A stretch of DNA of 61,089 bases from Flavobacteriales bacterium (lineage in GTDB: Bacteria > Bacteroidota > Bacteroidia > Flavobacteriales > JANQLC01). Made by a program: the position numbers and the translations under genes. Numbering within the stretch: position 1 is the first letter of the stretch; every line of letters starts with the position of its first letter. The notes below the pieces were generated by a model. The model did not search any database, was not told the origin of the DNA, and saw nothing but the letters and a program-made list of their open reading frames with translations. Positions 1-61,089 of the stretch are shown piece after piece. The stretch covers positions 1 to 61,089 of the forward strand of contig JANQLC010000011.1 in the NCBI GenBank assembly GCA_028280815.1, written 5' to 3'.

Positions 1-79
1 ATGCGGAACCGATTGGGTTAGCCCACTCACAAAAGCATGGAGAGCAGCAAAAAACAACAGCGAAAAGCACCCGATTCAT
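1..79 (-). CDS. N-terminal fragment of a secreted protein, cut by the window edge
   Basis: On the minus strand an ATG at 79 opens a frame that is still open at base 1. The 26 residues begin MNRVLFAVVFCCSPCFC, with a basic start followed by a hydrophobic Cys-rich stretch, which is what a Sec signal peptide looks like. Nothing of the mature protein is visible, so the function is unknown. It lies downstream of egtD on the same strand with about 140 bp between them. A GC-rich hairpin (90-107) sits just ahead of the ATG. The call rests only on the signal-like start and could be chance. Confidence 0.35.
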   Translation of the reverse strand, partial: MNRVLFAVVFCCSPCFCEWANPIGSA

Positions 80-221
80 GTCGATCAAAGCCGCCAAAAC
101 GGGCGGCGCCTTTTTAAGCGCAATCGATCTGGAAGGTTCTGAAATGTGCCTAATTTACTTTTGAGCGGTGAAACTTTGGAGCTGTCGAATTTGACGAAAA
201 CCATTACCCCATATCGCCAGC

Positions 222-1163
222 CTAACAACGCTTTAAAACGTAATCCGCAAACCACCCTTGGCCATCCATCAGTTTATCCACGATCCGAAAGCCACTATCG
301 GCGATGATTCGCGCCAGTATGCGGTCGTCATACTTGCGTGAGATCTCCGTATGAATCCGCTCCCCCTTTTCAAAGAAAAATCGCTTACCGATCTTTGAAA
401 TGCGGACTTCCTGCGGTCGGGTGCTCTCCAAATAGCTCTTTACAATGCCTTCGCGTACATCGTATTCAACCCTGTGTTCAAATGCTTTCACATCAAAGTC
501 TCCAACCAGTTCCCGGTTGATGCGCAGCAGCAGATTCAAATTGAAATCCCGAGTGATACCCCCACGATAAGCCGGCAAGACGATGGCCGCATCTTTAATC
601 AGATCGAGACCCAGCAACAAGCTGTCACCCGGCTTTAACCGGGCACCGAGCTCGTGGACGAATTCGGCAGCCTGTTCATCGGGCATATTGCCCATATTGG
701 AGCCCAGAAATAAAACGACTTTGGGGTGTCGATCACCCCGCAAGGAATCCAGTATTTCAAAGTAGTCACCGCATTGCGCTCGTATGGAAACACCGGGTAA
801 TTCTCGGCTTAGACCCGCTATGAGTCCATCGAGGGCACATGGAGAGATGTCGATGGGCAGATAGGTGAATCGGTAAGCCGCCCGATGCCAGGCACGGATG
901 AGCGCCTTTGTCTTGCTGCCATGGCCAGCACCGAGTTCTACAAGTTCAAAATATTTGCCCTTTTGCAGCCCCAAGGCCTGGGTTATGCATTGTGTCTTTT
1001 GGCTGAGTATTTCAAATTCTGCCCTTGTCAAATAATACTCGGGCATACGCGTGATCGCTATGAAGAGCGCATCGCCTCTTTCATCGTAAAAATACTTGGA
1101 TGGAAGCCTTTTGGGCGTACAGCTCAAACCGCGATCCACCTCTTCTTTAAACCGCGCTATCAT
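222..1163 (-). CDS. egtD: L-histidine N-alpha-methyltransferase EgtD
   Basis: It trimethylates histidine with SAM to hercynine, the first step of ergothioneine synthesis, in the cytoplasm. Visible marks are the family N-terminus (LPSKYFYDERGDALF, then ITRMPEYYLTRAE), the SAM-binding GAGHGSKTKAL and the FLGSNMGN motif equivalent to the family's GSxIGN. The start is set at ATG 1163, two bases after the egtB stop and in register with known EgtD N-termini. An ATG at 1199 would add 12 residues inside egtB. With egtB it forms a two-gene cotranscribed unit. No egtC or egtE is adjacent, so sulfur removal must be encoded elsewhere. Confidence 0.93.
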   Translation of the reverse strand: MIARFKEEVDRGLSCTPKRLPSKYFYDERGDALFIAITRMPEYYLTRAEFEILSQKTQCITQALGLQKGKYFELVELGAGHGSKTKALIRAWHRAAYRFTYLPIDISPCALDGLIAGLSRELPGVSIRAQCGDYFEILDSLRGDRHPKVVLFLGSNMGNMPDEQAAEFVHELGARLKPGDSLLLGLDLIKDAAIVLPAYRGGITRDFNLNLLLRINRELVGDFDVKAFEHRVEYDVREGIVKSYLESTRPQEVRISKIGKRFFFEKGERIHTEISRKYDDRILARIIADSGFRIVDKLMDGQGWFADYVLKRC

Positions 1164-1165
1164 CT

Positions 1166-2317
1166 CTATTTCACCAGGCGAATCCCAGCGTATTGCCATT
1201 GAAAATGCGGGTGAAAGAAATTGCGATACGTATGCCTGCTGTGTCCCTTTGGCGTAACTGCAGAGCTGCCGCGCAACACCATTTGATTGATCATGAATTT
1301 GCCGTTGTACTCGCCTAAGGCGCCGGGTGCTGCTTTAAAACCGGGGTAAGGGAGATATGCCGAATTCGTCCACTCCCAACGCAAACCCCATTGGAGCCGG
1401 CCCGAGGCGGCTTCCCATTCAAACTCGGTAGGCAAACGACATCCTTTCCACAGGGCAAAAGCGCTCGCTTCGTAAAAGGAAATGTGTGCGAGCAGAGCTC
1501 GGTGATCCATGGGCCGTAAGCCCGCTAGCGTATAGACATGCCATTGGCCGTCTATCTCATGCCAATACAACGGACTCTTTGCCCCGCTGTTACGCACCCA
1601 AGCCCAGCCCTCATCGAGCCAATATGGGTATTTCTCATATCCGCCAGCCGCTATGAATTCCATGAATTCACCATTGGTGACCAAAGCCTTTGAAATAGAG
1701 TAGTCTTGCAGATACACCTTGTGTCTCGCCCGTTCATTGTCAAAGCAAAACCCCGTTGAATCACAACCGATTTCATAGATCCCTTCCGGTATTTCCAACC
1801 AGCCTGCCGCTTCATTTCCATCCGCCACCCGGCTGAAATCGGGGTGGTAAACCGGGTAGATCGGATTGCGTCCCAGCGTGTACTTTAAATCGGTGAGCAG
1901 CAGCTCCTGATGCTGTTGTTCATGGTGGATGCCGAGGGTGATTCGCTCAGCAACTGCACGGGATACCGGCGTGGACAAGAGTTGAGACAGGTATCGATCT
2001 ACGTGCTTTCGATAGGCGTAAATCGCATCGATATCGGGACGGGTCATGCCACCCCTTTGGGCACGAGCCACCCGCTTGCCTACCGCATTGTAATAACTGT
2101 TGAACAAATAACCGAAATGCGGATGGAATAACGGGTAATCCGCGCAGTTTTCCTTGAGGATCATCTCCTCGAAAAACCAAGTGGTATGTGCGAGATGCCA
2201 TTTGGGCGGACTGGCAAAGGCTTCGAGTTGTGCGACGTAATCCGCTGCGTGAAGGGGGGCGCACAGCTCTTCGGTCTTTCGCCGCGTCTCGATATACTGG
2301 CTTAACAGCGTTTCCAT
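1166..2317 (-). CDS. egtB: Hercynine oxygenase EgtB (ergothioneine sulfoxide synthase)
   Basis: Non-heme iron enzyme that joins a thiol substrate to hercynine using O2. The 383 residues have an N-terminal DinB-like helical domain with WHLAHTTWFFEE and the iron-binding HHEQQHQE (H-x3-H-x-E), then a C-terminal formylglycine-generating-enzyme-like fold (IGCDSTGFCFDNE, RLPTEFEWEAA, RGSSAVTPKGH) ending in YAGIRLVK. Length is usual for short bacterial EgtB. Whether it takes gamma-glutamylcysteine or cysteine cannot be read from the sequence, but the missing egtC neighbour fits either a cysteine-using type or a scattered pathway. It is first in the operon and egtD follows at once. Confidence 0.94.
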   Translation of the reverse strand: METLLSQYIETRRKTEELCAPLHAADYVAQLEAFASPPKWHLAHTTWFFEEMILKENCADYPLFHPHFGYLFNSYYNAVGKRVARAQRGGMTRPDIDAIYAYRKHVDRYLSQLLSTPVSRAVAERITLGIHHEQQHQELLLTDLKYTLGRNPIYPVYHPDFSRVADGNEAAGWLEIPEGIYEIGCDSTGFCFDNERARHKVYLQDYSISKALVTNGEFMEFIAAGGYEKYPYWLDEGWAWVRNSGAKSPLYWHEIDGQWHVYTLAGLRPMDHRALLAHISFYEASAFALWKGCRLPTEFEWEAASGRLQWGLRWEWTNSAYLPYPGFKAAPGALGEYNGKFMINQMVLRGSSAVTPKGHSRHTYRNFFHPHFQWQYAGIRLVK

Positions 2318-2588
2318 CTATCAGCACGTGCCGTTTTCCATTCTAAAGATATCCATCTCACTACGTCCTGTCCCGTACAGGCAGGCCGGTAGCATTTTTT
2401 GGTCGCTTCCGCTGTTTTTGATTATCGACCTCGCATTGAAAAACCCATTTATCAGCGCCCATCTCAAACCGCTCACCTATTTTCCCTCAGTCCTTACAAA
2501 TGGGTCAACCGATCGTACACCCCGTCAAACCCTTATGCGTGTCTAAAACTCAGATGACGCCTACCTGCATTCCCAAGAGTCCACCCGC

Positions 2589-3593
2589 TCACAACCTCGC
2601 TATGTGTTGCAGCAAATCGACCAGTTTGTCGGAATACCCCACTTCGTTATCATACCAGGCGATGAGTTTTACAAATTTGTCATTGAGCATCATGCCAGCC
2701 CCAGCATCGAACGCGCAAGTGTGGGTTTCCCCTACGAAATCACTGGATACAACGGGTTCATCTGTGTATTTCAGAATGCCCTTTAAATTCCCTTCCGCTT
2801 CTGCTTTTACGGCCTTTATCAGAGTATCGTAATCGGTGGCTCTTTCCAAGCGCAGGGTCAAGTCCACCACGGATACATCTGCAATCGGGACGCGCATAGC
2901 CATGCCGGTGAGCCTTCCGTCCAACGCAGGGATCACCTTACCCACTGCCTTGGCGGCTCCTGTCGTGGTGGGAATGATGTTTACCAGTGCGGAACGCCCC
3001 AAGCGATAGCTCTTCTTTGAAGGCCCGTCCACCAATCGCTGGGTAGAGGTAGCCGCGTGTACGGTGGTCATAAGCCCCTCTACAATGCCGAAGTGGTCGT
3101 GAATCACCTGGGCTAAGGGAGCGAGACAATTGGTCGTACAAGAGGCGTTTGAAACCAGGCTGTCGCTCGCTTGCGCCCGTTGGTGATTGACCCCCATCAC
3201 ATACATGGGTATGTCGTCTTTCGACGGGGCCGATAGGACTACCTTTTTGGCCCCGGCGCGTATATGCCCGCCCGCGGATTCCCGGGTTAAAAACAAGCCC
3301 GTAGATTCCACGATGTACGAGGCCCCGATCTCATCCCACCGCAAGTCACCCGGATTTTTTTCGGCAGTCACCCGAATTTCCTTGCCATTCACCGTGAGCC
3401 GATCCGCTTCTACGCCCAAAGTTCCCTGAAACCCGCCGTGAACGGAATCGTACTGCAGTAGGTACGCCATTTGTTCGGGCGCCAGCAGATCGTTGATGCC
3501 GACTACCTCGATGTCTGCGCGCCTCGTGGCAGCTGCAAAGACGAGACGCCCAATCCTTCCGAATCCGTTTATGCCTACTTTGATTTTCTCCAC
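2589..3593 (-). CDS. gap: Glyceraldehyde-3-phosphate dehydrogenase, type I
   Basis: Converts glyceraldehyde-3-phosphate, NAD+ and phosphate to 1,3-bisphosphoglycerate in glycolysis, with the reverse in gluconeogenesis. The 334 residues show the Rossmann start [14 protein letters not shown], an acidic residue after GIND expected for NAD rather than NADP preference, the catalytic [14 protein letters not shown] with its cysteine, and the C-terminal [15 protein letters not shown]. Length is standard. It lies 48 bp downstream of pfkA on the same strand, so the two probably share the promoter before pfkA. The 270 bp between gap and egtB holds no gene. Confidence 0.97.
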
Positions 3594-3641
3594 CTCTGCT
3601 CGTTTTGAGTCCTTTTCAAGTCCAGACTCATGTGTGGGATG

Positions 3642-4613
3642 TCACACGGCGGTGATATCCGCTATCTTTTTCAATTCTACGTCCAATGGGTTGTGCGCTT
3701 TGATGGCCTGGTCCAATGGTGTTTCCACCACTGCGTTGTGGCGAATGCCCACCATCAGGCCGGTTTTCCCGGCTAAGAGCGCTTCCACAGCAGCCACACC
3801 CAAACGGCTCGCCAATACGCGGTCATAACAGGAAGGGGCACCACCGCGTTGGATATGCCCCAAAACCGTCACGCGAATATCGTATTTCGGGTAACGCATT
3901 TTTACCGCTTTGGCCAGATCGAAAGCACTGCCCAACTGATCACCTTCTGCTACCACTACGATACTGGAGGACTTGCGGCTTTTGTGACTGCGGGACAAGC
4001 GGCTGAAGAGCGCCTCGAGCGCCATGTTTTCCTCCGGGATTAGAATCGCTTGTGCCCCTATGCCAATGCCGCTGTTCATCGCTATAAAACCAGCGTCTCG
4101 TCCCATCACCTCTACGAAGAACAACCGGTTGTGCGAGGTGGCTGTGTCTCGAATCTTGTCGATGGCCGCTACCACGGTGTTGAGCGCTGTGTCGTATCCG
4201 ATGGTCTGGTCGGTACCGTAGATATCATTATCAATCGTACCCGGAATGCCAATCACGCGAATCCCGTACTCCTTTTCAAAAATCACGCCGCCTGTGAAAG
4301 AGCCATCCCCGCCGATGACGATCAGCGCGTCTATGCCGTGCTGCACCAACTGCTCGTAGGCTTCTCTGCGTCCCGCTACCGTCTTAAACGATTCGGAACG
4401 GGCTGTCTTTAATATGGTGCCGCCCCGGCCGATTAAATTCTTAACCATTCGCGGACCCATGGGCACCAACTTGCCGGCTATCAATCCTTCATAGCCCAGG
4501 CGAACGCCCTTGCATTCGACGCGATAATAAGCACAAGCCCGCACCACAGCTCGTATCGCAGCATTCATGCCCGGCGCATCGCCACCCGAAGTCATCACCG
4601 CAATTTTCTTCAC
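3642..4613 (-). CDS. pfkA: ATP-dependent 6-phosphofructokinase
   Basis: Phosphorylates fructose-6-phosphate to fructose-1,6-bisphosphate. The N-terminus KKIAVMTSGGDAPGMNAAIR, the ATP-type loop VIGGDGSFTGG (Gly where PPi-dependent enzymes carry Asp) and the catalytic PGTIDNDIYGTD are visible. The longest frame starts at ATG 4673, but that ATG is inside a hairpin and upstream of a clear promoter box (4639-4646). I place the start at GTG 4613, giving 323 residues that begin exactly like the family. GTG 4622 is the alternative. It leads a pfkA-gap operon. Confidence 0.95.
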   Translation of the reverse strand: MKKIAVMTSGGDAPGMNAAIRAVVRACAYYRVECKGVRLGYEGLIAGKLVPMGPRMVKNLIGRGGTILKTARSESFKTVAGRREAYEQLVQHGIDALIVIGGDGSFTGGVIFEKEYGIRVIGIPGTIDNDIYGTDQTIGYDTALNTVVAAIDKIRDTATSHNRLFFVEVMGRDAGFIAMNSGIGIGAQAILIPEENMALEALFSRLSRSHKSRKSSSIVVVAEGDQLGSAFDLAKAVKMRYPKYDIRVTVLGHIQRGGAPSCYDRVLASRLGVAAVEALLAGKTGLMVGIRHNAVVETPLDQAIKAHNPLDVELKKIADITAV

Positions 4614-4638
4614 CCCGCTCACCTGACCCGCTTCTTTG

Positions 4639-4646
4639 CAAATATA
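4639..4646 (-). promoter_or_regulatory. Bacteroidota -7 promoter box before pfkA
   Basis: Read on the minus strand this is TATATTTG followed by C, a perfect TAnnTTTG. It lies 25 bases before the GTG chosen for pfkA and inside the longer frame from ATG 4673, which supports the downstream start. Confidence 0.65.
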
Positions 4647-4658
4647 AGACTTCCACTC

Positions 4659-4684
4659 AAAACCCGTGTTCACACGGGTTTTTT
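4659..4684. terminator. Ten-bp hairpin with T-run, terminator-like
   Basis: A perfect 10-bp stem (4659-4668 with 4673-4682, core AACCCGTG/CACGGGTT) with a four-base loop runs into six T on the plus strand and, by symmetry, a T-run on the minus strand. No gene ends here on either strand. It lies between the divergent pfkA and XRE genes and may insulate them or sit at the upstream edge of the pfkA promoter. Confidence 0.4.
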
Positions 4685-4874
4685 CATCTCGATCGTTTCC
4701 ATTTGTAAACAGATTTTTCCCTTCTGATCACCGGGCGCTAAGGACTGTGGCTCTCTTTGTTAAATTGAATTTTAAAATTCTTATTTTCAATATTTTGTGA
4801 GTTTTAAGTAAACTAATAATTTATACTAAATACCTATTTTTCTTATCTAATTTCATCAATAAGTAAATGATTTT

Positions 4875-4890
4875 TTTACATTTGTAAACA
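4875..4890 (+). promoter_or_regulatory. Promoter box and dyad of the XRE gene, leaderless start
   Basis: TACATTTG at 4877-4884 matches TAnnTTTG and ends five bases before the ATG at 4890, so the message would be almost leaderless. It is embedded in a perfect dyad, TTTACA-TT-TGTAAA (4875-4888). The 12-mer CATTTGTAAACA recurs exactly at 4700-4711. Autoregulation by the XRE protein is a reasonable inference. Confidence 0.5.
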
Positions 4891-5231
4891 TGGAGCACAG
4901 CGAGATGGTCACCCGCATGGAAAGCCTTTTGAAACACTATGGCTTGACCGCTTCCCAACTGGCCGAAAGCATCGGCATACAGCGCTCGCGCATTTCACAT
5001 ATCCTATCGGGTCGAAACAAAGCCAGCTTGGATTTGATCGTAAAACTCCTCAGCGCCTATCCGGATTTAAATTTGTATTGGCTCGTGCTCGGGGAGCCGC
5101 CCATGCTAAAATCAAAATCGCCGAAAACTACACCCCCTGCAGATGAAATCGAACAAATCGTCATATTTTACAAAGATGGCTGTTGCAAGCGATACGTTCC
5201 CGATTTCAAACGGAAACAATCGACCGCATAG
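4890..5231 (+). CDS. XRE-family helix-turn-helix regulator
   Basis: A 113-residue cytoplasmic DNA-binding protein. Residues about 8-65 form an HTH_3 domain (LTASQLAESIGIQRSRISHI, then LSGRNKASLDLIVKLLSAYP) followed by LYWLVLGEPPML, the usual tail of Bacteroidota XRE proteins. The C-terminal part ends with IEQIVIFYKDGCCKRYVPDF, a conserved-looking short motif. Its targets are unknown. The dyad over its own promoter suggests autorepression. No toxin, methylase or phage gene lies next to it. The ATG at 4890 is preferred because it follows the promoter box directly; an internal Met at residue 6 is the alternative. Confidence 0.85.
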   Translation: MEHSEMVTRMESLLKHYGLTASQLAESIGIQRSRISHILSGRNKASLDLIVKLLSAYPDLNLYWLVLGEPPMLKSKSPKTTPPADEIEQIVIFYKDGCCKRYVPDFKRKQSTA

Positions 5232-5569
5232 CACGGCGACTCGGACAGGCCGGGCTGAAATTACAAGCGGTTAGAATGATCTTGCGGTAAAGGCGCGCCG
5301 GCATGCAGAATAAAGCTAAAAACACCTGCTTTTAACCGATTGTAAGACGTGAAGGAAAGCAGGAGCCGGTATAAGAGAGGTTGCAGCATGCATACGAGGA
5401 CAAAGACAATATCAACGCGTTGCGCACTGCTTCTATAGATAGAAAATAAACAGCGGACTATTTTTATACAGTGGAAAAGCTATATCGCAAATTACAGGAC
5501 TTATCGCAGCGTCGGCTCACAGCCTTTTAATTAAAATCACATGAGTGAAATCTATCGATTGCCACGATG
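5232..5569. other. Intergenic stretch without a recognisable gene
   Basis: The 340 bp between the XRE gene and the folD stop hold no convincing reading frame, tRNA or strong hairpin. The two flanking genes converge here, so it needs no promoter. Confidence 0.5.
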
Positions 5570-6460
5570 TCATTTTCCTACTGCCGCCGCATGAGATTCG
5601 TATGCCTGTAGGGTATTTTTGAGCAGCATGGCAATGGTCATCGGTCCTACACCACCCGGCACCGGCGTTATATGAGAAACCTTTTGACGCACCGCTTCAA
5701 AATCGACATCTCCCACCAAGCGATAACCGCTCTTTTTAGAAGGGTCGGCCACCCGACTGATCCCCACGTCGATCACCACACTGCCCGCCTTTATCCGATC
5801 GGCTGTCAGGAATCCCGGCACGCCCAAAGCTGTGATGACGATATCGGCCTGCCGGGTCAGCTCGCCGACATTTCGGGTTTGACTGTGGCAGAGCGTCACC
5901 GTGGCATTGCCCGGATAGGCCTTTCGGCTCATCAAAATACCGATGGGTTTGCCCACGATATCGCTGCGTCCGACCACGACTACGCGACTTCCAGCCGTGG
6001 GAATCTCATAGTGCCTTATCAACTCCAAAATGCCATAGGGTGTAGCGGGGATAAAGGTGTCCAGCCCCAAAACCAGCTTTCCGACATTGGTTGGGTGAAA
6101 GCCGTCGACATCTTTTTGGGGATCGATGGCTTGGATGACTCTCGTCGCGTCTACGTGAGCGGGAAGTGGCAGCTGAACGATAAAGCCGTCTACGCCCTCA
6201 TCCCGATTCAACTCCGAGACGACACACAGCAATTCTTCCTCAGCAATCGCAGCTGACTTGTGGATAACCGTCGATCGAAAGCCCACCGCTTCACAGGCTT
6301 TCGCCTTGGCACTGACATAGGTGCGGCTCGCCGCGTTACCACCCACCAACACCGCCACGAGATGGGGCTTTCGCTTGCCCGATCGAACCGAGTTGCCGAC
6401 GGATCGGGAAATCCCCTGACAAATCTGTTGGGAGAGCTCTTTCCCATCCAAAAGCACCAT
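5570..6460 (-). CDS. folD: Bifunctional methylene-THF dehydrogenase/cyclohydrolase FolD
   Basis: Interconverts 5,10-methylene-, methenyl- and 10-formyl-tetrahydrofolate for one-carbon metabolism. Visible are the substrate-site lysine in TYVSAKAKACEAVG, the VDGFIVQLPLPAH signature, QKDVDGFHPTN, the NAD(P)-binding VVGRSDIVGKPIGILM and the C-terminal TPVPGGVGPMTIAMLL. The start is placed at ATG 6460 (MVLLDGKELSQ, 296 residues), matching the family. An upstream ATG at 6499 would add 13 atypical residues. It lies 55 bp downstream of ffh on the same strand and is probably cotranscribed. Confidence 0.95.
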   Translation of the reverse strand: MVLLDGKELSQQICQGISRSVGNSVRSGKRKPHLVAVLVGGNAASRTYVSAKAKACEAVGFRSTVIHKSAAIAEEELLCVVSELNRDEGVDGFIVQLPLPAHVDATRVIQAIDPQKDVDGFHPTNVGKLVLGLDTFIPATPYGILELIRHYEIPTAGSRVVVVGRSDIVGKPIGILMSRKAYPGNATVTLCHSQTRNVGELTRQADIVITALGVPGFLTADRIKAGSVVIDVGISRVADPSKKSGYRLVGDVDFEAVRQKVSHITPVPGGVGPMTIAMLLKNTLQAYESHAAAVGK

Positions 6461-6515
6461 TACCCCCGAAAAGTCAGAAATGCGCAGTGGACAGTCCAAT
6501 ACCCTAAGACAAAAA

Positions 6516-7853
6516 TCATGTGATGCCGCTGCTTTTGCTCATGAATGAGATTATTCTTCCACCCGCTCCCCGTCGTATGAGCTTCATCGCCTCAGCCATC
6601 TGAGCGAATTGTTTCAACAAGCGGTTGACCGCTTGAATCGAAGTGCCCGAACCCTTTGCAATTCGCCGCCTGCGACTGGAATTGATCTCAGACGGATTTT
6701 CCCGTTCATAAGGCGTCATGGAAAAGATGATGGCTTCCACTTGTTTAAAGGCATCGTCACCGATGTCTGCCCTCCGTAAAGCTCGTCCTGCACCGGGTAG
6801 CATGCCCAACAAATCCTTCGTGCTCCCCATGCGCTTGACGCGCTCGATCTGCTTGAGAAAATCATTGAAATCAAAGCGATTCTCAGCGATTCTTTTCTGG
6901 AGTTTGCGGGCTTCCCCTGCATCGTATTGCGCCTGTGCGCGTTCCACCAGCGAGACCACATCGCCCATGCCGAGTATTCGGTCGGCCATCCGTTTGGGAT
7001 AAAATACATCTATGGCATCCATCCGCTCGCCGGTGCTGATGAATTTAATAGGCTTATGCACCACCGATTTGATCGTCAAAGCAGCCCCACCACGGGCATC
7101 GCCATCCAATTTGGTCAATACCACACCATCGAAATCCAACCGGTCGTTAAACGCAGTGGCGGTATGCACGGCATCTTGACCGGTCATGGAATCCACTACA
7201 AAAAGCGTTTCTGAAGGCCTGATGGCTCGGTGTATATGGGAGACTTCATCCATCATTTCTGCATCCACCGCCAAACGGCCAGCGGTGTCCACAATTACCG
7301 GATTGCATCCCGCTGACTGGGCTCTTTGGATCCCTTGTCGGGCGATCGCAACGGGATCTGCACTGCCCTCGAGGGCGAAGACCGGTACGCCGATTTGCGC
7401 CCCCCATACCTGCAACTGCGCTACGGCAGCCGGACGGTGTACATCCCCGGCGACCAAAAGCGGCTTTTTCCCCTTTTTGGATTTGAGGTAATGTGCCAAT
7501 TTGACCGAAAAGCTGGTCTTGCCCGAACCCTGTAAGCCAGCGATTAAGATCGCGCTCGGATTTCCATCCATATGGATACCCACCTGTGTGCTGCCCATTA
7601 GATCGGCCAATGCGTTGCGCACGACTTTGACCATAAGCTGACCGGGGTTGAGCGCGGTGAGCACCTTTTGACCGATTGCCTGCGCCTTGACATCTCGTGT
7701 GAAATCCCGCGCTACCGCATAGCTCACGTCGGCATCGAGCAGTGCACGCCGTACTTCCCGCAGCGTTTCCGACACGTTTGCCTCGGTGATCACGTCGTGA
7801 CCCTTCAGCTTGTGGATGGCGTCCCTGAGCTTGTTCTGCAGATTTTGAAACAT
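6516..7853 (-). CDS. ffh: Signal recognition particle GTPase Ffh
   Basis: Binds SRP RNA and signal sequences and delivers ribosomes to FtsY at the inner membrane. The 445 residues show the N-domain (MFQNLQNKLRDAIHKLKG), the P-loop GLQGSGKTSFSVKLA, DTAGRLAVD, TKLDGDARGGAAL, and a C-terminal M domain with MLPGAG and SSRRRRIAKGSGTS. Length is standard. The start ATG follows a promoter box at 7864-7871 with only about ten bases between. The downstream neighbour is folD. Confidence 0.97.
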   Translation of the reverse strand: MFQNLQNKLRDAIHKLKGHDVITEANVSETLREVRRALLDADVSYAVARDFTRDVKAQAIGQKVLTALNPGQLMVKVVRNALADLMGSTQVGIHMDGNPSAILIAGLQGSGKTSFSVKLAHYLKSKKGKKPLLVAGDVHRPAAVAQLQVWGAQIGVPVFALEGSADPVAIARQGIQRAQSAGCNPVIVDTAGRLAVDAEMMDEVSHIHRAIRPSETLFVVDSMTGQDAVHTATAFNDRLDFDGVVLTKLDGDARGGAALTIKSVVHKPIKFISTGERMDAIDVFYPKRMADRILGMGDVVSLVERAQAQYDAGEARKLQKRIAENRFDFNDFLKQIERVKRMGSTKDLLGMLPGAGRALRRADIGDDAFKQVEAIIFSMTPYERENPSEINSSRRRRIAKGSGTSIQAVNRLLKQFAQMAEAMKLIRRGAGGRIISFMSKSSGIT

Positions 7854-7863
7854 ATCCTTTTTG

Positions 7864-7871
7864 CAAAGGTA
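7864..7871 (-). promoter_or_regulatory. -7 promoter box before ffh
   Basis: Minus-strand TACCTTTG followed by C, a perfect TAnnTTTG, ten bases before the ffh start codon. Confidence 0.6.
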
Positions 7872-8050
7872 TGAAAAACAAAAAGCTGTTAACCCACTTA
7901 GAAAAGGTGGAACTGCAAATAACCCATCCCCTATGAATTCGATGGAGATGGGGCGACAACAGGCATATTAAACGCGACCCACAGCTCGACCGAGGGTTCT
8001 GAACCCAAAGGCTTAAGCCACAGATGAGATAAAATGGGATGTCAGTCCTA

Positions 8051-8308
8051 CTAATAATGATATCGAAGCGAAACGATCACAACCGCATCGTCGGTTATCT
8101 TGTGCACCAGTCTGTGCGTTGAGTTGACCCGCCTGCTCCAGCAGCCGCTTAGCTCGTGCTTCAAGGGCTCGGGTTTGCCAATTCCGGAATACGGATCAGC
8201 CGATATGGATTTAAGCAGGGTTTCAACCCGCTCTTTAATGGCAGCACGCCCCGACCGATCCCAACATTCCAGGTCTCTCTTCGCCCTTTTGGTGAATGCT
8301 AAGGCCAC
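8051..8308 (-). CDS. yoeB: YoeB/Txe-family mRNA interferase toxin
   Basis: An 85-residue RelE-superfamily toxin expected to cleave mRNA on the ribosome. It follows the YoeB pattern: an FTKRAKRDLECW start, a central KPEPLKHELSGCWSRRVNSTHRLV with the basic and Ser-Arg-Arg catalytic-region residues, and a C-terminal VVIVSLRYHY whose final His-Tyr is typical. Its start overlaps the end of the upstream antitoxin by ten bases, so the pair is translationally coupled. Both genes look intact. Confidence 0.92.
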   Translation of the reverse strand: MALAFTKRAKRDLECWDRSGRAAIKERVETLLKSISADPYSGIGKPEPLKHELSGCWSRRVNSTHRLVHKITDDAVVIVSLRYHY

Positions 8309-8559
8309 AACTCATCCCAGCCTATCTCTTCTGTATCGCCTTTATCAGCTTGACGAATAGATGTGAGCAAATGCGCTCTGTTGGCCTGAGATGCCAATAA
8401 ATAATCGGTCTCAATCCATGAATTGTACGCTGAAATGGGAATCATGACAACATCTTCCTTATCTGAGCGATGGACTATAATCGTTTCTTTATCCACAGAT
8501 ACTTTATCGAGGATTTGTTTTGTCTTTCGATTCAATTGTGTATGATTGACCGTATCCAT
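8299..8559 (-). CDS. yefM: YefM/Axe-family antitoxin
   Basis: An 86-residue type II antitoxin that binds the adjacent toxin and represses the operon. The N-terminal DNA-binding half starts MDTVNHTQLNRKTKQILDKV. Then come VHRSDKEDVVMIPISAYNSW, the hallmark of Phd/YefM proteins, and a C-terminal toxin-binding tail ending IGWDELWP. The start is set at ATG 8559, giving the family N-terminus; a further ATG at 8589 would place coding sequence over the operator-like region. It is first in a two-gene operon with yoeB. Confidence 0.92.
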   Translation of the reverse strand: MDTVNHTQLNRKTKQILDKVSVDKETIIVHRSDKEDVVMIPISAYNSWIETDYLLASQANRAHLLTSIRQADKGDTEEIGWDELWP

Positions 8560-8573
8560 ATTCGTTTTTTTAT

Positions 8574-8590
8574 GTGTACAAGTATACAAA
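8574..8590 (-). promoter_or_regulatory. Operator-like TGTACA region upstream of yefM
   Basis: The core TGTACA (8575-8580) is followed after two bases by TATACA (8583-8588), making a broken dyad just before the yefM start. TGTACA is the known half-site core of YefM-YoeB operators. On the minus strand the same bases give TATACTTG, one mismatch from the -7 box, so repressor and polymerase would compete. Confidence 0.5.
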
Positions 8591-8771
8591 AAAATAACTG
8601 GAGCGCTTTGCTGGATTCCATCAGGTAATCCATATTTCTTTCAAACAACCCTACTTGGTAAAAAACAAGCAGTCCAATTTTGAATGATCCAGCAGTGAAA
8701 AGTCAGGCAATTCATTTCTTCCTTTTAGGACGGATCTGGATCGCAAGTCTCAAAAAATGGCAATCCGACGG

Positions 8772-10544
8772 CTACATCCGCTCCGGTGCAGCGATACCGA
8801 GCAAACGCAAAGCCGAGGCCAAGACCGCTGCGGTCTGGGCGGCTAACTGCAGCCGGAACCCCCTCAGGGCTGCGCTATCGGCGTTTAGGATACGAGTGCG
8901 CTGATAAAAATGGTTGAACAACCGGGCCAAATCGTAACTGTAATGGGCAATCCGCGCCGGGTTGAGCTGTTCAGCAGCGAGTTGTATCGCTTGGGGGAAC
9001 CGTTCCAGATGCTTTAAGACTTCGCGCTCTTGCGCTTCTATGGCTACGCATCCACCCCGCCATTCCCATGTGCCGGCGCTGCGCAACAGGGATTGAATGC
9101 GCGCATGGGTATATTGCAAAAAGGGGCCGGTGTTGCCGGTAAAATCAATCGACTCATCGGGATGGAACAAAATGCGCTTTTGGGGATCGACCTGTAAGAG
9201 ATGGTATTTCAGCGCCCCCATGCCAATCGCTTCGTACAATTGTTCCCTTTCCGCATCGGAACAGCCTTCTAACTTGCCCAAAGCCTCCCCTTTCCGCTTG
9301 GCAGCTCGGTGCATTTCATCCATCAAATCGTCTGCGTCTATCACGTTTCCCACCCGGGATTTCATCTTGCCCGAGGGCAGATCCACCATGCCGTAAGACA
9401 GGTGGTGGAGCCTATCCGCCCAGGCATAGCCCAAGCGCTTTAAGATCGAAAACAACACTTTAAAGTGGTAAGTCTGCTCGTCGCCAACGGTGTAGATCAC
9501 CCGGTCGAATTCGCGGTTTTTAAAGCGCTCGACAGCCGTTCCCAAATCCTGCGTGATATAGACCGAGGTGCCATCGCTTCGCAATACGACCTTTTCATCC
9601 AAGCCCGCATCGGTTAAGTCGCAACACACGCTGCCATCGGGCCTTTTATAAAACACACCTTTTTCCAGCCCCTGAGCGACCAAATCCTTGCCCGATAAGT
9701 AGGTATGACTCTCGTACTGGGACTCGTCGAAATCGACTCCGAGGCGGGCATAAGTCTCTGAAAAACCCTGATAAACCCAGCCGTTTATCTCATTCCACAA
9801 GGCGCGGGTTTTCCCGTCTCCAGCTTCCCATTTGCGCAACATCTCCTGCGCTTCTCGAAGCAGCGGAGCCTGGGTGCGGGCTTCCGACTCATCGCAGCCC
9901 CGGGCGATCAGCTCGGCCACTTGGGCGCGATACATCGCATCGAAACGCACGTAATACTTCCCGATCAGATGATCCCCCTTCACACCGCTGCGCACCGGCG
10001 TCTCACCCCGACCCCACTTTTGCCAAGCCAATATGGACTTGCAGATGTGAATACCGCGATCGTTGATCACCTGTGTTTTTCGGACGCGATGGCCGGCGGC
10101 CTGTAAGATTTCCGCGACCGAATAGCCGAGCAAATTGTTTCGTATGTGACCGAGGTGCAGGGGCTTGTTGGTGTTCGGCGAGGAATACTCCACCAGAGTT
10201 ACCCCCGCGCGTGCATCGATGGCAGCGCGACCAAAATCTTTGACCCCCTTTGTATCACTGAGCCAATTCAGATAGTAAGAATCTGAAATAGAGAGATTTA
10301 AAAACCCGTCAACCACATTGTAATCCGCCACGGCTGCAATCCGCTCTCGTAAAAACGCACCGATCGCATCGCCCAAGGCAGGGGGATGGGTCTGTAACCG
10401 CTTACACAACGGAAATACCACCAAGGTTATATCGCCTGCAAATTCCTTGCGGGTGGGTTGAAATTCTAAATTTGGGATTTCGTCCTGCGTCCGAGTCCGC
10501 AAAAAGCGGACTACTCCTTCGTGCAGCGCATCGGATAGCGACAT
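8772..10544 (-). CDS. argS: Arginyl-tRNA synthetase
   Basis: Class I synthetase charging tRNA-Arg. It has the N-terminal Arg-tRNA additional domain, the HIGH-type motif SSPNTNKPLHLGHIRNNLLG, the KMSKS-equivalent KMKSRVGN, and a C-terminal anticodon-binding helical domain ending in LRLLGIAAPERM. The start is placed at ATG 10544 (MSLSDALHEGVVRFL, 590 residues), the usual family N-terminus. Two upstream ATGs would add 20 residues unlike the family. It is transcribed alone, away from uvrA. Confidence 0.95.
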   Translation of the reverse strand: MSLSDALHEGVVRFLRTRTQDEIPNLEFQPTRKEFAGDITLVVFPLCKRLQTHPPALGDAIGAFLRERIAAVADYNVVDGFLNLSISDSYYLNWLSDTKGVKDFGRAAIDARAGVTLVEYSSPNTNKPLHLGHIRNNLLGYSVAEILQAAGHRVRKTQVINDRGIHICKSILAWQKWGRGETPVRSGVKGDHLIGKYYVRFDAMYRAQVAELIARGCDESEARTQAPLLREAQEMLRKWEAGDGKTRALWNEINGWVYQGFSETYARLGVDFDESQYESHTYLSGKDLVAQGLEKGVFYKRPDGSVCCDLTDAGLDEKVVLRSDGTSVYITQDLGTAVERFKNREFDRVIYTVGDEQTYHFKVLFSILKRLGYAWADRLHHLSYGMVDLPSGKMKSRVGNVIDADDLMDEMHRAAKRKGEALGKLEGCSDAEREQLYEAIGMGALKYHLLQVDPQKRILFHPDESIDFTGNTGPFLQYTHARIQSLLRSAGTWEWRGGCVAIEAQEREVLKHLERFPQAIQLAAEQLNPARIAHYSYDLARLFNHFYQRTRILNADSAALRGFRLQLAAQTAAVLASALRLLGIAAPERM

Positions 10545-10604
10545 AAAATTTTTGAGGTAAAAATAAACATTCGCTTTGGGAAGAAATAAAACGTTCATAA
10601 TCAA

Positions 10605-11052
10605 TTGATTATCAATAAATTAATCGATTTTGGAAATCTGAAGGAGAATGTATGAACGCAGAACAGCCGTTTCGAATGCTCAAACAGAAACTTTATCGAA
10701 CTTGAAAATCCAAAGTAAAAAGCCGCTCCCTCATAATGACAGACAAACCAAGCCGATAGAAAAACCCAAGACGACAAGCCAGTGCGCTCGATGTCTTTTA
10801 TAAGAAATATCGCTTTCAACCGCTTTTTTTGCCCCTTAGCCACTTTCTCGCTCATAGAATCGCTACCCCTACCCGCTGTTTTAGGTCGATTGCGGTTTGC
10901 CGAGTGCTTTCCTCGTGCACTTTAGCCCATACAATCGCGGTAGTTCACGTTTTGACCTGGCCGTTGGTGTCAACTCTTTTACTTTTTGGGACAGGACTTT
11001 AAAACCGCGGTAAGGGCCCAGTTATTCAACCCAAAATGCGCCGATTTTACCG
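10605..11052. other. Intergenic stretch between argS and uvrA
   Basis: About 450 bp between divergent genes. It should contain the argS promoter, but no clear TAnnTTTG is visible for argS. An 84-codon frame on the minus strand has no recognisable features. The end of the stretch runs into the uvrA promoter. Confidence 0.45.
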
Positions 11053-11060
11053 TAGCTTTG
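11053..11060 (+). promoter_or_regulatory. -7 promoter box before uvrA
   Basis: TAGCTTTG followed by C, a perfect TAnnTTTG, nine bases before ATG 11070. It excludes the longer frame that begins at 10986. Confidence 0.65.
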
Positions 11061-11069
11061 CCAATTGTT

Positions 11070-13904
11070 ATGGCAGCGCAGCGCGGGAGACAATTCATCG
11101 AAATTTACGGGGCGCGCGTACACAACCTCAAAGGCATAGACCTCAAGATACCGCGAGACGAGTTGGTGGTTATCACGGGCTTGAGCGGCAGCGGAAAATC
11201 CTCTTTGGCCTTTGACACCCTTTATGCGGAGGGACAGCGCCGCTACATCGAGAGCTTTTCCGCTTACGCACGACAATTCTTGGGCAATCTGGACCGGCCT
11301 GACGTGGACAAAATAGAGGGCTTGTCACCGGTCATTTCCATCGAGCAGAAGACCACCTCCAAAAACCCCCGCTCCACGGTGGGTACCATCACCGAGATTT
11401 ACGATTTTTTGCGCTTGCTCTACGCGCGAATCGGCCAGGCCTACTCAACCGCAACAGGTGAAAAAATGGTATCCCATAGCGAATCGCAAGTACTGGATCT
11501 GATCGCAGAGACCTATGCGGGACAATCGATTTGCATTTTGGCTCCCGTCGTTCGCGGCCGCAAAGGGCACTACCGAGAGCGATTTGAATCCATCCGCAGA
11601 AGCGGATTTGTAAAGGTTCGCATAGACGGAACAATTGCAGAGATCGAACGGGGGATGAAACTCGACCGCTACCAAATGCACGACATCGAAATCGTCATCG
11701 ATCAAATCACCGTCGACGCACAGGCGCAAAAGCGCCTGAGACAAGCTGTGGAAAGCGCACTGCAACACGGCGAAGGCACGCTGATGATACTGGAAAAAGG
11801 CAGCGGAGAGCCGAGGTACTTCAGCCGCCACTTGATGTGTCCCAGCTCTGGGATTTCGTATCCCACGCCAGAGCCGAACCACTTTTCATTCAACTCGCCC
11901 AAAGGGGCTTGTCCCCTGTGCAACGGTCTGGGGTTCATTCATCGAATCGACGAAGAAAAGATCATGCCCGACCCGAGTCTCAGCATTAAAAGCGGTGGTA
12001 TCGCACCCATTGGCGAAAAAAAAAACACCTGGATTTTCAAACAATTATACGCCATCGGTTTGCGATATGGTTTCACCTTAGACACACCGATAAGAGATAT
12101 TTCTGAGAAAGGCGTGGACTTGATTCTGAACGGCTCACGGGAAAAGTTTTCGGTGCCGAGCCCAACGCTCGGCATGACAAAGCCGTACACCATCGACTTT
12201 GAAGGGATCAAAAGTTTCATACAAAAACAATTCAGCGAAAACACCAGTACCGCACTCAGGCGTTGGGCAAAGTCCTACATGGACTCAGTCGGCTGCCCCG
12301 ACTGCGGCGGCATGCGTTTGAAGCCCGAATCCCTAGCATTTAAAATCGATGGTAGAAGCATCGGGGAGCTGGCCGGCCTATACATCGATGAGCTGTTGGA
12401 TTGGTTGGAAAATCTGACGGAGAAACTATCCGATAGACAGCGTCAAATCGCTTCGCAAATTCGAAAGGAACTGATCACCCGAACCCGGTTTCTATCCGAT
12501 GTCGGTTTGGCTTATCTCACCTTGGATCGCCCTGCGAGAAGCCTATCGGGTGGAGAAGCCCAACGCATCCGCCTCGCTACGCAAATCGGCTCACAGCTCA
12601 CGCAGGTATTGTACATCTTAGACGAGCCCAGCATCGGTTTGCATCAGAGAGACAACGACCGGCTCGTCCAGTCCTTAAAGCGACTGTGTGACATCGGCAA
12701 TTCGGTAGTCGTAGTGGAACACGATAAGAACATCATCCGATCGGCGGACTACGTCGTCGATATGGGACCCGGGGCGGGAAGATACGGCGGTGAGATCGTA
12801 GCGATGGGCACACCGCAGTCGATTGAAAAGGGCCCGGGCCTGACCGCTGCTTATCTCAACGGAGAGAAGCAGATCGAAGTCCCGAAAAAGCGCCGAAAGG
12901 GGAATGGGCATTACATTGAAATTACAGGCGCCCATGGCAACAACCTCAAGGACCTAAACCTAAAAATTCCATTGGGTACCCTCACGGTTGTATCGGGTGT
13001 ATCCGGAAGTGGCAAATCTTCGTTGATCGACGAAACCCTTTATCGGATCGCCAGTCAGCAGCTGTATCGGGCGGTAGCCCCGCCCCTGCCCTACCGGGCT
13101 GTGAAAGGAATCCAACACATCGACAAAGCCATCGACATAGACCAGAGCCCCATCGGGCGAACACCCCGATCCAATCCGGCGACTTATACCGGCGCCTTTG
13201 CTGAGATTCGCGACCTCTTTGCCCAGTTGCCCGAATCCAAGGTGCGGGGCTATGCAGCCGGGCGCTTTTCATTTAATGTGAAGGGGGGGCGCTGCGAGAC
13301 TTGCCAGGGCGCTGGCATGCGCCTGATTGAAATGAATTTTTTACCCGATGTGCAGGTCCCCTGTGAAACCTGTCACGGCAAGCGATTCAGTCGAGAAACC
13401 TTAGAAGTGCGCTACCGGGGACATTCCATTTCAGATGTGCTGGAGCTGACGATAGCAGAAGCCGTCGATTTTTTTAGACTCATCCCAAAAATCCATCGCA
13501 GGATTAAAACCCTGCAAGCGGTGGGACTAGGGTACCTCACCCTGGGACAACAGCGCAATACGCTGAGCGGAGGCGAAGCCCAGCGCGTCAAATTGGCTGC
13601 TGAATTATCTAAGAAAAGCACGGGAAAAACGCTCTATATCTTAGATGAGCCCACTACGGGCTTGCATTTTGAAGATGTTGACGCCTTGATTCGCGTATTG
13701 CAAAAATTGGTGGACCTGGGGAACACAGCCGTCGTTATCGAACACAATTTAGATGTGCTAAAGGTAGCGGACTACCTCGTGGATATGGGACCCGAGGGCG
13801 GAAAGGATGGGGGGCGGGTCATCGCTGTAGGCAAACCGGAAGAGGTGATAGGATGCACAAATTCCCATACCGCTCAATACTTGAGGAGAGAATTGTTACA
13901 TTAG
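11070..13904 (+). CDS. uvrA: Excinuclease ABC subunit A
   Basis: ATPase that finds bulky DNA lesions with UvrB and loads the nucleotide-excision repair complex. The 944 residues contain two ABC modules, each with a Walker A (GLSGSGKSS near residue 34 and GVSGSGKSS near 647) and a signature LSGGEAQR, plus zinc-finger cysteines ([17 protein letters not shown] with CETCHGKRF). The start ATG 11070 gives the typical [16 protein letters not shown] beginning and follows the promoter box. The LOG-family gene begins 24 bp after the stop and may be cotranscribed. Confidence 0.97.
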
Positions 13905-13927
13905 CACATTCAAAGACGAGGTACCAA

Positions 13928-14638
13928 ATGGTTGAAGAGGGCGGAAAGCAGGTCGGCGATACATTTAGGCCGAAGAGCTGGAACGAGATAAAGACCCATG
14001 ATTCCTGGTCTATTTTCAAGATCATGTCCGAATTTGTGGAAGGCTATGAAAAGATGGCCAAAATGGGCCCCTGTGTGTCCCTATTTGGCTCTGCGCGCAA
14101 GCAGCGCGACCAACGCCACTACAAATTGGCTGAAGAAATAGCGCATCGACTCACGCAACAAGGGTTTGGTGTGATCACCGGCGGCGGCCCGGGCATTATG
14201 GAAGCGGGCAACAAAGGGGCACAACGCGGGGGTGGCACTTCTGCGGGCTTGCACATCGACCTGCCGATCGAACAATTTGGCAATTCCTATATCGACCGAG
14301 ATAAGGGTTTAAAATTCGATTACTTCTTCGTCAGGAAAGTGATGTTTGTGAAATACGCCCAAGGATTTATCGTGATGCCGGGGGGCTTTGGTACCTTGGA
14401 TGAGTTGTTCGAAGCCATCACGCTCATCCAGACCAAAAAGATTGGTCGTTTCCCCATCGTATTGGTCGATTCGTCTTTTTGGAGCGGATTGATAAACTGG
14501 ATAAAAGGGACCTTGCTAGCGGAAAAAAATATAGGACAAAAGGATTTGGAATTGTTTCAAATCGTCAATACCGCCGAAGAAGCGGTAGCCCAGATCCAGG
14601 ACTTCTACAACACCTACCACCTGAGACCAAACTTTTAG
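13928..14638 (+). CDS. LOG-family protein, nucleoside 5'-monophosphate phosphoribohydrolase
   Basis: A 236-residue Rossmann-like enzyme of the 'lysine decarboxylase-like' LOG family, expected to release the base from (cytokinin) nucleoside monophosphates. Key motifs are ITGGGPGIMEAGNKGA and MPGGFGTLDELFEAITLIQT, the PGGxGT-x2-E nucleotide motif with the catalytic glutamate. The start is placed at ATG 13928 because the frame otherwise begins inside uvrA (ATG 13853). The physiological substrate in this organism is unknown. It follows uvrA closely and converges with the barrel-protein gene at 14687. Confidence 0.9.
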   Translation: MVEEGGKQVGDTFRPKSWNEIKTHDSWSIFKIMSEFVEGYEKMAKMGPCVSLFGSARKQRDQRHYKLAEEIAHRLTQQGFGVITGGGPGIMEAGNKGAQRGGGTSAGLHIDLPIEQFGNSYIDRDKGLKFDYFFVRKVMFVKYAQGFIVMPGGFGTLDELFEAITLIQTKKIGRFPIVLVDSSFWSGLINWIKGTLLAEKNIGQKDLELFQIVNTAEEAVAQIQDFYNTYHLRPNF

Positions 14639-14686
14639 TGCGATTTCTCGCTCTTTGCAGTCGCTTCCCCCCAGCCTTAGACGCGG

Positions 14687-17335
14687 TTAAAATCGATATT
14701 TTACCTCAGCGAGAATGTATCCCGGCAAAAGGCTCGAAAGGGTCTCTTGTTGGTAAGAATCGGTGTTTTTGTAATGGAGCTGTAAGGGATTGTCGAGATT
14801 TAAAATGTTTTCCATTTTAATAGCATACCTGAATTTTCCCTTGGGCTTTTCATACCAGATTCTGCCGCCCAATCGACTGAGCTCCCGCCTGGCGTCATTC
14901 GATTCGCTCAAGCTGTAATCGCACCTTAGCTTCACCCATATATTCTCAATGGTTTCACCCCGAATAAAACCGCCGATACCATACTGGTCAAAATCGCTAG
15001 TCCTACCCCTGCCAGCTCCTTCATTTTTATTTTTGCTATAAGAGATACGCGCCCCCAGGTTGATCCCCTTATCCCGGCGCGTTCTAATTCTAAAATTTCC
15101 GCCGTAATCGGTGTTTTTAGTCCGAAAAAGGCGTTCTCTGACGTAAGTGTTGGCGTTTTGAATTCCAAAATTCAAGCCGGCACCTATGCGCAACGGGATT
15201 TTGGTTCTTAGGGTTTTGCTCGCGTATAAGCGGGTGGAATACGATTCCGAATCGGGGTTGACCCGACTGGTGATAACACCTATTCCGCGCGCTCGATCAA
15301 ACGCAGTGCTTACCGTGGGCTTATTCCTATCTCTATGGTAAGTTAGATAACCAAAAACATGAAGCCGAGAGATTTGATCTATCATTACATAGCGCAATCG
15401 AATCTTCACATTTGTGCTGTAATCCAAATCGAGCCCACCTACTTTATATTCGCCCAAATCGTCGGATATGAAGCCCCTGTACAAATCTTGTAAATCATAA
15501 ACCTCATTCGCCCTCTTATAAGTCAAACCCAAATAGTGGAAATCGCGAAAGTGATATTCAAAATTCAGTAGGGGCTCAAAGAAATAGCCGCTTCGCTTAT
15601 GTGAATAACCCTGCTGATACACCCATTCGCGATAGGCAATCTTAGGCAAGAACCGGTATTGTATCTTTTCCTCGTTCTTTTCAGCTGCGAACTCGGTTGC
15701 AATCGCCTGGGTTTGAAGCTGGGGTTTTACAAACGAGGTTTCATCTGAGATATTTTGGGTTCTGAGCACCCGGTCGCTATGTGAGAATAGACTCCGCAGA
15801 CTCCAGTTTGTCTTTCCACTGCGATACGTATAACCCGGAACCACGGCATATTCGCTCGTATAGGTGTTGTTTTGCTGTTTGAGCAGGGGTTGATCTCGAT
15901 CTTCAGGTAAAGCGATCGCAGTCTCAGATGAAAGCCGGTACTTTGAAAAATCATTCCCCACATTGGCATAAAACGCAATATTTCCGAGCGACTTTTCACC
16001 AAACCGATCGTTGATTTCCAATTGTGCCACATAGTTGTCAGCGCGAATTTTATTCAATTGATCCGACGGTACGCCCTCTTGGGTTTGCAACCGGTGATAA
16101 AATGAAGCCATGCCGTTCAATCTGAAATTACAATACAATTCAAAATCATCTGATGGCATATAGATCGCAGTAAAACCCGTGTTGAAAAAGTTTTTATCGT
16201 CGTCGATGTCCCTGTGGAAATGCTGCTCGGTAACCCCTGTGTGACTCCGATCAAAGTAATTTCTCTTTCCCGAGGTGAACGAATCGGAAATCGCTCTGCT
16301 GAAAACCCCGGAAACGGATAGTTTCAATTTGTCATTTGGTTTACCGGAAATGCTCATGGTTTGAACGAGGGACGCTCGCTCGTTTACATCATTTTGTCCT
16401 AGGGACATAATATTTCCAAGGGAAGAAAGAGCGCCATTGCGGAGATTCAGCGTCGTATATGCGTTCGATCTGCGAAGGTTTGGGCCCAAGGCGCGGTGGT
16501 AGTCCCTCATACCTTCGACCCGCGAACCGATGTTTTGAAACTCGCCTACGTAAAACACCTTGAATTTTTTGTTCAAGTTATAGTTGTCTAACAACCCATA
16601 TCCCTTTGAATCCATTCCGATTCCCGCCTTGGACTCCCCTTTCCACCGGTTTTTTTGCGACTCCTTCAGCTTGATGTCCAAAGCCGTCTTTTCAGAGCCC
16701 ATGCCTCGATTGGTCCGGGACTCCGTGTAATTTTTGATGTAGTCCACATCTTTTGCCGCAGCGCCGGGCAGGGTCTCCAGCGCAATCCCGATTTGATCAT
16801 TCATAAAATCGTCCCCATCGAGCAGCACCTTGTCCACCTTTTTTCCGTTTACCGATATCTCGCCTTGCTCGCTGATTTCAAAACCCGGCAACTTTTCCAA
16901 AGACTCCTTTAAGTTGGTTTCGGTAGAATCGGTAAACATGCTGAGGCGGTAGCGAAGCGTATCACCCAATACCTCAACGGCTCGTAAGTTGACGACGACT
17001 TCATCGAGCCTATTCTCCGATTCGTTGAGCGTCACCGCAACATCTAAAACCCGTTGGTCACCGCCCGCATCCACCATTTGTTCGACCCCATCGTATCCGA
17101 TGAAAGAGGTCTTCAAAACATATCTTCCCGGCCGGGCCTTCATACTGAAACGACCCGTCGAATCCGTCACGGCATAGCTGACCAACTTTTGATCGCCCAC
17201 ATGTAGCAATTGAATATTCGCAAAGGGCAAAGGTTGGCCCCTTTCATCTTGAACCACACCCTTTATCGCAACCGTTTGCCCAAAAAGCGAAAGACCCGAG
17301 CACAACAGTCCCATCAGAACATGGTATCTTTTCAT
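14687..17335 (-). CDS. Outer-membrane beta-barrel protein, TonB-receptor-like
   Basis: An 882-residue outer-membrane protein. The signal peptide MKRYHVLMGLLCSGLSLFGQ is followed by a carboxypeptidase-regulatory-like domain (about residues 22-110, DERGQPLPFANIQLL, RYVLKTSFIGYDG), a plug-like segment (LDGDDFMNDQIGIALETLPG), and a long barrel rich in alternating aromatic strands ending in YILAEVKYRF. This fits the OMP_b-brl_3 type of Bacteroidota receptors. Its substrate cannot be inferred. The next gene upstream on the same strand encodes a GLPGLI protein 25 bp away, a pairing often seen in Bacteroidota and suggesting a shared function. Confidence 0.88.
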   Translation of the reverse strand: MKRYHVLMGLLCSGLSLFGQTVAIKGVVQDERGQPLPFANIQLLHVGDQKLVSYAVTDSTGRFSMKARPGRYVLKTSFIGYDGVEQMVDAGGDQRVLDVAVTLNESENRLDEVVVNLRAVEVLGDTLRYRLSMFTDSTETNLKESLEKLPGFEISEQGEISVNGKKVDKVLLDGDDFMNDQIGIALETLPGAAAKDVDYIKNYTESRTNRGMGSEKTALDIKLKESQKNRWKGESKAGIGMDSKGYGLLDNYNLNKKFKVFYVGEFQNIGSRVEGMRDYHRALGPNLRRSNAYTTLNLRNGALSSLGNIMSLGQNDVNERASLVQTMSISGKPNDKLKLSVSGVFSRAISDSFTSGKRNYFDRSHTGVTEQHFHRDIDDDKNFFNTGFTAIYMPSDDFELYCNFRLNGMASFYHRLQTQEGVPSDQLNKIRADNYVAQLEINDRFGEKSLGNIAFYANVGNDFSKYRLSSETAIALPEDRDQPLLKQQNNTYTSEYAVVPGYTYRSGKTNWSLRSLFSHSDRVLRTQNISDETSFVKPQLQTQAIATEFAAEKNEEKIQYRFLPKIAYREWVYQQGYSHKRSGYFFEPLLNFEYHFRDFHYLGLTYKRANEVYDLQDLYRGFISDDLGEYKVGGLDLDYSTNVKIRLRYVMIDQISRLHVFGYLTYHRDRNKPTVSTAFDRARGIGVITSRVNPDSESYSTRLYASKTLRTKIPLRIGAGLNFGIQNANTYVRERLFRTKNTDYGGNFRIRTRRDKGINLGARISYSKNKNEGAGRGRTSDFDQYGIGGFIRGETIENIWVKLRCDYSLSESNDARRELSRLGGRIWYEKPKGKFRYAIKMENILNLDNPLQLHYKNTDSYQQETLSSLLPGYILAEVKYRF

Positions 17336-17360
17336 CTTTTAATATAAAATTTAGCAGTGA

Positions 17361-18068
17361 TCAATGCCTCTGATTTTTAACGGCAGATAGAAATTTTTTC
17401 TCGGTGATAACTCTCAGACCGCGCTCGTCCAACGGTTTGATCGAGGCCGATTTCTTTTCAAACCGGATTTCCCTGGCGATCAGATGACCCCTTGGACTTT
17501 GAAGTTCTAAGATCAAACCCGGCAAACCCCAGCAGTTCAGCGGGCCATCGAAAGTCGGAATCCCAGCTGCAAACCAAGCGACTACCGTATCCTTTGGATT
17601 CCAGTCGTCCGGCCTATGCGCTCGGGTGACTTCGTACTTGCCGATGTGCTTCTTTTCCGCATCTATGATCCAATCGGTTTTTTTTAGGGAGTCTGTAACC
17701 ACAACGCTCTGCAAGCCCAGGCTCACCCGGTATTCATAGGTGCGCTTTGCAAAGTCTTTGTACACCGCTACCTCTTCAAGTCGCTTGTGCACCCGCTTGA
17801 CCCAGGGATCACCACCCGCCGAATCGGACGCTGCCGCATCTTTGATAGCGCTAAAACGCGATTTTCCACGACTGTTTACGAGTTTGTATTCCCATATTTT
17901 TCGAGTTCCGCATAGATTTTTTCCGCTTGCTCGGCGTCCCATTTCATCGCTCGGTCTCGTGTTTTTTTCGCAGTCGGGTCTTTGATATTGATAAATGACA
18001 GTCAGGGTTTGAGATTGGGCACCAAACGCAAGGGCAACCGCTGCCGACAGAAATACAGATTTCTTCAT
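17361..18068 (-). CDS. GLPGLI family protein
   Basis: A 235-residue exported protein of unknown function. A signal peptide (MKKSVFLSAAVALAFGAQSQ) is followed by a beta-rich body. The family-defining motif appears as CWGLPGLILELQSP around residues 183-196, preceded by the usual WFAAGIPTFDGP. GLPGLI proteins occur next to outer-membrane receptors in Bacteroidota, as here, where the barrel gene follows after 25 bp. A role in assembling or assisting that receptor is inference only. Confidence 0.9.
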   Translation of the reverse strand: MKKSVFLSAAVALAFGAQSQTLTVIYQYQRPDCEKNTRPSDEMGRRASGKNLCGTRKIWEYKLVNSRGKSRFSAIKDAAASDSAGGDPWVKRVHKRLEEVAVYKDFAKRTYEYRVSLGLQSVVVTDSLKKTDWIIDAEKKHIGKYEVTRAHRPDDWNPKDTVVAWFAAGIPTFDGPLNCWGLPGLILELQSPRGHLIAREIRFEKKSASIKPLDERGLRVITEKKFLSAVKNQRH

Positions 18069-18226
18069 CGAAGAGGCGTTTTAAAGGGAAGAGGGTTTTG
18101 ACCATGAAAGTGTACTGATTATTTTTGTGGTACAGCGGATTCAAATCAAATGGGCTATAGAAGCCGAGTTGAAACCGTAGCATCACCATATCAATAACCA
18201 TGCCGAATCACCTTTGGAAAAAGCGC

Positions 18227-18234
18227 TACTTTTG
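18227..18234 (+). promoter_or_regulatory. -7 promoter box before the E1 gene
   Basis: TACTTTTG followed by C, a perfect TAnnTTTG, 16 bases before ATG 18251. It lies inside the longer frame from ATG 18200 and so argues against that start. Confidence 0.6.
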
Positions 18235-18250
18235 CAGCCAAATCCATGGG

Positions 18251-20686
18251 ATGCATGCGGAGACTCAGCGGGATATGTCCTTTGCAGAATTCAAAAAGAA
18301 CGTACTCGACGATTACAGGTTGGCGTTGCTCAGCCGCCAGGCAAGCCTTGTCGGACGCCGAGAAGTACTGAGTGGAAAAGCCAAGTTCGGGGTTTTCGGA
18401 GACGGCAAAGAAATCCCCCAAATCGCTATGGCCAAGGTGTTTGAAAACGGGGATTTCAAATCGGGTTACTACCGGGATCAGACCCTTATGATGGCGATTG
18501 GGCAACTGACCCTAAGTCAATTCTTTGCATCGCTTTACGCCGATACCCAACTCGAGCGGGAGCCCCACTCGTATGGCCGGCAGATGAACGGCCATTTCGG
18601 CACGCACTCCCTACGTCCCGATGGCACCTGGAAAGATTTGATGCAGCAGAAAAACGCAAGTGCTGACATATCCTGCGTGGCCGGACAGATGCCCCGTTTA
18701 CTCGGGCTGGCACAAGCCTCTTCGGTATATAGAGCGCTAAAAGGAATCGGGGACGCTCACAAATTTTCCCAGGGTGGAAACGAAGTCGCCTTTGGCACCA
18801 TTGGAGAGGGCGGCACCTCTGAAGGGCTCTTTTGGGAGGTTGTCAACGCGGCTGGCGTCCTACAGGTGCCCATGGTCCTATCGGTTTGGGACGACGGTTA
18901 TGCCATTTCCGTTCCCAAGCAATACCAGACCGTCAAAGGGTGCATTTCCGATGCCTTGCAAGGGCTGCAAAGGCAAGCGGGCACAAACGGTTGGGAAATC
19001 CTGAAGGCCAAGGGCTGGGATTACCCGGGGCTCGTCGAGACCTATCAGAAAGCTGCCCGACTAGCCCGCAAGCAACACGTACCCGTATTGGTACACGTAG
19101 AAGAATTAACGCAGCCCCAAGGGCATACCACTTCGGGCTCGCACGAGCGTTACAAATCCAAAGAGCGCCTGAAATGGGAAGCGGAATACGATTGCATCGC
19201 CAAGATGCGCGAGTGGATCCTGGGCTTTGAAATCCACGCCGATGACGACGTCTATCACATCGCAGGAGAAAAAGCGCTCAGCGCGATTGAAGCAGCCGCC
19301 CAACAAGCGGTAAACCAAGCGCGAAGAGAAGCTTGGAACGCTTATATAAACCCCATCAAGCGAGAAAGCGCTGTGGTCTGTGCGCACTTACAAGCCCTGT
19401 GCGAAGAATCCGCGCAAAGGGAATGGATCGGCAGCGCAATCGCTGAACTCCAGGGCAATGAGGCGCCGAAGAAGCGAGCACTCTTATCCACTGCGCGGCA
19501 AGTGCTACACCGCATAGCGTGCGAAGATACACCGGCTAAAAAATCCTTGCAACGGTGGGTGTCGGATTATACCCGAGCACAAGATCAAATCTATGGATCC
19601 CTATTGTACAGTGAGTCCACTCAGAGTTACCGACACATACCCGCCGTTGCGGCTGAATACCAGGCCGATGCGCCGGAAGTAGATGGGCGAATCGTATTGA
19701 GAGACAACTTTGATCGGCTCTTTGCCCAATATCCCGAACTGATGGCTTTTGGCCAAGACAGCGGCTTACTCGGCGACGTCAACCAAGGCTTGGAGGGTCT
19801 GCAGAAAAAATATGGCAGCACGCGCATAGCCGATGCGGGAATCCGGGAATCCGCCATCGTGGGGCGCGGCATCGGTTTGGCCATGCGAGGCTTACGCCCC
19901 ATCGCAGAGATCCAATACTTAGACTACATCCTATACGCCTACTCCACCCTCAGCGATGATCTGGCCACCCTGCACTACCGCAGCTGCGGTGGCCAAAAAG
20001 CACCTGTCATCATTCGCACACGCGGACACAGGCTCGAGGGAATCTGGCATTCGGGCTCACCCATGGGGGCGCTGCTCAACGGTTTTCGAGGCATTTACCT
20101 CTTAACCCCCCGAAATATGACACAGGCGGCCGGCTTTTACAATACCCTACTCCAATGCGACAACCCCGCCATCGTAGTGGAAAGCCTGAGGGGCTACCGT
20201 TTAAAAGAGCGGTTGCCGAGCAACCTAGGCGAATTCAAAACGCCCATCGGCCGGGTGGAATTTTTGAGAAGTGGACGCGATATAACCCTGGTCACCTACG
20301 GTTTTATGTGCGAAATTGCCATGCGTACGGCAAAAAGGCTCGCGGAATTTGGCATCGATGTAGAAGTGATCGACGCCCAGTCTTTGATACCCTTTGACGA
20401 TGCTCGGGCCGTGGTAAGCAGCCTGAAAAAGACCGGTCGCTTGGCCCTAGCCGACGAAGACGTGCCGGGCGGTTGTTCCGCGTATTTACTGCGAGAAATC
20501 CTCGAAGCCCAAGACGGATATCGCTATTTGGACAGCAAACCGCTCACCATCACCGCGAGAGAACACCGCCCTGCTTATGGCAGTGACGGAGATTATTTCT
20601 CCAAACCCTCGGAAGACGACGTTTTCGAAAAGCTATACGACTTGATGCACGAGGCAAATCCCAAAAAGTTTCCCGCTCTATTCTGA
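18251..20686 (+). CDS. 2-oxoacid dehydrogenase E1 component, fused alpha and beta subunits
   Basis: A thiamine-diphosphate enzyme that decarboxylates a branched-chain 2-oxoacid (or pyruvate) and passes the acyl group to an E2 lipoyl protein. The alpha half has SYGRQMNGHFGTHS, the TPP/Mg region IGEGGTSEG with SVWDDGYAISVP, and VEELTQPQGHTTSGSHERY. The beta half, from about residue 480, has FGQDSGLLGDVNQGL, AEIQYLDYILYAYSTL and the C-terminal VIDAQSLIPFD. The fused, 811-residue form is common in Bacteroidota. Substrate is usually annotated as 2-oxoisovalerate but is not proven by motifs. No E2 or E3 gene is adjacent. Its last codons are copied in the tandem repeat downstream. Confidence 0.92.
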   Translation: MHAETQRDMSFAEFKKNVLDDYRLALLSRQASLVGRREVLSGKAKFGVFGDGKEIPQIAMAKVFENGDFKSGYYRDQTLMMAIGQLTLSQFFASLYADTQLEREPHSYGRQMNGHFGTHSLRPDGTWKDLMQQKNASADISCVAGQMPRLLGLAQASSVYRALKGIGDAHKFSQGGNEVAFGTIGEGGTSEGLFWEVVNAAGVLQVPMVLSVWDDGYAISVPKQYQTVKGCISDALQGLQRQAGTNGWEILKAKGWDYPGLVETYQKAARLARKQHVPVLVHVEELTQPQGHTTSGSHERYKSKERLKWEAEYDCIAKMREWILGFEIHADDDVYHIAGEKALSAIEAAAQQAVNQARREAWNAYINPIKRESAVVCAHLQALCEESAQREWIGSAIAELQGNEAPKKRALLSTARQVLHRIACEDTPAKKSLQRWVSDYTRAQDQIYGSLLYSESTQSYRHIPAVAAEYQADAPEVDGRIVLRDNFDRLFAQYPELMAFGQDSGLLGDVNQGLEGLQKKYGSTRIADAGIRESAIVGRGIGLAMRGLRPIAEIQYLDYILYAYSTLSDDLATLHYRSCGGQKAPVIIRTRGHRLEGIWHSGSPMGALLNGFRGIYLLTPRNMTQAAGFYNTLLQCDNPAIVVESLRGYRLKERLPSNLGEFKTPIGRVEFLRSGRDITLVTYGFMCEIAMRTAKRLAEFGIDVEVIDAQSLIPFDDARAVVSSLKKTGRLALADEDVPGGCSAYLLREILEAQDGYRYLDSKPLTITAREHRPAYGSDGDYFSKPSEDDVFEKLYDLMHEANPKKFPALF

Positions 20687-20910
20687 GGAATCGCGGGCGC
20701 GACATCGGTCGGGATTCGACATCCAACGGAGCTAAACACAGCGGTATCCCCAAATTTTCCGCCCTATTCTGAGGAATCGCGGGCGCGACATCGGTCGGGA
20801 TTCGACATCCAACGGAGCTAAACACAGTGGTATCCCCAAATTTTCCGCCCTATTCTGAGGAATCATGGATGCGACATCGGTCGGGGTGCGACACAGCTAA
20901 ACACAGTGGA
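20658..20910 (+). repeat. Tandem repeat, 86-bp unit, three copies, copying the E1 3' end
   Basis: The segment beginning CTATTCTGAGGAATC starts at 20678, 20764 and 20850, giving a constant 86-bp period. Copies one and two are nearly identical from there to the next copy. Copy three differs (GCGGGC becomes ATGGAT) and has a deletion. Each copy includes a version of the E1 C-terminal codons and stop: KFPALF-stop in the gene and KFSALF-stop in copy two. It is a tandem duplication of a gene end, not a spacer-repeat array. Confidence 0.9.
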
Positions 20911-21311
20911 TGGGGTTTGTTCTTTCCAGTCAACGCGGTAATTCTTCATATATGGAGCTGCTCAGCCTTCTCGGCTGCCCTTTTCTACGTCTTTCTCCGT
21001 TGTTTTCTCGGTGGTTTGTTTTATGCGCTTTCTCGTTGTGCTTCTTCTGTGGCTTCGATCGTCTGAGTTGCCTCCGCTTCTCGGCCGCCTCTTTCTTTGG
21101 TTTTGTCTGACGCAATTGTCGAGGGGTTTTCCGTTTTCCAGCTAGGCAGCGGAGGCATTCCAAAGCCCCTAACCCCAGGTCAAGTATACCAACAGGTCGC
21201 CAGAGCCGAATAAGAACCCTCTGAGGAAGAAGTCTCACTTCCTTACACCTGTTCCATCCAATTCTCTCAATTAAATTTTAGCAAATTTTTTTATCAAGTC
21301 TAAATAATATT
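20911..21311. other. Intergenic stretch between the repeat and receptor 1
   Basis: About 400 bp. It is rich in short TTCTCGG/TCTTT-type words on the plus strand, which read as Lys/Arg-rich low-complexity sequence on the minus strand (a 102-codon frame at 20930-21238). I see no homology or start context that makes it a gene. Confidence 0.45.
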
Positions 21312-21319
21312 TAGCTTTG
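21312..21319 (+). promoter_or_regulatory. -7 promoter box before receptor 1
   Basis: TAGCTTTG followed by C, a perfect TAnnTTTG, 21 bases before ATG 21341. Confidence 0.6.
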
Positions 21320-21340
21320 CCAAATAAAAAACGTGAGGCG

Positions 21341-23707
21341 ATGAAAAATTATTTAAGCTGTGCAATTCCCATACTATTTATTTTATTCACATCGGTGTCT
21401 TTACGAGCACAGGGCGCGGTACTCAAAGGCAGGGTTACCGATGAAAACGGGCGTCCTATACCCGCTGTGATCATCCTAAAAGAGCTCAAAAAGGGCACCG
21501 ATTCCAATTTCGACGGCTCATACCGCATTTCAGCTATTCCGTCGGGCACTTTCACAGTGGTAATGAGCAGCTTGGGCTATTTGCCAAAGTCGAAGAAGAT
21601 CAGCTTTGAGGATGGAAAAACCCATGTATTCAATGCACGGCTAAGGGAGTTGACCCAGCAACTCGGCGGGGTGGTCGTCACCGGTTCGCGAGAAAGGGAA
21701 AACCGCAAGAAGTCGCCGATGATTGTAAAGGCTATCGGCAAACAAACGCTTGACGAGGTTCAAGCGGTCGACTTAGGCCAAGGCATTAACTTTCAGCCCG
21801 GGTTAAGGTACGAGGACAATTGTCAAAATTGCGGTTTCAGCCAGTTGAGGATGAATGGATTAAGCGGGTCATATACACAAATTTTGATAGATGGCAGACC
21901 GATTTACAGCACTTTGGCAGGGATTTACGGTTTGGATCAAATCCCGACAGCTATGATCAACCGGATCGAAGTGGTGAGTGGTGGTTCTTCCCTATACGGT
22001 GGAAATGCCATTGCCGGAACGGTCAATATCATTACCAACGACCCGGTTGTAAATGGCTTTCAAATCAAAACCAACACGGCTTTGATAGACGGAGAGCGAT
22101 CGGATAACAACATCTCTTTTGCCACTTCCACAGCCAATGACGAACTCGACTTGGGCGCTTATTTTTACGGGAATTTCCGCCGACGAAGTTGGTGGGACGC
22201 AACAGGTGGTCGGTATTCCGATTATTCCGAGATACCTGAAATTCTCAACAACTCCTTTGGTTTCAACTCTTATTATAAGCCCGGAGACCGAAGCAAGCTG
22301 AAACTCGAAAGTCACTTTATCGACGAGTTTAGAAGAGGGGGAAACAAATTTGATCAGCCGCCGCATGAAGCAGACATCGCCGAACAGTTGGACCATAAAA
22401 TTTACGGCGGCCAATTGAGTTATGAATTAAATTCAAAAGATCAAACGGATCACTATTCCGCTTATGTCTCAGGCCAAGCCGTAAACAGAAAGAGTTATTA
22501 CGGTGCGGGTCAGGACCCGAATGCGTATGGGCGAACCCGCGATGTTTCGGCAATAGGAGGCCTGCAATGGAATAAGAGATTTCACAATGCGTTGAATGAC
22601 GAAGCCGCTTGGGTTTCCGGTGTAGAGACCAGTTATGAGAAAGTAAGGGATAAAATGGCGGCATACAAACGATCCAATGATCAAAGGGTATGGAATACAG
22701 GGATTTATTCACAACTCGATTTTCATCCGATGAAAAGGCTAAAAGCCTCGATCGGCGCACGCTTAGATTTGGTGGGTATCAACGGCGATTATCTCCTCGG
22801 ACAAACCAAAGATCACACCGATTACAATACGACTGAACTAAGCCCGAGAATGGGTTTGCTCTACGCCCTATCGGACCACTTCAGACTTAGAACCTCTTAT
22901 GCAAGGGGATTTAGAGCGCCGCAAGCATTTGACGAAGATTTACATGTGGAACAAGTAGGCGGAGAACAATCCTTCATCATGCTGAGTAAGGATTTAAAGC
23001 CCGAACATTCGAATAGCTTCACTGCTTCCCTCAACTGGGATCATTCCAGCGATGGGCTTTACACGGAAATTCTCCTGGAAGGCTTTTATACCAAATTAGA
23101 CGATCAGTTCATCAATGTGCCTGTCGAACAAAAAGCGGACTATCGAATAGTGCAAAAGCGCAACGGAAGCGGAAGTTATGTTTCGGGCGTGAATTTCAGA
23201 ATCGATAATTCGTTTCATTCACGGATGCAAACCCAGCTCGGGCTTACTTGGGAAACCGCTCGTTTCGACAAACCGGAAAAAATTTTAGAAGCGCCTGACG
23301 GATTTAAAGTCGTCGACGGCATTTCAAGTTCAAGGAAAATTATGCGGACGCCCAACCTATATGGCTACTTTACAGCAAATTGGGAGATGTCGCACCACGT
23401 CGATCTGAACCTTTCGGGTGTTTATACCGGATCCATGGTGGTACCCTATGACGGTGGCGGCACATTTCGAGGCGGGGATGCACGCTTTTTTGATAGTCCC
23501 AAATTCTTTGAATTCAACACCAAGATCGGTTATCACTTTCAGCTGACCGATAATTATTCGGTTAACCTGAGCGGCGGCATTCAAAACCTGTTTAACAGCT
23601 ATCAAGAAGAATTTGATACCGGACCCGATAGGGCTTCGACCTTCATCTACGGCCCCAGCCGGCCGCGCACCTTCTTTATCGGAATAAAAATCGGAAATTT
23701 GGATTAG
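21341..23707 (+). CDS. TonB-dependent receptor (paralog 1)
   Basis: A 788-residue outer-membrane transporter. A signal peptide (CAIPILFILFTSVSLRAQG) is followed by a carboxypeptidase-regulatory-like domain (to about residue 100), a TonB plug with VVVTGSRERENRKKSP and the Cys pair in CQNCGFSQLRMNGLSGSYTQ, then ILIDGRPIYS and the plug end VVSGGSSLYGGNAIAGTVNI. A 22-strand-type barrel ends in RPRTFFIGIKIGNLD. The start is ATG 21341 after the promoter box. Receptors with this CxxCG plug motif are often predicted for metals or metal chelates, but the ligand is not shown. It is paralogous to the receptor at 24011 and arose with it by a duplication that also copied the start of trmD. Confidence 0.92.
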   Translation: MKNYLSCAIPILFILFTSVSLRAQGAVLKGRVTDENGRPIPAVIILKELKKGTDSNFDGSYRISAIPSGTFTVVMSSLGYLPKSKKISFEDGKTHVFNARLRELTQQLGGVVVTGSRERENRKKSPMIVKAIGKQTLDEVQAVDLGQGINFQPGLRYEDNCQNCGFSQLRMNGLSGSYTQILIDGRPIYSTLAGIYGLDQIPTAMINRIEVVSGGSSLYGGNAIAGTVNIITNDPVVNGFQIKTNTALIDGERSDNNISFATSTANDELDLGAYFYGNFRRRSWWDATGGRYSDYSEIPEILNNSFGFNSYYKPGDRSKLKLESHFIDEFRRGGNKFDQPPHEADIAEQLDHKIYGGQLSYELNSKDQTDHYSAYVSGQAVNRKSYYGAGQDPNAYGRTRDVSAIGGLQWNKRFHNALNDEAAWVSGVETSYEKVRDKMAAYKRSNDQRVWNTGIYSQLDFHPMKRLKASIGARLDLVGINGDYLLGQTKDHTDYNTTELSPRMGLLYALSDHFRLRTSYARGFRAPQAFDEDLHVEQVGGEQSFIMLSKDLKPEHSNSFTASLNWDHSSDGLYTEILLEGFYTKLDDQFINVPVEQKADYRIVQKRNGSGSYVSGVNFRIDNSFHSRMQTQLGLTWETARFDKPEKILEAPDGFKVVDGISSSRKIMRTPNLYGYFTANWEMSHHVDLNLSGVYTGSMVVPYDGGGTFRGGDARFFDSPKFFEFNTKIGYHFQLTDNYSVNLSGGIQNLFNSYQEEFDTGPDRASTFIYGPSRPRTFFIGIKIGNLD

Positions 23708-23821
23708 ATCTCGATCGGTATGACAAGCGTTTTGCCCGAGTTGCTTAAAAGCCCATTCTCCGCTTCCATATCTAAAAGGGCGATCGACAGGGGGCTGGTG
23801 TACAGCTATGCGATTTAAGGG
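23708..23821 (+). pseudogene. Truncated copy of the 5' end of trmD
   Basis: These 114 bases align base for base with the junction after receptor 2 and the first 37 or so codons of trmD (26444-26572). Shared stretches include AAGCGTTTTGCCCGA and CATTCTCCGCTTCCATATC. About a dozen bases are lost just after the ATG, and other substitutions and small indels break the frame. It cannot make a TrmD domain. It marks one edge of a tandem duplication of receptor plus 5'-trmD. Confidence 0.88.
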
Positions 23822-23976
23822 ACGGTGGGTGCTGAGGCCGGCACGCTCAGATGCGCTGTTTGGGCGCTGAGGACTAAAAGGCCTAGCGTAAAATCACATA
23901 TCTCAGACGGCATAGAGAAAGGCTAAATCTTCTCCTATACGAGTGGAATTATTTGTTCTGGAGTCTGAGCACGCCC

Positions 23977-23984
23977 TATATTTG
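23977..23984 (+). promoter_or_regulatory. -7 promoter box before receptor 2
   Basis: TATATTTG followed by C, a perfect TAnnTTTG, with an upstream TTTG at 23952-23955 that could be the -33 element (21-base spacer). The GTG start of receptor 2 is 27 bases downstream. Confidence 0.6.
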
Positions 23985-24010
23985 CAGGAGCTTCATTTAA
24001 AATAAAAACC

Positions 24011-26443
24011 GTGATAAAAGTCATTGTCTCAAATGCACTCTGCGCCGTATGCTGCATCCCGGCACATTCACAAAATGCCAAATTAACCGGTGTGATACGG
24101 GATGAAAAACACAATCCCTTGCCCGGTGCCACTGTTTTTATTCGCTCCCTTAACATCGGAGCCGAAGCGGATAAACAGGGGTTATACACCCTGAGCCATA
24201 TCCCACTCGGAACCTATGGGGTCAGCGTAAAAATGAACGGGTATCGAACGCTCACCCAAACCATTCGATTCTCAACCCCCAAAACCTACTCCCTCGACCT
24301 GTATTTAAAACCCGACAACAGAAAACTGCCGGAAGTGGTCGTGACCGGGTCACGGGAACGCATCGACCGCAAAAAGTCGCCGGTTGTCGTAAACACCATC
24401 GACAGACAGACTTTCGATGCGGTACAAGCGGTTAGTTTGGGACAAGCCTTAAACTTTCAGCCCGGCTTGAGATACGAACAAGATTGTCAGTTTTGCGGCT
24501 ATAGTCAATTGAGAATGAACGGATTGAGCGGAGCTTATACCCAAATCTTGATAGATGGCAGACCGGTTTTCGGCCCCTTAACTGGTTATGGATTGGATCA
24601 AATCCCGACGGTTATGATCGATCGCATAGAGGTCATAAGCAGTGGCGGCTCTTCGATCTATGGACGAAATGCCATTGCTGGAACGGTCAACATCATTACG
24701 CGTGATCCCGTGATCGACGGATTTCAAATCGAGACCCAGACGGCTCTGATCGATGGAGAGCGATCGGATAACAACATCTCCTTTGCCGCATCCACGGCAG
24801 GTGACAACCTCAATTTGAGCACACTCCTATATGGAAATTTCCGCCGACGAAACTGGTATGACGCCAATGACGACCAGTACAGTGAGATACCGAAAATCTC
24901 AAATAATTCCTTTGGATTCAATTCCTATTACAGACCCGGAGACCGAAGCAAATTGAAGCTCGAAAGCCACTTTATCGACGAATCGAGAAGGGGCGGTACC
25001 GATTTTGAAAAACCCGTGGACAAAGCCAAAATGGCGCTGCAACTCGACCACCAAATCTATGGCGGACAACTGAGTTATGAGTTGGACTCCAAAGATCAGA
25101 CGAACCACTATTCCGCTTACCTTTGGAGTCAAGCGGTTTACAGGAAAGAAGACGTGCACAAACCGATGGCAATGCCATCCATGAATATGAAGGGAAAATC
25201 CATGTCGGAAATGAAACCAGGCGCCATGAAGCCTGGAGAGATGTCCACATCGGGCATGAAATCTATGTATATGTTGATGACTGACAGAACCCGTAGTTTT
25301 TCTGGAATCGCAGGGCTTCAATGGAATAAGATATTTCACAGGGTTTTGCGCGACGAAGCCGCTTGGGTTTCGGGTATAGAAGGCGATCGTGAAAAATTAA
25401 AGGTAAAGTATTCACACAAAAGGGAAACCGATAAAATACATACCGATCAGAGCGTTTGGAATACGGCAGCTTACGCCCGGTTTAGCTTTAATCCGTTAAG
25501 GAAATTAACCACGGCAATCGGTGCGCGTTTAGACTGGGTCCATATAGACTCCGACTATCTCTTCCAAGATCATACCGAAAGGCATAGCGATTATGCCACG
25601 ACTGAGCTCAGCCCCGGCCTCAACCTGCGCTACGCTTTCTCAGATCACCTGAGATTGAGGACCTCCTATGCGAGCGGCTTCAGGGCACCGCAAGCGAGCG
25701 TTTTGATGATGATCGACGATGCGCCGGCGGACCAAAACCTGAAGACGGAAAAGTCCGACAATTTCACCGCCTCCCTCAATTGGGATTACGCCAGCCCCCA
25801 ATTCTATATGGAAATTCTCTTAGAAGGCTTTTACACCCAAATAGACAACCCGTTTATAACCGAGCCCCAAGACCAAGACGACTACCTCAGAAAACTCATA
25901 CGCAACGGCGTTAGGAGCCGTGTTTCGGGAATCAATTTCAGAATCGACAATTCCTTTCATTCCAGGATCCAAACCCAGGTAGGTCTGACCTGGCAAAGCG
26001 CTCGTTATGATAAGCCGGAGGAGATCTTAGACAGGGACAAAATCGCCGAAGGCGGCGCCTCAAGCAGTAAAAAAATCATGAGAACCCCCAATCTATATGG
26101 CTACTTCACAGCCCATTTCGAAATGTCAAACCGCTTTGACTTAGACCTTTCCGGAGTTTATACGGGTTCCATGGTGGTACCCTATTATGGAGGGGGTACC
26201 CTGTGGGAGGGGAAAGCGAGTTTTTACGACAGTCCGGAATTCTTTGAACTCAATACCCAACTCAACCATCACTTACCCCTCATCACAGATTGTGAAATCG
26301 ACCTGAGTGCGGGGGTTCAAAATATTTTTAACCGTTACCAAGACAATTTTGACAGCGGACCCAACCGGTCTAACAGCTTCATCTATGGCCCTTACCGTCC
26401 GCGCACCTTCTTTGTCGGGATAAAAATCGGAAATTTGGATTAG
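24011..26443 (+). CDS. TonB-dependent receptor (paralog 2) with Met-rich insertion
   Basis: An 810-residue outer-membrane transporter with the same architecture as paralog 1: regulatory-like domain (GVIRDEKHNPLPGATVFI), plug with VVVTGSRERIDRKKSP and CQFCGYSQLRMNGLSGAYTQ, barrel ending RPRTFFVGIKIGNLD. The start is a GTG at 24011 giving a short signal peptide (VIKVIVSNALCAVCCIPAHSQ); no in-frame ATG lies upstream. Residues about 385-422 are an insertion absent from paralog 1 with about a dozen methionines (for example MPSMNMKGKSMSEM), probably an extracellular loop. Met-rich loops bind Cu(I) or Ag(I) in other proteins, so a copper-related ligand is possible. trmD follows after 10 bp. Confidence 0.9.
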   Translation: MIKVIVSNALCAVCCIPAHSQNAKLTGVIRDEKHNPLPGATVFIRSLNIGAEADKQGLYTLSHIPLGTYGVSVKMNGYRTLTQTIRFSTPKTYSLDLYLKPDNRKLPEVVVTGSRERIDRKKSPVVVNTIDRQTFDAVQAVSLGQALNFQPGLRYEQDCQFCGYSQLRMNGLSGAYTQILIDGRPVFGPLTGYGLDQIPTVMIDRIEVISSGGSSIYGRNAIAGTVNIITRDPVIDGFQIETQTALIDGERSDNNISFAASTAGDNLNLSTLLYGNFRRRNWYDANDDQYSEIPKISNNSFGFNSYYRPGDRSKLKLESHFIDESRRGGTDFEKPVDKAKMALQLDHQIYGGQLSYELDSKDQTNHYSAYLWSQAVYRKEDVHKPMAMPSMNMKGKSMSEMKPGAMKPGEMSTSGMKSMYMLMTDRTRSFSGIAGLQWNKIFHRVLRDEAAWVSGIEGDREKLKVKYSHKRETDKIHTDQSVWNTAAYARFSFNPLRKLTTAIGARLDWVHIDSDYLFQDHTERHSDYATTELSPGLNLRYAFSDHLRLRTSYASGFRAPQASVLMMIDDAPADQNLKTEKSDNFTASLNWDYASPQFYMEILLEGFYTQIDNPFITEPQDQDDYLRKLIRNGVRSRVSGINFRIDNSFHSRIQTQVGLTWQSARYDKPEEILDRDKIAEGGASSSKKIMRTPNLYGYFTAHFEMSNRFDLDLSGVYTGSMVVPYYGGGTLWEGKASFYDSPEFFELNTQLNHHLPLITDCEIDLSAGVQNIFNRYQDNFDSGPNRSNSFIYGPYRPRTFFVGIKIGNLD

Positions 26444-26453
26444 AGCTCGATAT

Positions 26454-27128
26454 ATGCGCATTGACATCATAAGCGTTTTGCCCGAATTGCTCAAAAGTCC
26501 ATTCTCCGCTTCCATATCAAAAAGGGCGATCGAAAAGGGGCTGGTACAGGTACGGCTACACGATTTAAAGGACTATGCCATCGGCAGGGCCAAGCGGGTG
26601 GATGACTATGCCTATGGCGGTGGGGCGGGCATGGTGTTGATGCCGGAGCCTTTGGACAAAGCCATCTCAAAGCTAAAGGCTGAGCGAGAGTACGATGCGG
26701 TTGTCTATCTGACGCCCGATGGTGAAACCTTAGACCAAAGGTGCTGCAACCAGCTGTCCCTCAAAGAGAATTTCATGCTGATTTGCGGGCATTACAAAGG
26801 CATTGACCAGCGCATCCGAGAAATGCACGTAACCCGTGAAATTTCAATTGGGGACTACGTATTAAGCGGCGGTGAACTGGCTGCTGCTGTACTCTCCGAT
26901 GCGCTGATACGACTTATTCCGGGTGTTCTAAACGACGAGACCGCTGCCCTCTCCGATTCCTTTCAAGACGGGCTGCTCGCCCCCCCGATTTACACCCGAC
27001 CCGCCGCTTATAAAGGGAAGAGCGTACCCGAGGTCTTGCGGTCTGGGAATTTTCTCAAAATCCAACAGTGGCAGCATGAACAAGCGCTAAAACGCACCGA
27101 GAAGCGCCGCCCAGACCTATTGGGATAG
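26454..27128 (+). CDS. trmD: tRNA (guanine-N1)-methyltransferase TrmD
   Basis: Makes m1G37 in tRNAs with G36, protecting against frameshifting. The 224-residue SPOUT enzyme shows MRIDIISVLPELLKSPFSAS, VDDYAYGGGAGMV, the knot region LICGHYKGIDQRI, ISIGDYVLSGGELAA and the C-terminal PPIYTRPAAYKGKSVPEVL. Length is normal. It lies 10 bp after receptor 2 and 65 bp before the rplS start. trmD-rplS is a widespread pairing. Confidence 0.96.
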   Translation: MRIDIISVLPELLKSPFSASISKRAIEKGLVQVRLHDLKDYAIGRAKRVDDYAYGGGAGMVLMPEPLDKAISKLKAEREYDAVVYLTPDGETLDQRCCNQLSLKENFMLICGHYKGIDQRIREMHVTREISIGDYVLSGGELAAAVLSDALIRLIPGVLNDETAALSDSFQDGLLAPPIYTRPAAYKGKSVPEVLRSGNFLKIQQWQHEQALKRTEKRRPDLLG

Positions 27129-27138
27129 GAGTTGTGAA

Positions 27139-27168
27139 TTTGGTAAAGCAGAAAAAAAGCTACCTTTG
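27139..27168 (+). promoter_or_regulatory. Promoter with -33 and -7 elements before rplS
   Basis: TTTG at 27139-27142 and TACCTTTG at 27161-27168 are separated by 18 bases, close to the Bacteroidota consensus TTTG-N19-TAnnTTTG. It gives rplS its own promoter and rules out the longer frame from 27134. Confidence 0.65.
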
Positions 27169-27193
27169 CAGCCACAACTGCAGCACAGGCGCT

Positions 27194-27544
27194 ATGGACG
27201 CTTTACTCAAACACGTTCAAGACACTTTCATCGAGAAAAAGGACTTTCCGAAATTTAAGGCCGGCGATACCGTTACGGTATACTACCAAATCAGGGAGGG
27301 CAACAAGACCCGAACCCAATTCTTTCGTGGTGTAGTCATTCAAAAGAGGGGCCAAGGCGCTACCGAAACCTTTACGGTTCGTAAGATGAGCGGTGCGTTT
27401 GGCGTAGAGCGCATCTTTCCGCTCAACCTGCCCAGCATCCAAAAGATAGAGGTTAACAAACGCGGCAAAGTGCGCCGGGCTCGCATATTCTACCTGAGAA
27501 ACCTGACCGGTAAGCGCGCGCGCATCAAAGAACAAATGCTGTAA
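27194..27544 (+). CDS. rplS: 50S ribosomal protein L19
   Basis: A component of the large ribosomal subunit near the 30S interface. The 116 residues begin MDALLKHVQDTFIEKKDFPKF and contain the family core FRGVVIQKRGQGATETFTVR and GVERIFPLNLPSIQKIEVNK, ending in RIKEQML. The start at 27194 matches other L19 proteins. A frame open from 27134 would run through the promoter. It follows trmD as in many bacteria. Confidence 0.97.
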   Translation: MDALLKHVQDTFIEKKDFPKFKAGDTVTVYYQIREGNKTRTQFFRGVVIQKRGQGATETFTVRKMSGAFGVERIFPLNLPSIQKIEVNKRGKVRRARIFYLRNLTGKRARIKEQML

Positions 27545-27694
27545 TTCTCGGCCCAGCGGCCAATCGAACTGGAATCCCACCTCAGAAAGACGCAAGTTCA
27601 GTATCCAGTAATTTGTCGAACGATATACCGGTGAGGCGGCGGCAAAATGGGCGGGTAAAGGGGTTTGGCTGATCGCAAATCGAGCAAATAAGCG

Positions 27695-27702
27695 TAGCTT
27701 TG
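27695..27702 (+). promoter_or_regulatory. -7 promoter box before tRNA-Pro
   Basis: TAGCTTTG followed by C, a perfect TAnnTTTG, 72 bases before the mature tRNA 5' end. Confidence 0.5.
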
Positions 27703-27774
27703 CCAGCCTTGCACCGTGGATAAGATGCAGCCGAGGCCTTATGACCTCTGATTCTCCGCGAGAGCAAAACTTTT

Positions 27775-27849
27775 CGGGGTGTAGCGTAGCCCGGTTATCG
27801 CGCCTGCTTTGGGAGCAGGAGGTCGCAGGTTCGAATCCTGCCACCCCGA
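27775..27849 (+). tRNA. tRNA-Pro (anticodon TGG)
   Basis: A 75-base cloverleaf. The acceptor stem CGGGGTG pairs with CACCCCG, the anticodon stem CCTGC/GCAGG encloses the loop TTTGGGA (anticodon TGG), and the T-arm is GCAGGTTCGAATCCTGC. The first base is C, usual for bacterial tRNA-Pro. CCA is not encoded. A probable integrase remnant lies about 300 bp downstream. Confidence 0.97.
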
Positions 27850-28129
27850 CTACTGTTTAAAAATCTGTATTTTAGAATACTATGGCAAGTTTTCAGCATC
27901 CTTACCCCTGCTCTAACCACTGATTCTTGCGCTTACAATCCAATTCTCGTCCCGCCTTTGTCCCAACGGCTCCAAATGCGTTTCAGAGGCGTCTTTGATG
28001 CCCATTCGATGATATAGAATCGATACCAAGCGGATGCGGATTCCTGTAGCTATACCCACCGAGACGCGGCTTTCGACTGCCGATAGCGGTAAAATCCTTC
28101 CTCTTTTATTCCCGTTCTCTAAGCGCTTT

Positions 28130-28520
28130 GGCGTAAAGCTGTATCGCAAGGCTACTTGAGGGACGAAAATCCCTTATCGGCAAATTCTTTCCATCGGAGA
28201 AAACCCGCAGCAAAGCGCTGAATTTAGAGGAATTGCAGATGGTTTTGAATTCTCGGAATCGCTTTTACAAAGATATATTTCTTCTGCTATCCCAGCTCAG
28301 GGAATCGACTTCGTCAATTGGGTCAATTTTAAACTATGAGGTGCATCACAAAAACGGCCGTATCTGTTTCAGCTTATTCAAAGGTCGTGCGAATACCTTG
28401 TTGACCCATAGCAATGTATTTTCGAGAGCCGAATCGACTTTGGACCGAAACAGGGCAATAGAAGCAATTATTTCATGCCAAACCCCGCAAAGCGCAGGAG
28501 CACAGGAGAAGTATAGGTGA
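28130..28520 (+). pseudogene. Probable decayed tyrosine recombinase (phage-integrase type)
   Basis: No intact gene occupies 27850-28748. Inside it, one frame reads IGKFFPSEKTRSKALNLEEL and then KDIFLL, like the linker and first catalytic-domain helix of Bacteroidota integrases (KKALTLEEL...RDLFLF). A second frame continues as AIPAQGIDFVNWVNFKL, like the following GIDFVDLAxLK helix. The first frame resumes with HHKNGRICFSLFKGR. This pattern suggests frameshifts in a recombinase gene. The Arg-His-Arg-Tyr catalytic residues cannot be placed. Position just downstream of tRNA-Pro fits an old integration. The reading is by eye only. Confidence 0.4.
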
Positions 28521-28748
28521 TCGGCCTAGCCCTTGAATACTTTACTTATAAAAGACCGAAAAGCCTACAATACCAGCGGTAACGCCCAAGCCACGAGCGG
28601 GATTTGAAACCTCAGCACAAGTTCTCAAACGCATAGCAGCGGATTTTCTCGTCCTCGTTAAAAAGCTGCTTTACCGACTGAAAAATAGGCGTCCAGCTGA
28701 AAACAAAACCGAATACATCAAAGCGATTTACAAAGTGAAACGGGCGGT

Positions 28749-29762
28749 TCAACCGCCAATCTGTATCATGCTCCGATTCCCACGGTGATGTCGATCAGCG
28801 CTTTGCAGTTCCCGCAGGGCATTCATCCCGCTTCGGACTTTACGCTTGGCCTGAACAGCGCGTTGAATGATGGGTTCGATCGGTCTGCCCGAACGAAGTG
28901 CACTGAGCAAGTCGGTTTCAACAATAGAAAAGAGACAGCTCTTGATCTTGCCGTCAGCGGTGATGCGCAATCTATTGCAGGAATCACAAAACGGGTTCGT
29001 CACCGAACTGATCACGGCAAACGTACCGCTGTATCCCGCCACGCGATAACTTTTGGCCGTATCGTTGGGCGCGTCCGCCTCGCGGATGATCTCACGTTCT
29101 CCGAAGTAACCCCCGACAACACGCATGATCGCCCGGTGGGAAACGACTTTTTTCAAATCCCATCGGTTTCCATTAAAAGGCATAAACTCGATAAAGCGAA
29201 CGGCCAGGGGTAGCGTTTTGCCGAGCTGGATGAAATCGATGATCTCATCATCGTTCAAAGATTTTATCAGTACGATATTCAGTTTGACCTCAAATCCGTG
29301 GGCTAGCAAGGATTGCATATTTCGATGGACCTTTTCAAATTCATCTCTGCGTGCGATTTGTCTGAATTTATCGGGTTTCATCGTATCCAAGCTGATGTTT
29401 ATGGCTTGGACGCCACAGGCTTTAAACGAATCGATAAAGCGATCGGCCAAGACCGCATTGGTCGTGAGGGTAAGCGCCACGGGTAAGGTGGATAAACGCT
29501 CCAGAATAAGCCTGAAGTCTTTGCGCACCAAGGGCTCACCACCGGTCAATCGAATTTTGGTGACACCGCATTGGACAAAAATTTTGGCGATCCGATAGAT
29601 TTCTTCGGCTTGCATCAGCTGCGATTTGGGCGAGCAGCGCACGCCCGCTTCGGGCATGCAATAGGTACAGCGCAGGTTGCAACGCTCGGTTAGTGAAATG
29701 CGCAAATAGTTGTGCACCCGGCCAAAGGAATCTGTCAATATCGCTGGTGTTTCTTTAATCAA
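28749..29762 (-). CDS. moaA: GTP 3',8-cyclase MoaA
   Basis: Radical-SAM enzyme that turns GTP into 3',8-cyclo-GTP, the first step of molybdopterin synthesis. The 337 residues carry the N-terminal cluster CNLRCTYCMPEAG (C-x3-C-x2-C), TKIRLTGGEPLVRKDF, and the C-terminal second cluster (NPFCDSCNRLRITADGKIKSC). It ends in the family's Gly-Gly (MIQIGG), which is needed for activity. The start overlaps the moaCB stop by four bases (ATGA), and it is the last gene of the Moco operon. Confidence 0.97.
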   Translation of the reverse strand: MIKETPAILTDSFGRVHNYLRISLTERCNLRCTYCMPEAGVRCSPKSQLMQAEEIYRIAKIFVQCGVTKIRLTGGEPLVRKDFRLILERLSTLPVALTLTTNAVLADRFIDSFKACGVQAINISLDTMKPDKFRQIARRDEFEKVHRNMQSLLAHGFEVKLNIVLIKSLNDDEIIDFIQLGKTLPLAVRFIEFMPFNGNRWDLKKVVSHRAIMRVVGGYFGEREIIREADAPNDTAKSYRVAGYSGTFAVISSVTNPFCDSCNRLRITADGKIKSCLFSIVETDLLSALRSGRPIEPIIQRAVQAKRKVRSGMNALRELQSADRHHRGNRSMIQIGG

Positions 29763-30667
29763 TCGTGTCGAAACCCTTTTAAAATTTTAAAAATATGCAA
29801 TACAGCCGGAAAGATCGCTTCCATCGAGTCCCTAGCCCCTCCGGTGGACCCGGGTAAAGCCAATACCAAGGTTCGACCTATTACACCGGCTACGCTCCGC
29901 GACAGCATGGCATAAGGGGTGCGGTTCTGCCCGTAACTTCTGATGGCCTCCGCGATACCCGGAATGCGCCTGTGCAACAGCGGTTTCAGCGCCTCAGGCG
30001 TAACGTCGCGCTCGGACAAGCCCGTACCGCCAGTGTAAATGATCAGATCGACTCCTCGCCCCTGGTATTGTTCGGCCTGGGCTTGAATGAGGGCTTCGTC
30101 ATCGGGAATGACGACATAGTCGGCGAGGGTCACCTGGCTTTGCCGCAGCTTTTCAACGATGATTTGACCCGTCTTATCTTCTTTTTTTCCAGCGGAAATC
30201 AAATCGGAACACACGACGACCACAGCACTGATATCCTTCGGTTGGTCCCTAAAATCTGACTTGCCTCCCCGCTTTTCCACCAGCTTGATGCGCTGAATTT
30301 CTATGCCTTTATCGATGGGCTTTAGCATATCGTACATATTGAGTGCCACCACGCTCGCGCCGTGCACAGCCTCTACCTCCACCCCCGTTTTACAAATCGC
30401 CTTTACCGTACACAAAATGCGGATTTCCAGACCATCGATTTCATATTCAATGTCCGTATATTCAATGGGAATCGGATGGCAGCTGGGAAGCAAATCCGCC
30501 GTTTTTTTCACAGCCAACAGGCCGATCGCTCGGCTCACGGCGAACACATCCCCTTTGGGAACGGTTTGGTTCTGAATTGCACCTAGGGTTTCCGCCCGGC
30601 CTGCCACGACGACCGCCCGCGCAGTCGCCATTCGCAATGTACTGGTTTTAGGCGTGATATCGATCAT
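29759..30667 (-). CDS. moaCB: Bifunctional cyclic pyranopterin synthase MoaC / molybdopterin adenylyltransferase MoaB
   Basis: A 302-residue fusion. Residues 1 to about 145 are MoaC (cPMP formation) with KGDVFAVSRAIGLLAVKKT, LPSCHPIPI and AVHGASVVALNMYDMLK. Residues from about 150 are MoaB/MogA (adenylylation of molybdopterin) with VVVCSDLISAGKKEDKTG, YTGGTGLSERDVTPEAL and LALPGSTGGARDSMEAIFP. The fusion joins an early and a late pathway step and is known in Bacteroidota. It starts 25 bp after moaE and is coupled to moaA by overlap. Confidence 0.95.
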   Translation of the reverse strand: MIDITPKTSTLRMATARAVVVAGRAETLGAIQNQTVPKGDVFAVSRAIGLLAVKKTADLLPSCHPIPIEYTDIEYEIDGLEIRILCTVKAICKTGVEVEAVHGASVVALNMYDMLKPIDKGIEIQRIKLVEKRGGKSDFRDQPKDISAVVVVCSDLISAGKKEDKTGQIIVEKLRQSQVTLADYVVIPDDEALIQAQAEQYQGRGVDLIIYTGGTGLSERDVTPEALKPLLHRRIPGIAEAIRSYGQNRTPYAMLSRSVAGVIGRTLVLALPGSTGGARDSMEAIFPAVLHIFKILKGFRHD

Positions 30668-30692
30668 CCCTACGAGCTGCTATTTCACTCTT

Positions 30693-31130
30693 TTACCGAT
30701 TGACCTTCCACCGATGCGAAGCATCCCCGAACAGCTCTTTGCCAAAGATGGGAACCTTTGCCTTAATCTCATCTACGATGTACGCTGTAGCTCGGCAAAC
30801 CGCTTCTCGCCGGTCGGATGATACCAATACGAATAGACAGATCTCCCCGGCCTTTACAAGGCCCAAACTGTGGTAGATATGCAGACAGGTGAGATTGAAT
30901 TGCGCAAAGGCAGATTCGCGAATCTCACTCAATTTTTGAGCCGCCATTTCCTCGTAAGCCGTGTATGCTATGGCGGTCACCTGTTTACCCCCTACCGCAT
31001 CGGCGCGCACTTGTCCCAAGAAAGCGCCATGTGCCCCAATCGCGGTGTTGGACTGGTGTTTTGCAATGGCACCTGCGATGAATTCAGCTGAAATGCCACC
31101 GGTTTTAAACACAGCTTTATGATTGTTCAT
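30693..31130 (-). CDS. moaE: Molybdopterin synthase catalytic subunit MoaE
   Basis: With MoaD-thiocarboxylate it inserts sulfur into precursor Z to make molybdopterin. The 145 residues show GAHGAFLGQVRAD, TAYEEMAAQKLSEIRE, IYHSLGLVKAGEICLFVLVSS with the catalytic-region residues, and VDEIKAKVPIFGKELF. The start at 31130 overlaps the moeB stop as ATGA, indicating translational coupling. The frame is open further upstream but only inside moeB. Confidence 0.93.
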   Translation of the reverse strand: MNNHKAVFKTGGISAEFIAGAIAKHQSNTAIGAHGAFLGQVRADAVGGKQVTAIAYTAYEEMAAQKLSEIRESAFAQFNLTCLHIYHSLGLVKAGEICLFVLVSSDRREAVCRATAYIVDEIKAKVPIFGKELFGDASHRWKVNR

Positions 31131-32188
31131 TCCCGCTTGTTTTTGCGCGCTAAGAGGGCTGCAGCCCCGCCTTTCACACTGTAACAATCCCCGAGCGCAT
31201 AGCTTTGCAATAGTGCGACCGCTCGCTTACTTCGCAGCCCCGTTTGGCAAAAGATGATCTTTTCCCTTCGGGGATCCAAGTCTTCGATTTGCTGAGTCAA
31301 GCGACTGAACGGGATACGCTTTATAGCCAAGCCCTTCAGCTCGGGTTGCGCACCCATTTCACGAATGTCGATCCATTGCACATCTCGCTTGCGCAAAGCC
31401 ACTTCAGCCGAAATCTCACCGTAAAGCTCGGGATAATTATGCGCAAAGGTATCCTTAGCGGCCAAGACCCGGTTTATTTCCGACTCCGACCGGTGTAGCA
31501 CTACGCTTGTGGACTCGGCAGACAGCGCATTGTAGAGCCATACTTTTCCGCTCAATACATCTCCGAGCTCCAAAACCAACTTCAATACTTCATTCGCCTG
31601 CATCGCACCGATTAAGCCGGTCAACACGCCCAGCACCCCGACCTCGGAACAATCAGGGACCGTCCCCACCCGAGGGGGCGTGGGAAACAGACAGCGATAG
31701 CTCGGGCCATCTCGATAATTGAATACGGAGAGTTGCCCTTCAAACTTATAAACGGCGGCGTAAACCCAAGGGGCGCCCGTTATCAAAGAGGCATCGTTTA
31801 TGAGGTAGCGACTGGCCAGATCGTCCGTACCATCTACAACGATATCGTAATCGCTACAGCGCGCCAGCGCATTTCGGGGGGTCAACCACTCGGGGTAGGC
31901 TTTTATATCGATATCTGGATTTAAATCCAACAGGCGCGCTCGAGCGGCGAGGGCCTTGTTTTGTCCCAAGGTAGCGGTCCCAAAGAGAATCTGACGTTGC
32001 AAGTTGGACTCCTCGACGATATCGGGGTCGACAATTCCCAATGTGCCGATTCCAGCAGCGGTTAGATATTGCAAAACAGGACAACCCAATCCCCCGGCTC
32101 CCACGACCAATACACGGGCGCACGCCAACTTGTCTTGCCCTTCTCGGCCGAGCTCACGGAGTGCGATATGCCGGATGTATCGACTCAT
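31127..32188 (-). CDS. moeB: MoeB-type adenylyltransferase with C-terminal rhodanese domain
   Basis: E1-like enzyme that adenylates the MoaD C-terminus, here with a rhodanese domain that could supply the sulfur. Residues 1 to about 240 are ThiF/MoeB: RYIRHIALRELGREGQDKL, VVGAGGLGCPVLQYLTAAGI, DPDIVEESNLQRQ, CLFPTPPRVGTVPDCSEVGVLG. Residues from about 260 are rhodanese, with the active-site loop FCQTGLRSKRA. The two CxxC zinc pairs of E. coli MoeB are incomplete here. It lies between moaD (two-base gap) and moaE (ATGA overlap). ThiF-like use cannot be excluded, but context favours Moco. Confidence 0.92.
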   Translation of the reverse strand: MSRYIRHIALRELGREGQDKLACARVLVVGAGGLGCPVLQYLTAAGIGTLGIVDPDIVEESNLQRQILFGTATLGQNKALAARARLLDLNPDIDIKAYPEWLTPRNALARCSDYDIVVDGTDDLASRYLINDASLITGAPWVYAAVYKFEGQLSVFNYRDGPSYRCLFPTPPRVGTVPDCSEVGVLGVLTGLIGAMQANEVLKLVLELGDVLSGKVWLYNALSAESTSVVLHRSESEINRVLAAKDTFAHNYPELYGEISAEVALRKRDVQWIDIREMGAQPELKGLAIKRIPFSRLTQQIEDLDPRREKIIFCQTGLRSKRAVALLQSYALGDCYSVKGGAAALLARKNKRE

Positions 32189-32190
32189 CT

Positions 32191-32424
32191 CTATCCGCCG
32201 GCAAAAGGGGGTAACAAAGCCAAATCGCAGTGGTTAATCAAGGCTTCTTCCGTTGTGATTTCACCATTTTGAGCCACCTGAAAGTCCACCTGCTTCAAAG
32301 GAGGATATTTTTTAAAGAGCAGGGCCAACAGTTCCGAAACGCGATCACCGGAAAGGGAAACGGTTTCTTCACCACATCGGGTGAGCGCTGCGAGCATACC
32401 AAAATACCTAACATTTACATCCAT
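32191..32424 (-). CDS. moaD: Molybdopterin synthase sulfur carrier MoaD
   Basis: A 77-residue ubiquitin-fold protein ending in the Gly-Gly needed for thiocarboxylation (LLPPFAGG). The N-terminus VNVRYFGMLAALTRCGEETV and the central LLALLFKKYPPL fit the family. Its start overlaps the mobA stop by ten bases, and moeB, which activates it, follows after two bases. Confidence 0.93.
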   Translation of the reverse strand: MDVNVRYFGMLAALTRCGEETVSLSGDRVSELLALLFKKYPPLKQVDFQVAQNGEITTEEALINHCDLALLPPFAGG

Positions 32425-32990
32425 GATTCAATTTTTTTCAATTCACTCGGCGTATTGATATTCACCATATACCGAGCTGTGGCATCAGACGCCGAAATCG
32501 CCTTCGAACGCAGTTGGTCGACCCAGACGCGCACCCGCCGCTCCCCCGATTCGATCAGCTTTAAACAAGTGCGCATGCATCCCTTTTTATACAATGCGAT
32601 CAAGGGCATGGTTTCGTTTTGGTGCTGCATTTGAATCACTTGAAACGGTTCTGCCCGATGTGCGACGAGCTGCGCCAAAACCGATGCGTTTATCAGGGGG
32701 ATATCACAGCTCAGGATGAGGTTGCCCCTCGTCTTAGTGTAAAACAACCCCGTGTAGATGCCCGCTAAGGGACCGGCATCTTCAATCAGATCGCTTACGC
32801 GTCTCAACTGAAACCGATCGTATTCCGAGCGACCACTTGCGATGATGATCTCTCCGACCCAAGGCTGTAGCGCTTCTATGATGTGCTGAACAAAGGGTTT
32901 GCCCCGGTATGGAATCAATCCTTTGTCAACACCCATTCGGCTGCTCTCTCCCCCGGCGAGTATAATCCCGGTCAACGGTTCCGCCATCAT
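32415..32990 (-). CDS. mobA: Molybdenum cofactor guanylyltransferase MobA
   Basis: Attaches GMP to Mo-molybdopterin to give MGD, the cofactor form used by NapA. The 191 residues have the nucleotidyltransferase loop GIILAGGESSRMGVDKGLIP, YRGKPFVQHII, the Mg-binding LSCDIPLIN and C-terminal NINTPSELKKIE. The start at 32990 forms an ATGA overlap with the TSUP gene stop. An ATG at 33011 is also in frame but lies inside that gene. Its presence matches the bis-MGD enzyme encoded divergently. Confidence 0.94.
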   Translation of the reverse strand: MMAEPLTGIILAGGESSRMGVDKGLIPYRGKPFVQHIIEALQPWVGEIIIASGRSEYDRFQLRRVSDLIEDAGPLAGIYTGLFYTKTRGNLILSCDIPLINASVLAQLVAHRAEPFQVIQMQHQNETMPLIALYKKGCMRTCLKLIESGERRVRVWVDQLRSKAISASDATARYMVNINTPSELKKIESWM

Positions 32991-33730
32991 GCAAAAAATA
33001 ATTTCACGCAAGCCAACGCCAAGACCAAAGCCAATACGCGTCGCAACTGCCTATTGTTAAAAGTCCGACTGCCCAAATACCCCCCGACAAAGCCGCCGAT
33101 CAAGGCCACGCCGATCCACAAAAACCATTGAGCGGCTAAGGCGACACCACTGCTGAGTTGCCCGATAAAACCCGCAGCGGAATTCACCCAGATAAACAGC
33201 GCGGAAACAGCTGCCGCTTCTTTCATTCGACCCCAATTCAGCAGCAAGATAACCGGTGTCAAGACAATGCCGCCCCCGATGCCGATAAGTCCTGAAAAAA
33301 ATCCGATCGACCCGCCGACCAAAAGCCCGTATCCGGTTTTCACCGGCCTCAGCGTCGCGCTTCCCTTTCCGAATACATCGAGTATCTTGAGAATGGCAAA
33401 GATCAGAAAGACCCCCAGTATCCGCTTGTACAGATGCGCATCCAATTGGATCACGCCGCCGAGAAAAGCCATCGGTATAGAGGCTATCGCAAAGGGGAAA
33501 AATAAATTTTTGTCAAAATGCCCGGCTTTGTAGTAATGGTAAAACGACACAGCCGCTACAAACAGGTTGAGCAGCAAGGCGGTGGGTTTCATCACCGCAG
33601 GCGCAAAGGAAAAAATCGCCATCAGAGCCAGATAGCCACTGGCTCCCCCGTGTCCTACACAGGCGTACAAAAAAGCGATCAGCAGAAGGGCTATCAAAAA
33701 GGTCAGAGTAGGTATGCTCTCAAAACTCAT
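32987..33730 (-). CDS. TSUP-family (TauE/SafE) membrane permease
   Basis: A 247-residue inner-membrane protein with about eight hydrophobic segments arranged as two similar halves (SFESIPTLTFLIALLLIAFL and GYGLLVGGSIGFFSGLIGIG). GHGGASGYLALMA in the first half and FSGLIGIGGGIVLTPVILLL in the second are the repeated TauE signatures. TSUP proteins move sulfur oxyanions or organic acids; its place inside a Moco operon suggests an oxyanion or sulfur-related role, unproven. The start at 33730 overlaps the stop of the modE-like remnant as ATGA. Confidence 0.9.
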   Translation of the reverse strand: MSFESIPTLTFLIALLLIAFLYACVGHGGASGYLALMAIFSFAPAVMKPTALLLNLFVAAVSFYHYYKAGHFDKNLFFPFAIASIPMAFLGGVIQLDAHLYKRILGVFLIFAILKILDVFGKGSATLRPVKTGYGLLVGGSIGFFSGLIGIGGGIVLTPVILLLNWGRMKEAAAVSALFIWVNSAAGFIGQLSSGVALAAQWFLWIGVALIGGFVGGYLGSRTFNNRQLRRVLALVLALACVKLFFA

Positions 33731-33951
33731 AGGGCATCGACTAAATAAAACTGTTCGTCCCAATAATCCCAAGCATGCTCATGGATCGCTTCAAAGGCTT
33801 CAACCGACTTATTTCCAAGAGGCGTCAAGCGCCCACCGGTTTCCCCGATGGCCTTGAGCGGGCGAACTCGGCCTTCACCGAGCAGCGTCCTGCCACCTAT
33901 TCCCAGCCCAATCTCGCTCTTAATCTGATCGGACCATAGTCGATCTATCAA
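33727..33951 (-). pseudogene. ModE-like N-terminal domain with the helix-turn-helix core deleted
   Basis: A 74-codon frame from TTG 33951. The first part, GLGIGGRTLLGEGRVRPLKA with IGETG after it, matches the start of the winged-helix domain of molybdate regulators (FLGxGRVxLLxxIxExG). The last part, GRLTPLGNKSVEAFEAI, matches its wing and final helix (GGGxxLTPLGxxxxxxFxxI). The roughly 40 residues that should lie between them, including the recognition helix (SISAAAKxLGMSYRxAW in the family), are missing without loss of frame. The C-terminal molybdate-binding domain is also absent. It sits between moeA and the TSUP gene. It may be a dead regulator kept for coupling, or a small protein with a new role. 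Confidence 0.6.
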
Positions 33952-33967
33952 ATAGTCGATCTATCAA
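33936..33967 (-). repeat. Perfect 16-bp tandem repeat at the moeA stop codon
   Basis: ATAGTCGATCTATCAA occurs at 33936-33951 and again at 33952-33967 (plus strand). One copy holds the moeA stop codon, and the other holds, at the equivalent position, the TTG that could start the modE-like frame. Confidence 0.85.
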
Positions 33968-35175
33968 GCAGGTAAAATAAAGGTTTCGACCCCATCTCCA
34001 GGCTTGATCTCGGCTGTGTCTTCGGGCATATAAACCAGCGCATCGGCCTGTGCAAAAGACTGCAACATAGCCGAAGACTGACCGCCGAGAATGTGCACTT
34101 TTTCACCTTTGACAAGGGATTTTAAAAATTGTGCGCGATTTCCTCTTTTAACGAAATGAGAAGCCGATTCCTTAGTGGATGGATTGAGTTGAAAGCCGGT
34201 TTCTCCGGCTATTCTTTGCAGCGCAGGACAGACATAGATATAAAAGCAAGTCAGCGCTGAAGCGGGGTTGCCCGGCAGTGCGAAGACCAGCGTGCGCCCT
34301 CGCTTACCGAAGAACAGGGGCTTGCCCGGCTTTTGTCTTACCTTGTAAAAAATGGTTTCGACGCCCAAGTCTTGCAGTGCGTTCCCGACAAAGTCGAAAT
34401 CACCGACCGAAATGCCGCCCGTAATCAAGACGACTTCCCGCTCGCGAATCGCCCGGCCCAATAAATCGGTGATTTTTTGCGCATCGTCTCTGCATTTACA
34501 AACCGAGACATCACCATATCCGAGCCGCCTTAAAGCGCTCGAAAGCATGGCATTGTTGCTCTCGTATATCTGCCCCCTGCGCAGCTGTTGGTGGTTATCT
34601 ATCAATTCATTTCCCGTTGCGATAAGGGCGATAGACGGTTTTTTAAGGACGGGCACGCTTGCGATGCCAAGCGCAGATAGAAAACCAACAGCCGCCGGAT
34701 TCAACCGGGTTCCCTGCTTCAATGCCGTCTCTCCGCGCTTGAGCTGTTCTCCGAGAGGCCTTATATTTTCTCCTACTGAAACGGATTCTACACACTTTAA
34801 AACCGGAGCTTCCACCTGAACTCTCTCCTGCCTGATCACGGCATCGGCCGTATCGGGAACCGGGGCACCAGTAAAGATGCGAACCGCCTCACCGGTTCGC
34901 AAAACCGTGTGCTTCTCGTCTCCGGGACATATCTCGTCAACGATTCGATACGCATCCGCATCAGCCTTAGGATGCAAGCGCAGCGCATAGCCATCCATAG
35001 CCGATTGGGAAAAGGGAGGCATATCGATCGGCGATACGATGTCTTCCGACAGTACACAAGAGCTCGCTTCCAGGCAGCTCAGCATTTGCGTTCGATCAGA
35101 TCGCACGCTGTGCGCATATACGAGTCGTATGGCTTGCTCCACGCTGATCACAGTCGCTCTTTCAATCGTTCTCAC
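33964..35175 (-). CDS. moeA: Molybdopterin molybdotransferase MoeA
   Basis: Inserts molybdate into adenylylated molybdopterin. The 403 residues carry PIDMPPFSQSAMDGYALR, IFTGAPVPDTADAVIRQE, the MPT-binding-fold ITGGISVGDFDFVGNAL with VRQKPGKPLFFGKRG, and FALPGNPASALTCFYIYVCP. Length is standard. It is the first gene of the Moco operon, with a promoter box 68 bases upstream, and diverges from the nap operon. The following gene starts 13 bases after its stop. Confidence 0.96.
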   Translation of the reverse strand: MRTIERATVISVEQAIRLVYAHSVRSDRTQMLSCLEASSCVLSEDIVSPIDMPPFSQSAMDGYALRLHPKADADAYRIVDEICPGDEKHTVLRTGEAVRIFTGAPVPDTADAVIRQERVQVEAPVLKCVESVSVGENIRPLGEQLKRGETALKQGTRLNPAAVGFLSALGIASVPVLKKPSIALIATGNELIDNHQQLRRGQIYESNNAMLSSALRRLGYGDVSVCKCRDDAQKITDLLGRAIREREVVLITGGISVGDFDFVGNALQDLGVETIFYKVRQKPGKPLFFGKRGRTLVFALPGNPASALTCFYIYVCPALQRIAGETGFQLNPSTKESASHFVKRGNRAQFLKSLVKGEKVHILGGQSSAMLQSFAQADALVYMPEDTAEIKPGDGVETFILPA

Positions 35176-35242
35176 TCCAAGGCAATTGGCGCATGACTTT
35201 TCTCCGACTTATCGAGGCAGATCAAAATCTGCTATTTCCCTG

Positions 35243-35250
35243 CAAATATA
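35243..35250 (-). promoter_or_regulatory. -7 promoter box of the Moco operon (moeA)
   Basis: Minus-strand TATATTTG followed by C, a perfect TAnnTTTG, 68 bases before the moeA ATG. Confidence 0.65.
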
Positions 35251-35299
35251 AGGAAAAAGAATCGGCCGAGAAAGGGCCTATACACCGCACAAACCGAGT

Positions 35300-35323
35300 A
35301 GTCGATCCAAACCTGAATCGACT
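35300..35323. promoter_or_regulatory. Inverted repeat between divergent moeA and napD
   Basis: AGTCGAT (35300-35306) and ATCGACT (35317-35323) form a perfect 7-bp dyad with a 10-bp spacer. It lies between the two opposed promoters, where a shared regulator would bind. TCGAT words are frequent in this genome, so chance is possible. Confidence 0.35.
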
Positions 35324-35415
35324 CGTGAACACGGGCTTACAAATCGGACTTTTTAGACTCGATACAAATTGGGATAAAACGCGATGGCTAAGCCCTTCGA
35401 TCCCCTATTTATCGG

Positions 35416-35423
35416 TAGATTTG
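35416..35423 (+). promoter_or_regulatory. -7 promoter box of the nap operon
   Basis: TAGATTTG, a perfect TAnnTTTG, 21 bases before the napD ATG. Confidence 0.6.
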
Positions 35424-35444
35424 TAAGGCGAAAATCGCTCGTCC

Positions 35445-35693
35445 ATGCGGATAAAAAGCTATTTGGCATACCCACAGGAGGGCAGAAAGGAAGAATTGGC
35501 CCGATCGATTTCAAATGTGGAAGGCTGTGCGGTCATCCCGGCAAAGAATAGAGATGTACTCATCGTAATCACCGATTCGGAAAATCAGGCAGCAGACGAT
35601 CGGTTAAGGCAAAGACTCGAGTGCACTGAAAGCCTAAAATGGCTGGCGATGGTCTCTGGATTTAGCGGCTCCGAAAGACAATCGAATGTATAG
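35445..35693 (+). CDS. napD: NapD-like maturation chaperone
   Basis: An 82-residue cytoplasmic protein placed directly before napA and overlapping it by eight bases. The body IKSYLAYPQEGRKEELARSI, then EGCAVIPAKNRDVLIVITDS, has the size and ferredoxin-like beta-alpha-beta pattern of NapD, which binds the NapA twin-arginine signal peptide to hold back export until the cofactor is loaded. The identification rests on position and pattern; sequence likeness to proteobacterial NapD is low. Confidence 0.75.
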   Translation: MRIKSYLAYPQEGRKEELARSISNVEGCAVIPAKNRDVLIVITDSENQAADDRLRQRLECTESLKWLAMVSGFSGSERQSNV

Positions 35694-38016
35694 GGGCTGG
35701 ACCGACAGACGTGGTTTTATAAAGAAAATGGCAGCCCTATCTGCCATGACAGCAGCCTCGGCGATATTTCCCGGCATCTTGTTTCCCGAAGCGCAAGAGT
35801 GGTTGGGCACCGGAAGCGAAGGTTTGGACTGGAAGAAGTCCCCATGCCGGTTTTGCGGGGTGGGTTGTGGTTTGCTAATCGGCATCAAAGGCGGAAAAGC
35901 GGTAGCGGTCAAGGGTGATGTGCGGTCATCGGTAAACAAAGGCTTGTGCTGTGTAAAGGGGTACCACTCCATCATGGCTATGTATGGCAAAGACCGCCTG
36001 ACAAAAGCCCTGGTAAAAAGGGATGGTGCATATGTGGAAACCCCTATGGCAGATGCCTTGGATCTAGTCGCTTCGCAAATCGAGCGGACGGTCGAGGCGT
36101 ATGGAAAAGACGCGGTATCCATTTACGGCTCGGGGCAGTGGACGATTCCCGATGGGTATGTCGCATCCAAGCTCTTTAAAGGTTGCATCGGTACGAATAA
36201 CGTAGAGGCCAATGCGCGCCTTTGCATGTCCACTGCGGTGACCGGATTCCTAACCAGCTTTGGTCTGGATGAACCCATGGGCTGCTATGAAGACATCGAC
36301 CATGCCGATGTCTTCGTCTTGTGGGGCAACAACATGGCGGAAATGCATCCGGTATTGTTCTCCAGGTTGTTGGACCAACGGTTAAAGCGGAAGGGAGTCA
36401 AAATCATCGACTTCGCTACGCGTACGACGCGTACGAGTATGGCAGCGGACCGATCCATTCTATTCCAACCCCAGACAGACCTGGCAGTGGCCAATGCCAT
36501 TTGCCACGAAATCATCGAAAACAATTGGGTAAACCGCGTTTTTGTCGAATCGCATTGCAGCTTTAGAAAAGGCTTGACGCAAATGGGGTACGGACTGGAA
36601 GACCATTACGAATTTAAAGACCAGTCTGAGAAAATAGATTTTAAAGCCTACAAAAAGTTCTTGGCGGACTACACCCCCGAAAAAGTAGAAAAGCGCTCAG
36701 GCGTTTCAGCCAAGGACATCAAATATATGGCATCCCTTTACGGAGACCCGAACAAAAAGGTGATGTCCTTTTGGTGTATGGGCATGAACCAGCACACGCG
36801 CGGGACTTGGATCCAAAACCTAGTTTACAACATTCACTTGTTGACCGGCAAAATAGCATCGCCGGGCAACAGCCCCTTTTCCCTGACCGGACAACCCAGT
36901 GCCTGCGGTACGGTGAGAGAGGTGGGAACGCTAACCCACAGATTGCCCCACGGCCTGGTGACAAATGAGCGCGATCGGGCATTCGCCGCCAAAATCTGGC
37001 AGGTCCCGGCCAAAAACATCTCTCCCCGCCCCACCTATCATACCGTCGAGATGTTTCGCGCCTTAGACCGCGGCGATATCCGCTTTATGTGGATACAGGT
37101 GACCAACCCGATGGTCACCCTGCCCAAGTTGAAGCGCTATCGAAACGGCGCCCAAAAAGCCGATCGATTCATCGTGGTTTCAGACGTTTACCCGACGCCG
37201 ACAACCGATGTCGCCGATGTGATTTTACCTTCCGCCATGTGGATAGAGCGCGCGGGGATGTACGGGAATTCCGAGCGCAGGACGCAATACTTCGAGCAGA
37301 TGGTCGAACCGCCGGGGGAGGCAATGAGCGATACCTGGCAACTCATCGAAGTCGCCAGGCGTTTGGGATTCGAAAGACAATTCTCTTATGAGGAGGAAAC
37401 CCATATCGAGGAAATTTACGCCGAATACCGCAAGCACCACGACAACGACAAACACAATATGGCTCCCTTGTCCGTCTTGCAATCCCAGCCCGGGGCTATG
37501 TGGCCTTATGTAAGGGGAAAGTCTACGAAATGGCGGTACAATTTAAAATACGATCCAGCTTGCACGAACGGGAAAGATTTCCACTTCTATGGAAAGCCCG
37601 ATGGGAGAGCCGTGATTTGGCAACGGCCCTATGAGCCCGCACCCGAGGTGCCTGACGAAGCCTACCCCTACTGGCTGTGCACGGGCCGCGTGCTGGAGCA
37701 CTGGCACACGGGCTCGATGACGCGCCGGATTCCCATTCTGCACCGAGCCATGCCCCATGCGTATGTTGAGCTGAATCCAGCAGATGCCAAGCGCTTGCAG
37801 ATACAGACGGGCGACGGGGTAAAGATCCGTTCCAGGCGAGGCGAAATCACCCTGCCGGCAGCCGTAAATCAAAGAGGTGTCCCTGCACCCAAACAGGTAT
37901 TCGTCCCGTTTTTCGATGAAAACAGCTTGATCAATGAGCTGACCTTAGACGCGTTCGACCCCATATCCAAACAACCCGATTACAAGAAATGTGCAGTCCG
38001 AGTCGAAAAGCTGTAG
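35686..38016 (+). CDS. napA: Periplasmic nitrate reductase catalytic subunit NapA
   Basis: Reduces nitrate to nitrite in the periplasm with bis-MGD molybdenum and one [4Fe-4S] cluster. The 776 residues start with a twin-arginine signal (TDRRGFIKKMAALSAMTAAS). Cluster ligands are C54, C57 and C61 in CRFCGVGCG, and C89 in CCVKGYHS. C180 in NNVEANARLCMSTAV is the expected Mo ligand, as in NapA (NARxCM). Other NapA-type marks are DEPMGCYEDIDHADVFVLWG and the C-terminal cofactor-binding LEHWHTGSMTRR. Cys rather than Ser or Asp at the Mo position supports a Nap-type enzyme. It overlaps napD and precedes napB by three bases. Confidence 0.95.
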   Translation: MYRGWTDRRGFIKKMAALSAMTAASAIFPGILFPEAQEWLGTGSEGLDWKKSPCRFCGVGCGLLIGIKGGKAVAVKGDVRSSVNKGLCCVKGYHSIMAMYGKDRLTKALVKRDGAYVETPMADALDLVASQIERTVEAYGKDAVSIYGSGQWTIPDGYVASKLFKGCIGTNNVEANARLCMSTAVTGFLTSFGLDEPMGCYEDIDHADVFVLWGNNMAEMHPVLFSRLLDQRLKRKGVKIIDFATRTTRTSMAADRSILFQPQTDLAVANAICHEIIENNWVNRVFVESHCSFRKGLTQMGYGLEDHYEFKDQSEKIDFKAYKKFLADYTPEKVEKRSGVSAKDIKYMASLYGDPNKKVMSFWCMGMNQHTRGTWIQNLVYNIHLLTGKIASPGNSPFSLTGQPSACGTVREVGTLTHRLPHGLVTNERDRAFAAKIWQVPAKNISPRPTYHTVEMFRALDRGDIRFMWIQVTNPMVTLPKLKRYRNGAQKADRFIVVSDVYPTPTTDVADVILPSAMWIERAGMYGNSERRTQYFEQMVEPPGEAMSDTWQLIEVARRLGFERQFSYEEETHIEEIYAEYRKHHDNDKHNMAPLSVLQSQPGAMWPYVRGKSTKWRYNLKYDPACTNGKDFHFYGKPDGRAVIWQRPYEPAPEVPDEAYPYWLCTGRVLEHWHTGSMTRRIPILHRAMPHAYVELNPADAKRLQIQTGDGVKIRSRRGEITLPAAVNQRGVPAPKQVFVPFFDENSLINELTLDAFDPISKQPDYKKCAVRVEKL

Positions 38017-38019
38017 GCA

Positions 38020-38706
38020 GTGAAAAAAAGATTGGGAATCATATGCTTATTTACGCTGTTATTTGCCACTTTCATCGCGATTTGGGACTACAGTTACCGA
38101 AAGAGTTTGGAGCCGGCCTATACACCGTTAAAAAGGCGCATCACCGACCGAATCCCTTTGGAATCGGGCGTCTTTCGGCGCGACAAGCACGCCTTAGACT
38201 ACGCCGATATGGCGATAGATGAGAAACACCGGCACTCGATAGCCGATTATTATCGGAACCGGGCTTTTCCCGGTGCACCACCGACTATACCCCATCCCCT
38301 ATTAGACGAACGCAGTATGGGTGGAAAGGATTGTTTGTCATGCCATGAAAACGGCGGCTTTGTGCCCAAGTGGAATGCTTATGCACCCGTCACGCCACAC
38401 CCCGAGATGATAAACTGTCGCCAATGCCATGTCGCACAAAAGGTACAAACGCAGTTCAGGGGGACGAACTTTGAAAAAATACCGGCGCCCGCGATCGGAA
38501 AGGGCGCTAACCGTGCATCAGATGGGCGTCCACCTGTGATTCCACATTCGCTTCAGATGCGGGAGAACTGCCTGGCTTGTCACGCCGGACCCAGTGCCCC
38601 TAAGGAGATCAGAACCCAACACCCGCAACTCGTCAACTGCATGCAATGCCATATCTCCGGTCAGGCGTCGACAACCGATCAAAAACCCTTAAGAGAGAGA
38701 ATATGA
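38020..38706 (+). CDS. napB: NapB-like cytochrome c, duplicated to four hemes
   Basis: Electron-transfer partner of NapA. The 228 residues have an uncleaved-looking N-terminal hydrophobic anchor (RLGIICLFTLLFATFIAIWD) and four heme sites: CLSCH, CRQCH, CLACH, CMQCH. Canonical NapB has two hemes and a PPxIPH motif. Here that unit occurs twice: APPTIPHP...CLSCH...HPEMINCRQCH and RPPVIPHS...CLACH...HPQLVNCMQCH. The protein therefore looks like two NapB units fused. It follows napA by three bases and overlaps the next gene (ATGA). Confidence 0.88.
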   Translation: MKKRLGIICLFTLLFATFIAIWDYSYRKSLEPAYTPLKRRITDRIPLESGVFRRDKHALDYADMAIDEKHRHSIADYYRNRAFPGAPPTIPHPLLDERSMGGKDCLSCHENGGFVPKWNAYAPVTPHPEMINCRQCHVAQKVQTQFRGTNFEKIPAPAIGKGANRASDGRPPVIPHSLQMRENCLACHAGPSAPKEIRTQHPQLVNCMQCHISGQASTTDQKPLRERI

Positions 38707-39332
38707 TGCACAGCGCATCGCGAAACCCGTGTTGTATTATCTTTCTCCTATTCCTGTTTTGCGCTTGCAAGCAAGCGGATACAAAACGGGAAAAATACCC
38801 TACTATCATCGACAAAATCCAGGCGAAGAGCGCGCATTACGATGGCGTTTCCATCTCGTCCAATCCCTATATAAGCGAGGAGACCATCGCGGTTATCGAG
38901 AAGGGACATCACTTTTTGATTCCCGCGCGAAAGAACCGAGTCGCCTTACGCACCTGTGCGATATGTCACAGTAAGCCCTTACCAGAAATGCGGGGCGAAG
39001 GATTGAAACGCGCACACTGGAACATAGACTTGCACCATGCCGATTCAAAGACGATGCGTTGCACGACCTGTCACGACCCTGGGAATCCCGCCCAGCTCAG
39101 GAGTCTAACCGGGAATCCTATCGATTTTAACAAAAGCTATCGACTGTGCAGTCAATGCCATGCCGAGCAATTCGAGGATTGGGCAGGCGGTGCGCATGGC
39201 AAAAGCGCTGGCGGTTGGGCACCACCCCGTGTTTCCATGACCTGTGTCAATTGCCACAACCCACACGCGCCGCGTTTCGGGTCGAGGTGGCCGACATGGT
39301 ATAACACGCGAAAAGCTGTGGAACGAAAATGA
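38703..39332 (+). CDS. Tetraheme cytochrome c lipoprotein
   Basis: A 209-residue exported protein with a lipoprotein signal (PCCIIFLLFLFCAC, lipobox Leu-Phe-Cys-Ala-Cys) and four heme motifs: CAICH, CTTCH, CSQCH and CVNCH. It does not carry the N-terminal membrane helix and NapC/NirT pattern. It is likely an electron carrier between the membrane quinol dehydrogenase and NapAB, anchored by lipid. The start at 38703 overlaps the napB stop as ATGA; the frame is open upstream but inside napB. Six bases separate it from the Fe-S protein gene. Confidence 0.85.
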   Translation: MMHSASRNPCCIIFLLFLFCACKQADTKREKYPTIIDKIQAKSAHYDGVSISSNPYISEETIAVIEKGHHFLIPARKNRVALRTCAICHSKPLPEMRGEGLKRAHWNIDLHHADSKTMRCTTCHDPGNPAQLRSLTGNPIDFNKSYRLCSQCHAEQFEDWAGGAHGKSAGGWAPPRVSMTCVNCHNPHAPRFGSRWPTWYNTRKAVERK

Positions 39333-39338
39333 TGACAG

Positions 39339-40406
39339 ATGCGTGATAAGAAATCAAATTGGTTTTCGCTAAACCTGAAAAGCAGCACCAAGCGAAAGGC
39401 GAGCCCATGCGGTTGCGGTCGCACTGCAGGAAGCTGTAAGGGGAGCGAGTCGCCCGAGCACAAAGACGGATTTAAACAGGTTTTCGATGTGAAAATGGGA
39501 CGCAGGAAAGCATTTAAAAAGCTGACTGCTAGTTTGTTGTCGGGCGCTGGGCTCGTCGATACATCCTGTAGCCTCACCACGGGGCAATCGGCCAAAGAAA
39601 AGGCGCAAATCGGCTGGGAGGAGCTCTTCAAGGGGAACTACAAGCTGATGACAGATGCGGAGAAGCGCGCAACCGTTCAAAGGCTGACGCGCGCTTATGA
39701 ATTGCGCACGGGAAAGACCATCCACATGTCTTCAAAAAATGCCGAAAAAAATGTGCTGTTCGGCTATGCCTTCAACATTTCAAAATGTCGCGGATATATG
39801 AATTGCGTAGCGGCTTGTGTCAAAGAAAACAACCAAGACCGCAAATCGCATATGCAATACATACGCATCCACGAAATGGAAGACGGAAAGGGTTTCAAAT
39901 TCAACGAGGCGGACGACAACTATTACCACGAGGTGCCAGCGGCGGGGCATTTCTATATGGGAACCCAGTGCTTTCACTGCGACAATCCACCCTGTACCAA
40001 AGTGTGTCCGGTGCAGGCCACCTGGCAGGAAGAAGACGGCTTGGTAGTCATCGATTACGACTGGTGCATCGGTTGTCGATACTGCATGGCCGCCTGCCCT
40101 TACGACGGCAGGCGTTTCAACTGGAACAAGCCCGAGGTGCCAGAAGAAGAAGTCAATAAAAACCAACATTACCTGGGGAATCGGTTGCGCAAGAAAGGCG
40201 TCATGGAAAAGTGTACATTCTGTATACAACGCTCGAGAGCCGGGCGCAATCCCGCCTGCGTAGATGCTTGTCCGACAGGGGCGCGCGTCTTTGGCAACCT
40301 GTTAGATCCGGACAGCAGCATCCGCTATGTGCTCGAAAACAAAAAGGTGTTTCGACTCAAAGAAGACCTCGGGACAGAACCCAAGTTTTGGTATTATGTG
40401 GATTAG
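39339..40406 (+). CDS. Four-cluster ferredoxin-type Fe-S subunit (NrfC/PsrB-like)
   Basis: A 355-residue electron-transfer subunit expected to pair with the NrfD-type protein. It has four Cys groups: residues 150-160 (CRGYMNCVAAC), QCFHCDNPPCTKVCPVQAT, DWCIGCRYCMAACPYDGRRF, and CTFCIQRSRAG...ACVDACPTGAR. In the first group the second ligand position is Tyr153, giving C-x2-Y-x2-C-x3-C. Residues 53-77 (MGRRKAFKKLTASLLSGAGL) resemble a twin-arginine signal set behind a 52-residue leader rich in Cys (SPCGCG), so the true start may be ATG 39495. It is similar in layout to the Fe-S subunits of DMSO- and polysulfide-reductase complexes. Confidence 0.88.
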   Translation: MRDKKSNWFSLNLKSSTKRKASPCGCGRTAGSCKGSESPEHKDGFKQVFDVKMGRRKAFKKLTASLLSGAGLVDTSCSLTTGQSAKEKAQIGWEELFKGNYKLMTDAEKRATVQRLTRAYELRTGKTIHMSSKNAEKNVLFGYAFNISKCRGYMNCVAACVKENNQDRKSHMQYIRIHEMEDGKGFKFNEADDNYYHEVPAAGHFYMGTQCFHCDNPPCTKVCPVQATWQEEDGLVVIDYDWCIGCRYCMAACPYDGRRFNWNKPEVPEEEVNKNQHYLGNRLRKKGVMEKCTFCIQRSRAGRNPACVDACPTGARVFGNLLDPDSSIRYVLENKKVFRLKEDLGTEPKFWYYVD

Positions 40407-40459
40407 CACGCCCCGTGTAAAGCGCGAATAAAAATCCATAGACGCCAAATATTCGCCCA

Positions 40460-41686
40460 ATGATGAGAAGACTTAGCGTTTTGATTCACCTGATCAGAGA
40501 TGGCTTAGACACGACCACAAAGGGGTCTAAAAGGTATCATCTGTGGATGGCATTCCTAACCTTGGTGATGCTCATCGGTATGTATTGTTATGCCATACAG
40601 TTGAAACAAGGACTCAGTGCCACGGGTATGACCGACCGGGTCAGTTGGGGTTTGTACATCTCCAATTTCACCTTTCTGGTGGGGGTGGCCGCTGCTGCGG
40701 TTATGCTGGTCATGCCCACCTACGTTTTGAAAGATTTAGACTTCAAGCAAGCGGTATTAATGGGTGAAGGCATAGCGGTAGCCGCACTCATCATGTGTCT
40801 CGCCTTCGTGATCGCCGATATGGGAGGCCCTGCCGTCTTGTGGCATATGATACCGGGAATCGGCGTTTTCAACTTCCCCAACTCTATGCTCACCTGGGAT
40901 GTATTGGTACTCAATGGCTACTTGTTTTTGAATATCAGTATCCCGTTTTATATCTTATTTACACGCTATCAGGGGAAGGAGCCCAAGGCCAGCGTTTACG
41001 TGCCGGGGGCTTTGTTATCCGTGTTCTGGGCGGTGGGCATTCACCTGGTCACCGCTTTTCTGTATCAAGGACTGCAATCGCGTCCCTTTTGGAACAACGC
41101 CCTGCTCGGGCCCAGATTTCTGGCCTCGGCCTTTGCAGCCGGACCTGCCTTGATCGTGCTGGTATTGGCTGCGATCCGTTCGCATACGCCATTTAAAATA
41201 TCGGATAAAACCATCGGAAAAATAGCCATGGTGGTAACCGTGGCCGCACAAATCAACTTGATCATGCTGGGCTCTGAACTGTTTAAAGAATTCTACGCAC
41301 CTACGCAACACAGCGAAAGCGCCTATTACCTATTTTTCGGACTGGGCGACAAAGCCGCATTGCGCCCCTGGATTTGGACCTCGATCTCCTTAAATGTAAT
41401 CGCCACGGCCACGCTTAGCTTTCACAGGCTGCGCAGAAATTTTAAAGTGCTCTATGCGGCTTGCTCTGTACTGTTTTTTGCCATCTGGATTGAAAAGGGA
41501 TTCGGTTTAATCGTGCCAGGGTTTATACCGGGGCCTTATGGAAAAATAGCGGAATACACCCCCACTGCGATAGAGATCGGCGTAACCCTGGGCATTTGGG
41601 CACTGGGGGCTTTCATCTTCATCATCCTTTCAAAAACCGCTATCAAAATTGAGACCGGCGAATTGCGCTTTACCGGTAAATCGTGA
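40460..41686 (+). CDS. NrfD/PsrC-family membrane subunit
   Basis: A 408-residue inner-membrane protein with about ten hydrophobic segments, for example MAFLTLVMLIGMYCYAIQL, GLYISNFTFLVGVAAAAVML, IEIGVTLGIWALGAFIFIIL. GLYISNFTFLVGVAAAA and TWDVLVLNGYLFLN are typical of the NrfD/PsrC/ActC family, which oxidises or reduces quinones and passes electrons to the Fe-S partner. In this operon it most likely oxidises menaquinol for nitrate reduction in place of NapC or NapGH. It is the last gene of the operon, 53 bp after the Fe-S gene. Confidence 0.9.
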   Translation: MMRRLSVLIHLIRDGLDTTTKGSKRYHLWMAFLTLVMLIGMYCYAIQLKQGLSATGMTDRVSWGLYISNFTFLVGVAAAAVMLVMPTYVLKDLDFKQAVLMGEGIAVAALIMCLAFVIADMGGPAVLWHMIPGIGVFNFPNSMLTWDVLVLNGYLFLNISIPFYILFTRYQGKEPKASVYVPGALLSVFWAVGIHLVTAFLYQGLQSRPFWNNALLGPRFLASAFAAGPALIVLVLAAIRSHTPFKISDKTIGKIAMVVTVAAQINLIMLGSELFKEFYAPTQHSESAYYLFFGLGDKAALRPWIWTSISLNVIATATLSFHRLRRNFKVLYAACSVLFFAIWIEKGFGLIVPGFIPGPYGKIAEYTPTAIEIGVTLGIWALGAFIFIILSKTAIKIETGELRFTGKS

Positions 41687-41928
41687 GCATTCCAATTCTT
41701 TTCGAGCCATAAAAGCGAGACCATCACACCCCATCCGACATCTCGACAATCGTCGATTTCCATCATCTCACGCCCTGCTTTAACACATGGGTTTTGCCGA
41801 ATGCAATCAATCCACTTAAAGCGCATTTGAAACCATCGGGACAAAAGTGGGTCGAGAATTGGATTTCAGAGGAGGCAGCATGGAATTAAACCGTCATAAA
41901 TTACTAAAAATCAAAGACTTGTTTTTTG

Positions 41929-42003
41929 TGGGCCCTGCAGGGTTCGAACCTGCGACCCCCTGTTTGTAAGACAGGTGCTCTGAACCAGCTGAGCTAAGGG
42001 CCC
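41929..42003 (-). tRNA. tRNA-Val (anticodon TAC)
   Basis: A 75-base minus-strand cloverleaf. The acceptor stem GGGCCCT pairs with AGGGCCC, the D-arm contains GCTCAGCTGG, the anticodon stem CCTGT/ACAGG encloses CTTACAA (anticodon TAC), and the T-arm is GCAGGTTCGAACCTGC. CCA is not encoded. A promoter box lies 21 bases upstream. Confidence 0.97.
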
Positions 42004-42023
42004 CATCAGGGGGAGTGGGACTG

Positions 42024-42031
42024 CAAATATA
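42024..42031 (-). promoter_or_regulatory. -7 promoter box before tRNA-Val
   Basis: Minus-strand TATATTTG followed by C, a perfect TAnnTTTG, about 20 bases before the tRNA 5' end. Confidence 0.65.
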
Positions 42032-42067
42032 AATTCAAATTTCGTCTATACCAACTCTCATCGAAAT

Positions 42068-43288
42068 TTATCTCAAAATTTCCGCTACCACAAAAGCGCT
42101 GCCACCGACGTAAATCACGTCCGCTGGATCAGCCGTCACCTCTGCCGCCTGAAGAGCCATTGAAACGGAGTCGAAGTATTGCGCCTGCAGCCCCAAGCGA
42201 CCTGCGACGGGCTGGATACAAGCTGTGGAAAGCCCTCTAAAAATCTGTGGTCTGCTAAAGTAATACAAAGCATCGCTCGGAAAGAGCTGGATTAAACATT
42301 CGACATCCCTTCCCTTCACAAAACCCAATACCGCGTGAAGCCGGTTTCTTTTAATCCGATTCAACTGGTCTACCACCTCGCGCAACCCCGCCTCATTGTG
42401 AGCGATGTCGGCAATGCGCAAGGGTTTGTCGCCCAATTTCTCCCATCGCCCGCGCAACCCCGTATTTTTTACCACGTTTCCCAAACCGCTCGTAATGGCG
42501 CTGTCGGAAACGGCTACACCATACGCCTTCAAAACCTGTAGCGCCGCATGAGCGGTCCTCATATTTTTCTGTTGGTAAGCGCCTTTTAAATCGATCCGAA
42601 AGGCCGGGGAATGGAAATTTTCAGCACGGTAAAGCGGCGCTTGCACCGCAGCGGCCCGCTCTTCAAATACGCTTCGCGTTTCGCCTCGGTCCTCACCGAT
42701 CACCACCGGCGTACGGGGTTTGATGATACCCGCTTTTTCCGCAGCGATTTCTGAAAGCGTATGGCCGAGCATATCGGTGTGGTCGAGACCGATATTGGTG
42801 ATCACCGACAGAATGGGATGAATCGCATTTGTGCTGTCCAACCGGCCACCGAGACCGGTTTCAACCACCGCATAGGAGACCCGTCTTTTCGAGAAAAAAT
42901 AAAAAGCCAGGGCCGTGGTCACCTCAAAAAAAGAAAAGCTGTGCGACCTTAGAAAGGCCCGGTTTTTCGAGATGAATTCGACGACTTCGCCTCGGCTCAC
43001 CACTCGCCCATTCAAGCGGATGCGCTCCCTAAAATCCAAGAGGTGGGGCGAGGTGTAGAGGCCCACCCGATAGCCCTGCTCCTGCAATACCGAAGTCAAC
43101 ATATGAGAGACCGATCCCTTGCCATTCGTTCCGGCTAGGTGTATGCTCCGAAAGGATTCTTGCGGGTTTTCCAAATGCTGTAAGAGCAAACGGATTTGAG
43201 TCAACCCTCTTTTGAAGGCACTTCTACCCTGGTTTTGATAAGCGGGGAAACGGGTAAACAGATAGTTGAGCGTATCCTCGTAGTTCAT
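42068..43288 (-). CDS. folC: Folylpolyglutamate synthase / dihydrofolate synthase FolC
   Basis: Adds glutamate to dihydropteroate and to folates. The 406-residue Mur-ligase-type enzyme has the P-loop GTNGKGSVSHMLTSVLQEQG, YTSPHLLDFRERIRLNG, ETGLGGRLDSTNAI, ITNIGLDHTDMLGHTLSEIA, EKAGIIKP and the C-terminal-domain ADIAHNEAGL. Length is normal. It starts directly at the exbD stop, so the two are probably cotranscribed with exbB. Confidence 0.95.
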   Translation of the reverse strand: MNYEDTLNYLFTRFPAYQNQGRSAFKRGLTQIRLLLQHLENPQESFRSIHLAGTNGKGSVSHMLTSVLQEQGYRVGLYTSPHLLDFRERIRLNGRVVSRGEVVEFISKNRAFLRSHSFSFFEVTTALAFYFFSKRRVSYAVVETGLGGRLDSTNAIHPILSVITNIGLDHTDMLGHTLSEIAAEKAGIIKPRTPVVIGEDRGETRSVFEERAAAVQAPLYRAENFHSPAFRIDLKGAYQQKNMRTAHAALQVLKAYGVAVSDSAITSGLGNVVKNTGLRGRWEKLGDKPLRIADIAHNEAGLREVVDQLNRIKRNRLHAVLGFVKGRDVECLIQLFPSDALYYFSRPQIFRGLSTACIQPVAGRLGLQAQYFDSVSMALQAAEVTADPADVIYVGGSAFVVAEILR

Positions 43289-43687
43289 CTAAGGTTTTGG
43301 CTGTGTAGCCAAAACGGCTTTGTAGTTGTTCTTCTGGGCCATGTCCAAAACGCGTACCACTTTTTCAATCGGCGTGCCGACCTCAGCCTGGATGCGAAAG
43401 CTCGGATTGGGCTTACCTTTCAGCAGTCGCCTCAATTTATCCGCCAGGCCGCCGAGCGGCGTTTCGATCGCATTCACGAAGTAGGTGCCATCCTTTGTAA
43501 TGGTAACGCTGAGGCTCTGCACATTTTGTACCCGGCTGTTTGACTTGGGCAAATCAACCTGCAACGCATTTGAGCTGACCAAAGTAGAGGTTAGCATAAA
43601 GAATATCAAAAGCAGAAATACGATATCGGTCATGGATGACATATTGAAACTGGGATCGATTTTATTCTGGCCGCTCAGCTTCATCAC
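43289..43687 (-). CDS. exbD: Biopolymer transporter ExbD/TolR
   Basis: A 132-residue inner-membrane protein with one N-terminal helix carrying the proton-coupling aspartate (MSSMTDIVFLLLIFFMLTST) and a periplasmic domain (LQVDLPKSNS...VVRVLDMAQKNNYKAVL). With ExbB it harvests proton motive force for TonB, and the window has at least two TonB receptors that would need it. It overlaps the exbB stop (ATGA). A TolR role is possible. Confidence 0.93.
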   Translation of the reverse strand: MMKLSGQNKIDPSFNMSSMTDIVFLLLIFFMLTSTLVSSNALQVDLPKSNSRVQNVQSLSVTITKDGTYFVNAIETPLGGLADKLRRLLKGKPNPSFRIQAEVGTPIEKVVRVLDMAQKNNYKAVLATQPKP

Positions 43688-44328
43688 TTCTCCAGTGCAT
43701 CAAAAAAATCCAGTGCGGTGGCCTCGAAGCGGTGCGACAATTTGGCGATCTCAGCGACGAGATAGTTGTAGGACAAGTAGGCTGTAATGCCTACGAATAA
43801 ACCGACTACCGTGGTAGTCATAGCCGTATAGATTCCACCGGACAGCATGCTCACATCGACTCGCCCACCGGCACTGGCCATCTTGTGAAAGGCGATTACC
43901 ATACCGATAACCGTACCCAAAAATCCGATCATGGGTGCAGCCCCAGCTATCGCAGCCAATAGGTTTATGTTTCGCTCTAAGCCATAGATTTCCAAATTTC
44001 CGGCCGCGCTTACCGCCTGGCGCAAATCCGCCTGAGACTTATGCGTGCGTTGCAAACCTTTTGTGATCATGCGAGCTTCCGGCAAATCAATGGATTCAAC
44101 CCATTCGAGCGCCCCCTTTAGATCACCGCTTTTCACCGCTCGCCTCACGGCCTCTAAACCACTGCGATCCGCATGCTTGACCTTTGAAATCAGCATGCGC
44201 TTCTCTACCAAAATGGAAACGGATAGAATGGAGAGCAAAAGGAGGATAAAAACGATCAGTATGCCAGCCGGCCCACCACTGGCAATCATATCTAAGATGG
44301 ATATGTCGTTTTGAGCGATTAAAAGCAT
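43684..44328 (-). CDS. exbB: MotA/TolQ/ExbB proton channel family protein
   Basis: A 214-residue three-helix inner-membrane protein. Segments IASGGPAGILIVFILLLLSI, GLERNINLLAAIAGAAPMIG and TVIGMVIAFHKMASAGGRVD, then AMTTTVVGLFVGITAYLSYN, are the conserved channel helices. The start is placed at ATG 44328 because a promoter box (44347-44354) lies within the longer frame from 44367. It forms an operon exbB-exbD-folC. Confidence 0.93.
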   Translation of the reverse strand: MLLIAQNDISILDMIASGGPAGILIVFILLLLSILSVSILVEKRMLISKVKHADRSGLEAVRRAVKSGDLKGALEWVESIDLPEARMITKGLQRTHKSQADLRQAVSAAGNLEIYGLERNINLLAAIAGAAPMIGFLGTVIGMVIAFHKMASAGGRVDVSMLSGGIYTAMTTTVVGLFVGITAYLSYNYLVAEIAKLSHRFEATALDFFDALEK

Positions 44329-44346
44329 GATCCCCTCGTCGGGTAG

Positions 44347-44354
44347 CAAACTTA
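44347..44354 (-). promoter_or_regulatory. -7 promoter box before exbB
   Basis: Minus-strand TAAGTTTG followed by C, a perfect TAnnTTTG, 18 bases before ATG 44328 and just upstream of the nhaD 3' end on the same strand. Confidence 0.5.
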
Positions 44355-44363
44355 CGAATTGTC

Positions 44364-45731
44364 TCAATGCGCTACCCTAGATCCCGCATCAAAGTGGTAT
44401 AGGTGGTTGAAGGAGAGGTATACAGCAGCCCCAGCCGAGAATCCGATCAGCGCGAGCCAGGCGATGCGCTTCAAATACCATATAAAGTTAATTTTCTCCA
44501 TACCCATGGCCACCACCCCAGCGGCAGAACCGATGATCAGCACACTGCCACCCGTGCCGGCGGTATAAGCGATAAATTGCCAAATGTGATCGTCGATGGG
44601 CGCGTCATACATACCGATTGAAGCGGCCACCAACGGAACGTTGTCAACGATGGCGGAAACCAATCCGATTAGGATGATCACGATGTCCCTGTTTGGGATC
44701 GCGCGGTCTAAAACCCCTGCGAGGTATCGCAACGTACCTTCTCCGTTCACGACCAAAGCCTCCAAAGCAGCTACGGCCAACAAAATGCCGAGGAAGAATA
44801 AGACGCTCGACAGTTCGATACGCGCCAAAGCCCTATTGACCGAATAGGCATGGCGGCGCTCCTTCGTGAAATCTTCTTCGGGATGGATGTACTCCGAAAC
44901 CAGCCAGACAAGACCCAAACTGAACGTCATACCGATATAAGGCGGCAGATGGATAAGCGCTTTAAAAACGGGCACAAAAACAATCCCGCCCAAACCGAGA
45001 AAGAGCAGGGTCCGACTGCTCAACAGCAGTTCCGCCTCCTTGTCTTCTCCCGCGCTTTTCATTTTAATTTCGCCGCTAAAAGCCGGTAAAAAAGAGGCGA
45101 TAAAGGTGGGGAGCGCCATGCAGATAACCGATGGAATCACCAGGCGATCGACCAAGCCCAATGCAGAGACCCTAGGTGCAATCCAAAGCATGGTAGTGGT
45201 CACATCTCCTATCGGTGACCAGGCCCCACCCGCATTGGCAGCGATTACGACCATAGCGGCATACCACCAGCGATCCCTGTGGTGGGGTATCAATTTGCGA
45301 ATCAGGGTTACCGATATGATCGTAGCCGTCAAATTATCGACAATGGCCGAGAGTACCCAGGCCACAATACAGATGAGCCAAAGCAGCTTTCTCTTGCTAC
45401 GCGTCTTTACCCAAGCCTTTAAAATATCAAATCCGCGGTGGAGGTCCACAATTTCTACGATGGTCATGGCGCCGATCAGAAACACCAAGATCTCAGCCGT
45501 CTTTCCCAAATGGTGGAGCAATGTATCGGTAAAACCTTGCCCCAGCATGCTGTATGTGTGGTGATTCGAATCGATAATCTGCAAATCGCCACGGCTGAGG
45601 CCGATCGACAGAGAGGCCCACATCAAGGCCGCCATCAACAAGGCCGGAACCGTCTTGTTCAAACGAAGCGGATGCTCTAAAGCAATGGCCAGGTAGCCCA
45701 GGGTGAAAATCAGAACGATTGTCGCAACCAT
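44364..45731 (-). CDS. nhaD: Na+/H+ antiporter NhaD
   Basis: A 455-residue inner-membrane transporter of the IT superfamily that exports Na+ or Li+ for protons. It has about twelve hydrophobic segments and the conserved repeats AWVLSAIVDNLTATIISVTL with ANAGGAWSPIGDVTTTMLW, and LVSAIVDNVPLVAASIGMYD with GTGGSVLIIGSAAGVVAMG. The paired IVDN motifs and GDVTTTMLW are diagnostic. It suggests a marine or saline setting. The exbB promoter begins in its last bases. Confidence 0.94.
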   Translation of the reverse strand: MVATIVLIFTLGYLAIALEHPLRLNKTVPALLMAALMWASLSIGLSRGDLQIIDSNHHTYSMLGQGFTDTLLHHLGKTAEILVFLIGAMTIVEIVDLHRGFDILKAWVKTRSKRKLLWLICIVAWVLSAIVDNLTATIISVTLIRKLIPHHRDRWWYAAMVVIAANAGGAWSPIGDVTTTMLWIAPRVSALGLVDRLVIPSVICMALPTFIASFLPAFSGEIKMKSAGEDKEAELLLSSRTLLFLGLGGIVFVPVFKALIHLPPYIGMTFSLGLVWLVSEYIHPEEDFTKERRHAYSVNRALARIELSSVLFFLGILLAVAALEALVVNGEGTLRYLAGVLDRAIPNRDIVIILIGLVSAIVDNVPLVAASIGMYDAPIDDHIWQFIAYTAGTGGSVLIIGSAAGVVAMGMEKINFIWYLKRIAWLALIGFSAGAAVYLSFNHLYHFDAGSRVAH

Positions 45732-46021
45732 GAAGAGAAGTTGTCAATGCCTTTCCGCTCGCTAAAATGTGACTTTTTTTTGAATGAACAATATACGCAT
45801 AAAAAATCAATCTCCGACAGAAAGACATCTGATGGCCAAAAATGCCGGGCATAAATCGCTCCACCCTACCCATTTTCCCTTACCGGGCTCATTTGCCTCA
45901 TATGCCAGATCTTGGGTGCGGTCCCCATCCAATCGGACAATTTTAATTACATTAGCCGCTCTAAGACTTAGCCCGATCCCATCGGGCCTATGGAGTCTGA
46001 CACCGCAACGAGATTGCACTT

Positions 46022-47560
46022 ATGCGCATTAAAGGGGGCATCGCCATATTGGATTTCGGCTCGCAATACAGCCAACTCATCGCCCGAAGGATACGCAACC
46101 ACAACATATACGCTGAAGTCGTCCCGCACTGGGCGTGCATCGAACACATTCAAAGCTTAGGACCCCAAGGCATCATCCTATCTGGCGGACCGGCTTCGGT
46201 GTATGCGGAAAAAGCGCCGCTACCCGACCCTGCCCTATTTGATACCGGCATTCCCATTTTGGGCATCTGCTACGGCATGCAAGTCACGACAGCACTGTTG
46301 GGCGGCAGGGTGGCACAAGCGCGGAAAAAAGAATTTGGGAAAGCGCATCTATACATAGACCAGGCCTATCCGCTATATAAAAACATCCCCGATGGGAGCC
46401 AAGTGTGGATGAGCCATGCCGACCACATCACAGAAATGCCAAAGGGTTTTCAACAATTGGCCCACACGGATTCATCCATCGCCTCCACGGCCGATTTGAA
46501 GCGCCAAATTTATACCGTCCAGTTTCACCCAGAGGTTACCCATTCAGTGTACGGCGAGGAAATATTGAAAAATTTTGCAGTCGAAATCTGCGGTTGCAAG
46601 CCGAGTTGGGATATGGGCGATTTCATCGAGCAAAGCGTTTCAGCGATCCGGGAGAAAGTGGGTGACAAAAGGGTGATACTCGGACTCTCTGGCGGTGTGG
46701 ATTCTTCCGTAGCCGCTGTTTTAATCCACCGGGCTATCGGCGACCAATTGACTTGCCTCTTCATAGACACGGGCTTGCTCCGCAAGGGAGAAGCACACAA
46801 AGCGATGCAAACCTATGGGGAACACTTTGAGATGCGCATCCGGTTGGTCACCGCGCAAGCGCAGTTTTTGGAAAAGTTAGAAGGCATCACGGCGCCCGAA
46901 CAAAAGCGTAAGATCATCGGACAGACCTTTATCGAAGTCTTCGACAGGGAATCCAAGAAGATACAAAACGTCGATTTTCTGGCACAGGGCACCATTTATC
47001 CCGATGTGATCGAATCCCAGTCCGTAAAAGGACCCTCAGACACGATCAAATCCCACCACAACGTCGGCGGGCTGCCCGAATCGATGGGCTTGAGGCTCAT
47101 CGAACCCCTGCGCGAATTATTCAAAGATGAAGTGCGGGAAGTGGGTAAAAAACTGGGCATTCCAGCAGTGCTGATCGACAGGCATCCCTTTCCAGGCCCG
47201 GGTTTGGGCATCCGAATTTTGGGTGAAGTCTCAGCTGAAAAACTAGCCATTTTACAGGAGGCCGATGCCATTCTCATCGAGGAAATACGAAAAGCCCAAT
47301 TGTATCACCGAGTATCCCAGGCTTTCGTGGTCTTGTTGCCCGTAAAATCCGTAGGCGTGATGGGTGATGCGCGGACCTACGAATACACAGCGGTGATACG
47401 CTCGGTCAATACCACAGACTTCATGACGGCAACCTGGTCTCACCTGCCTCACGACTTTTTGGAAAGGGCGGGCAACCGGATCATCAATGAAGTGGCCGGG
47501 ATCAACCGGGTTGCCTACGACATCAGCAGCAAACCGCCGGCTACCGTTGAATGGGAGTGA
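46022..47560 (+). CDS. guaA: GMP synthase (glutamine-hydrolysing)
   Basis: Amidates XMP to GMP. The 512 residues have an N-terminal class I glutamine amidotransferase (ILDFGSQYSQLIARRIR, LSGGPASVYA, nucleophile Cys in LGICYGMQ, FHPEVTHS), an ATP-pyrophosphatase domain (LGLSGGVDSSVAAVLI, DTGLLRKGE) and the C-terminal dimerisation domain (HPFPGPGLGIRILGEVS, PPATVEWE). Length is standard. It is followed by an inserted restriction-modification unit and then guaB. Confidence 0.97.
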   Translation: MRIKGGIAILDFGSQYSQLIARRIRNHNIYAEVVPHWACIEHIQSLGPQGIILSGGPASVYAEKAPLPDPALFDTGIPILGICYGMQVTTALLGGRVAQARKKEFGKAHLYIDQAYPLYKNIPDGSQVWMSHADHITEMPKGFQQLAHTDSSIASTADLKRQIYTVQFHPEVTHSVYGEEILKNFAVEICGCKPSWDMGDFIEQSVSAIREKVGDKRVILGLSGGVDSSVAAVLIHRAIGDQLTCLFIDTGLLRKGEAHKAMQTYGEHFEMRIRLVTAQAQFLEKLEGITAPEQKRKIIGQTFIEVFDRESKKIQNVDFLAQGTIYPDVIESQSVKGPSDTIKSHHNVGGLPESMGLRLIEPLRELFKDEVREVGKKLGIPAVLIDRHPFPGPGLGIRILGEVSAEKLAILQEADAILIEEIRKAQLYHRVSQAFVVLLPVKSVGVMGDARTYEYTAVIRSVNTTDFMTATWSHLPHDFLERAGNRIINEVAGINRVAYDISSKPPATVEWE

Positions 47561-47689
47561 TTTGGGGGTAATGCATTTTGACACACCGAGTCATCGAGCT
47601 CAATTCATAAACACAGTAAAAATCTATTTTTACCGCTCGTGCTTTTTGACCTCTTTCTCCCCTTAGACAAGCCCTTTCACTTTATACAA

Positions 47690-48430
47690 TCACCTTTTAG
47701 TGCCAGAATTAAATCTGACCAATCTAACCCAATCTATACCTCCGTCTTCCCGACAAAAGTCATGGATAAATTCCTTTGTAAACCGGTTGAGGGTTTTTGA
47801 ATAAGAGATCACAAAATCGTCATTCCGCTCTTTGGACTTATGACCTAAGGGCTCAACGATTTCAGTGTATAGTTTATCATTTCCAGAAATAAATTTCCAA
47901 AACGCCTGTCCACAATATTTGTGATAATCTCCTTTATCGGAGTTGTTATCCATACCATAACAACAGCCATTTATAGGCATGACCATTAGATTTGAGTTAC
48001 TCGTCCTCAATTTTCTCATCGCTGCCTTAAAATCGGATTTCATCTTTGAAATTTGGCTGCTATTTCCCCAATTCGGCCCGGACTTGATGTTGACTATATA
48101 TCGTATATCTCCTTTATCGAATTCCAGATCAATGTTTTGAATACCGGATTTCCAGCTATTATAAACTCTTTGATTTATAAAAATAGCGAGACCCTCTAGC
48201 CAATCTCCAAATATGGTCTCTTCGTTTGAAGAAATAAAAGCGTCTGTAATACTTTTGACAATTTCACCAGCAGTTAAAAGATGTTTTGCTTTAAACAAAT
48301 AGGGATTTTTCTTTTTGAGTACAGTTTTGAGCGGTAGCTCATCAAGCCTTTCAATCCTTTTCTTATGAAAGACTTCAATGTTATTCTCTACGTACTCGGT
48401 AACATTCGTTATTAAGTCCAGTCGTTTCAT
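47690..48430 (-). CDS. Type II restriction endonuclease, PmeII family
   Basis: A 246-residue nuclease. The series HKKRIERLDELPLKTVLKKK, NPYLFKAKHLLTAGEIVKS, EETIFGDWLEGLAIFINQRV, IDLEF followed by YIVNIKSGPNWGNSSQI, INGCCYGMDN and HKYCGQAFWKFISG matches PmeII-type enzymes as I remember them. Asp in IDLEF and Lys in IKSG fit a PD-(D/E)xK centre. The start is set at ATG 48430; ATG 48472 would add 14 residues. It overlaps the methylase 3' end by 50 bp. Both genes look more AT-rich than their neighbours, pointing to acquisition. The recognition site cannot be read. Confidence 0.85.
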   Translation of the reverse strand: MKRLDLITNVTEYVENNIEVFHKKRIERLDELPLKTVLKKKNPYLFKAKHLLTAGEIVKSITDAFISSNEETIFGDWLEGLAIFINQRVYNSWKSGIQNIDLEFDKGDIRYIVNIKSGPNWGNSSQISKMKSDFKAAMRKLRTSNSNLMVMPINGCCYGMDNNSDKGDYHKYCGQAFWKFISGNDKLYTEIVEPLGHKSKERNDDFVISYSKTLNRFTKEFIHDFCREDGGIDWVRLVRFNSGTKR

Positions 48431-49268
48431 ATTTTTTCTCAGGTTCAAATAAAACCAACTCGTCTGCTTCAATCTGATCTCTTACCCCTTTATAGTAATC
48501 GTAAAGAATTTCTATACCAATCGAATTTCTTCCCATTCTTCGCGAAGCCAAATTCGTAGTCCCTGAACCCATAAAAGGATCGATTACCGTATCATTTGGT
48601 CGTGTAAAGAGCTTGATAAACCATTCGGGAAGTTCTTTTGGGAATGTAGCGCTGTGATTTTTGTTGTTGCACTCAGTTGCGAGATGCAATACATTTGTCG
48701 GATAAACCTTATCTCTATTTAACCAGTTTGATACGTTCTTTCCAAATCCACTCCCAACCTTTGATTTATCCCTTAGCTTATCTACATCGCTTAAATTTTT
48801 CAATCGGGTTTTAGCCCAACCACCAACTGGAATCATAACTTTTTCTTGATACATATTGAATTTTTTACTCTTGTTAAACTGTATAAGGCGTTCCCATGAA
48901 TCGCGAAAACGGTTGGGCCACTTTCCGGGATAACTGTTTTTTTTATGCCAGATAAATTCCTCAGTCCAGAACCAACCTTGCTTGCGCATTGCCAAAATCA
49001 GCTCCATAACATAAGTACTCCGTTCGCCATTTATAACTCTTTCCTTTATGTTCAGTATAAATGTGCCAGTTGGTTTTAAAATTCGCAACAACTCTTTTGA
49101 AATGGGTAAAAACCAATCCACATACTTATCGGGGTGAATGCCCCCGTAAGTTTTTTTCCGCTGATCTGCATAAGAAGGAGACGTAAAAATTAAGTCTACA
49201 ACATTTTCAGGTAAATGACATAAAACCTCAGCGCAATCCCCAAATATGATATCTGTTTTAACCCTCAT
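48381..49268 (-). CDS. DNA methyltransferase, N4-cytosine/N6-adenine type (TSPSY)
   Basis: A 295-residue modification enzyme of the intact restriction system. Motif IV is TSPSYADQR, a TSPxY form that favours N4-cytosine methylation. The SAM-binding DPFMGSGTTNLASRRMGRNS lies near the C-terminus, so the motif order is the beta class. Other parts, ELLRILKPTGTFILNIKE and WPNRFRDSWERLIQF, are typical. It is transcribed before the nuclease, which gives protection first. A dyad lies directly before its start. Confidence 0.92.
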   Translation of the reverse strand: MRVKTDIIFGDCAEVLCHLPENVVDLIFTSPSYADQRKKTYGGIHPDKYVDWFLPISKELLRILKPTGTFILNIKERVINGERSTYVMELILAMRKQGWFWTEEFIWHKKNSYPGKWPNRFRDSWERLIQFNKSKKFNMYQEKVMIPVGGWAKTRLKNLSDVDKLRDKSKVGSGFGKNVSNWLNRDKVYPTNVLHLATECNNKNHSATFPKELPEWFIKLFTRPNDTVIDPFMGSGTTNLASRRMGRNSIGIEILYDYYKGVRDQIEADELVLFEPEKKYETTGLNNECYRVRRE

Positions 49269-49271
49269 TTT

Positions 49272-49285
49272 TTGATTAAAATCAA
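49272..49285. promoter_or_regulatory. Dyad immediately upstream of the methylase gene
   Basis: TTGATT-AA-AATCAA, a perfect 6-bp inverted repeat with a two-base centre, ends four bases before the methylase ATG. It is a candidate operator or start-site structure of the restriction system. Confidence 0.4.
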
Positions 49286-49521
49286 ACTGCCAGCCGGGTT
49301 TTTACACGCTGATCTTCCATTTGCGCAGTTGTTGGATCCAGTTGAATAATCAGTACGAGCCACTTCAACGCTACAGCAATTCAACGACTCAAATAAAGGA
49401 TTAGACCCTTAACACTTTTGTATGGTTAGGCATGACATACACGTATACAAAAATAATCATTTAATTTAGCCCCATACCCTATCATCCTTCAATTTATCTA
49501 CTCAAATCCATGCGAATGCCG

Positions 49522-49529
49522 TAGATTTG
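49522..49529 (+). promoter_or_regulatory. -7 promoter box before guaB
   Basis: TAGATTTG followed by C, a perfect TAnnTTTG, 16 bases before the guaB ATG. Confidence 0.65.
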
Positions 49530-49545
49530 CCTGGCAAAAAGAGGC

Positions 49546-51012
49546 ATGTCTGTAAGGGAAAAAATCACCCAAGAGGGCATCACCTTTGACGATGTGCTCT
49601 TGGTGCCCGCCTATTCTGCCATAACCCCCGACCGCGTTTCACTTCAAACCCAGCTCACCCGAAACATCGGCCTGAAAATCCCCATCCTCAGCGCAGCGAT
49701 GGATACGGTTACCGAACACGAGCTGGCCATCGCATTGGCGCACCAGGGGGGCATGGGAATCATTCACAAAAACTTGACCATCGAACGACAAGCGGCTGAG
49801 GTAAACCGCGTAAAGCGCTACGAGAGCGGCGTGATCACCAACCCGATCACGCTCGACAAGGATTCCGTACTCGGCAATGCTTTTGCCATTATGAAAGAAT
49901 ACCGCATTTCGGGCTTGCCGGTCGTAGAGCCAGACGGCACGCTCATCGGCATCATCACCAACCGCGATTTGAAGTACGAGAGAGAGATGAGCCGGCCCGT
50001 AGCGGATTACATGACCAAGGAAGCACTCATCACCTCCAAAGAGGGTATCACCATCGCCGAAGCCAAGGAAATTCTGTTAAAAAATCGAATTGAAAAACTG
50101 CCCATCGTCGATGGGTATTTCAAATTAAAAGGTTTGATCACCATCAAGGACATCGACAACCTAGCGGAATACCCCGACGCTTGTAAAGATGGTAAAGGCA
50201 GGCTGCGCGTCGGAGCAGCCATCGGGGTCGGCGATTCGGCCTTGGAACGCGCCAAAGCCCTGATCCGAGCTGGAGTCGATATTTTATCCATAGACTCTGC
50301 CCACGGGCATTCCGCCGGCGTTATCGACACAGTGCGAAAAATCAAGGCCACCTTTCCAGAAATCGACCTAATCGGGGGTAATATCGTAACCGCCGAAGCG
50401 GCACAGGCGCTGATCGAGGCGGGTGTCGACGCGGTAAAAGTAGGGGTCGGCCCGGGCTCGATTTGCACGACCCGCGTAGTAGCCGGTGTAGGCATGCCCC
50501 AGCTCACGGCTATTGGCAACGTATGCGAATACTGCGAGGGAAAAGAGATCGGTGTGATCAGCGATGGCGGCATCAAACACGCTGGCGATATCGTCAAGGC
50601 CATCGCCGCAGGCGCCCACTGCGCAATGCTCGGAAACCTATTGGCCGGAACCGACGAAGCACCGGGTGAAGAGATCATCTACAACGGCAGAAAATTTAAA
50701 ACCTACGCGGGCATGGGCTCTTTGGCAGCCATGAGGCGCGGTAGCAAAGACCGCTACTTCCAGGGTGGAAGCGAAGCCAAAAAACTCGTCCCAGAAGGCA
50801 TCGAAGCCCGCGTTCCATACAAGGGAAAGCTGGCGGATATCGTCTACCAGCTCAACGGTGGCCTGCGTTCGGGAATGGGCTACTGCGGCACCGCATCCAT
50901 CGCGGATCTGATCCAAAATGGAAAATTTGTGAAAATCACCCAATCCGGGTTGATGGAGAGCCATCCCCATGATGTAAACATCACCAGAGAAGCACCCAAT
51001 TATCAGCGATAG
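49546..51012 (+). CDS. guaB: IMP dehydrogenase
   Basis: Oxidises IMP to XMP, the committed step to GMP. The 488 residues show ITFDDVLLVPAYSAITPDRV, two CBS domains (about residues 95-215), the catalytic loop VGPGSICTTRVVAGVGMPQ with its cysteine, ISDGGIKHAGDIVKAIAAGA, MGSLAAMRRGSKDRYFQ and the flap GLRSGMGYCG. The stop codon lies inside a tandemly repeated segment that continues downstream. It is separated from guaA only by the inserted restriction genes. Confidence 0.97.
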   Translation: MSVREKITQEGITFDDVLLVPAYSAITPDRVSLQTQLTRNIGLKIPILSAAMDTVTEHELAIALAHQGGMGIIHKNLTIERQAAEVNRVKRYESGVITNPITLDKDSVLGNAFAIMKEYRISGLPVVEPDGTLIGIITNRDLKYEREMSRPVADYMTKEALITSKEGITIAEAKEILLKNRIEKLPIVDGYFKLKGLITIKDIDNLAEYPDACKDGKGRLRVGAAIGVGDSALERAKALIRAGVDILSIDSAHGHSAGVIDTVRKIKATFPEIDLIGGNIVTAEAAQALIEAGVDAVKVGVGPGSICTTRVVAGVGMPQLTAIGNVCEYCEGKEIGVISDGGIKHAGDIVKAIAAGAHCAMLGNLLAGTDEAPGEEIIYNGRKFKTYAGMGSLAAMRRGSKDRYFQGGSEAKKLVPEGIEARVPYKGKLADIVYQLNGGLRSGMGYCGTASIADLIQNGKFVKITQSGLMESHPHDVNITREAPNYQR

Positions 51013-51235
51013 CAGCTTTCGAGACGAACAGACCCTTTTCCGACAATCCCCTAACACCCTGCAAGCCATTTCAAAAATCCATCCCCACGATGTAACACCC
51101 CCAAAGAAGCACCCAATTATCAGCGATAGCTCTTTAAGAACGATAAAATCAATTCTCAGCAACCGCCCGTACAAAATAACCCGCAAGCCATTTCAAAGGG
51201 CCACCCACACGATGTAACACCCCAAAAAGGCACCA
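50961..51235 (+). repeat. Tandem repeat, about 120-bp unit, copying the guaB 3' end
   Basis: The end of guaB (CCATCCCCATGATGTAAACA, then GAAGCACCCAATTATCAGCG and the stop) recurs at 51079 with 118-bp spacing and partly at 51201 with 122-bp spacing. The shared second part GCAAGCCATTTC ends each unit. Single-base losses shift the frame, so copies are non-coding. The last copy is truncated. Confidence 0.85.
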
Positions 51236-51328
51236 AACCGACCGCGCCTTTTTTGAGCCGACAAAACCAATTCCCTGCAAGGGCTCGCATAAGCATCCTG
51301 CGCTTCTTGAGCCCCGTTGGCAATTCAA

Positions 51329-51540
51329 TCAACAGGCATCTAGCTTTTCTCTCGCCATCTCCTGAAATTTTTTATCCAATCCCATTTTAAACGCCTCACC
51401 CGCTTCATCAAAGGTGTTTAACAATTCCGCAAAGCTGCCGCTACCGCCGATAAAACCCCAGTACGCCGCCCCGACTAAGAAATCGTTGGGCGGGTTCATC
51501 ATACCCACTTCGGTAAATCTCAAACAGGGAATTATGCATT
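51329..51540 (-). pseudogene. C-terminal remnant of a type II restriction endonuclease
   Basis: About 70 codons, ending at the stop at 51329, read CLRFTEVGMMNPPNDFLVGA, then YWGFIGGSGSFAELLNTFDE, then a Lys-rich tail. The sequence FWxFIGGxGxxxELLxxFDExG is a common C-terminus of type II nucleases such as the TdeIII-like group. No start or catalytic part belongs to it; immediately upstream is the end of the broken HaeIII-like gene. It is probably what is left of a third nuclease. Confidence 0.5.
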
Positions 51541-52330
51541 TAATCAAACACGACCGGAATTTCATGCCTAGCCACACCTGGTGGCATTCCAATAAATTTA
51601 ATGTCAAACTTTAAAGATGGCTCAACCTGTGAACGTGCATTGTGCAAGCGAAATGACAACTGCCACCCACCCGTGAACGATGCGATAAGAGTATTGAATG
51701 AGGCTCTTTTGCGGCTGATACCATCTATCCGGTCTGGGACTCTCCATTTCTTCCCCCATCCCAAAGTTCCGTCGATATTGAATGATTGAATCGCTACCGT
51801 TCCGTTTTCCTTGACGACTTTGTAAAAATCATATTCGCCGATTAAATACTGAAATATTCCCCTTACGAATGCGCTTCCAAAACCTTCACACAATCTTTTC
51901 AATTCATCTCAAAAGCCGTTAAAATCGGTAAATAATACCTGTTTTCCTTCCACTCTAAGCCAAAATCAATTCTGGCCGATAACCTAAAATGCTCGATGGC
52001 ATCATGCCTGTTTTTAGCTGATATGCCTATGCTGTCCCCGTTTTAAGCGCGACTACTAGATCTCTCACATCCCTTTTTATCCCTTTCCTGATCGGCTTGT
52101 AAATAAACGCTTTTAGCATGTTTAAACCCGTCTTCATGACATCCCAAAAAGACAGCTGCTTCATCAGCGGCACCTCGCATTTTATCCCGCTCATATTCGG
52201 GATGAATCTCAAACGACCTTTTTGCACTCGCTTTAGAACCATTAGAAACAAATGGAATCGATAAAAATTCGCTCAATTCTACCGCTATACAGTATTCAAA
52301 TGCCTTGCCTGATTCAGTCTGAGAAGGCAT
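51540..52330 (-). pseudogene. Frameshifted HaeIII-like restriction endonuclease
   Basis: The frame from ATG 52330 begins SQTESGKAFEYCIAVELSEF and runs to YLQADQ near 52090. The next stretch, GIKRDVRDLVVALKTG, is in another frame. From about 52039 the first frame resumes with SIGISAKNRHDAIEHFRLSA and RIDFGLEW. Near 51911 a further shift leads to DELKRLCEGFGSAFVRGIFQ and on to GGWQLSFRLHNARSQVEPSL, ending EIPVVFD at 51540. In order these resemble the HaeIII family (ISAKHRHxAIKHSRLS, GWQLSFRIHNA). At least two uncompensated disruptions make it inactive. It starts two bases after the D12 methylase stop. Confidence 0.75.
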
Positions 52331-52332
52331 GA

Positions 52333-53208
52333 TTAATATCTCTTTGTAAAGTCCTCGCTAAAGATGAGCAACTCATTTGATCTTTTATTCTTACTCATAC
52401 CATAAGCCCATTGGGGAATTAATGTGGTATATCCCTTATACAAGGCCCTGACTTTCTCACAATCGTTATAAGACAACACCCAAGCCTTTCGCTCCCTTAG
52501 AATTTCTGCCAGTCTCTCATGGTCGAAATTTTCATGTATATTCCCTCTATTGCCATATAGCTTTTCTCCATTCGCATAAGGTGGGTCGAGATATAAGAAG
52601 TCGTGGGGATGCGCTTTAAGCGATTCTTCAAAGTCTGCTCTTTCAACTTCGAGATTTTTAACGTGGAAGCGTTCGAGTCTTTTAATGGCTGATTCGGTAA
52701 AACGCGGGTGATCTGGAGACATGCCACCCGATAGGGTTGTGCCTGAAAAAGAGCAGCGATTCAAGACAAAGAAAACAGCAGCTCTTTCTTCTTTGGTTTC
52801 AATTTCCATATATTTAGACCGCAAGGCATAGAACTTCGATTTTGTCAGGGGATGATACTTCCTCACCCTTTTTACCAATTCATCGGGGTTTTTCAACAAC
52901 GACTGCCAAAACGCTACCAAAGGCTCGAAAATATCATAACCGTAAACCCTAACGCCGCGCTGTGCAAGTGCAATTTCAAGTGAACCTCCACCGATAAATG
53001 GAGAACACAATGCATTCACATCAGGCGGAAAATATGTGACGATATCTCTTACCGCCCTCGTCTTTCCGCCCGGATAGCGCAAAGGAGATCGAGTAAAGGA
53101 TGTATCCTTATCGCCCTTGTTTTCCGACGAAGCGCCAACCGTGTCAACAACAGCGCCTTTTAAGCTGGCATCGATGGGATCAGCTGCTGCTTTTATCGGT
53201 CTGTGCAT
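52333..53208 (-). CDS. D12-class N6-adenine DNA methyltransferase
   Basis: A 291-residue Dam-type enzyme. The motifs are RSPLRYPGGKTRAVRDI, SAM-binding SPFIGGGSLEIALAQRG, the catalytic FLYLDPPYANGEKLYG (DPPY) and AWVLSYNDCEKVR. The first 35 residues (to about KDTSF) are unlike the family and may be a non-conserved extension. The paired nuclease gene downstream is broken, so this is now an orphan methylase that may still mark the genome or protect against the same specificity from outside. Confidence 0.92.
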   Translation of the reverse strand: MHRPIKAAADPIDASLKGAVVDTVGASSENKGDKDTSFTRSPLRYPGGKTRAVRDIVTYFPPDVNALCSPFIGGGSLEIALAQRGVRVYGYDIFEPLVAFWQSLLKNPDELVKRVRKYHPLTKSKFYALRSKYMEIETKEERAAVFFVLNRCSFSGTTLSGGMSPDHPRFTESAIKRLERFHVKNLEVERADFEESLKAHPHDFLYLDPPYANGEKLYGNRGNIHENFDHERLAEILRERKAWVLSYNDCEKVRALYKGYTTLIPQWAYGMSKNKRSNELLIFSEDFTKRY

Positions 53209-53672
53209 AACTCAGCAGGTTATGATTTGTCTGCTATCATTTCAAATCGCATATGAAAATCGAACCATCGGTTTTCCATCGCGCATATTGTGCCGCTTGC
53301 TAAATTTAAGAAACGCAAGGCATAAATATTTTTGGCTAATGGGGTAAAGAGTTATCATAACAGGCACGCATTCACCGACGCTATTTACAGAAACCTCTGC
53401 AACATTTTCTTTGATCGACAAGCATTCGGCCACATCTCGGTTTCATTTTTTTTCTATATGCCCCCTTACCCTACGTCAGCCCTAAAAAATAGCGCGCAAT
53501 TGCATTGCCCCCTTGTAAAAACACCTGCTTTTCATCGACCTATACCTCATTTTTCTCCTATCAAACCCTTGCAAAGTGCGCGGTACGAGAATTTTCACAC
53601 AATGGTCGATTTGATACGCGCCCGGTTTGCGCTGCACAGCACCTCAGCATGGGTTTAACCCGAATTGGGAAT
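53209..53672. other. Intergenic stretch upstream of the D12 methylase
   Basis: About 460 bp between the methylase start and the small membrane-protein stop. A 108-codon plus-strand frame (53332-53658) has no recognisable composition or motif. The methylase promoter should be here but no perfect TAnnTTTG is visible. Confidence 0.4.
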
Positions 53673-53867
53673 TCAGTTGTAAAATACGATTTTAATCACG
53701 TATAGCAAAAAGACGAGCACCAGCATACTGAGAAGCAGCATGCGGACGCCCTTGTAATACTTGCGGTGTATCCTGAGGTCTCTCCGATAAGCCCAGCGCA
53801 AGGAAATTAGAAAGATCGATAGGAAGACCATGGCAAACACGCGCTGCCCGACGCTGAATTCACTCAT
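53673..53867 (-). CDS. Small conserved two-helix membrane protein
   Basis: A 64-residue protein with two hydrophobic helices (VFAMVFLSIFLISLRWAYRR and MLLLSMLVLVFLLYVIKIVF) joined by a basic loop (RDLRIHRKYYKGVR). I recall similar small proteins with FSVGQRxFA and LHRKYYK motifs in Bacteroidota genomes, with no known function. It lies 76 bp downstream of ilvE on the same strand. Confidence 0.75.
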   Translation of the reverse strand: MSEFSVGQRVFAMVFLSIFLISLRWAYRRDLRIHRKYYKGVRMLLLSMLVLVFLLYVIKIVFYN

Positions 53868-53943
53868 AGTCCGCCGATCTCATTGTATTTTACTCAGACT
53901 ACCGGACAAATAGCAGCCGACCTGGCATCTTCTTCGATTGGCA

Positions 53944-54993
53944 TCACACCACCCTTAGGCGCCAGCCGAATGGATCGGCAGCCCGGTTGTACTGTATATC
54001 CAATATTTTCTCTTTCATACACTTGCCATAGGATTGACGACCCAAATCGGGCAGGCGAATATCCAAGCCCTTGCCATGCAGTGCGCTTATGGGGCTGACC
54101 ACCGCTGCCGTACCACAACCAAAAACTTCTCGCAGCCTTCCCTCGCGGTGGGCGGCTGCGATCTCATCTGAGGAGATCAGGCGTTGTTCGAGCTGAATGC
54201 CCTCCCTTTCAGCCAGCGCAATAATGCTCTTTCGGGTTACACCATCCAGAATTCGATCGCTGGCCGGGGGGGTGACCAACGTATCACCGAGGCGGAAAAA
54301 CACGTTCATCGTACCGGCTTCTTCCACATAGCCATGCGAAGCGGCATCTGTCCAAACCACCTGGTCGTAACCCTCTTTAATCGCCAATGCCGTGGGGTAA
54401 AGCGCACCGGCATAGTTACCAGCAGCCTTGGCATAGCCGGTACCACCGCTGGCGGCTCGGCTGTACTTCTGCTCGATAACTACCTTGAGCGGTTTCTCAT
54501 AATAGGCACCAACTGGGCTGCAAACCACACAAAAGCGATAGGTTTTAGAGGGCTTGGCCCGCAATTCCTCTTGTGTCGCGATCAAAAAAGGACGTATGTA
54601 TAGCGAATGGCCAAATCTACGGGGTACCCAATCGCTATCCAATTTCACTAAGGTTTTCAAGCCTTCCATAAAGATTTCTGTAGGGAGTACAGGCATCTGC
54701 AGGCGTTCTGCAGAGCGATTCAGGCGTTTCGCATTTTCATCTGGGCGGAATAGGAAAATGGAGTCACGCGCATCCCGATAGGCTTTTAAGCCTTCAAAAA
54801 CCGCTTGTCCATAATGGAAAACACTCGATGAAGGCGCCATATACCAACTGCCATAAGGTTTTATTTCGGGGCGTTGCCAGGCCTCACTCGCATAATCGCA
54901 AACCAACATATGGTCTGAAAAGAGATGCCCGAACGGGATGCTGTCTTCATCGAACGCAGTTATTCTACTGTGCTGCGTTTTGGTTATCTTCAT
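53944..54993 (-). CDS. ilvE: Branched-chain amino acid aminotransferase
   Basis: PLP enzyme (fold type IV) interconverting Leu, Ile, Val and their 2-oxoacids. The 349 residues carry SVFHYGQAVFEGLKAYR, FRPDENAKRLNRSAERL, the PLP lysine in TGYAKAAGNYAGALYPT, WTDAASHGYVEEAGTMNVFF and GCGTAAVVSPISAL. Its 2-oxoacid products are substrates of the type of E1 dehydrogenase encoded at 18.2-20.7 kb, although the genes are far apart. Confidence 0.95.
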   Translation of the reverse strand: MKITKTQHSRITAFDEDSIPFGHLFSDHMLVCDYASEAWQRPEIKPYGSWYMAPSSSVFHYGQAVFEGLKAYRDARDSIFLFRPDENAKRLNRSAERLQMPVLPTEIFMEGLKTLVKLDSDWVPRRFGHSLYIRPFLIATQEELRAKPSKTYRFCVVCSPVGAYYEKPLKVVIEQKYSRAASGGTGYAKAAGNYAGALYPTALAIKEGYDQVVWTDAASHGYVEEAGTMNVFFRLGDTLVTPPASDRILDGVTRKSIIALAEREGIQLEQRLISSDEIAAAHREGRLREVFGCGTAAVVSPISALHGKGLDIRLPDLGRQSYGKCMKEKILDIQYNRAADPFGWRLRVV

Positions 54994-55284
54994 GCCGTAA
55001 ATTTTAAGTCATCGATAATCCAGGCGATAAATGTAGCAAATTTTCACCCTTGTTGGAAAAGCGAGGCAAAGCAAGGCGAAATAATAGGGACCCCACACGG
55101 TGGGATGCCCCTGCACAAGGCCAGCCCTTCATTTCGGCAGAGACGAGGTCACACTGTAACGGCGCCGCTTGCTGATGGGCTTGCCGAGGTATTGGCCCAC
55201 CGCTTACCGACTGTTTTTAGCACCCTGTCCCAGGGGCACATACAAACGGATTTCAAATCATAACTTCGCGGCAAATAAGTGCTT

Positions 55285-56001
55285 ATGGAATGGTTTGAAA
55301 ACTGGTTTAACACCCCCTATTACCACCTTTTATACGAGAACCGAAACCATTCCGAAGCGGAATTTTTTATCGAAAACATCGCGCGATACTTAGGATTAAA
55401 GAAAGGACAGCGCATATTGGACTTGCCCTGTGGCAAGGGCCGACATGCTAGGATTCTCCATAGACGGGGTTTAGATGTGACGGGGGTCGATCTCTCCAAG
55501 CGCAACATCGAAGCAGCCAAAAGATTTGAAAATCCAAACCTGCGTTTCTTCGTGCACGATATGCGCAAGCCCTTGGCCGAGCAGTATGATGTCGTTCTCA
55601 ATCTCTTTACCAGTTTCGGTTATTTCAAATCCGAAAGGGACAATCAAAAGGCTTTTGGCAACTTAGTCCAGGCGGTGGCAACGGGTGGCACCCTTCTGAT
55701 AGATTTTATAAATGTGGAAAAGCTAAGGGCAAATGTGGTAGCCCATGAAGTCGTACAACGCGGCGACTTGACTTTTCACCTGACGAGGCGCATCGAAGAG
55801 GGTTTTATCAGCAAGGCGATAAAATTCACAGATCGAGGACGGCGATACGCCTATGAGGAACGGGTCAAATGCCTGACCCTTACAGATTTTAAACGCTATT
55901 TAAAGCCGACGAGGCTCAGGTTAAAAGCCCTCTTCGGAAGCTACGACCTGAGAACTTTTGATGAAAAAACCTCAGACCGTTTGCTCCTCTTGGCCGATTG
56001 A
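55285..56001 (+). CDS. Class I SAM-dependent methyltransferase
   Basis: A 238-residue Rossmann-fold methyltransferase. Motif I is ILDLPCGKGRHARILHRRGL, followed by VTGVDLSKRNIEAAKRF, then LRFFVHDMRKPLAEQYDVVL. The leading EWFENWFNTPYYHLLYENR is a feature of a Bacteroidota group of unknown substrate. The ATG at 55285 is preferred to GTG 55279. TAACTTCG at 55261-55268, one mismatch from the -7 box, is a possible promoter. Confidence 0.87.
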   Translation: MEWFENWFNTPYYHLLYENRNHSEAEFFIENIARYLGLKKGQRILDLPCGKGRHARILHRRGLDVTGVDLSKRNIEAAKRFENPNLRFFVHDMRKPLAEQYDVVLNLFTSFGYFKSERDNQKAFGNLVQAVATGGTLLIDFINVEKLRANVVAHEVVQRGDLTFHLTRRIEEGFISKAIKFTDRGRRYAYEERVKCLTLTDFKRYLKPTRLRLKALFGSYDLRTFDEKTSDRLLLLAD

Positions 56002-56092
56002 GTCAGTCGCATAATCCCTATATTAGCAGCGGTAAAAACCGCTCAGAGACAAATCAAACAGATGATAAAAGCGTCGATCAACTAAGCGAATC

Positions 56093-56776
56093 ATGGTTTA
56101 CCTATTGCTCGTAGCATCTGTACTGGTCGGAGCAGCCTTAGCCTTCTCGTTTCAGGCTAAATTTCAGCCCCATCTCAATACCCTACTCACCCTGAGCGGT
56201 GGATTCTTACTCGCTGTAACGCTAAGTGAGATGTTACCCGAATCTTATGTTTCAATGGGGAAGCAGGCCGCTTTTTGGGTCGTAGTGGGTTGGCTGATTC
56301 AAATTGTAATCGAGTCCTTTTCACAGGGTTTTGAACACGGCCACGCCGCGCATTTCACCGATCAAAACAGGCGCATTGTGATTACAGCACTTTTTGTACA
56401 CGCCATCTTTGACGGAATACCCGCACGCAGTCACCCGTATTTTTTGTATGCCGTTTTACTCCACAAAATCCCGATAAGCTTTATGCTGGTAGGGCTGCTG
56501 ATGCGCGAGCGGGTTTCAAAAATGCAGCTGTTCCTGTCGCTGGGCGTTTTTGCGGCGGCGGCACCGCTGGGCGCTTACTTAGATACCCTATACTGGTTTG
56601 TCAAAAACCAAAGGGCCATCCTTGCCACAGCTTCTGGTGCGTTCTTACAAATCTCTGCCACGATCTTACTCGAGAGCACCGGGAAACACCACCAGATCAA
56701 GCGGGTAAAAGCCATAGCCTTGCTCATCGGCCTATCCCTGGGACTGATCGGCTTGTGGCATGGGGCAGCTGACTGA
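56093..56776 (+). CDS. ZIP-family metal transporter
   Basis: A 227-residue inner-membrane protein with about seven to eight helices. GGFLLAVTLSEMLPESYVSM, a His-rich loop (EHGHAAHF), LFVHAIFDGIPARSH and VLLHKIPISFMLVGL are ZIP-type metal-site helices (HxxxDG and HKIP). It probably imports Zn2+ or another divalent metal. It lies 91 bp after the methyltransferase gene. Confidence 0.88.
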   Translation: MVYLLLVASVLVGAALAFSFQAKFQPHLNTLLTLSGGFLLAVTLSEMLPESYVSMGKQAAFWVVVGWLIQIVIESFSQGFEHGHAAHFTDQNRRIVITALFVHAIFDGIPARSHPYFLYAVLLHKIPISFMLVGLLMRERVSKMQLFLSLGVFAAAAPLGAYLDTLYWFVKNQRAILATASGAFLQISATILLESTGKHHQIKRVKAIALLIGLSLGLIGLWHGAAD

Positions 56777-56962
56777 AGTCATCTGTTCACCCGGGCTTCA
56801 AATAAAGCCCGATAGGGTTATCGAATGCTGTAGTCTCATCAGTCTTTTTCAACTTTTGAGGAAAGATAGGGATAGATGGGCTGGAGTCTGCGAAGCTCGA
56901 GATCAAATCCAATTAAAAGCAGCAGTCCACTTGGGTTGGCGTCATGGACTTGGGCTATCGAT

Positions 56963-57700
56963 TCACTCAAAACGGATAATACCCCGTACGATTGCCAATG
57001 CGCAGACCTCTTCCAAGCGCAGATCAAAAGGCTCGTAGTCCGCATTGTCGCTTACACACTTGACGTGATTTTCCAATTCCGATTTCCGAATTCGCTTTAC
57101 CACGCCTCCCTGTATGGTATCCAACACATATACCTTATTCCACTGAAAAAAGGTGTCCAACGGCAATTTTTTACAAGCGACCGCATCGCCACTCCGATAT
57201 TCTGGTGACATCGAATTGTCCTTTACCTTGACCATAAAATCAACTTTCGACTCATCAAAATCAGGCACTGAGTAAGTTTGAGATTCGTGTTCAGCCAACC
57301 GAAAGTCTGCTGTCCCCCAGCTTGCCATAGCTTCAACCGGTATTAACGGGACACCTTTTTGTCCAGCAGTCCGGTAAATCGCAAGGCCTTCTGCCGCCGC
57401 ATCCAACTCCCGTCCCTTCGCGTACCGCTCGCGTTCCGAAGATTTCTCCCCCAAATCACAAGTGTCTCTACCCCGAGGTTCTTCCAGCTCGAGTAACATA
57501 TCTGCTCCAGGTATGCCCAATACCCATTTAAGGTTAATATCTGGATAATTCAGCGCTATTTTTTCCAAAATCGAACTCCCTACTCCCACATTTCCGGTGA
57601 TTATCTTGTTTATATATTGTTGCGATACACCAATTTTCTCAGCGAATTCTTTTTGTGTAATACCTTTAAAATCAATTACTTTTCTTAAATTATTTCGCAT
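56963..57700 (-). CDS. XRE-type repressor with S24 (LexA/CI-like) peptidase domain
   Basis: A 245-residue regulator. Residues 5-65 form an HTH_3 domain (GITQKEFAEKIGVSQQYINK). The C-terminal half is an S24 fold with the catalytic Ser in KDNSMSPEYRSGD and the Lys in GGVVKRIRKSE. An Ala/Trp-Gly region (AMASWGTADF) may be the self-cleavage site. Such proteins repress phage or stress genes until RecA-stimulated cleavage. It diverges from a small gene at 57888, with two dyads between them, a phage-immunity-like layout, but no other phage genes are seen. Confidence 0.88.
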   Translation of the reverse strand: MRNNLRKVIDFKGITQKEFAEKIGVSQQYINKIITGNVGVGSSILEKIALNYPDINLKWVLGIPGADMLLELEEPRGRDTCDLGEKSSERERYAKGRELDAAAEGLAIYRTAGQKGVPLIPVEAMASWGTADFRLAEHESQTYSVPDFDESKVDFMVKVKDNSMSPEYRSGDAVACKKLPLDTFFQWNKVYVLDTIQGGVVKRIRKSELENHVKCVSDNADYEPFDLRLEEVCALAIVRGIIRFE

Positions 57701-57713
57701 AACTCACATTCTT

Positions 57714-57745
57714 AAAGATTAAATAAAGACCGAGTATTAATCTTT
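57714..57745. promoter_or_regulatory. Dyad 1 between the S24 repressor and the divergent gene
   Basis: AAAGATTAA (57714-57722) and TTAATCTTT (57737-57745) form a perfect 9-bp inverted repeat with a 14-base spacer, 14 bases upstream of the repressor ATG. Candidate operator for self-repression. Confidence 0.5.
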
Positions 57746-57768
57746 TTAGCTTACTTTACGCTCCTAAG

Positions 57769-57798
57769 TTGTATATTTGTTCTGTAGTATATATACAA
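57769..57798. promoter_or_regulatory. Dyad 2 overlapping the promoter of the divergent gene
   Basis: TTGTATAT (57769-57776) and ATATACAA (57791-57798) form a perfect 8-bp inverted repeat, again with a 14-base spacer. It overlaps a perfect -7 box TATATTTG (57772-57779) reading toward 57888, so a bound repressor would block that promoter. Confidence 0.55.
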
Positions 57799-57887
57799 CA
57801 AGTCAAAGGTAGAAAAAATGGAGAAGATTGCACGGTGTTTATCCATTTCAACTCATAGACTCAAACCAGCATTTCAAATTAGAAGCT

Positions 57888-58187
57888 ATGGCACTATTTA
57901 AAAAAAGGCATTTTGGAAAACCGATAAGCGGGCAGCTTTCCGGTTATCTCATAGCGCATACCAGTTGTCTCGACCGCTCAAAGGCATCCGTAAAGACCGA
58001 GGTGAGCACGTCGACCATTCGAGATGTGATTTACAGGCGCAACCCAGTGACCGAGAACAACGCGAAGGCTATTGTGGAGTTAATGCGGATTGCCGTACAT
58101 AACTGCATACACAACATCGAGAAGGCTACAGAGGCAAAGAAGCACCTACAGATATTACTGAGCGAAGAACGTCCAGCCAGAGCCTAA
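57888..58187 (+). CDS. Small protein divergent from the S24 repressor
   Basis: A 99-residue protein from ATG 57888 (MALFKKRHFGKPISGQLSGY). Its middle, KTEVSTSTIRDVIYRRNPVT, looks like a short helix-turn-helix, followed by NNAKAIVELMRIAVHN. No named family is recognised. By position it resembles the first gene controlled by a phage-type repressor, such as a Cro- or cII-like regulator. The frame is open to 57828, but the extra 20 residues are not convincing. Confidence 0.6.
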   Translation: MALFKKRHFGKPISGQLSGYLIAHTSCLDRSKASVKTEVSTSTIRDVIYRRNPVTENNAKAIVELMRIAVHNCIHNIEKATEAKKHLQILLSEERPARA

Positions 58188-58494
58188 ACTCGAATACAGA
58201 TCGTGCGCTGAACCCAGTTGAACCCGGATCTCGCACCCGGTGGTGACGCTTTTCCTCTTGAATGATGGGCTCAAAAACAAAGGAAATGGATACATCGGCA
58301 TAGGGGCGGGTCGATATCCGTCTAAGCTTAAAAGAATCGAGTAGGCCCTAAGCATCGGATTGACCAAAGCTGGGACAGCTCAGGCGCCAAACTCTCTGTT
58401 GGGATTTATACATGCCTACCCCTTGGCTCGATGAGCCTTGGTCGTCCTTTTCCCATTGTCCAAAGCCTATCCTTCATTTCAGGTACAGGCAAAC
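58188..58494. other. Intergenic stretch before the ferritin stop
   Basis: About 300 bp between convergent genes. I see no gene, tRNA or strong terminator in it. Confidence 0.4.
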
Positions 58495-59013
58495 TCAAAG
58501 GGTTTTATCGACTGCACTTTTTGCCCCCAAGTTGCGAATATCATTATCGAATAAGTATAGTCCGCCCCCTTTTTCATCACCGATCAGATTGATTTTATCG
58601 AGGATTAAACGAGCCAAGGCCTCTTCTTCGATTTGCTCAGAAACATACCACTGCAAGAAATTATGGGTCGCGTGGTCCTTCTCATTCAAAGCGATTTCCA
58701 CCAGGTTGTTGATACTTCTTGAGACGAGCACCTCGTGCTCCAAAAGCAACTTAAACATCTGCTTCATGGTTCCAAAAGAAGTACTCGGTGTGCGCAGCGC
58801 ACAGATTATCGCGTGCCCGCCGCGCTCATTGATGTAGCGCACCAGTTTTAACATATGAGCCCGTTCCTCATCACTGTGTTTGTACATAAAATCGGCTACG
58901 CCTTCCATCCCCTGGGTTTCAGCCCAGGAAGCCATCGCCAGGTAGGTTTGTGAGGACTCCGCCTCCAGGGTTACCTGTTTATTGAGCGCGTTTAAAATTT
59001 TGTCACTTAGCAT
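58495..59013 (-). CDS. ftnA: Bacterial non-heme ferritin
   Basis: A 172-residue four-helix iron-storage protein that oxidises Fe2+ and stores it in a 24-mer. Ferroxidase-centre residues are in EAESSQTYLAMASWAETQGM and YKHSDEERAHMLKLVRYINE, with WYVSEQIEEEALARLILDKI in helix D. The start is placed at ATG 59013 (MLSDKILNALNKQV), the family N-terminus; upstream codons are atypical. It is preceded on the same strand by the DUF6913-like gene. Confidence 0.94.
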   Translation of the reverse strand: MLSDKILNALNKQVTLEAESSQTYLAMASWAETQGMEGVADFMYKHSDEERAHMLKLVRYINERGGHAIICALRTPSTSFGTMKQMFKLLLEHEVLVSRSINNLVEIALNEKDHATHNFLQWYVSEQIEEEALARLILDKINLIGDEKGGGLYLFDNDIRNLGAKSAVDKTL

Positions 59014-59099
59014 AATTACCCGATTTTGTATTCTCAATTCACCTCTTCTTTTAAGACTTTTACTCAACCCACCCCACAACTTCTCGCCTTGAGAGGCGA

Positions 59100-59657
59100 T
59101 TAGGAATCGGCAGACGCCACTTGTATATGCCTTAAGTAGTCAAAAATACTTCGGTTGTACTGGCCGTAATCCACCTCCTGCAAATGTACTACAAAATCAC
59201 AATCCTCACGCGCTGCTTTCCCCACAGCATAGCCCACTTTTACAGCTGCTTTCACAAGCTTCAAAATGCGCTTCAAATAGCGGTTATTCCCATCCGAATA
59301 ATCGACCAAAACGTCGTAAGGCTTGTCCAGCAGCTCCTTCAGCTCACTGCTCCTCGGCATCCCCTTCCAATTAAAATCTCTCCGTGTAAAATGATCGCAA
59401 CGAAAATCCTTTAACCCCGATCCGTTCATCACCAACACCTTGCTGAAAAGCAGGGGCAAACCCATATCCCTGGCTCGTCTGGCAAAGGCCACAGCCGCCC
59501 GAAAAGCGCCTTCACCAGCACCCTTCCAATCTACTAAAAAGAGTGAGGAACCCAGCTCTTCATACCTAAAATCCCGGTGCGCAGTCGAATTCGTCTCAGC
59601 GCGACCCCGCACTTCAGCCTCTGCAAGATTAAAAAAGAATGCCTTCAGATTTACCAT
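59100..59657 (-). CDS. DUF6913-like protein of unknown function
   Basis: A 185-residue cytoplasmic-looking protein without signal or membrane segment. The pattern KDFRCDHFTRRDFNWKGMPR, then LLDKPYDVLVDYSDGNNRYL, LVKAAVKVGYAVG and a C-terminal NRSIFDYLRHI, resembles a Bacteroidota-restricted family I know as DUF6913. The role is unknown. It lies upstream of ferritin, 86 bp away, on the same strand. Confidence 0.75.
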   Translation of the reverse strand: MVNLKAFFFNLAEAEVRGRAETNSTAHRDFRYEELGSSLFLVDWKGAGEGAFRAAVAFARRARDMGLPLLFSKVLVMNGSGLKDFRCDHFTRRDFNWKGMPRSSELKELLDKPYDVLVDYSDGNNRYLKRILKLVKAAVKVGYAVGKAAREDCDFVVHLQEVDYGQYNRSIFDYLRHIQVASADS

Positions 59658-60182
59658 CCTTCAATGGGTTACCCGAGTTAGAAAGCGACTTACACCATGT
59701 AAAATTACCGCTATTTGTTCACTTACCCCACATCCTTCAACAGCTGTTTTGAGGGACAAATCGCGCTTTACCCTGCAAAGACCTACCGATACAGGTCATA
59801 GCTTTACAGAGCGCCAAGCCATATCTTGCGAAGCTGAGCTCACACTTGCAGCGCTTTAACCCCACTCCGTCAGTAGCGACTCAGAAAGATCCCATACAAA
59901 AATTCACAGAGTTGAGCGCGAGCTCATGGGAATCGATGTGGCGCGCACCCATCTTTCACGACCTCTGCCGGTGGCAATCGGCTAATCCAATATGCAATCC
60001 CATGTTTCATATAGTTTTATCAGGGAGAGTAACCGCAGCACAGGCTCGCCATTAATATTCTGAGTTTTTACCTGTGCTTTAATGCCCCCCACTGATTCTG
60101 AAATGAACCTTCAGTAAGACAAAGCGATTACTCATAAGTTTGCTCGCTTTCAATTCCGTATTTCCTGGCTTCAGTTCTGTCC
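59658..60182. other. Intergenic stretch without a recognisable gene
   Basis: About 525 bp between the DUF6913-like gene and the right-edge protein. Short frames, for example 59846-60055 on the plus strand, have no features that set them apart from chance. It should hold the promoter of the DUF6913-like gene, but no perfect -7 box is seen. Confidence 0.4.
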
Positions 60183-61089
60183 CTATTTTATATTTTTCCA
60201 CTTATGCAATACAATAAAATCTTCTCCATATACATCTTCTGTAATCTTTACAGTTAATTTTGCCGATTTTTCATTAGAAACAGGCATAAAGTAGAGGGGG
60301 TATTCTTTATTGTGATAGCCTTTCGTGAAATTAAACCAATCTTGTAAATCATCCTTTGTCAACTCCTCCCCCTCCAGTTTCAGTTTCAGTTTTCCATTCT
60401 TTAGAGTAATTTCCGAATGTACAATGTCATTCGAAAGGTTGGTTTCAATAGAGAATTTGATACCATTCCACTTATTTGCATATAATGGGCTGTGCCCATC
60501 ATCAGGCGTAAGCGACATAACAATTCCATTTACCACTACATCAACCGGAACCTCTTTTTTCTCTGCATCCCCGTGCTCAAGCCCAAAGGTAAAGGCCAAA
60601 TGAGCAGTGCCAATCTTTTCCGGTACAAAGGAAAGCGTTATATCCGTTTTCTTTCCGATAGGTATCTCATCACCTGGGCTGTATACCTTCCCTCCGTACG
60701 AAATGATGCCGCCCAAATCACTGGTATAGCTAAGGATTTTTGAAACGTTTTTAGCTTTACCGCTCACTTTGAACTCAATATCAGCCGGGTTTTGTACATC
60801 TTTCGATTCTGTTTCTATATATTCCGCGTCTATTTTTGATGATACCTCGACTTTATAACAGGGATTAACCCTTGCAGACACCTCTATGGGTACTCGCTGT
60901 CCATACCCATCCACAGCTATAAGGTTCAACTTCCAGGAGCTGATCTGCGAATCGCTATAGCTCAACACAAGGGTTTGAGGACCACTTAAGTCGTAAAGCA
61001 TACCAGCTTCTATCTCGTCCCACTTACCCCCTCTCTTCCACATCAATCGTCCACTGGTGCTCGAACCGGTGTATTTCCACCGATAACCG
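60183..61089 (-). CDS. Large protein with Ig-like repeats, 5' end outside the window
   Basis: The frame is open to the last base, so only the C-terminal 302 or so residues are visible. At least two similar beta-rich units occur, each near a Tyr/Gly-rich edge (GGKVYSPGDEIPIGKKTDIT...FVPEKIGTAHLAF, and PLYANKWNGIKFSIETNLSN...YPLYFMPVSNEKSAKLTVKI). The layout resembles the Ig-like fold of Bacteroidota conjugation protein TraQ (DUF3872) and of surface proteins. No C-terminal sorting domain is present; it ends VLHKWKNIK. Function is not assignable. Confidence 0.7.
   Translation of the reverse strand, partial: GYRWKYTGSSTSGRLMWKRGGKWDEIEAGMLYDLSGPQTLVLSYSDSQISSWKLNLIAVDGYGQRVPIEVSARVNPCYKVEVSSKIDAEYIETESKDVQNPADIEFKVSGKAKNVSKILSYTSDLGGIISYGGKVYSPGDEIPIGKKTDITLSFVPEKIGTAHLAFTFGLEHGDAEKKEVPVDVVVNGIVMSLTPDDGHSPLYANKWNGIKFSIETNLSNDIVHSEITLKNGKLKLKLEGEELTKDDLQDWFNFTKGYHNKEYPLYFMPVSNEKSAKLTVKITEDVYGEDFIVLHKWKNIK

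What the first reader, a model, noticed from the sequence alone, without database searches (positions are those of the whole stretch)
51329..53208. Decayed restriction system with surviving methylase on the other side of guaB
The D12 methylase is intact, but its HaeIII-like nuclease is broken by several frameshifts, and the tail of yet another nuclease follows. Together with the PmeII unit, guaB is flanked by three nuclease genes of which one appears functional. This suggests repeated arrival and loss of restriction systems at one site.
Basis: partly seen in the sequence, partly recalled or inferred. Interest (0 to 1): 0.6.

Follow-up and report, generated by a model that had tools for sequence, protein, structure and literature searches.

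The report
Decayed GGCC restriction unit, surviving methylase
Next to the guaB gene this bacterium carries the wreck of a DNA-cutting defence system: its protective methylase is still whole, its cutting enzyme is broken in four places, and the stump of an older cutting enzyme lies directly behind it. It is a clear example of how defence genes come and go, but the kind of system is already known.

Summary
52333-53208(-) is an intact D12-class methyltransferase. 51356-51520(-) is the C-terminal tail of a TdeIII-like endonuclease; the rest of that gene is absent. The lesions are not sequencing noise: 0 of 122 conserved genes (136 kb) in this genome are broken.

One correction: the methylase is probably not an adenine methylase. 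Its best solved relative (132 bits, against 48 for DpnM) is M.CbeI, an alpha-class N4-cytosine GGCC methylase whose partner CbeI is a HaeIII isoschizomer. The unit is best read as a decayed CbeI-type GGCC system that now leaves an orphan, probably GGm4CC, methylase. Bartonella carries the same M-then-R pair, nearly intact in one genome and decayed in others.

Repeated arrival and loss at guaB fits the anatomy: three endonuclease families, a junction of about 20 bp, low-GC inserts, and guaA-guaB only 73 bp apart in the relative with the closest guaB. No close relative is held, so recurrence rests on one genome. Novelty is low: a new, decayed member of a known kind.

The parts
52333..53208 (-). 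Intact D12-fold (alpha-class) DNA methyltransferase, M.CbeI-like, predicted GGCC N4-cytosine; DPPY at about 52576-52587
   Evidence: Pfam D12 5e-36; best PDB match 7m6b = M.CbeI E=2e-37; 83 of 87 invariant columns kept; only copy in the genome
51540..52330 (-). Remnant of HaeIII-family restriction endonuclease, the downstream partner gene of the methylase; broken
   Evidence: RE_HaeIII 2.5e-24 on the C-terminal piece; both halves matched; 47% identity to the Bartonella partner enzyme L049
52087..52090 (-). Frame break 1 in the HaeIII-like remnant
   Evidence: frameshift-aware alignment to two relatives
52034..52041 (-). Frame break 2 in the HaeIII-like remnant
   Evidence: frameshift-aware alignment to three relatives
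51949..51954 (-). Point of an in-frame internal deletion of about 35 residues (profile positions about 130-168 missing); approximate
51906..51907 (-). Frame break 3 in the HaeIII-like remnant
   Evidence: same place with three relatives
51356..51520 (-). C-terminal tail of a TdeIII-family endonuclease (last ~55 residues); rest of gene and its methylase absent
   Evidence: tblastn E=5e-7 against L074 TdeIII; Pfam RE_TdeIII 1.5e-4, below cut-off; no other part nearby
51013..51328 (+). Two diverged tandem copies of the 3' end of guaB with its flank (spacing 118 and 122 bp), between guaB and the tail
   Evidence: repeats D1, D3, D4, alignment; found nowhere else in the genome
49546..51012 (+). guaB (IMP dehydrogenase), the gene the units flank
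   Evidence: 62-67% identity to guaB of relatives of the same order in the best matches
48381..49268 (-). N6_N4 (beta-class) DNA methyltransferase of the intact unit between guaA and guaB
   Evidence: Pfam 2.6e-42
47690..48472 (-).
   Evidence: Pfam RE_EcoO109I 1.2e-86 over the whole profile
46022..47560 (+). guaA (GMP synthase), neighbour of guaB
   Evidence: orthologous pair with a 73 bp gap in L106

Best explanation
This is a decayed Type II restriction-modification unit of the CbeI kind: an alpha-class (D12-fold) methylase that most likely makes GGm4CC, followed directly by a HaeIII-family endonuclease predicted to cut GGCC. It landed beside guaB on, or in place of, an older TdeIII-type unit, of which only the last ~55 residues of the endonuclease remain. 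The endonuclease then lost function through three frameshifts and one internal deletion, while the methylase stayed under constraint. The likely reason is that a cell can lose the cutter freely but cannot lose the methylase while any cutter activity remains. What is left is probably an orphan GGCC methylase that marks the chromosome and could still protect it against GGCC-cutting enzymes. Shown by sequence: the genes, their families, the lesions, the junction and the relatives. Inferred: GGCC specificity, N4-cytosine chemistry, current methylase activity and the order of events.
For: Methylase and endonuclease are 2 bp apart on one strand in M-then-R order, as in Bartonella L049 where both are near intact. 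The methylase is far closer to M.CbeI (PDB 7m6b, 132 bits) than to the adenine enzymes DpnM (48) or Dam (35). M.CbeI is experimentally an N4-cytosine GGCC methylase annotated as 'D12 adenine-specific', partnered with a HaeIII isoschizomer (PMC3425538). Three Nostocales plasmids carry a D12 methylase beside a HaeIII-family endonuclease, in R-then-M order. Both gene trees put the window with Bartonella (methylase 98/92; endonuclease 82/78). Lesions. Conserved genes intact elsewhere. TdeIII tail within about 20 bp of the HaeIII-like stop codon. Low GC. The genome holds no C5 methylase that could be the usual HaeIII partner.
Against: Specificity and chemistry are inferred from relatives at about 30-50% identity; DPPY alone does not tell m6A from m4C. 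The endonuclease tree is only moderately supported. GGCC is depleted in this genome (third lowest of 256 tetramers), but relatives without a known GGCC system show the same, so depletion does not prove past GGCC restriction. No close relative was available to date the events or measure selection on the methylase.
Confidence: 0.78

Rival explanations
1. The frameshifts are assembly or base-calling errors and the endonuclease is intact in the cell, so this is a working GGCC restriction system.
For: The breaks at 52034-52041 and 51906 lie at or near runs of four identical bases, where indel errors are commonest; raw reads were not available.
Against: 0 of 122 conserved genes (136 kb) in the same genome show a frameshift or internal stop, against three in 0.8 kb here; the ~35-aa deletion cannot be a base-calling error; the genome scores 92% complete.
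Confidence: 0.05
2. The methylase is an ordinary N6-adenine D12 enzyme of another specificity, and the HaeIII-like fragment is an unrelated neighbour left by a different system.
For: Library names call it D12 N6-adenine; HaeIII-family enzymes are paired with C5 methylases in several genomes.
Against: Bartonella keeps the same two genes in the same order; best structural relative is M.CbeI; HaeIII-family partners of D12 methylases recur in Nostocales plasmids and Caldicellulosiruptor.
Confidence: 0.1
3. The two nuclease fragments came in together as one already decayed piece by ordinary recombination, so there was one arrival and no repeated targeting of guaB.
For: Only one genome shows the locus; the HaeIII-like and TdeIII-like fragments lie on the same strand within about 20 bp; no flanking target duplication was found around either unit.
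Against: A separate, intact, compositionally distinct EcoO109I-type unit lies on the other side of guaB, and the pair is adjacent without inserts in G003, so at least two separate insertions are needed.
Confidence: 0.3
4. The orphan methylase has been taken over for host regulation, like the GGm4CC enzyme M.Ssp6803II of Synechocystis.
For: Intact and conserved at 83 of 87 invariant positions while the partner decayed; M.Ssp6803II affects transcription and replication (PMC6560206).
Against: No population data; persistence may only mean that decay of the nuclease was recent.
Confidence: 0.15

Closest known systems
CbeI / M.CbeI of Caldicellulosiruptor bescii (PMC3425538; PDB 7M6B)
   Same: HaeIII-isoschizomer endonuclease next to an alpha-class, DPPY-bearing methylase annotated as D12 adenine-specific; best PDB match to the window methylase
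   Different: CbeI is active and its methylase is proven GGm4CC; here the endonuclease is broken and specificity is only predicted; different phylum
Bartonella D12 methylase + HaeIII-family endonuclease (L043, L046-L049; methylase alone on plasmid pBHa, L032)
   Same: Same gene order M then R; 52-57% (methylase) and about 47% (endonuclease) identity; several copies also decayed
   Different: L049 is nearly intact; different hosts and genomic sites
Nostocales plasmid pair (L034, L036, L038)
   Same: HaeIII-family endonuclease beside D12 methylase
   Different: Order R then M; both genes intact; methylase only about 37% identical
Classical HaeIII-type systems with C5 methylase (L040 in the same order; L071, L072, L073)
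   Same: Same endonuclease family
   Different: Partner is a cytosine-C5 methylase; none is found in this genome
TdeIII-type unit of G020 (L074)
   Same: Tail homologous to the last ~55 residues of its endonuclease
   Different: Complete methylase and endonuclease there; only the tail here

Membership tests
CbeI-type GGCC restriction-modification system | Alpha-class (D12-fold) methylase with DPPY, nearer to M.CbeI than to adenine methylases | tested here: met
   7m6b 132 bits against 48 for DpnM and 35 for Dam; identity of 7m6b
CbeI-type GGCC restriction-modification system | Adjacent HaeIII-family endonuclease gene | tested here: met
   RE_HaeIII halves directly downstream
CbeI-type GGCC restriction-modification system | Both genes intact | tested here: not met
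   three frame breaks and an internal deletion in the endonuclease; hence filed as a decayed remnant
CbeI-type GGCC restriction-modification system | Methylates GGCC at N4-cytosine | not testable with these tools
   needs methylation data or enzyme assay
HaeIII family endonuclease (PF09556) | Profile match above curated cut-off | tested here: met
   86.4 bits against cut-off 25 for the C-terminal piece; 33.4 bits for the N-terminal piece
HaeIII family endonuclease (PF09556) | Complete reading frame | tested here: not met
TdeIII family endonuclease (PF09520) | Profile match above curated cut-off | tested here: not met
   21.9 bits against 27.2; only the last 36 profile positions are present
TdeIII family endonuclease (PF09520) | Homology to a full-length member | tested here: met
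   aa 204-258 of L074 TdeIII, E=5e-7
Orphan DNA methyltransferase | Intact methylase without a functional partner nuclease nearby | tested here: met
   the only D12 match in the genome. The intact EcoO109I-type unit next door has its own methylase

The most novel reading that the evidence does not exclude
The three endonuclease families around guaB have family-typical targets that are variants of one motif: EcoO109I RGGNCCY, TdeIII GGNCC, HaeIII GGCC (specificities of the named family members from own knowledge, not tested here). GGNCC is also the most depleted of all 256 XYNZW patterns in this genome (0.63 of expectation). If this is not coincidence, overlapping specificities made the genome permissive for one another: methylation or site depletion left by one system lowered the cost of acquiring the next, giving a succession of related-specificity systems at one site.
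Probability: 0.1. Interest if true: 0.65.

Novelty: new member of a known kind. Interest (0 to 1): 0.36.

Why it matters
A large survey found that solitary methylases rarely arise by decay of complete systems inside a species (PMC4176335). This locus shows that route half way: partner endonuclease recognisable but dead, methylase whole. The related Bartonella loci show the pair in several states of decay. It also gives a concrete warning for annotation: a 'D12 N6-adenine' methylase beside a HaeIII-like nuclease is better predicted as a GGCC N4-cytosine enzyme of the M.CbeI type.

Tried and rejected
Single-protein scan of genome contigs with the window methylase: no relative; repeating with a two-row alignment that included Bartonella gave seven. 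Phage records: no match for the endonuclease piece. Plasmid search with the TdeIII tail: only chance hits. Looking for the TdeIII N-terminus or its methylase elsewhere in the window: none. Looking for direct repeats that flank either inserted unit as target duplications: none convincing. Using GGCC depletion as proof of past GGCC restriction: rejected as non-specific, because relatives without a known GGCC system are as depleted (G004, G071, f6 regions). GGNCC depletion is more discriminating (rank 1 here in both halves of the sample and in TdeIII-bearing G020; rank 256 in G004 and G071) but is also rank 1 in pooled regions of family f6, so it is only suggestive. Base-calling error as the cause of the frameshifts: rejected.

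Full report
What was checked. The finding covers 51329-53208 on the minus strand, downstream of guaB (49546-51012, plus strand). The window is contig C42 of a 1.59 Mb, 42-contig genome that is 92% complete and is the only one of its family held. guaA lies at 46022-47560.

The methylase. 52333-53208 encodes a 291-aa protein with the D12 profile (5e-36) and is the only match to this methylase in the genome. It keeps 83 of 87 columns that are invariant in nine relatives. Nearest relatives are a Caldilineaceae MAG (62%), Bartonella chromosomes and a Bartonella plasmid (52-57%) and a Rickettsiales MAG (57%). A tree places it with the Caldilineaceae and Bartonella proteins (98/92), inside a larger clade that contains methylases from viral contigs.

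The endonuclease. Directly downstream, 51540-52330 is a HaeIII-family endonuclease remnant. A frameshift-aware alignment against three relatives (Bartonella L049, G137, a Streptococcus plasmid) puts frame breaks at about 52087-52090, 52034-52041 and 51906-51907 (the Streptococcus alignment does not cover the first). It also shows a missing in-frame block of about 35 residues near 51950. The GISAK segment, likely part of the nuclease core by analogy with PD-(D/E)XK enzymes (own knowledge, not tested), is still present in sequence but is cut off from its N-terminal part by frame breaks.

Is it real decay? Proteins from about 1.5 Mb of relatives' DNA were searched against 727 kb of this genome. 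They found 122 conserved gene loci (136 kb) with no frameshift and no internal stop; two flagged cases are terminal stops. Three frameshifts in 0.8 kb plus a deletion are therefore local decay, not assembly noise. Raw reads were not available.

The second tail. 51520-51356 aligns with residues 204-258 of a 262-residue TdeIII endonuclease from the same order (L074; E=5e-7). The Pfam match to the same region is below cut-off. No other TdeIII part and no partner methylase was found nearby. The HaeIII-like gene ends at 51540, so the junction between the two systems is about 20 bp wide. The simplest reading is that the HaeIII-type unit landed in or replaced a TdeIII-type unit on the same strand.

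The other side of guaB. 47690-48472 is a full-length EcoO109I-family endonuclease (1.2e-86) overlapping the end of an N6_N4 methylase at 48381-49268. Their GC is 36-38%, against 52-55% for guaA and guaB; the HaeIII-type unit is at 42-44%. In G003, the relative with the most similar guaB (67%), guaA and guaB are adjacent with 73 bp between them, so this insert separated a gene pair.

What the methylase probably does. A D12 'adenine' methylase beside a HaeIII-like nuclease looks contradictory, because GGCC has no adenine. The best solved relative of the window methylase is PDB 7m6b at 132 bits, against 48 for DpnM and 35 for Dam. 7M6B is M.CbeI of Caldicellulosiruptor bescii (PMC8616854). M.CbeI was annotated as D12 adenine-specific but was shown to be an alpha-class N4-cytosine methylase with a DPPY motif, acting on GGCC and protecting against CbeI, a HaeIII isoschizomer (PMC3425538). 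A Synechocystis GGm4CC methylase affects transcription (PMC6560206). The same pairing of D12 methylase and HaeIII-family nuclease is found in Bartonella (M then R) and on Nostocales plasmids (R then M). Other HaeIII-family nucleases have C5 methylase partners, and this genome has no C5 methylase. In the endonuclease tree the window groups with Bartonella (82/78), and D12-paired and C5-paired enzymes separate (73/85); support is moderate.

Parallel decay. In Bartonella the pair is near intact in L049 (the endonuclease ends about 10 residues early). It is broken in the endonuclease in L043 and in both genes in L046; L048 is also broken. On plasmid pBHa (L032) the methylase stands alone. The same unit has therefore decayed more than once, sometimes with the methylase kept.

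Site depletion. GGNCC is the most depleted of 256 XYNZW patterns in this genome (0.63) and GGCC the third most depleted tetramer (0.75). GGCC depletion is common in the order and is not informative. GGNCC depletion also appears in TdeIII-bearing G020 and in pooled f6 regions but not in G003, G004 or G071. This is suggestive only.

Verdict on the interpretation. Decay with a surviving methylase is established. Several arrivals are well supported by three nuclease families and separate inserts. Recurrence at this site across lineages could not be tested. As a kind of thing it is known; the value lies in the caught-in-the-act decay and in the corrected prediction of the methylase.

Noticed in passing
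window 50961-51227: The 3' end of guaB (last ~17 codons with flank) is followed by two diverged tandem copies, spaced 118 and 122 bp, between guaB and the TdeIII tail; unique in the genome. Could be a plain tandem duplication or a scar of earlier insertions.
   Followed up: partly
G000 C16:1019-1714 (L229), C9:56362-56973 (L230), C13:14623-15272 (L231): Three further N6_N4 methylase genes elsewhere in this genome carry an internal stop or a frameshift, while conserved genes are intact: restriction-modification genes seem to decay genome-wide.
   Followed up: partly
L107 (G168) 3106-3999 and 7661-9145: A relative in another family of the order has an unrelated D12 methylase about 3.7 kb from guaB.
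   Followed up: no
L050-L057, viral contigs: Uncultured viral contigs encode methylases, most of them 44-46% identical to the window methylase, with no recognisable HaeIII-family gene beside them in the stretches held: possible anti-restriction GGCC methylases.
   Followed up: no
window 20669-20893: Tandem array of 2.6 copies of an 86-bp unit, 93% matches, at the end of a dehydrogenase-like gene.
   Followed up: no
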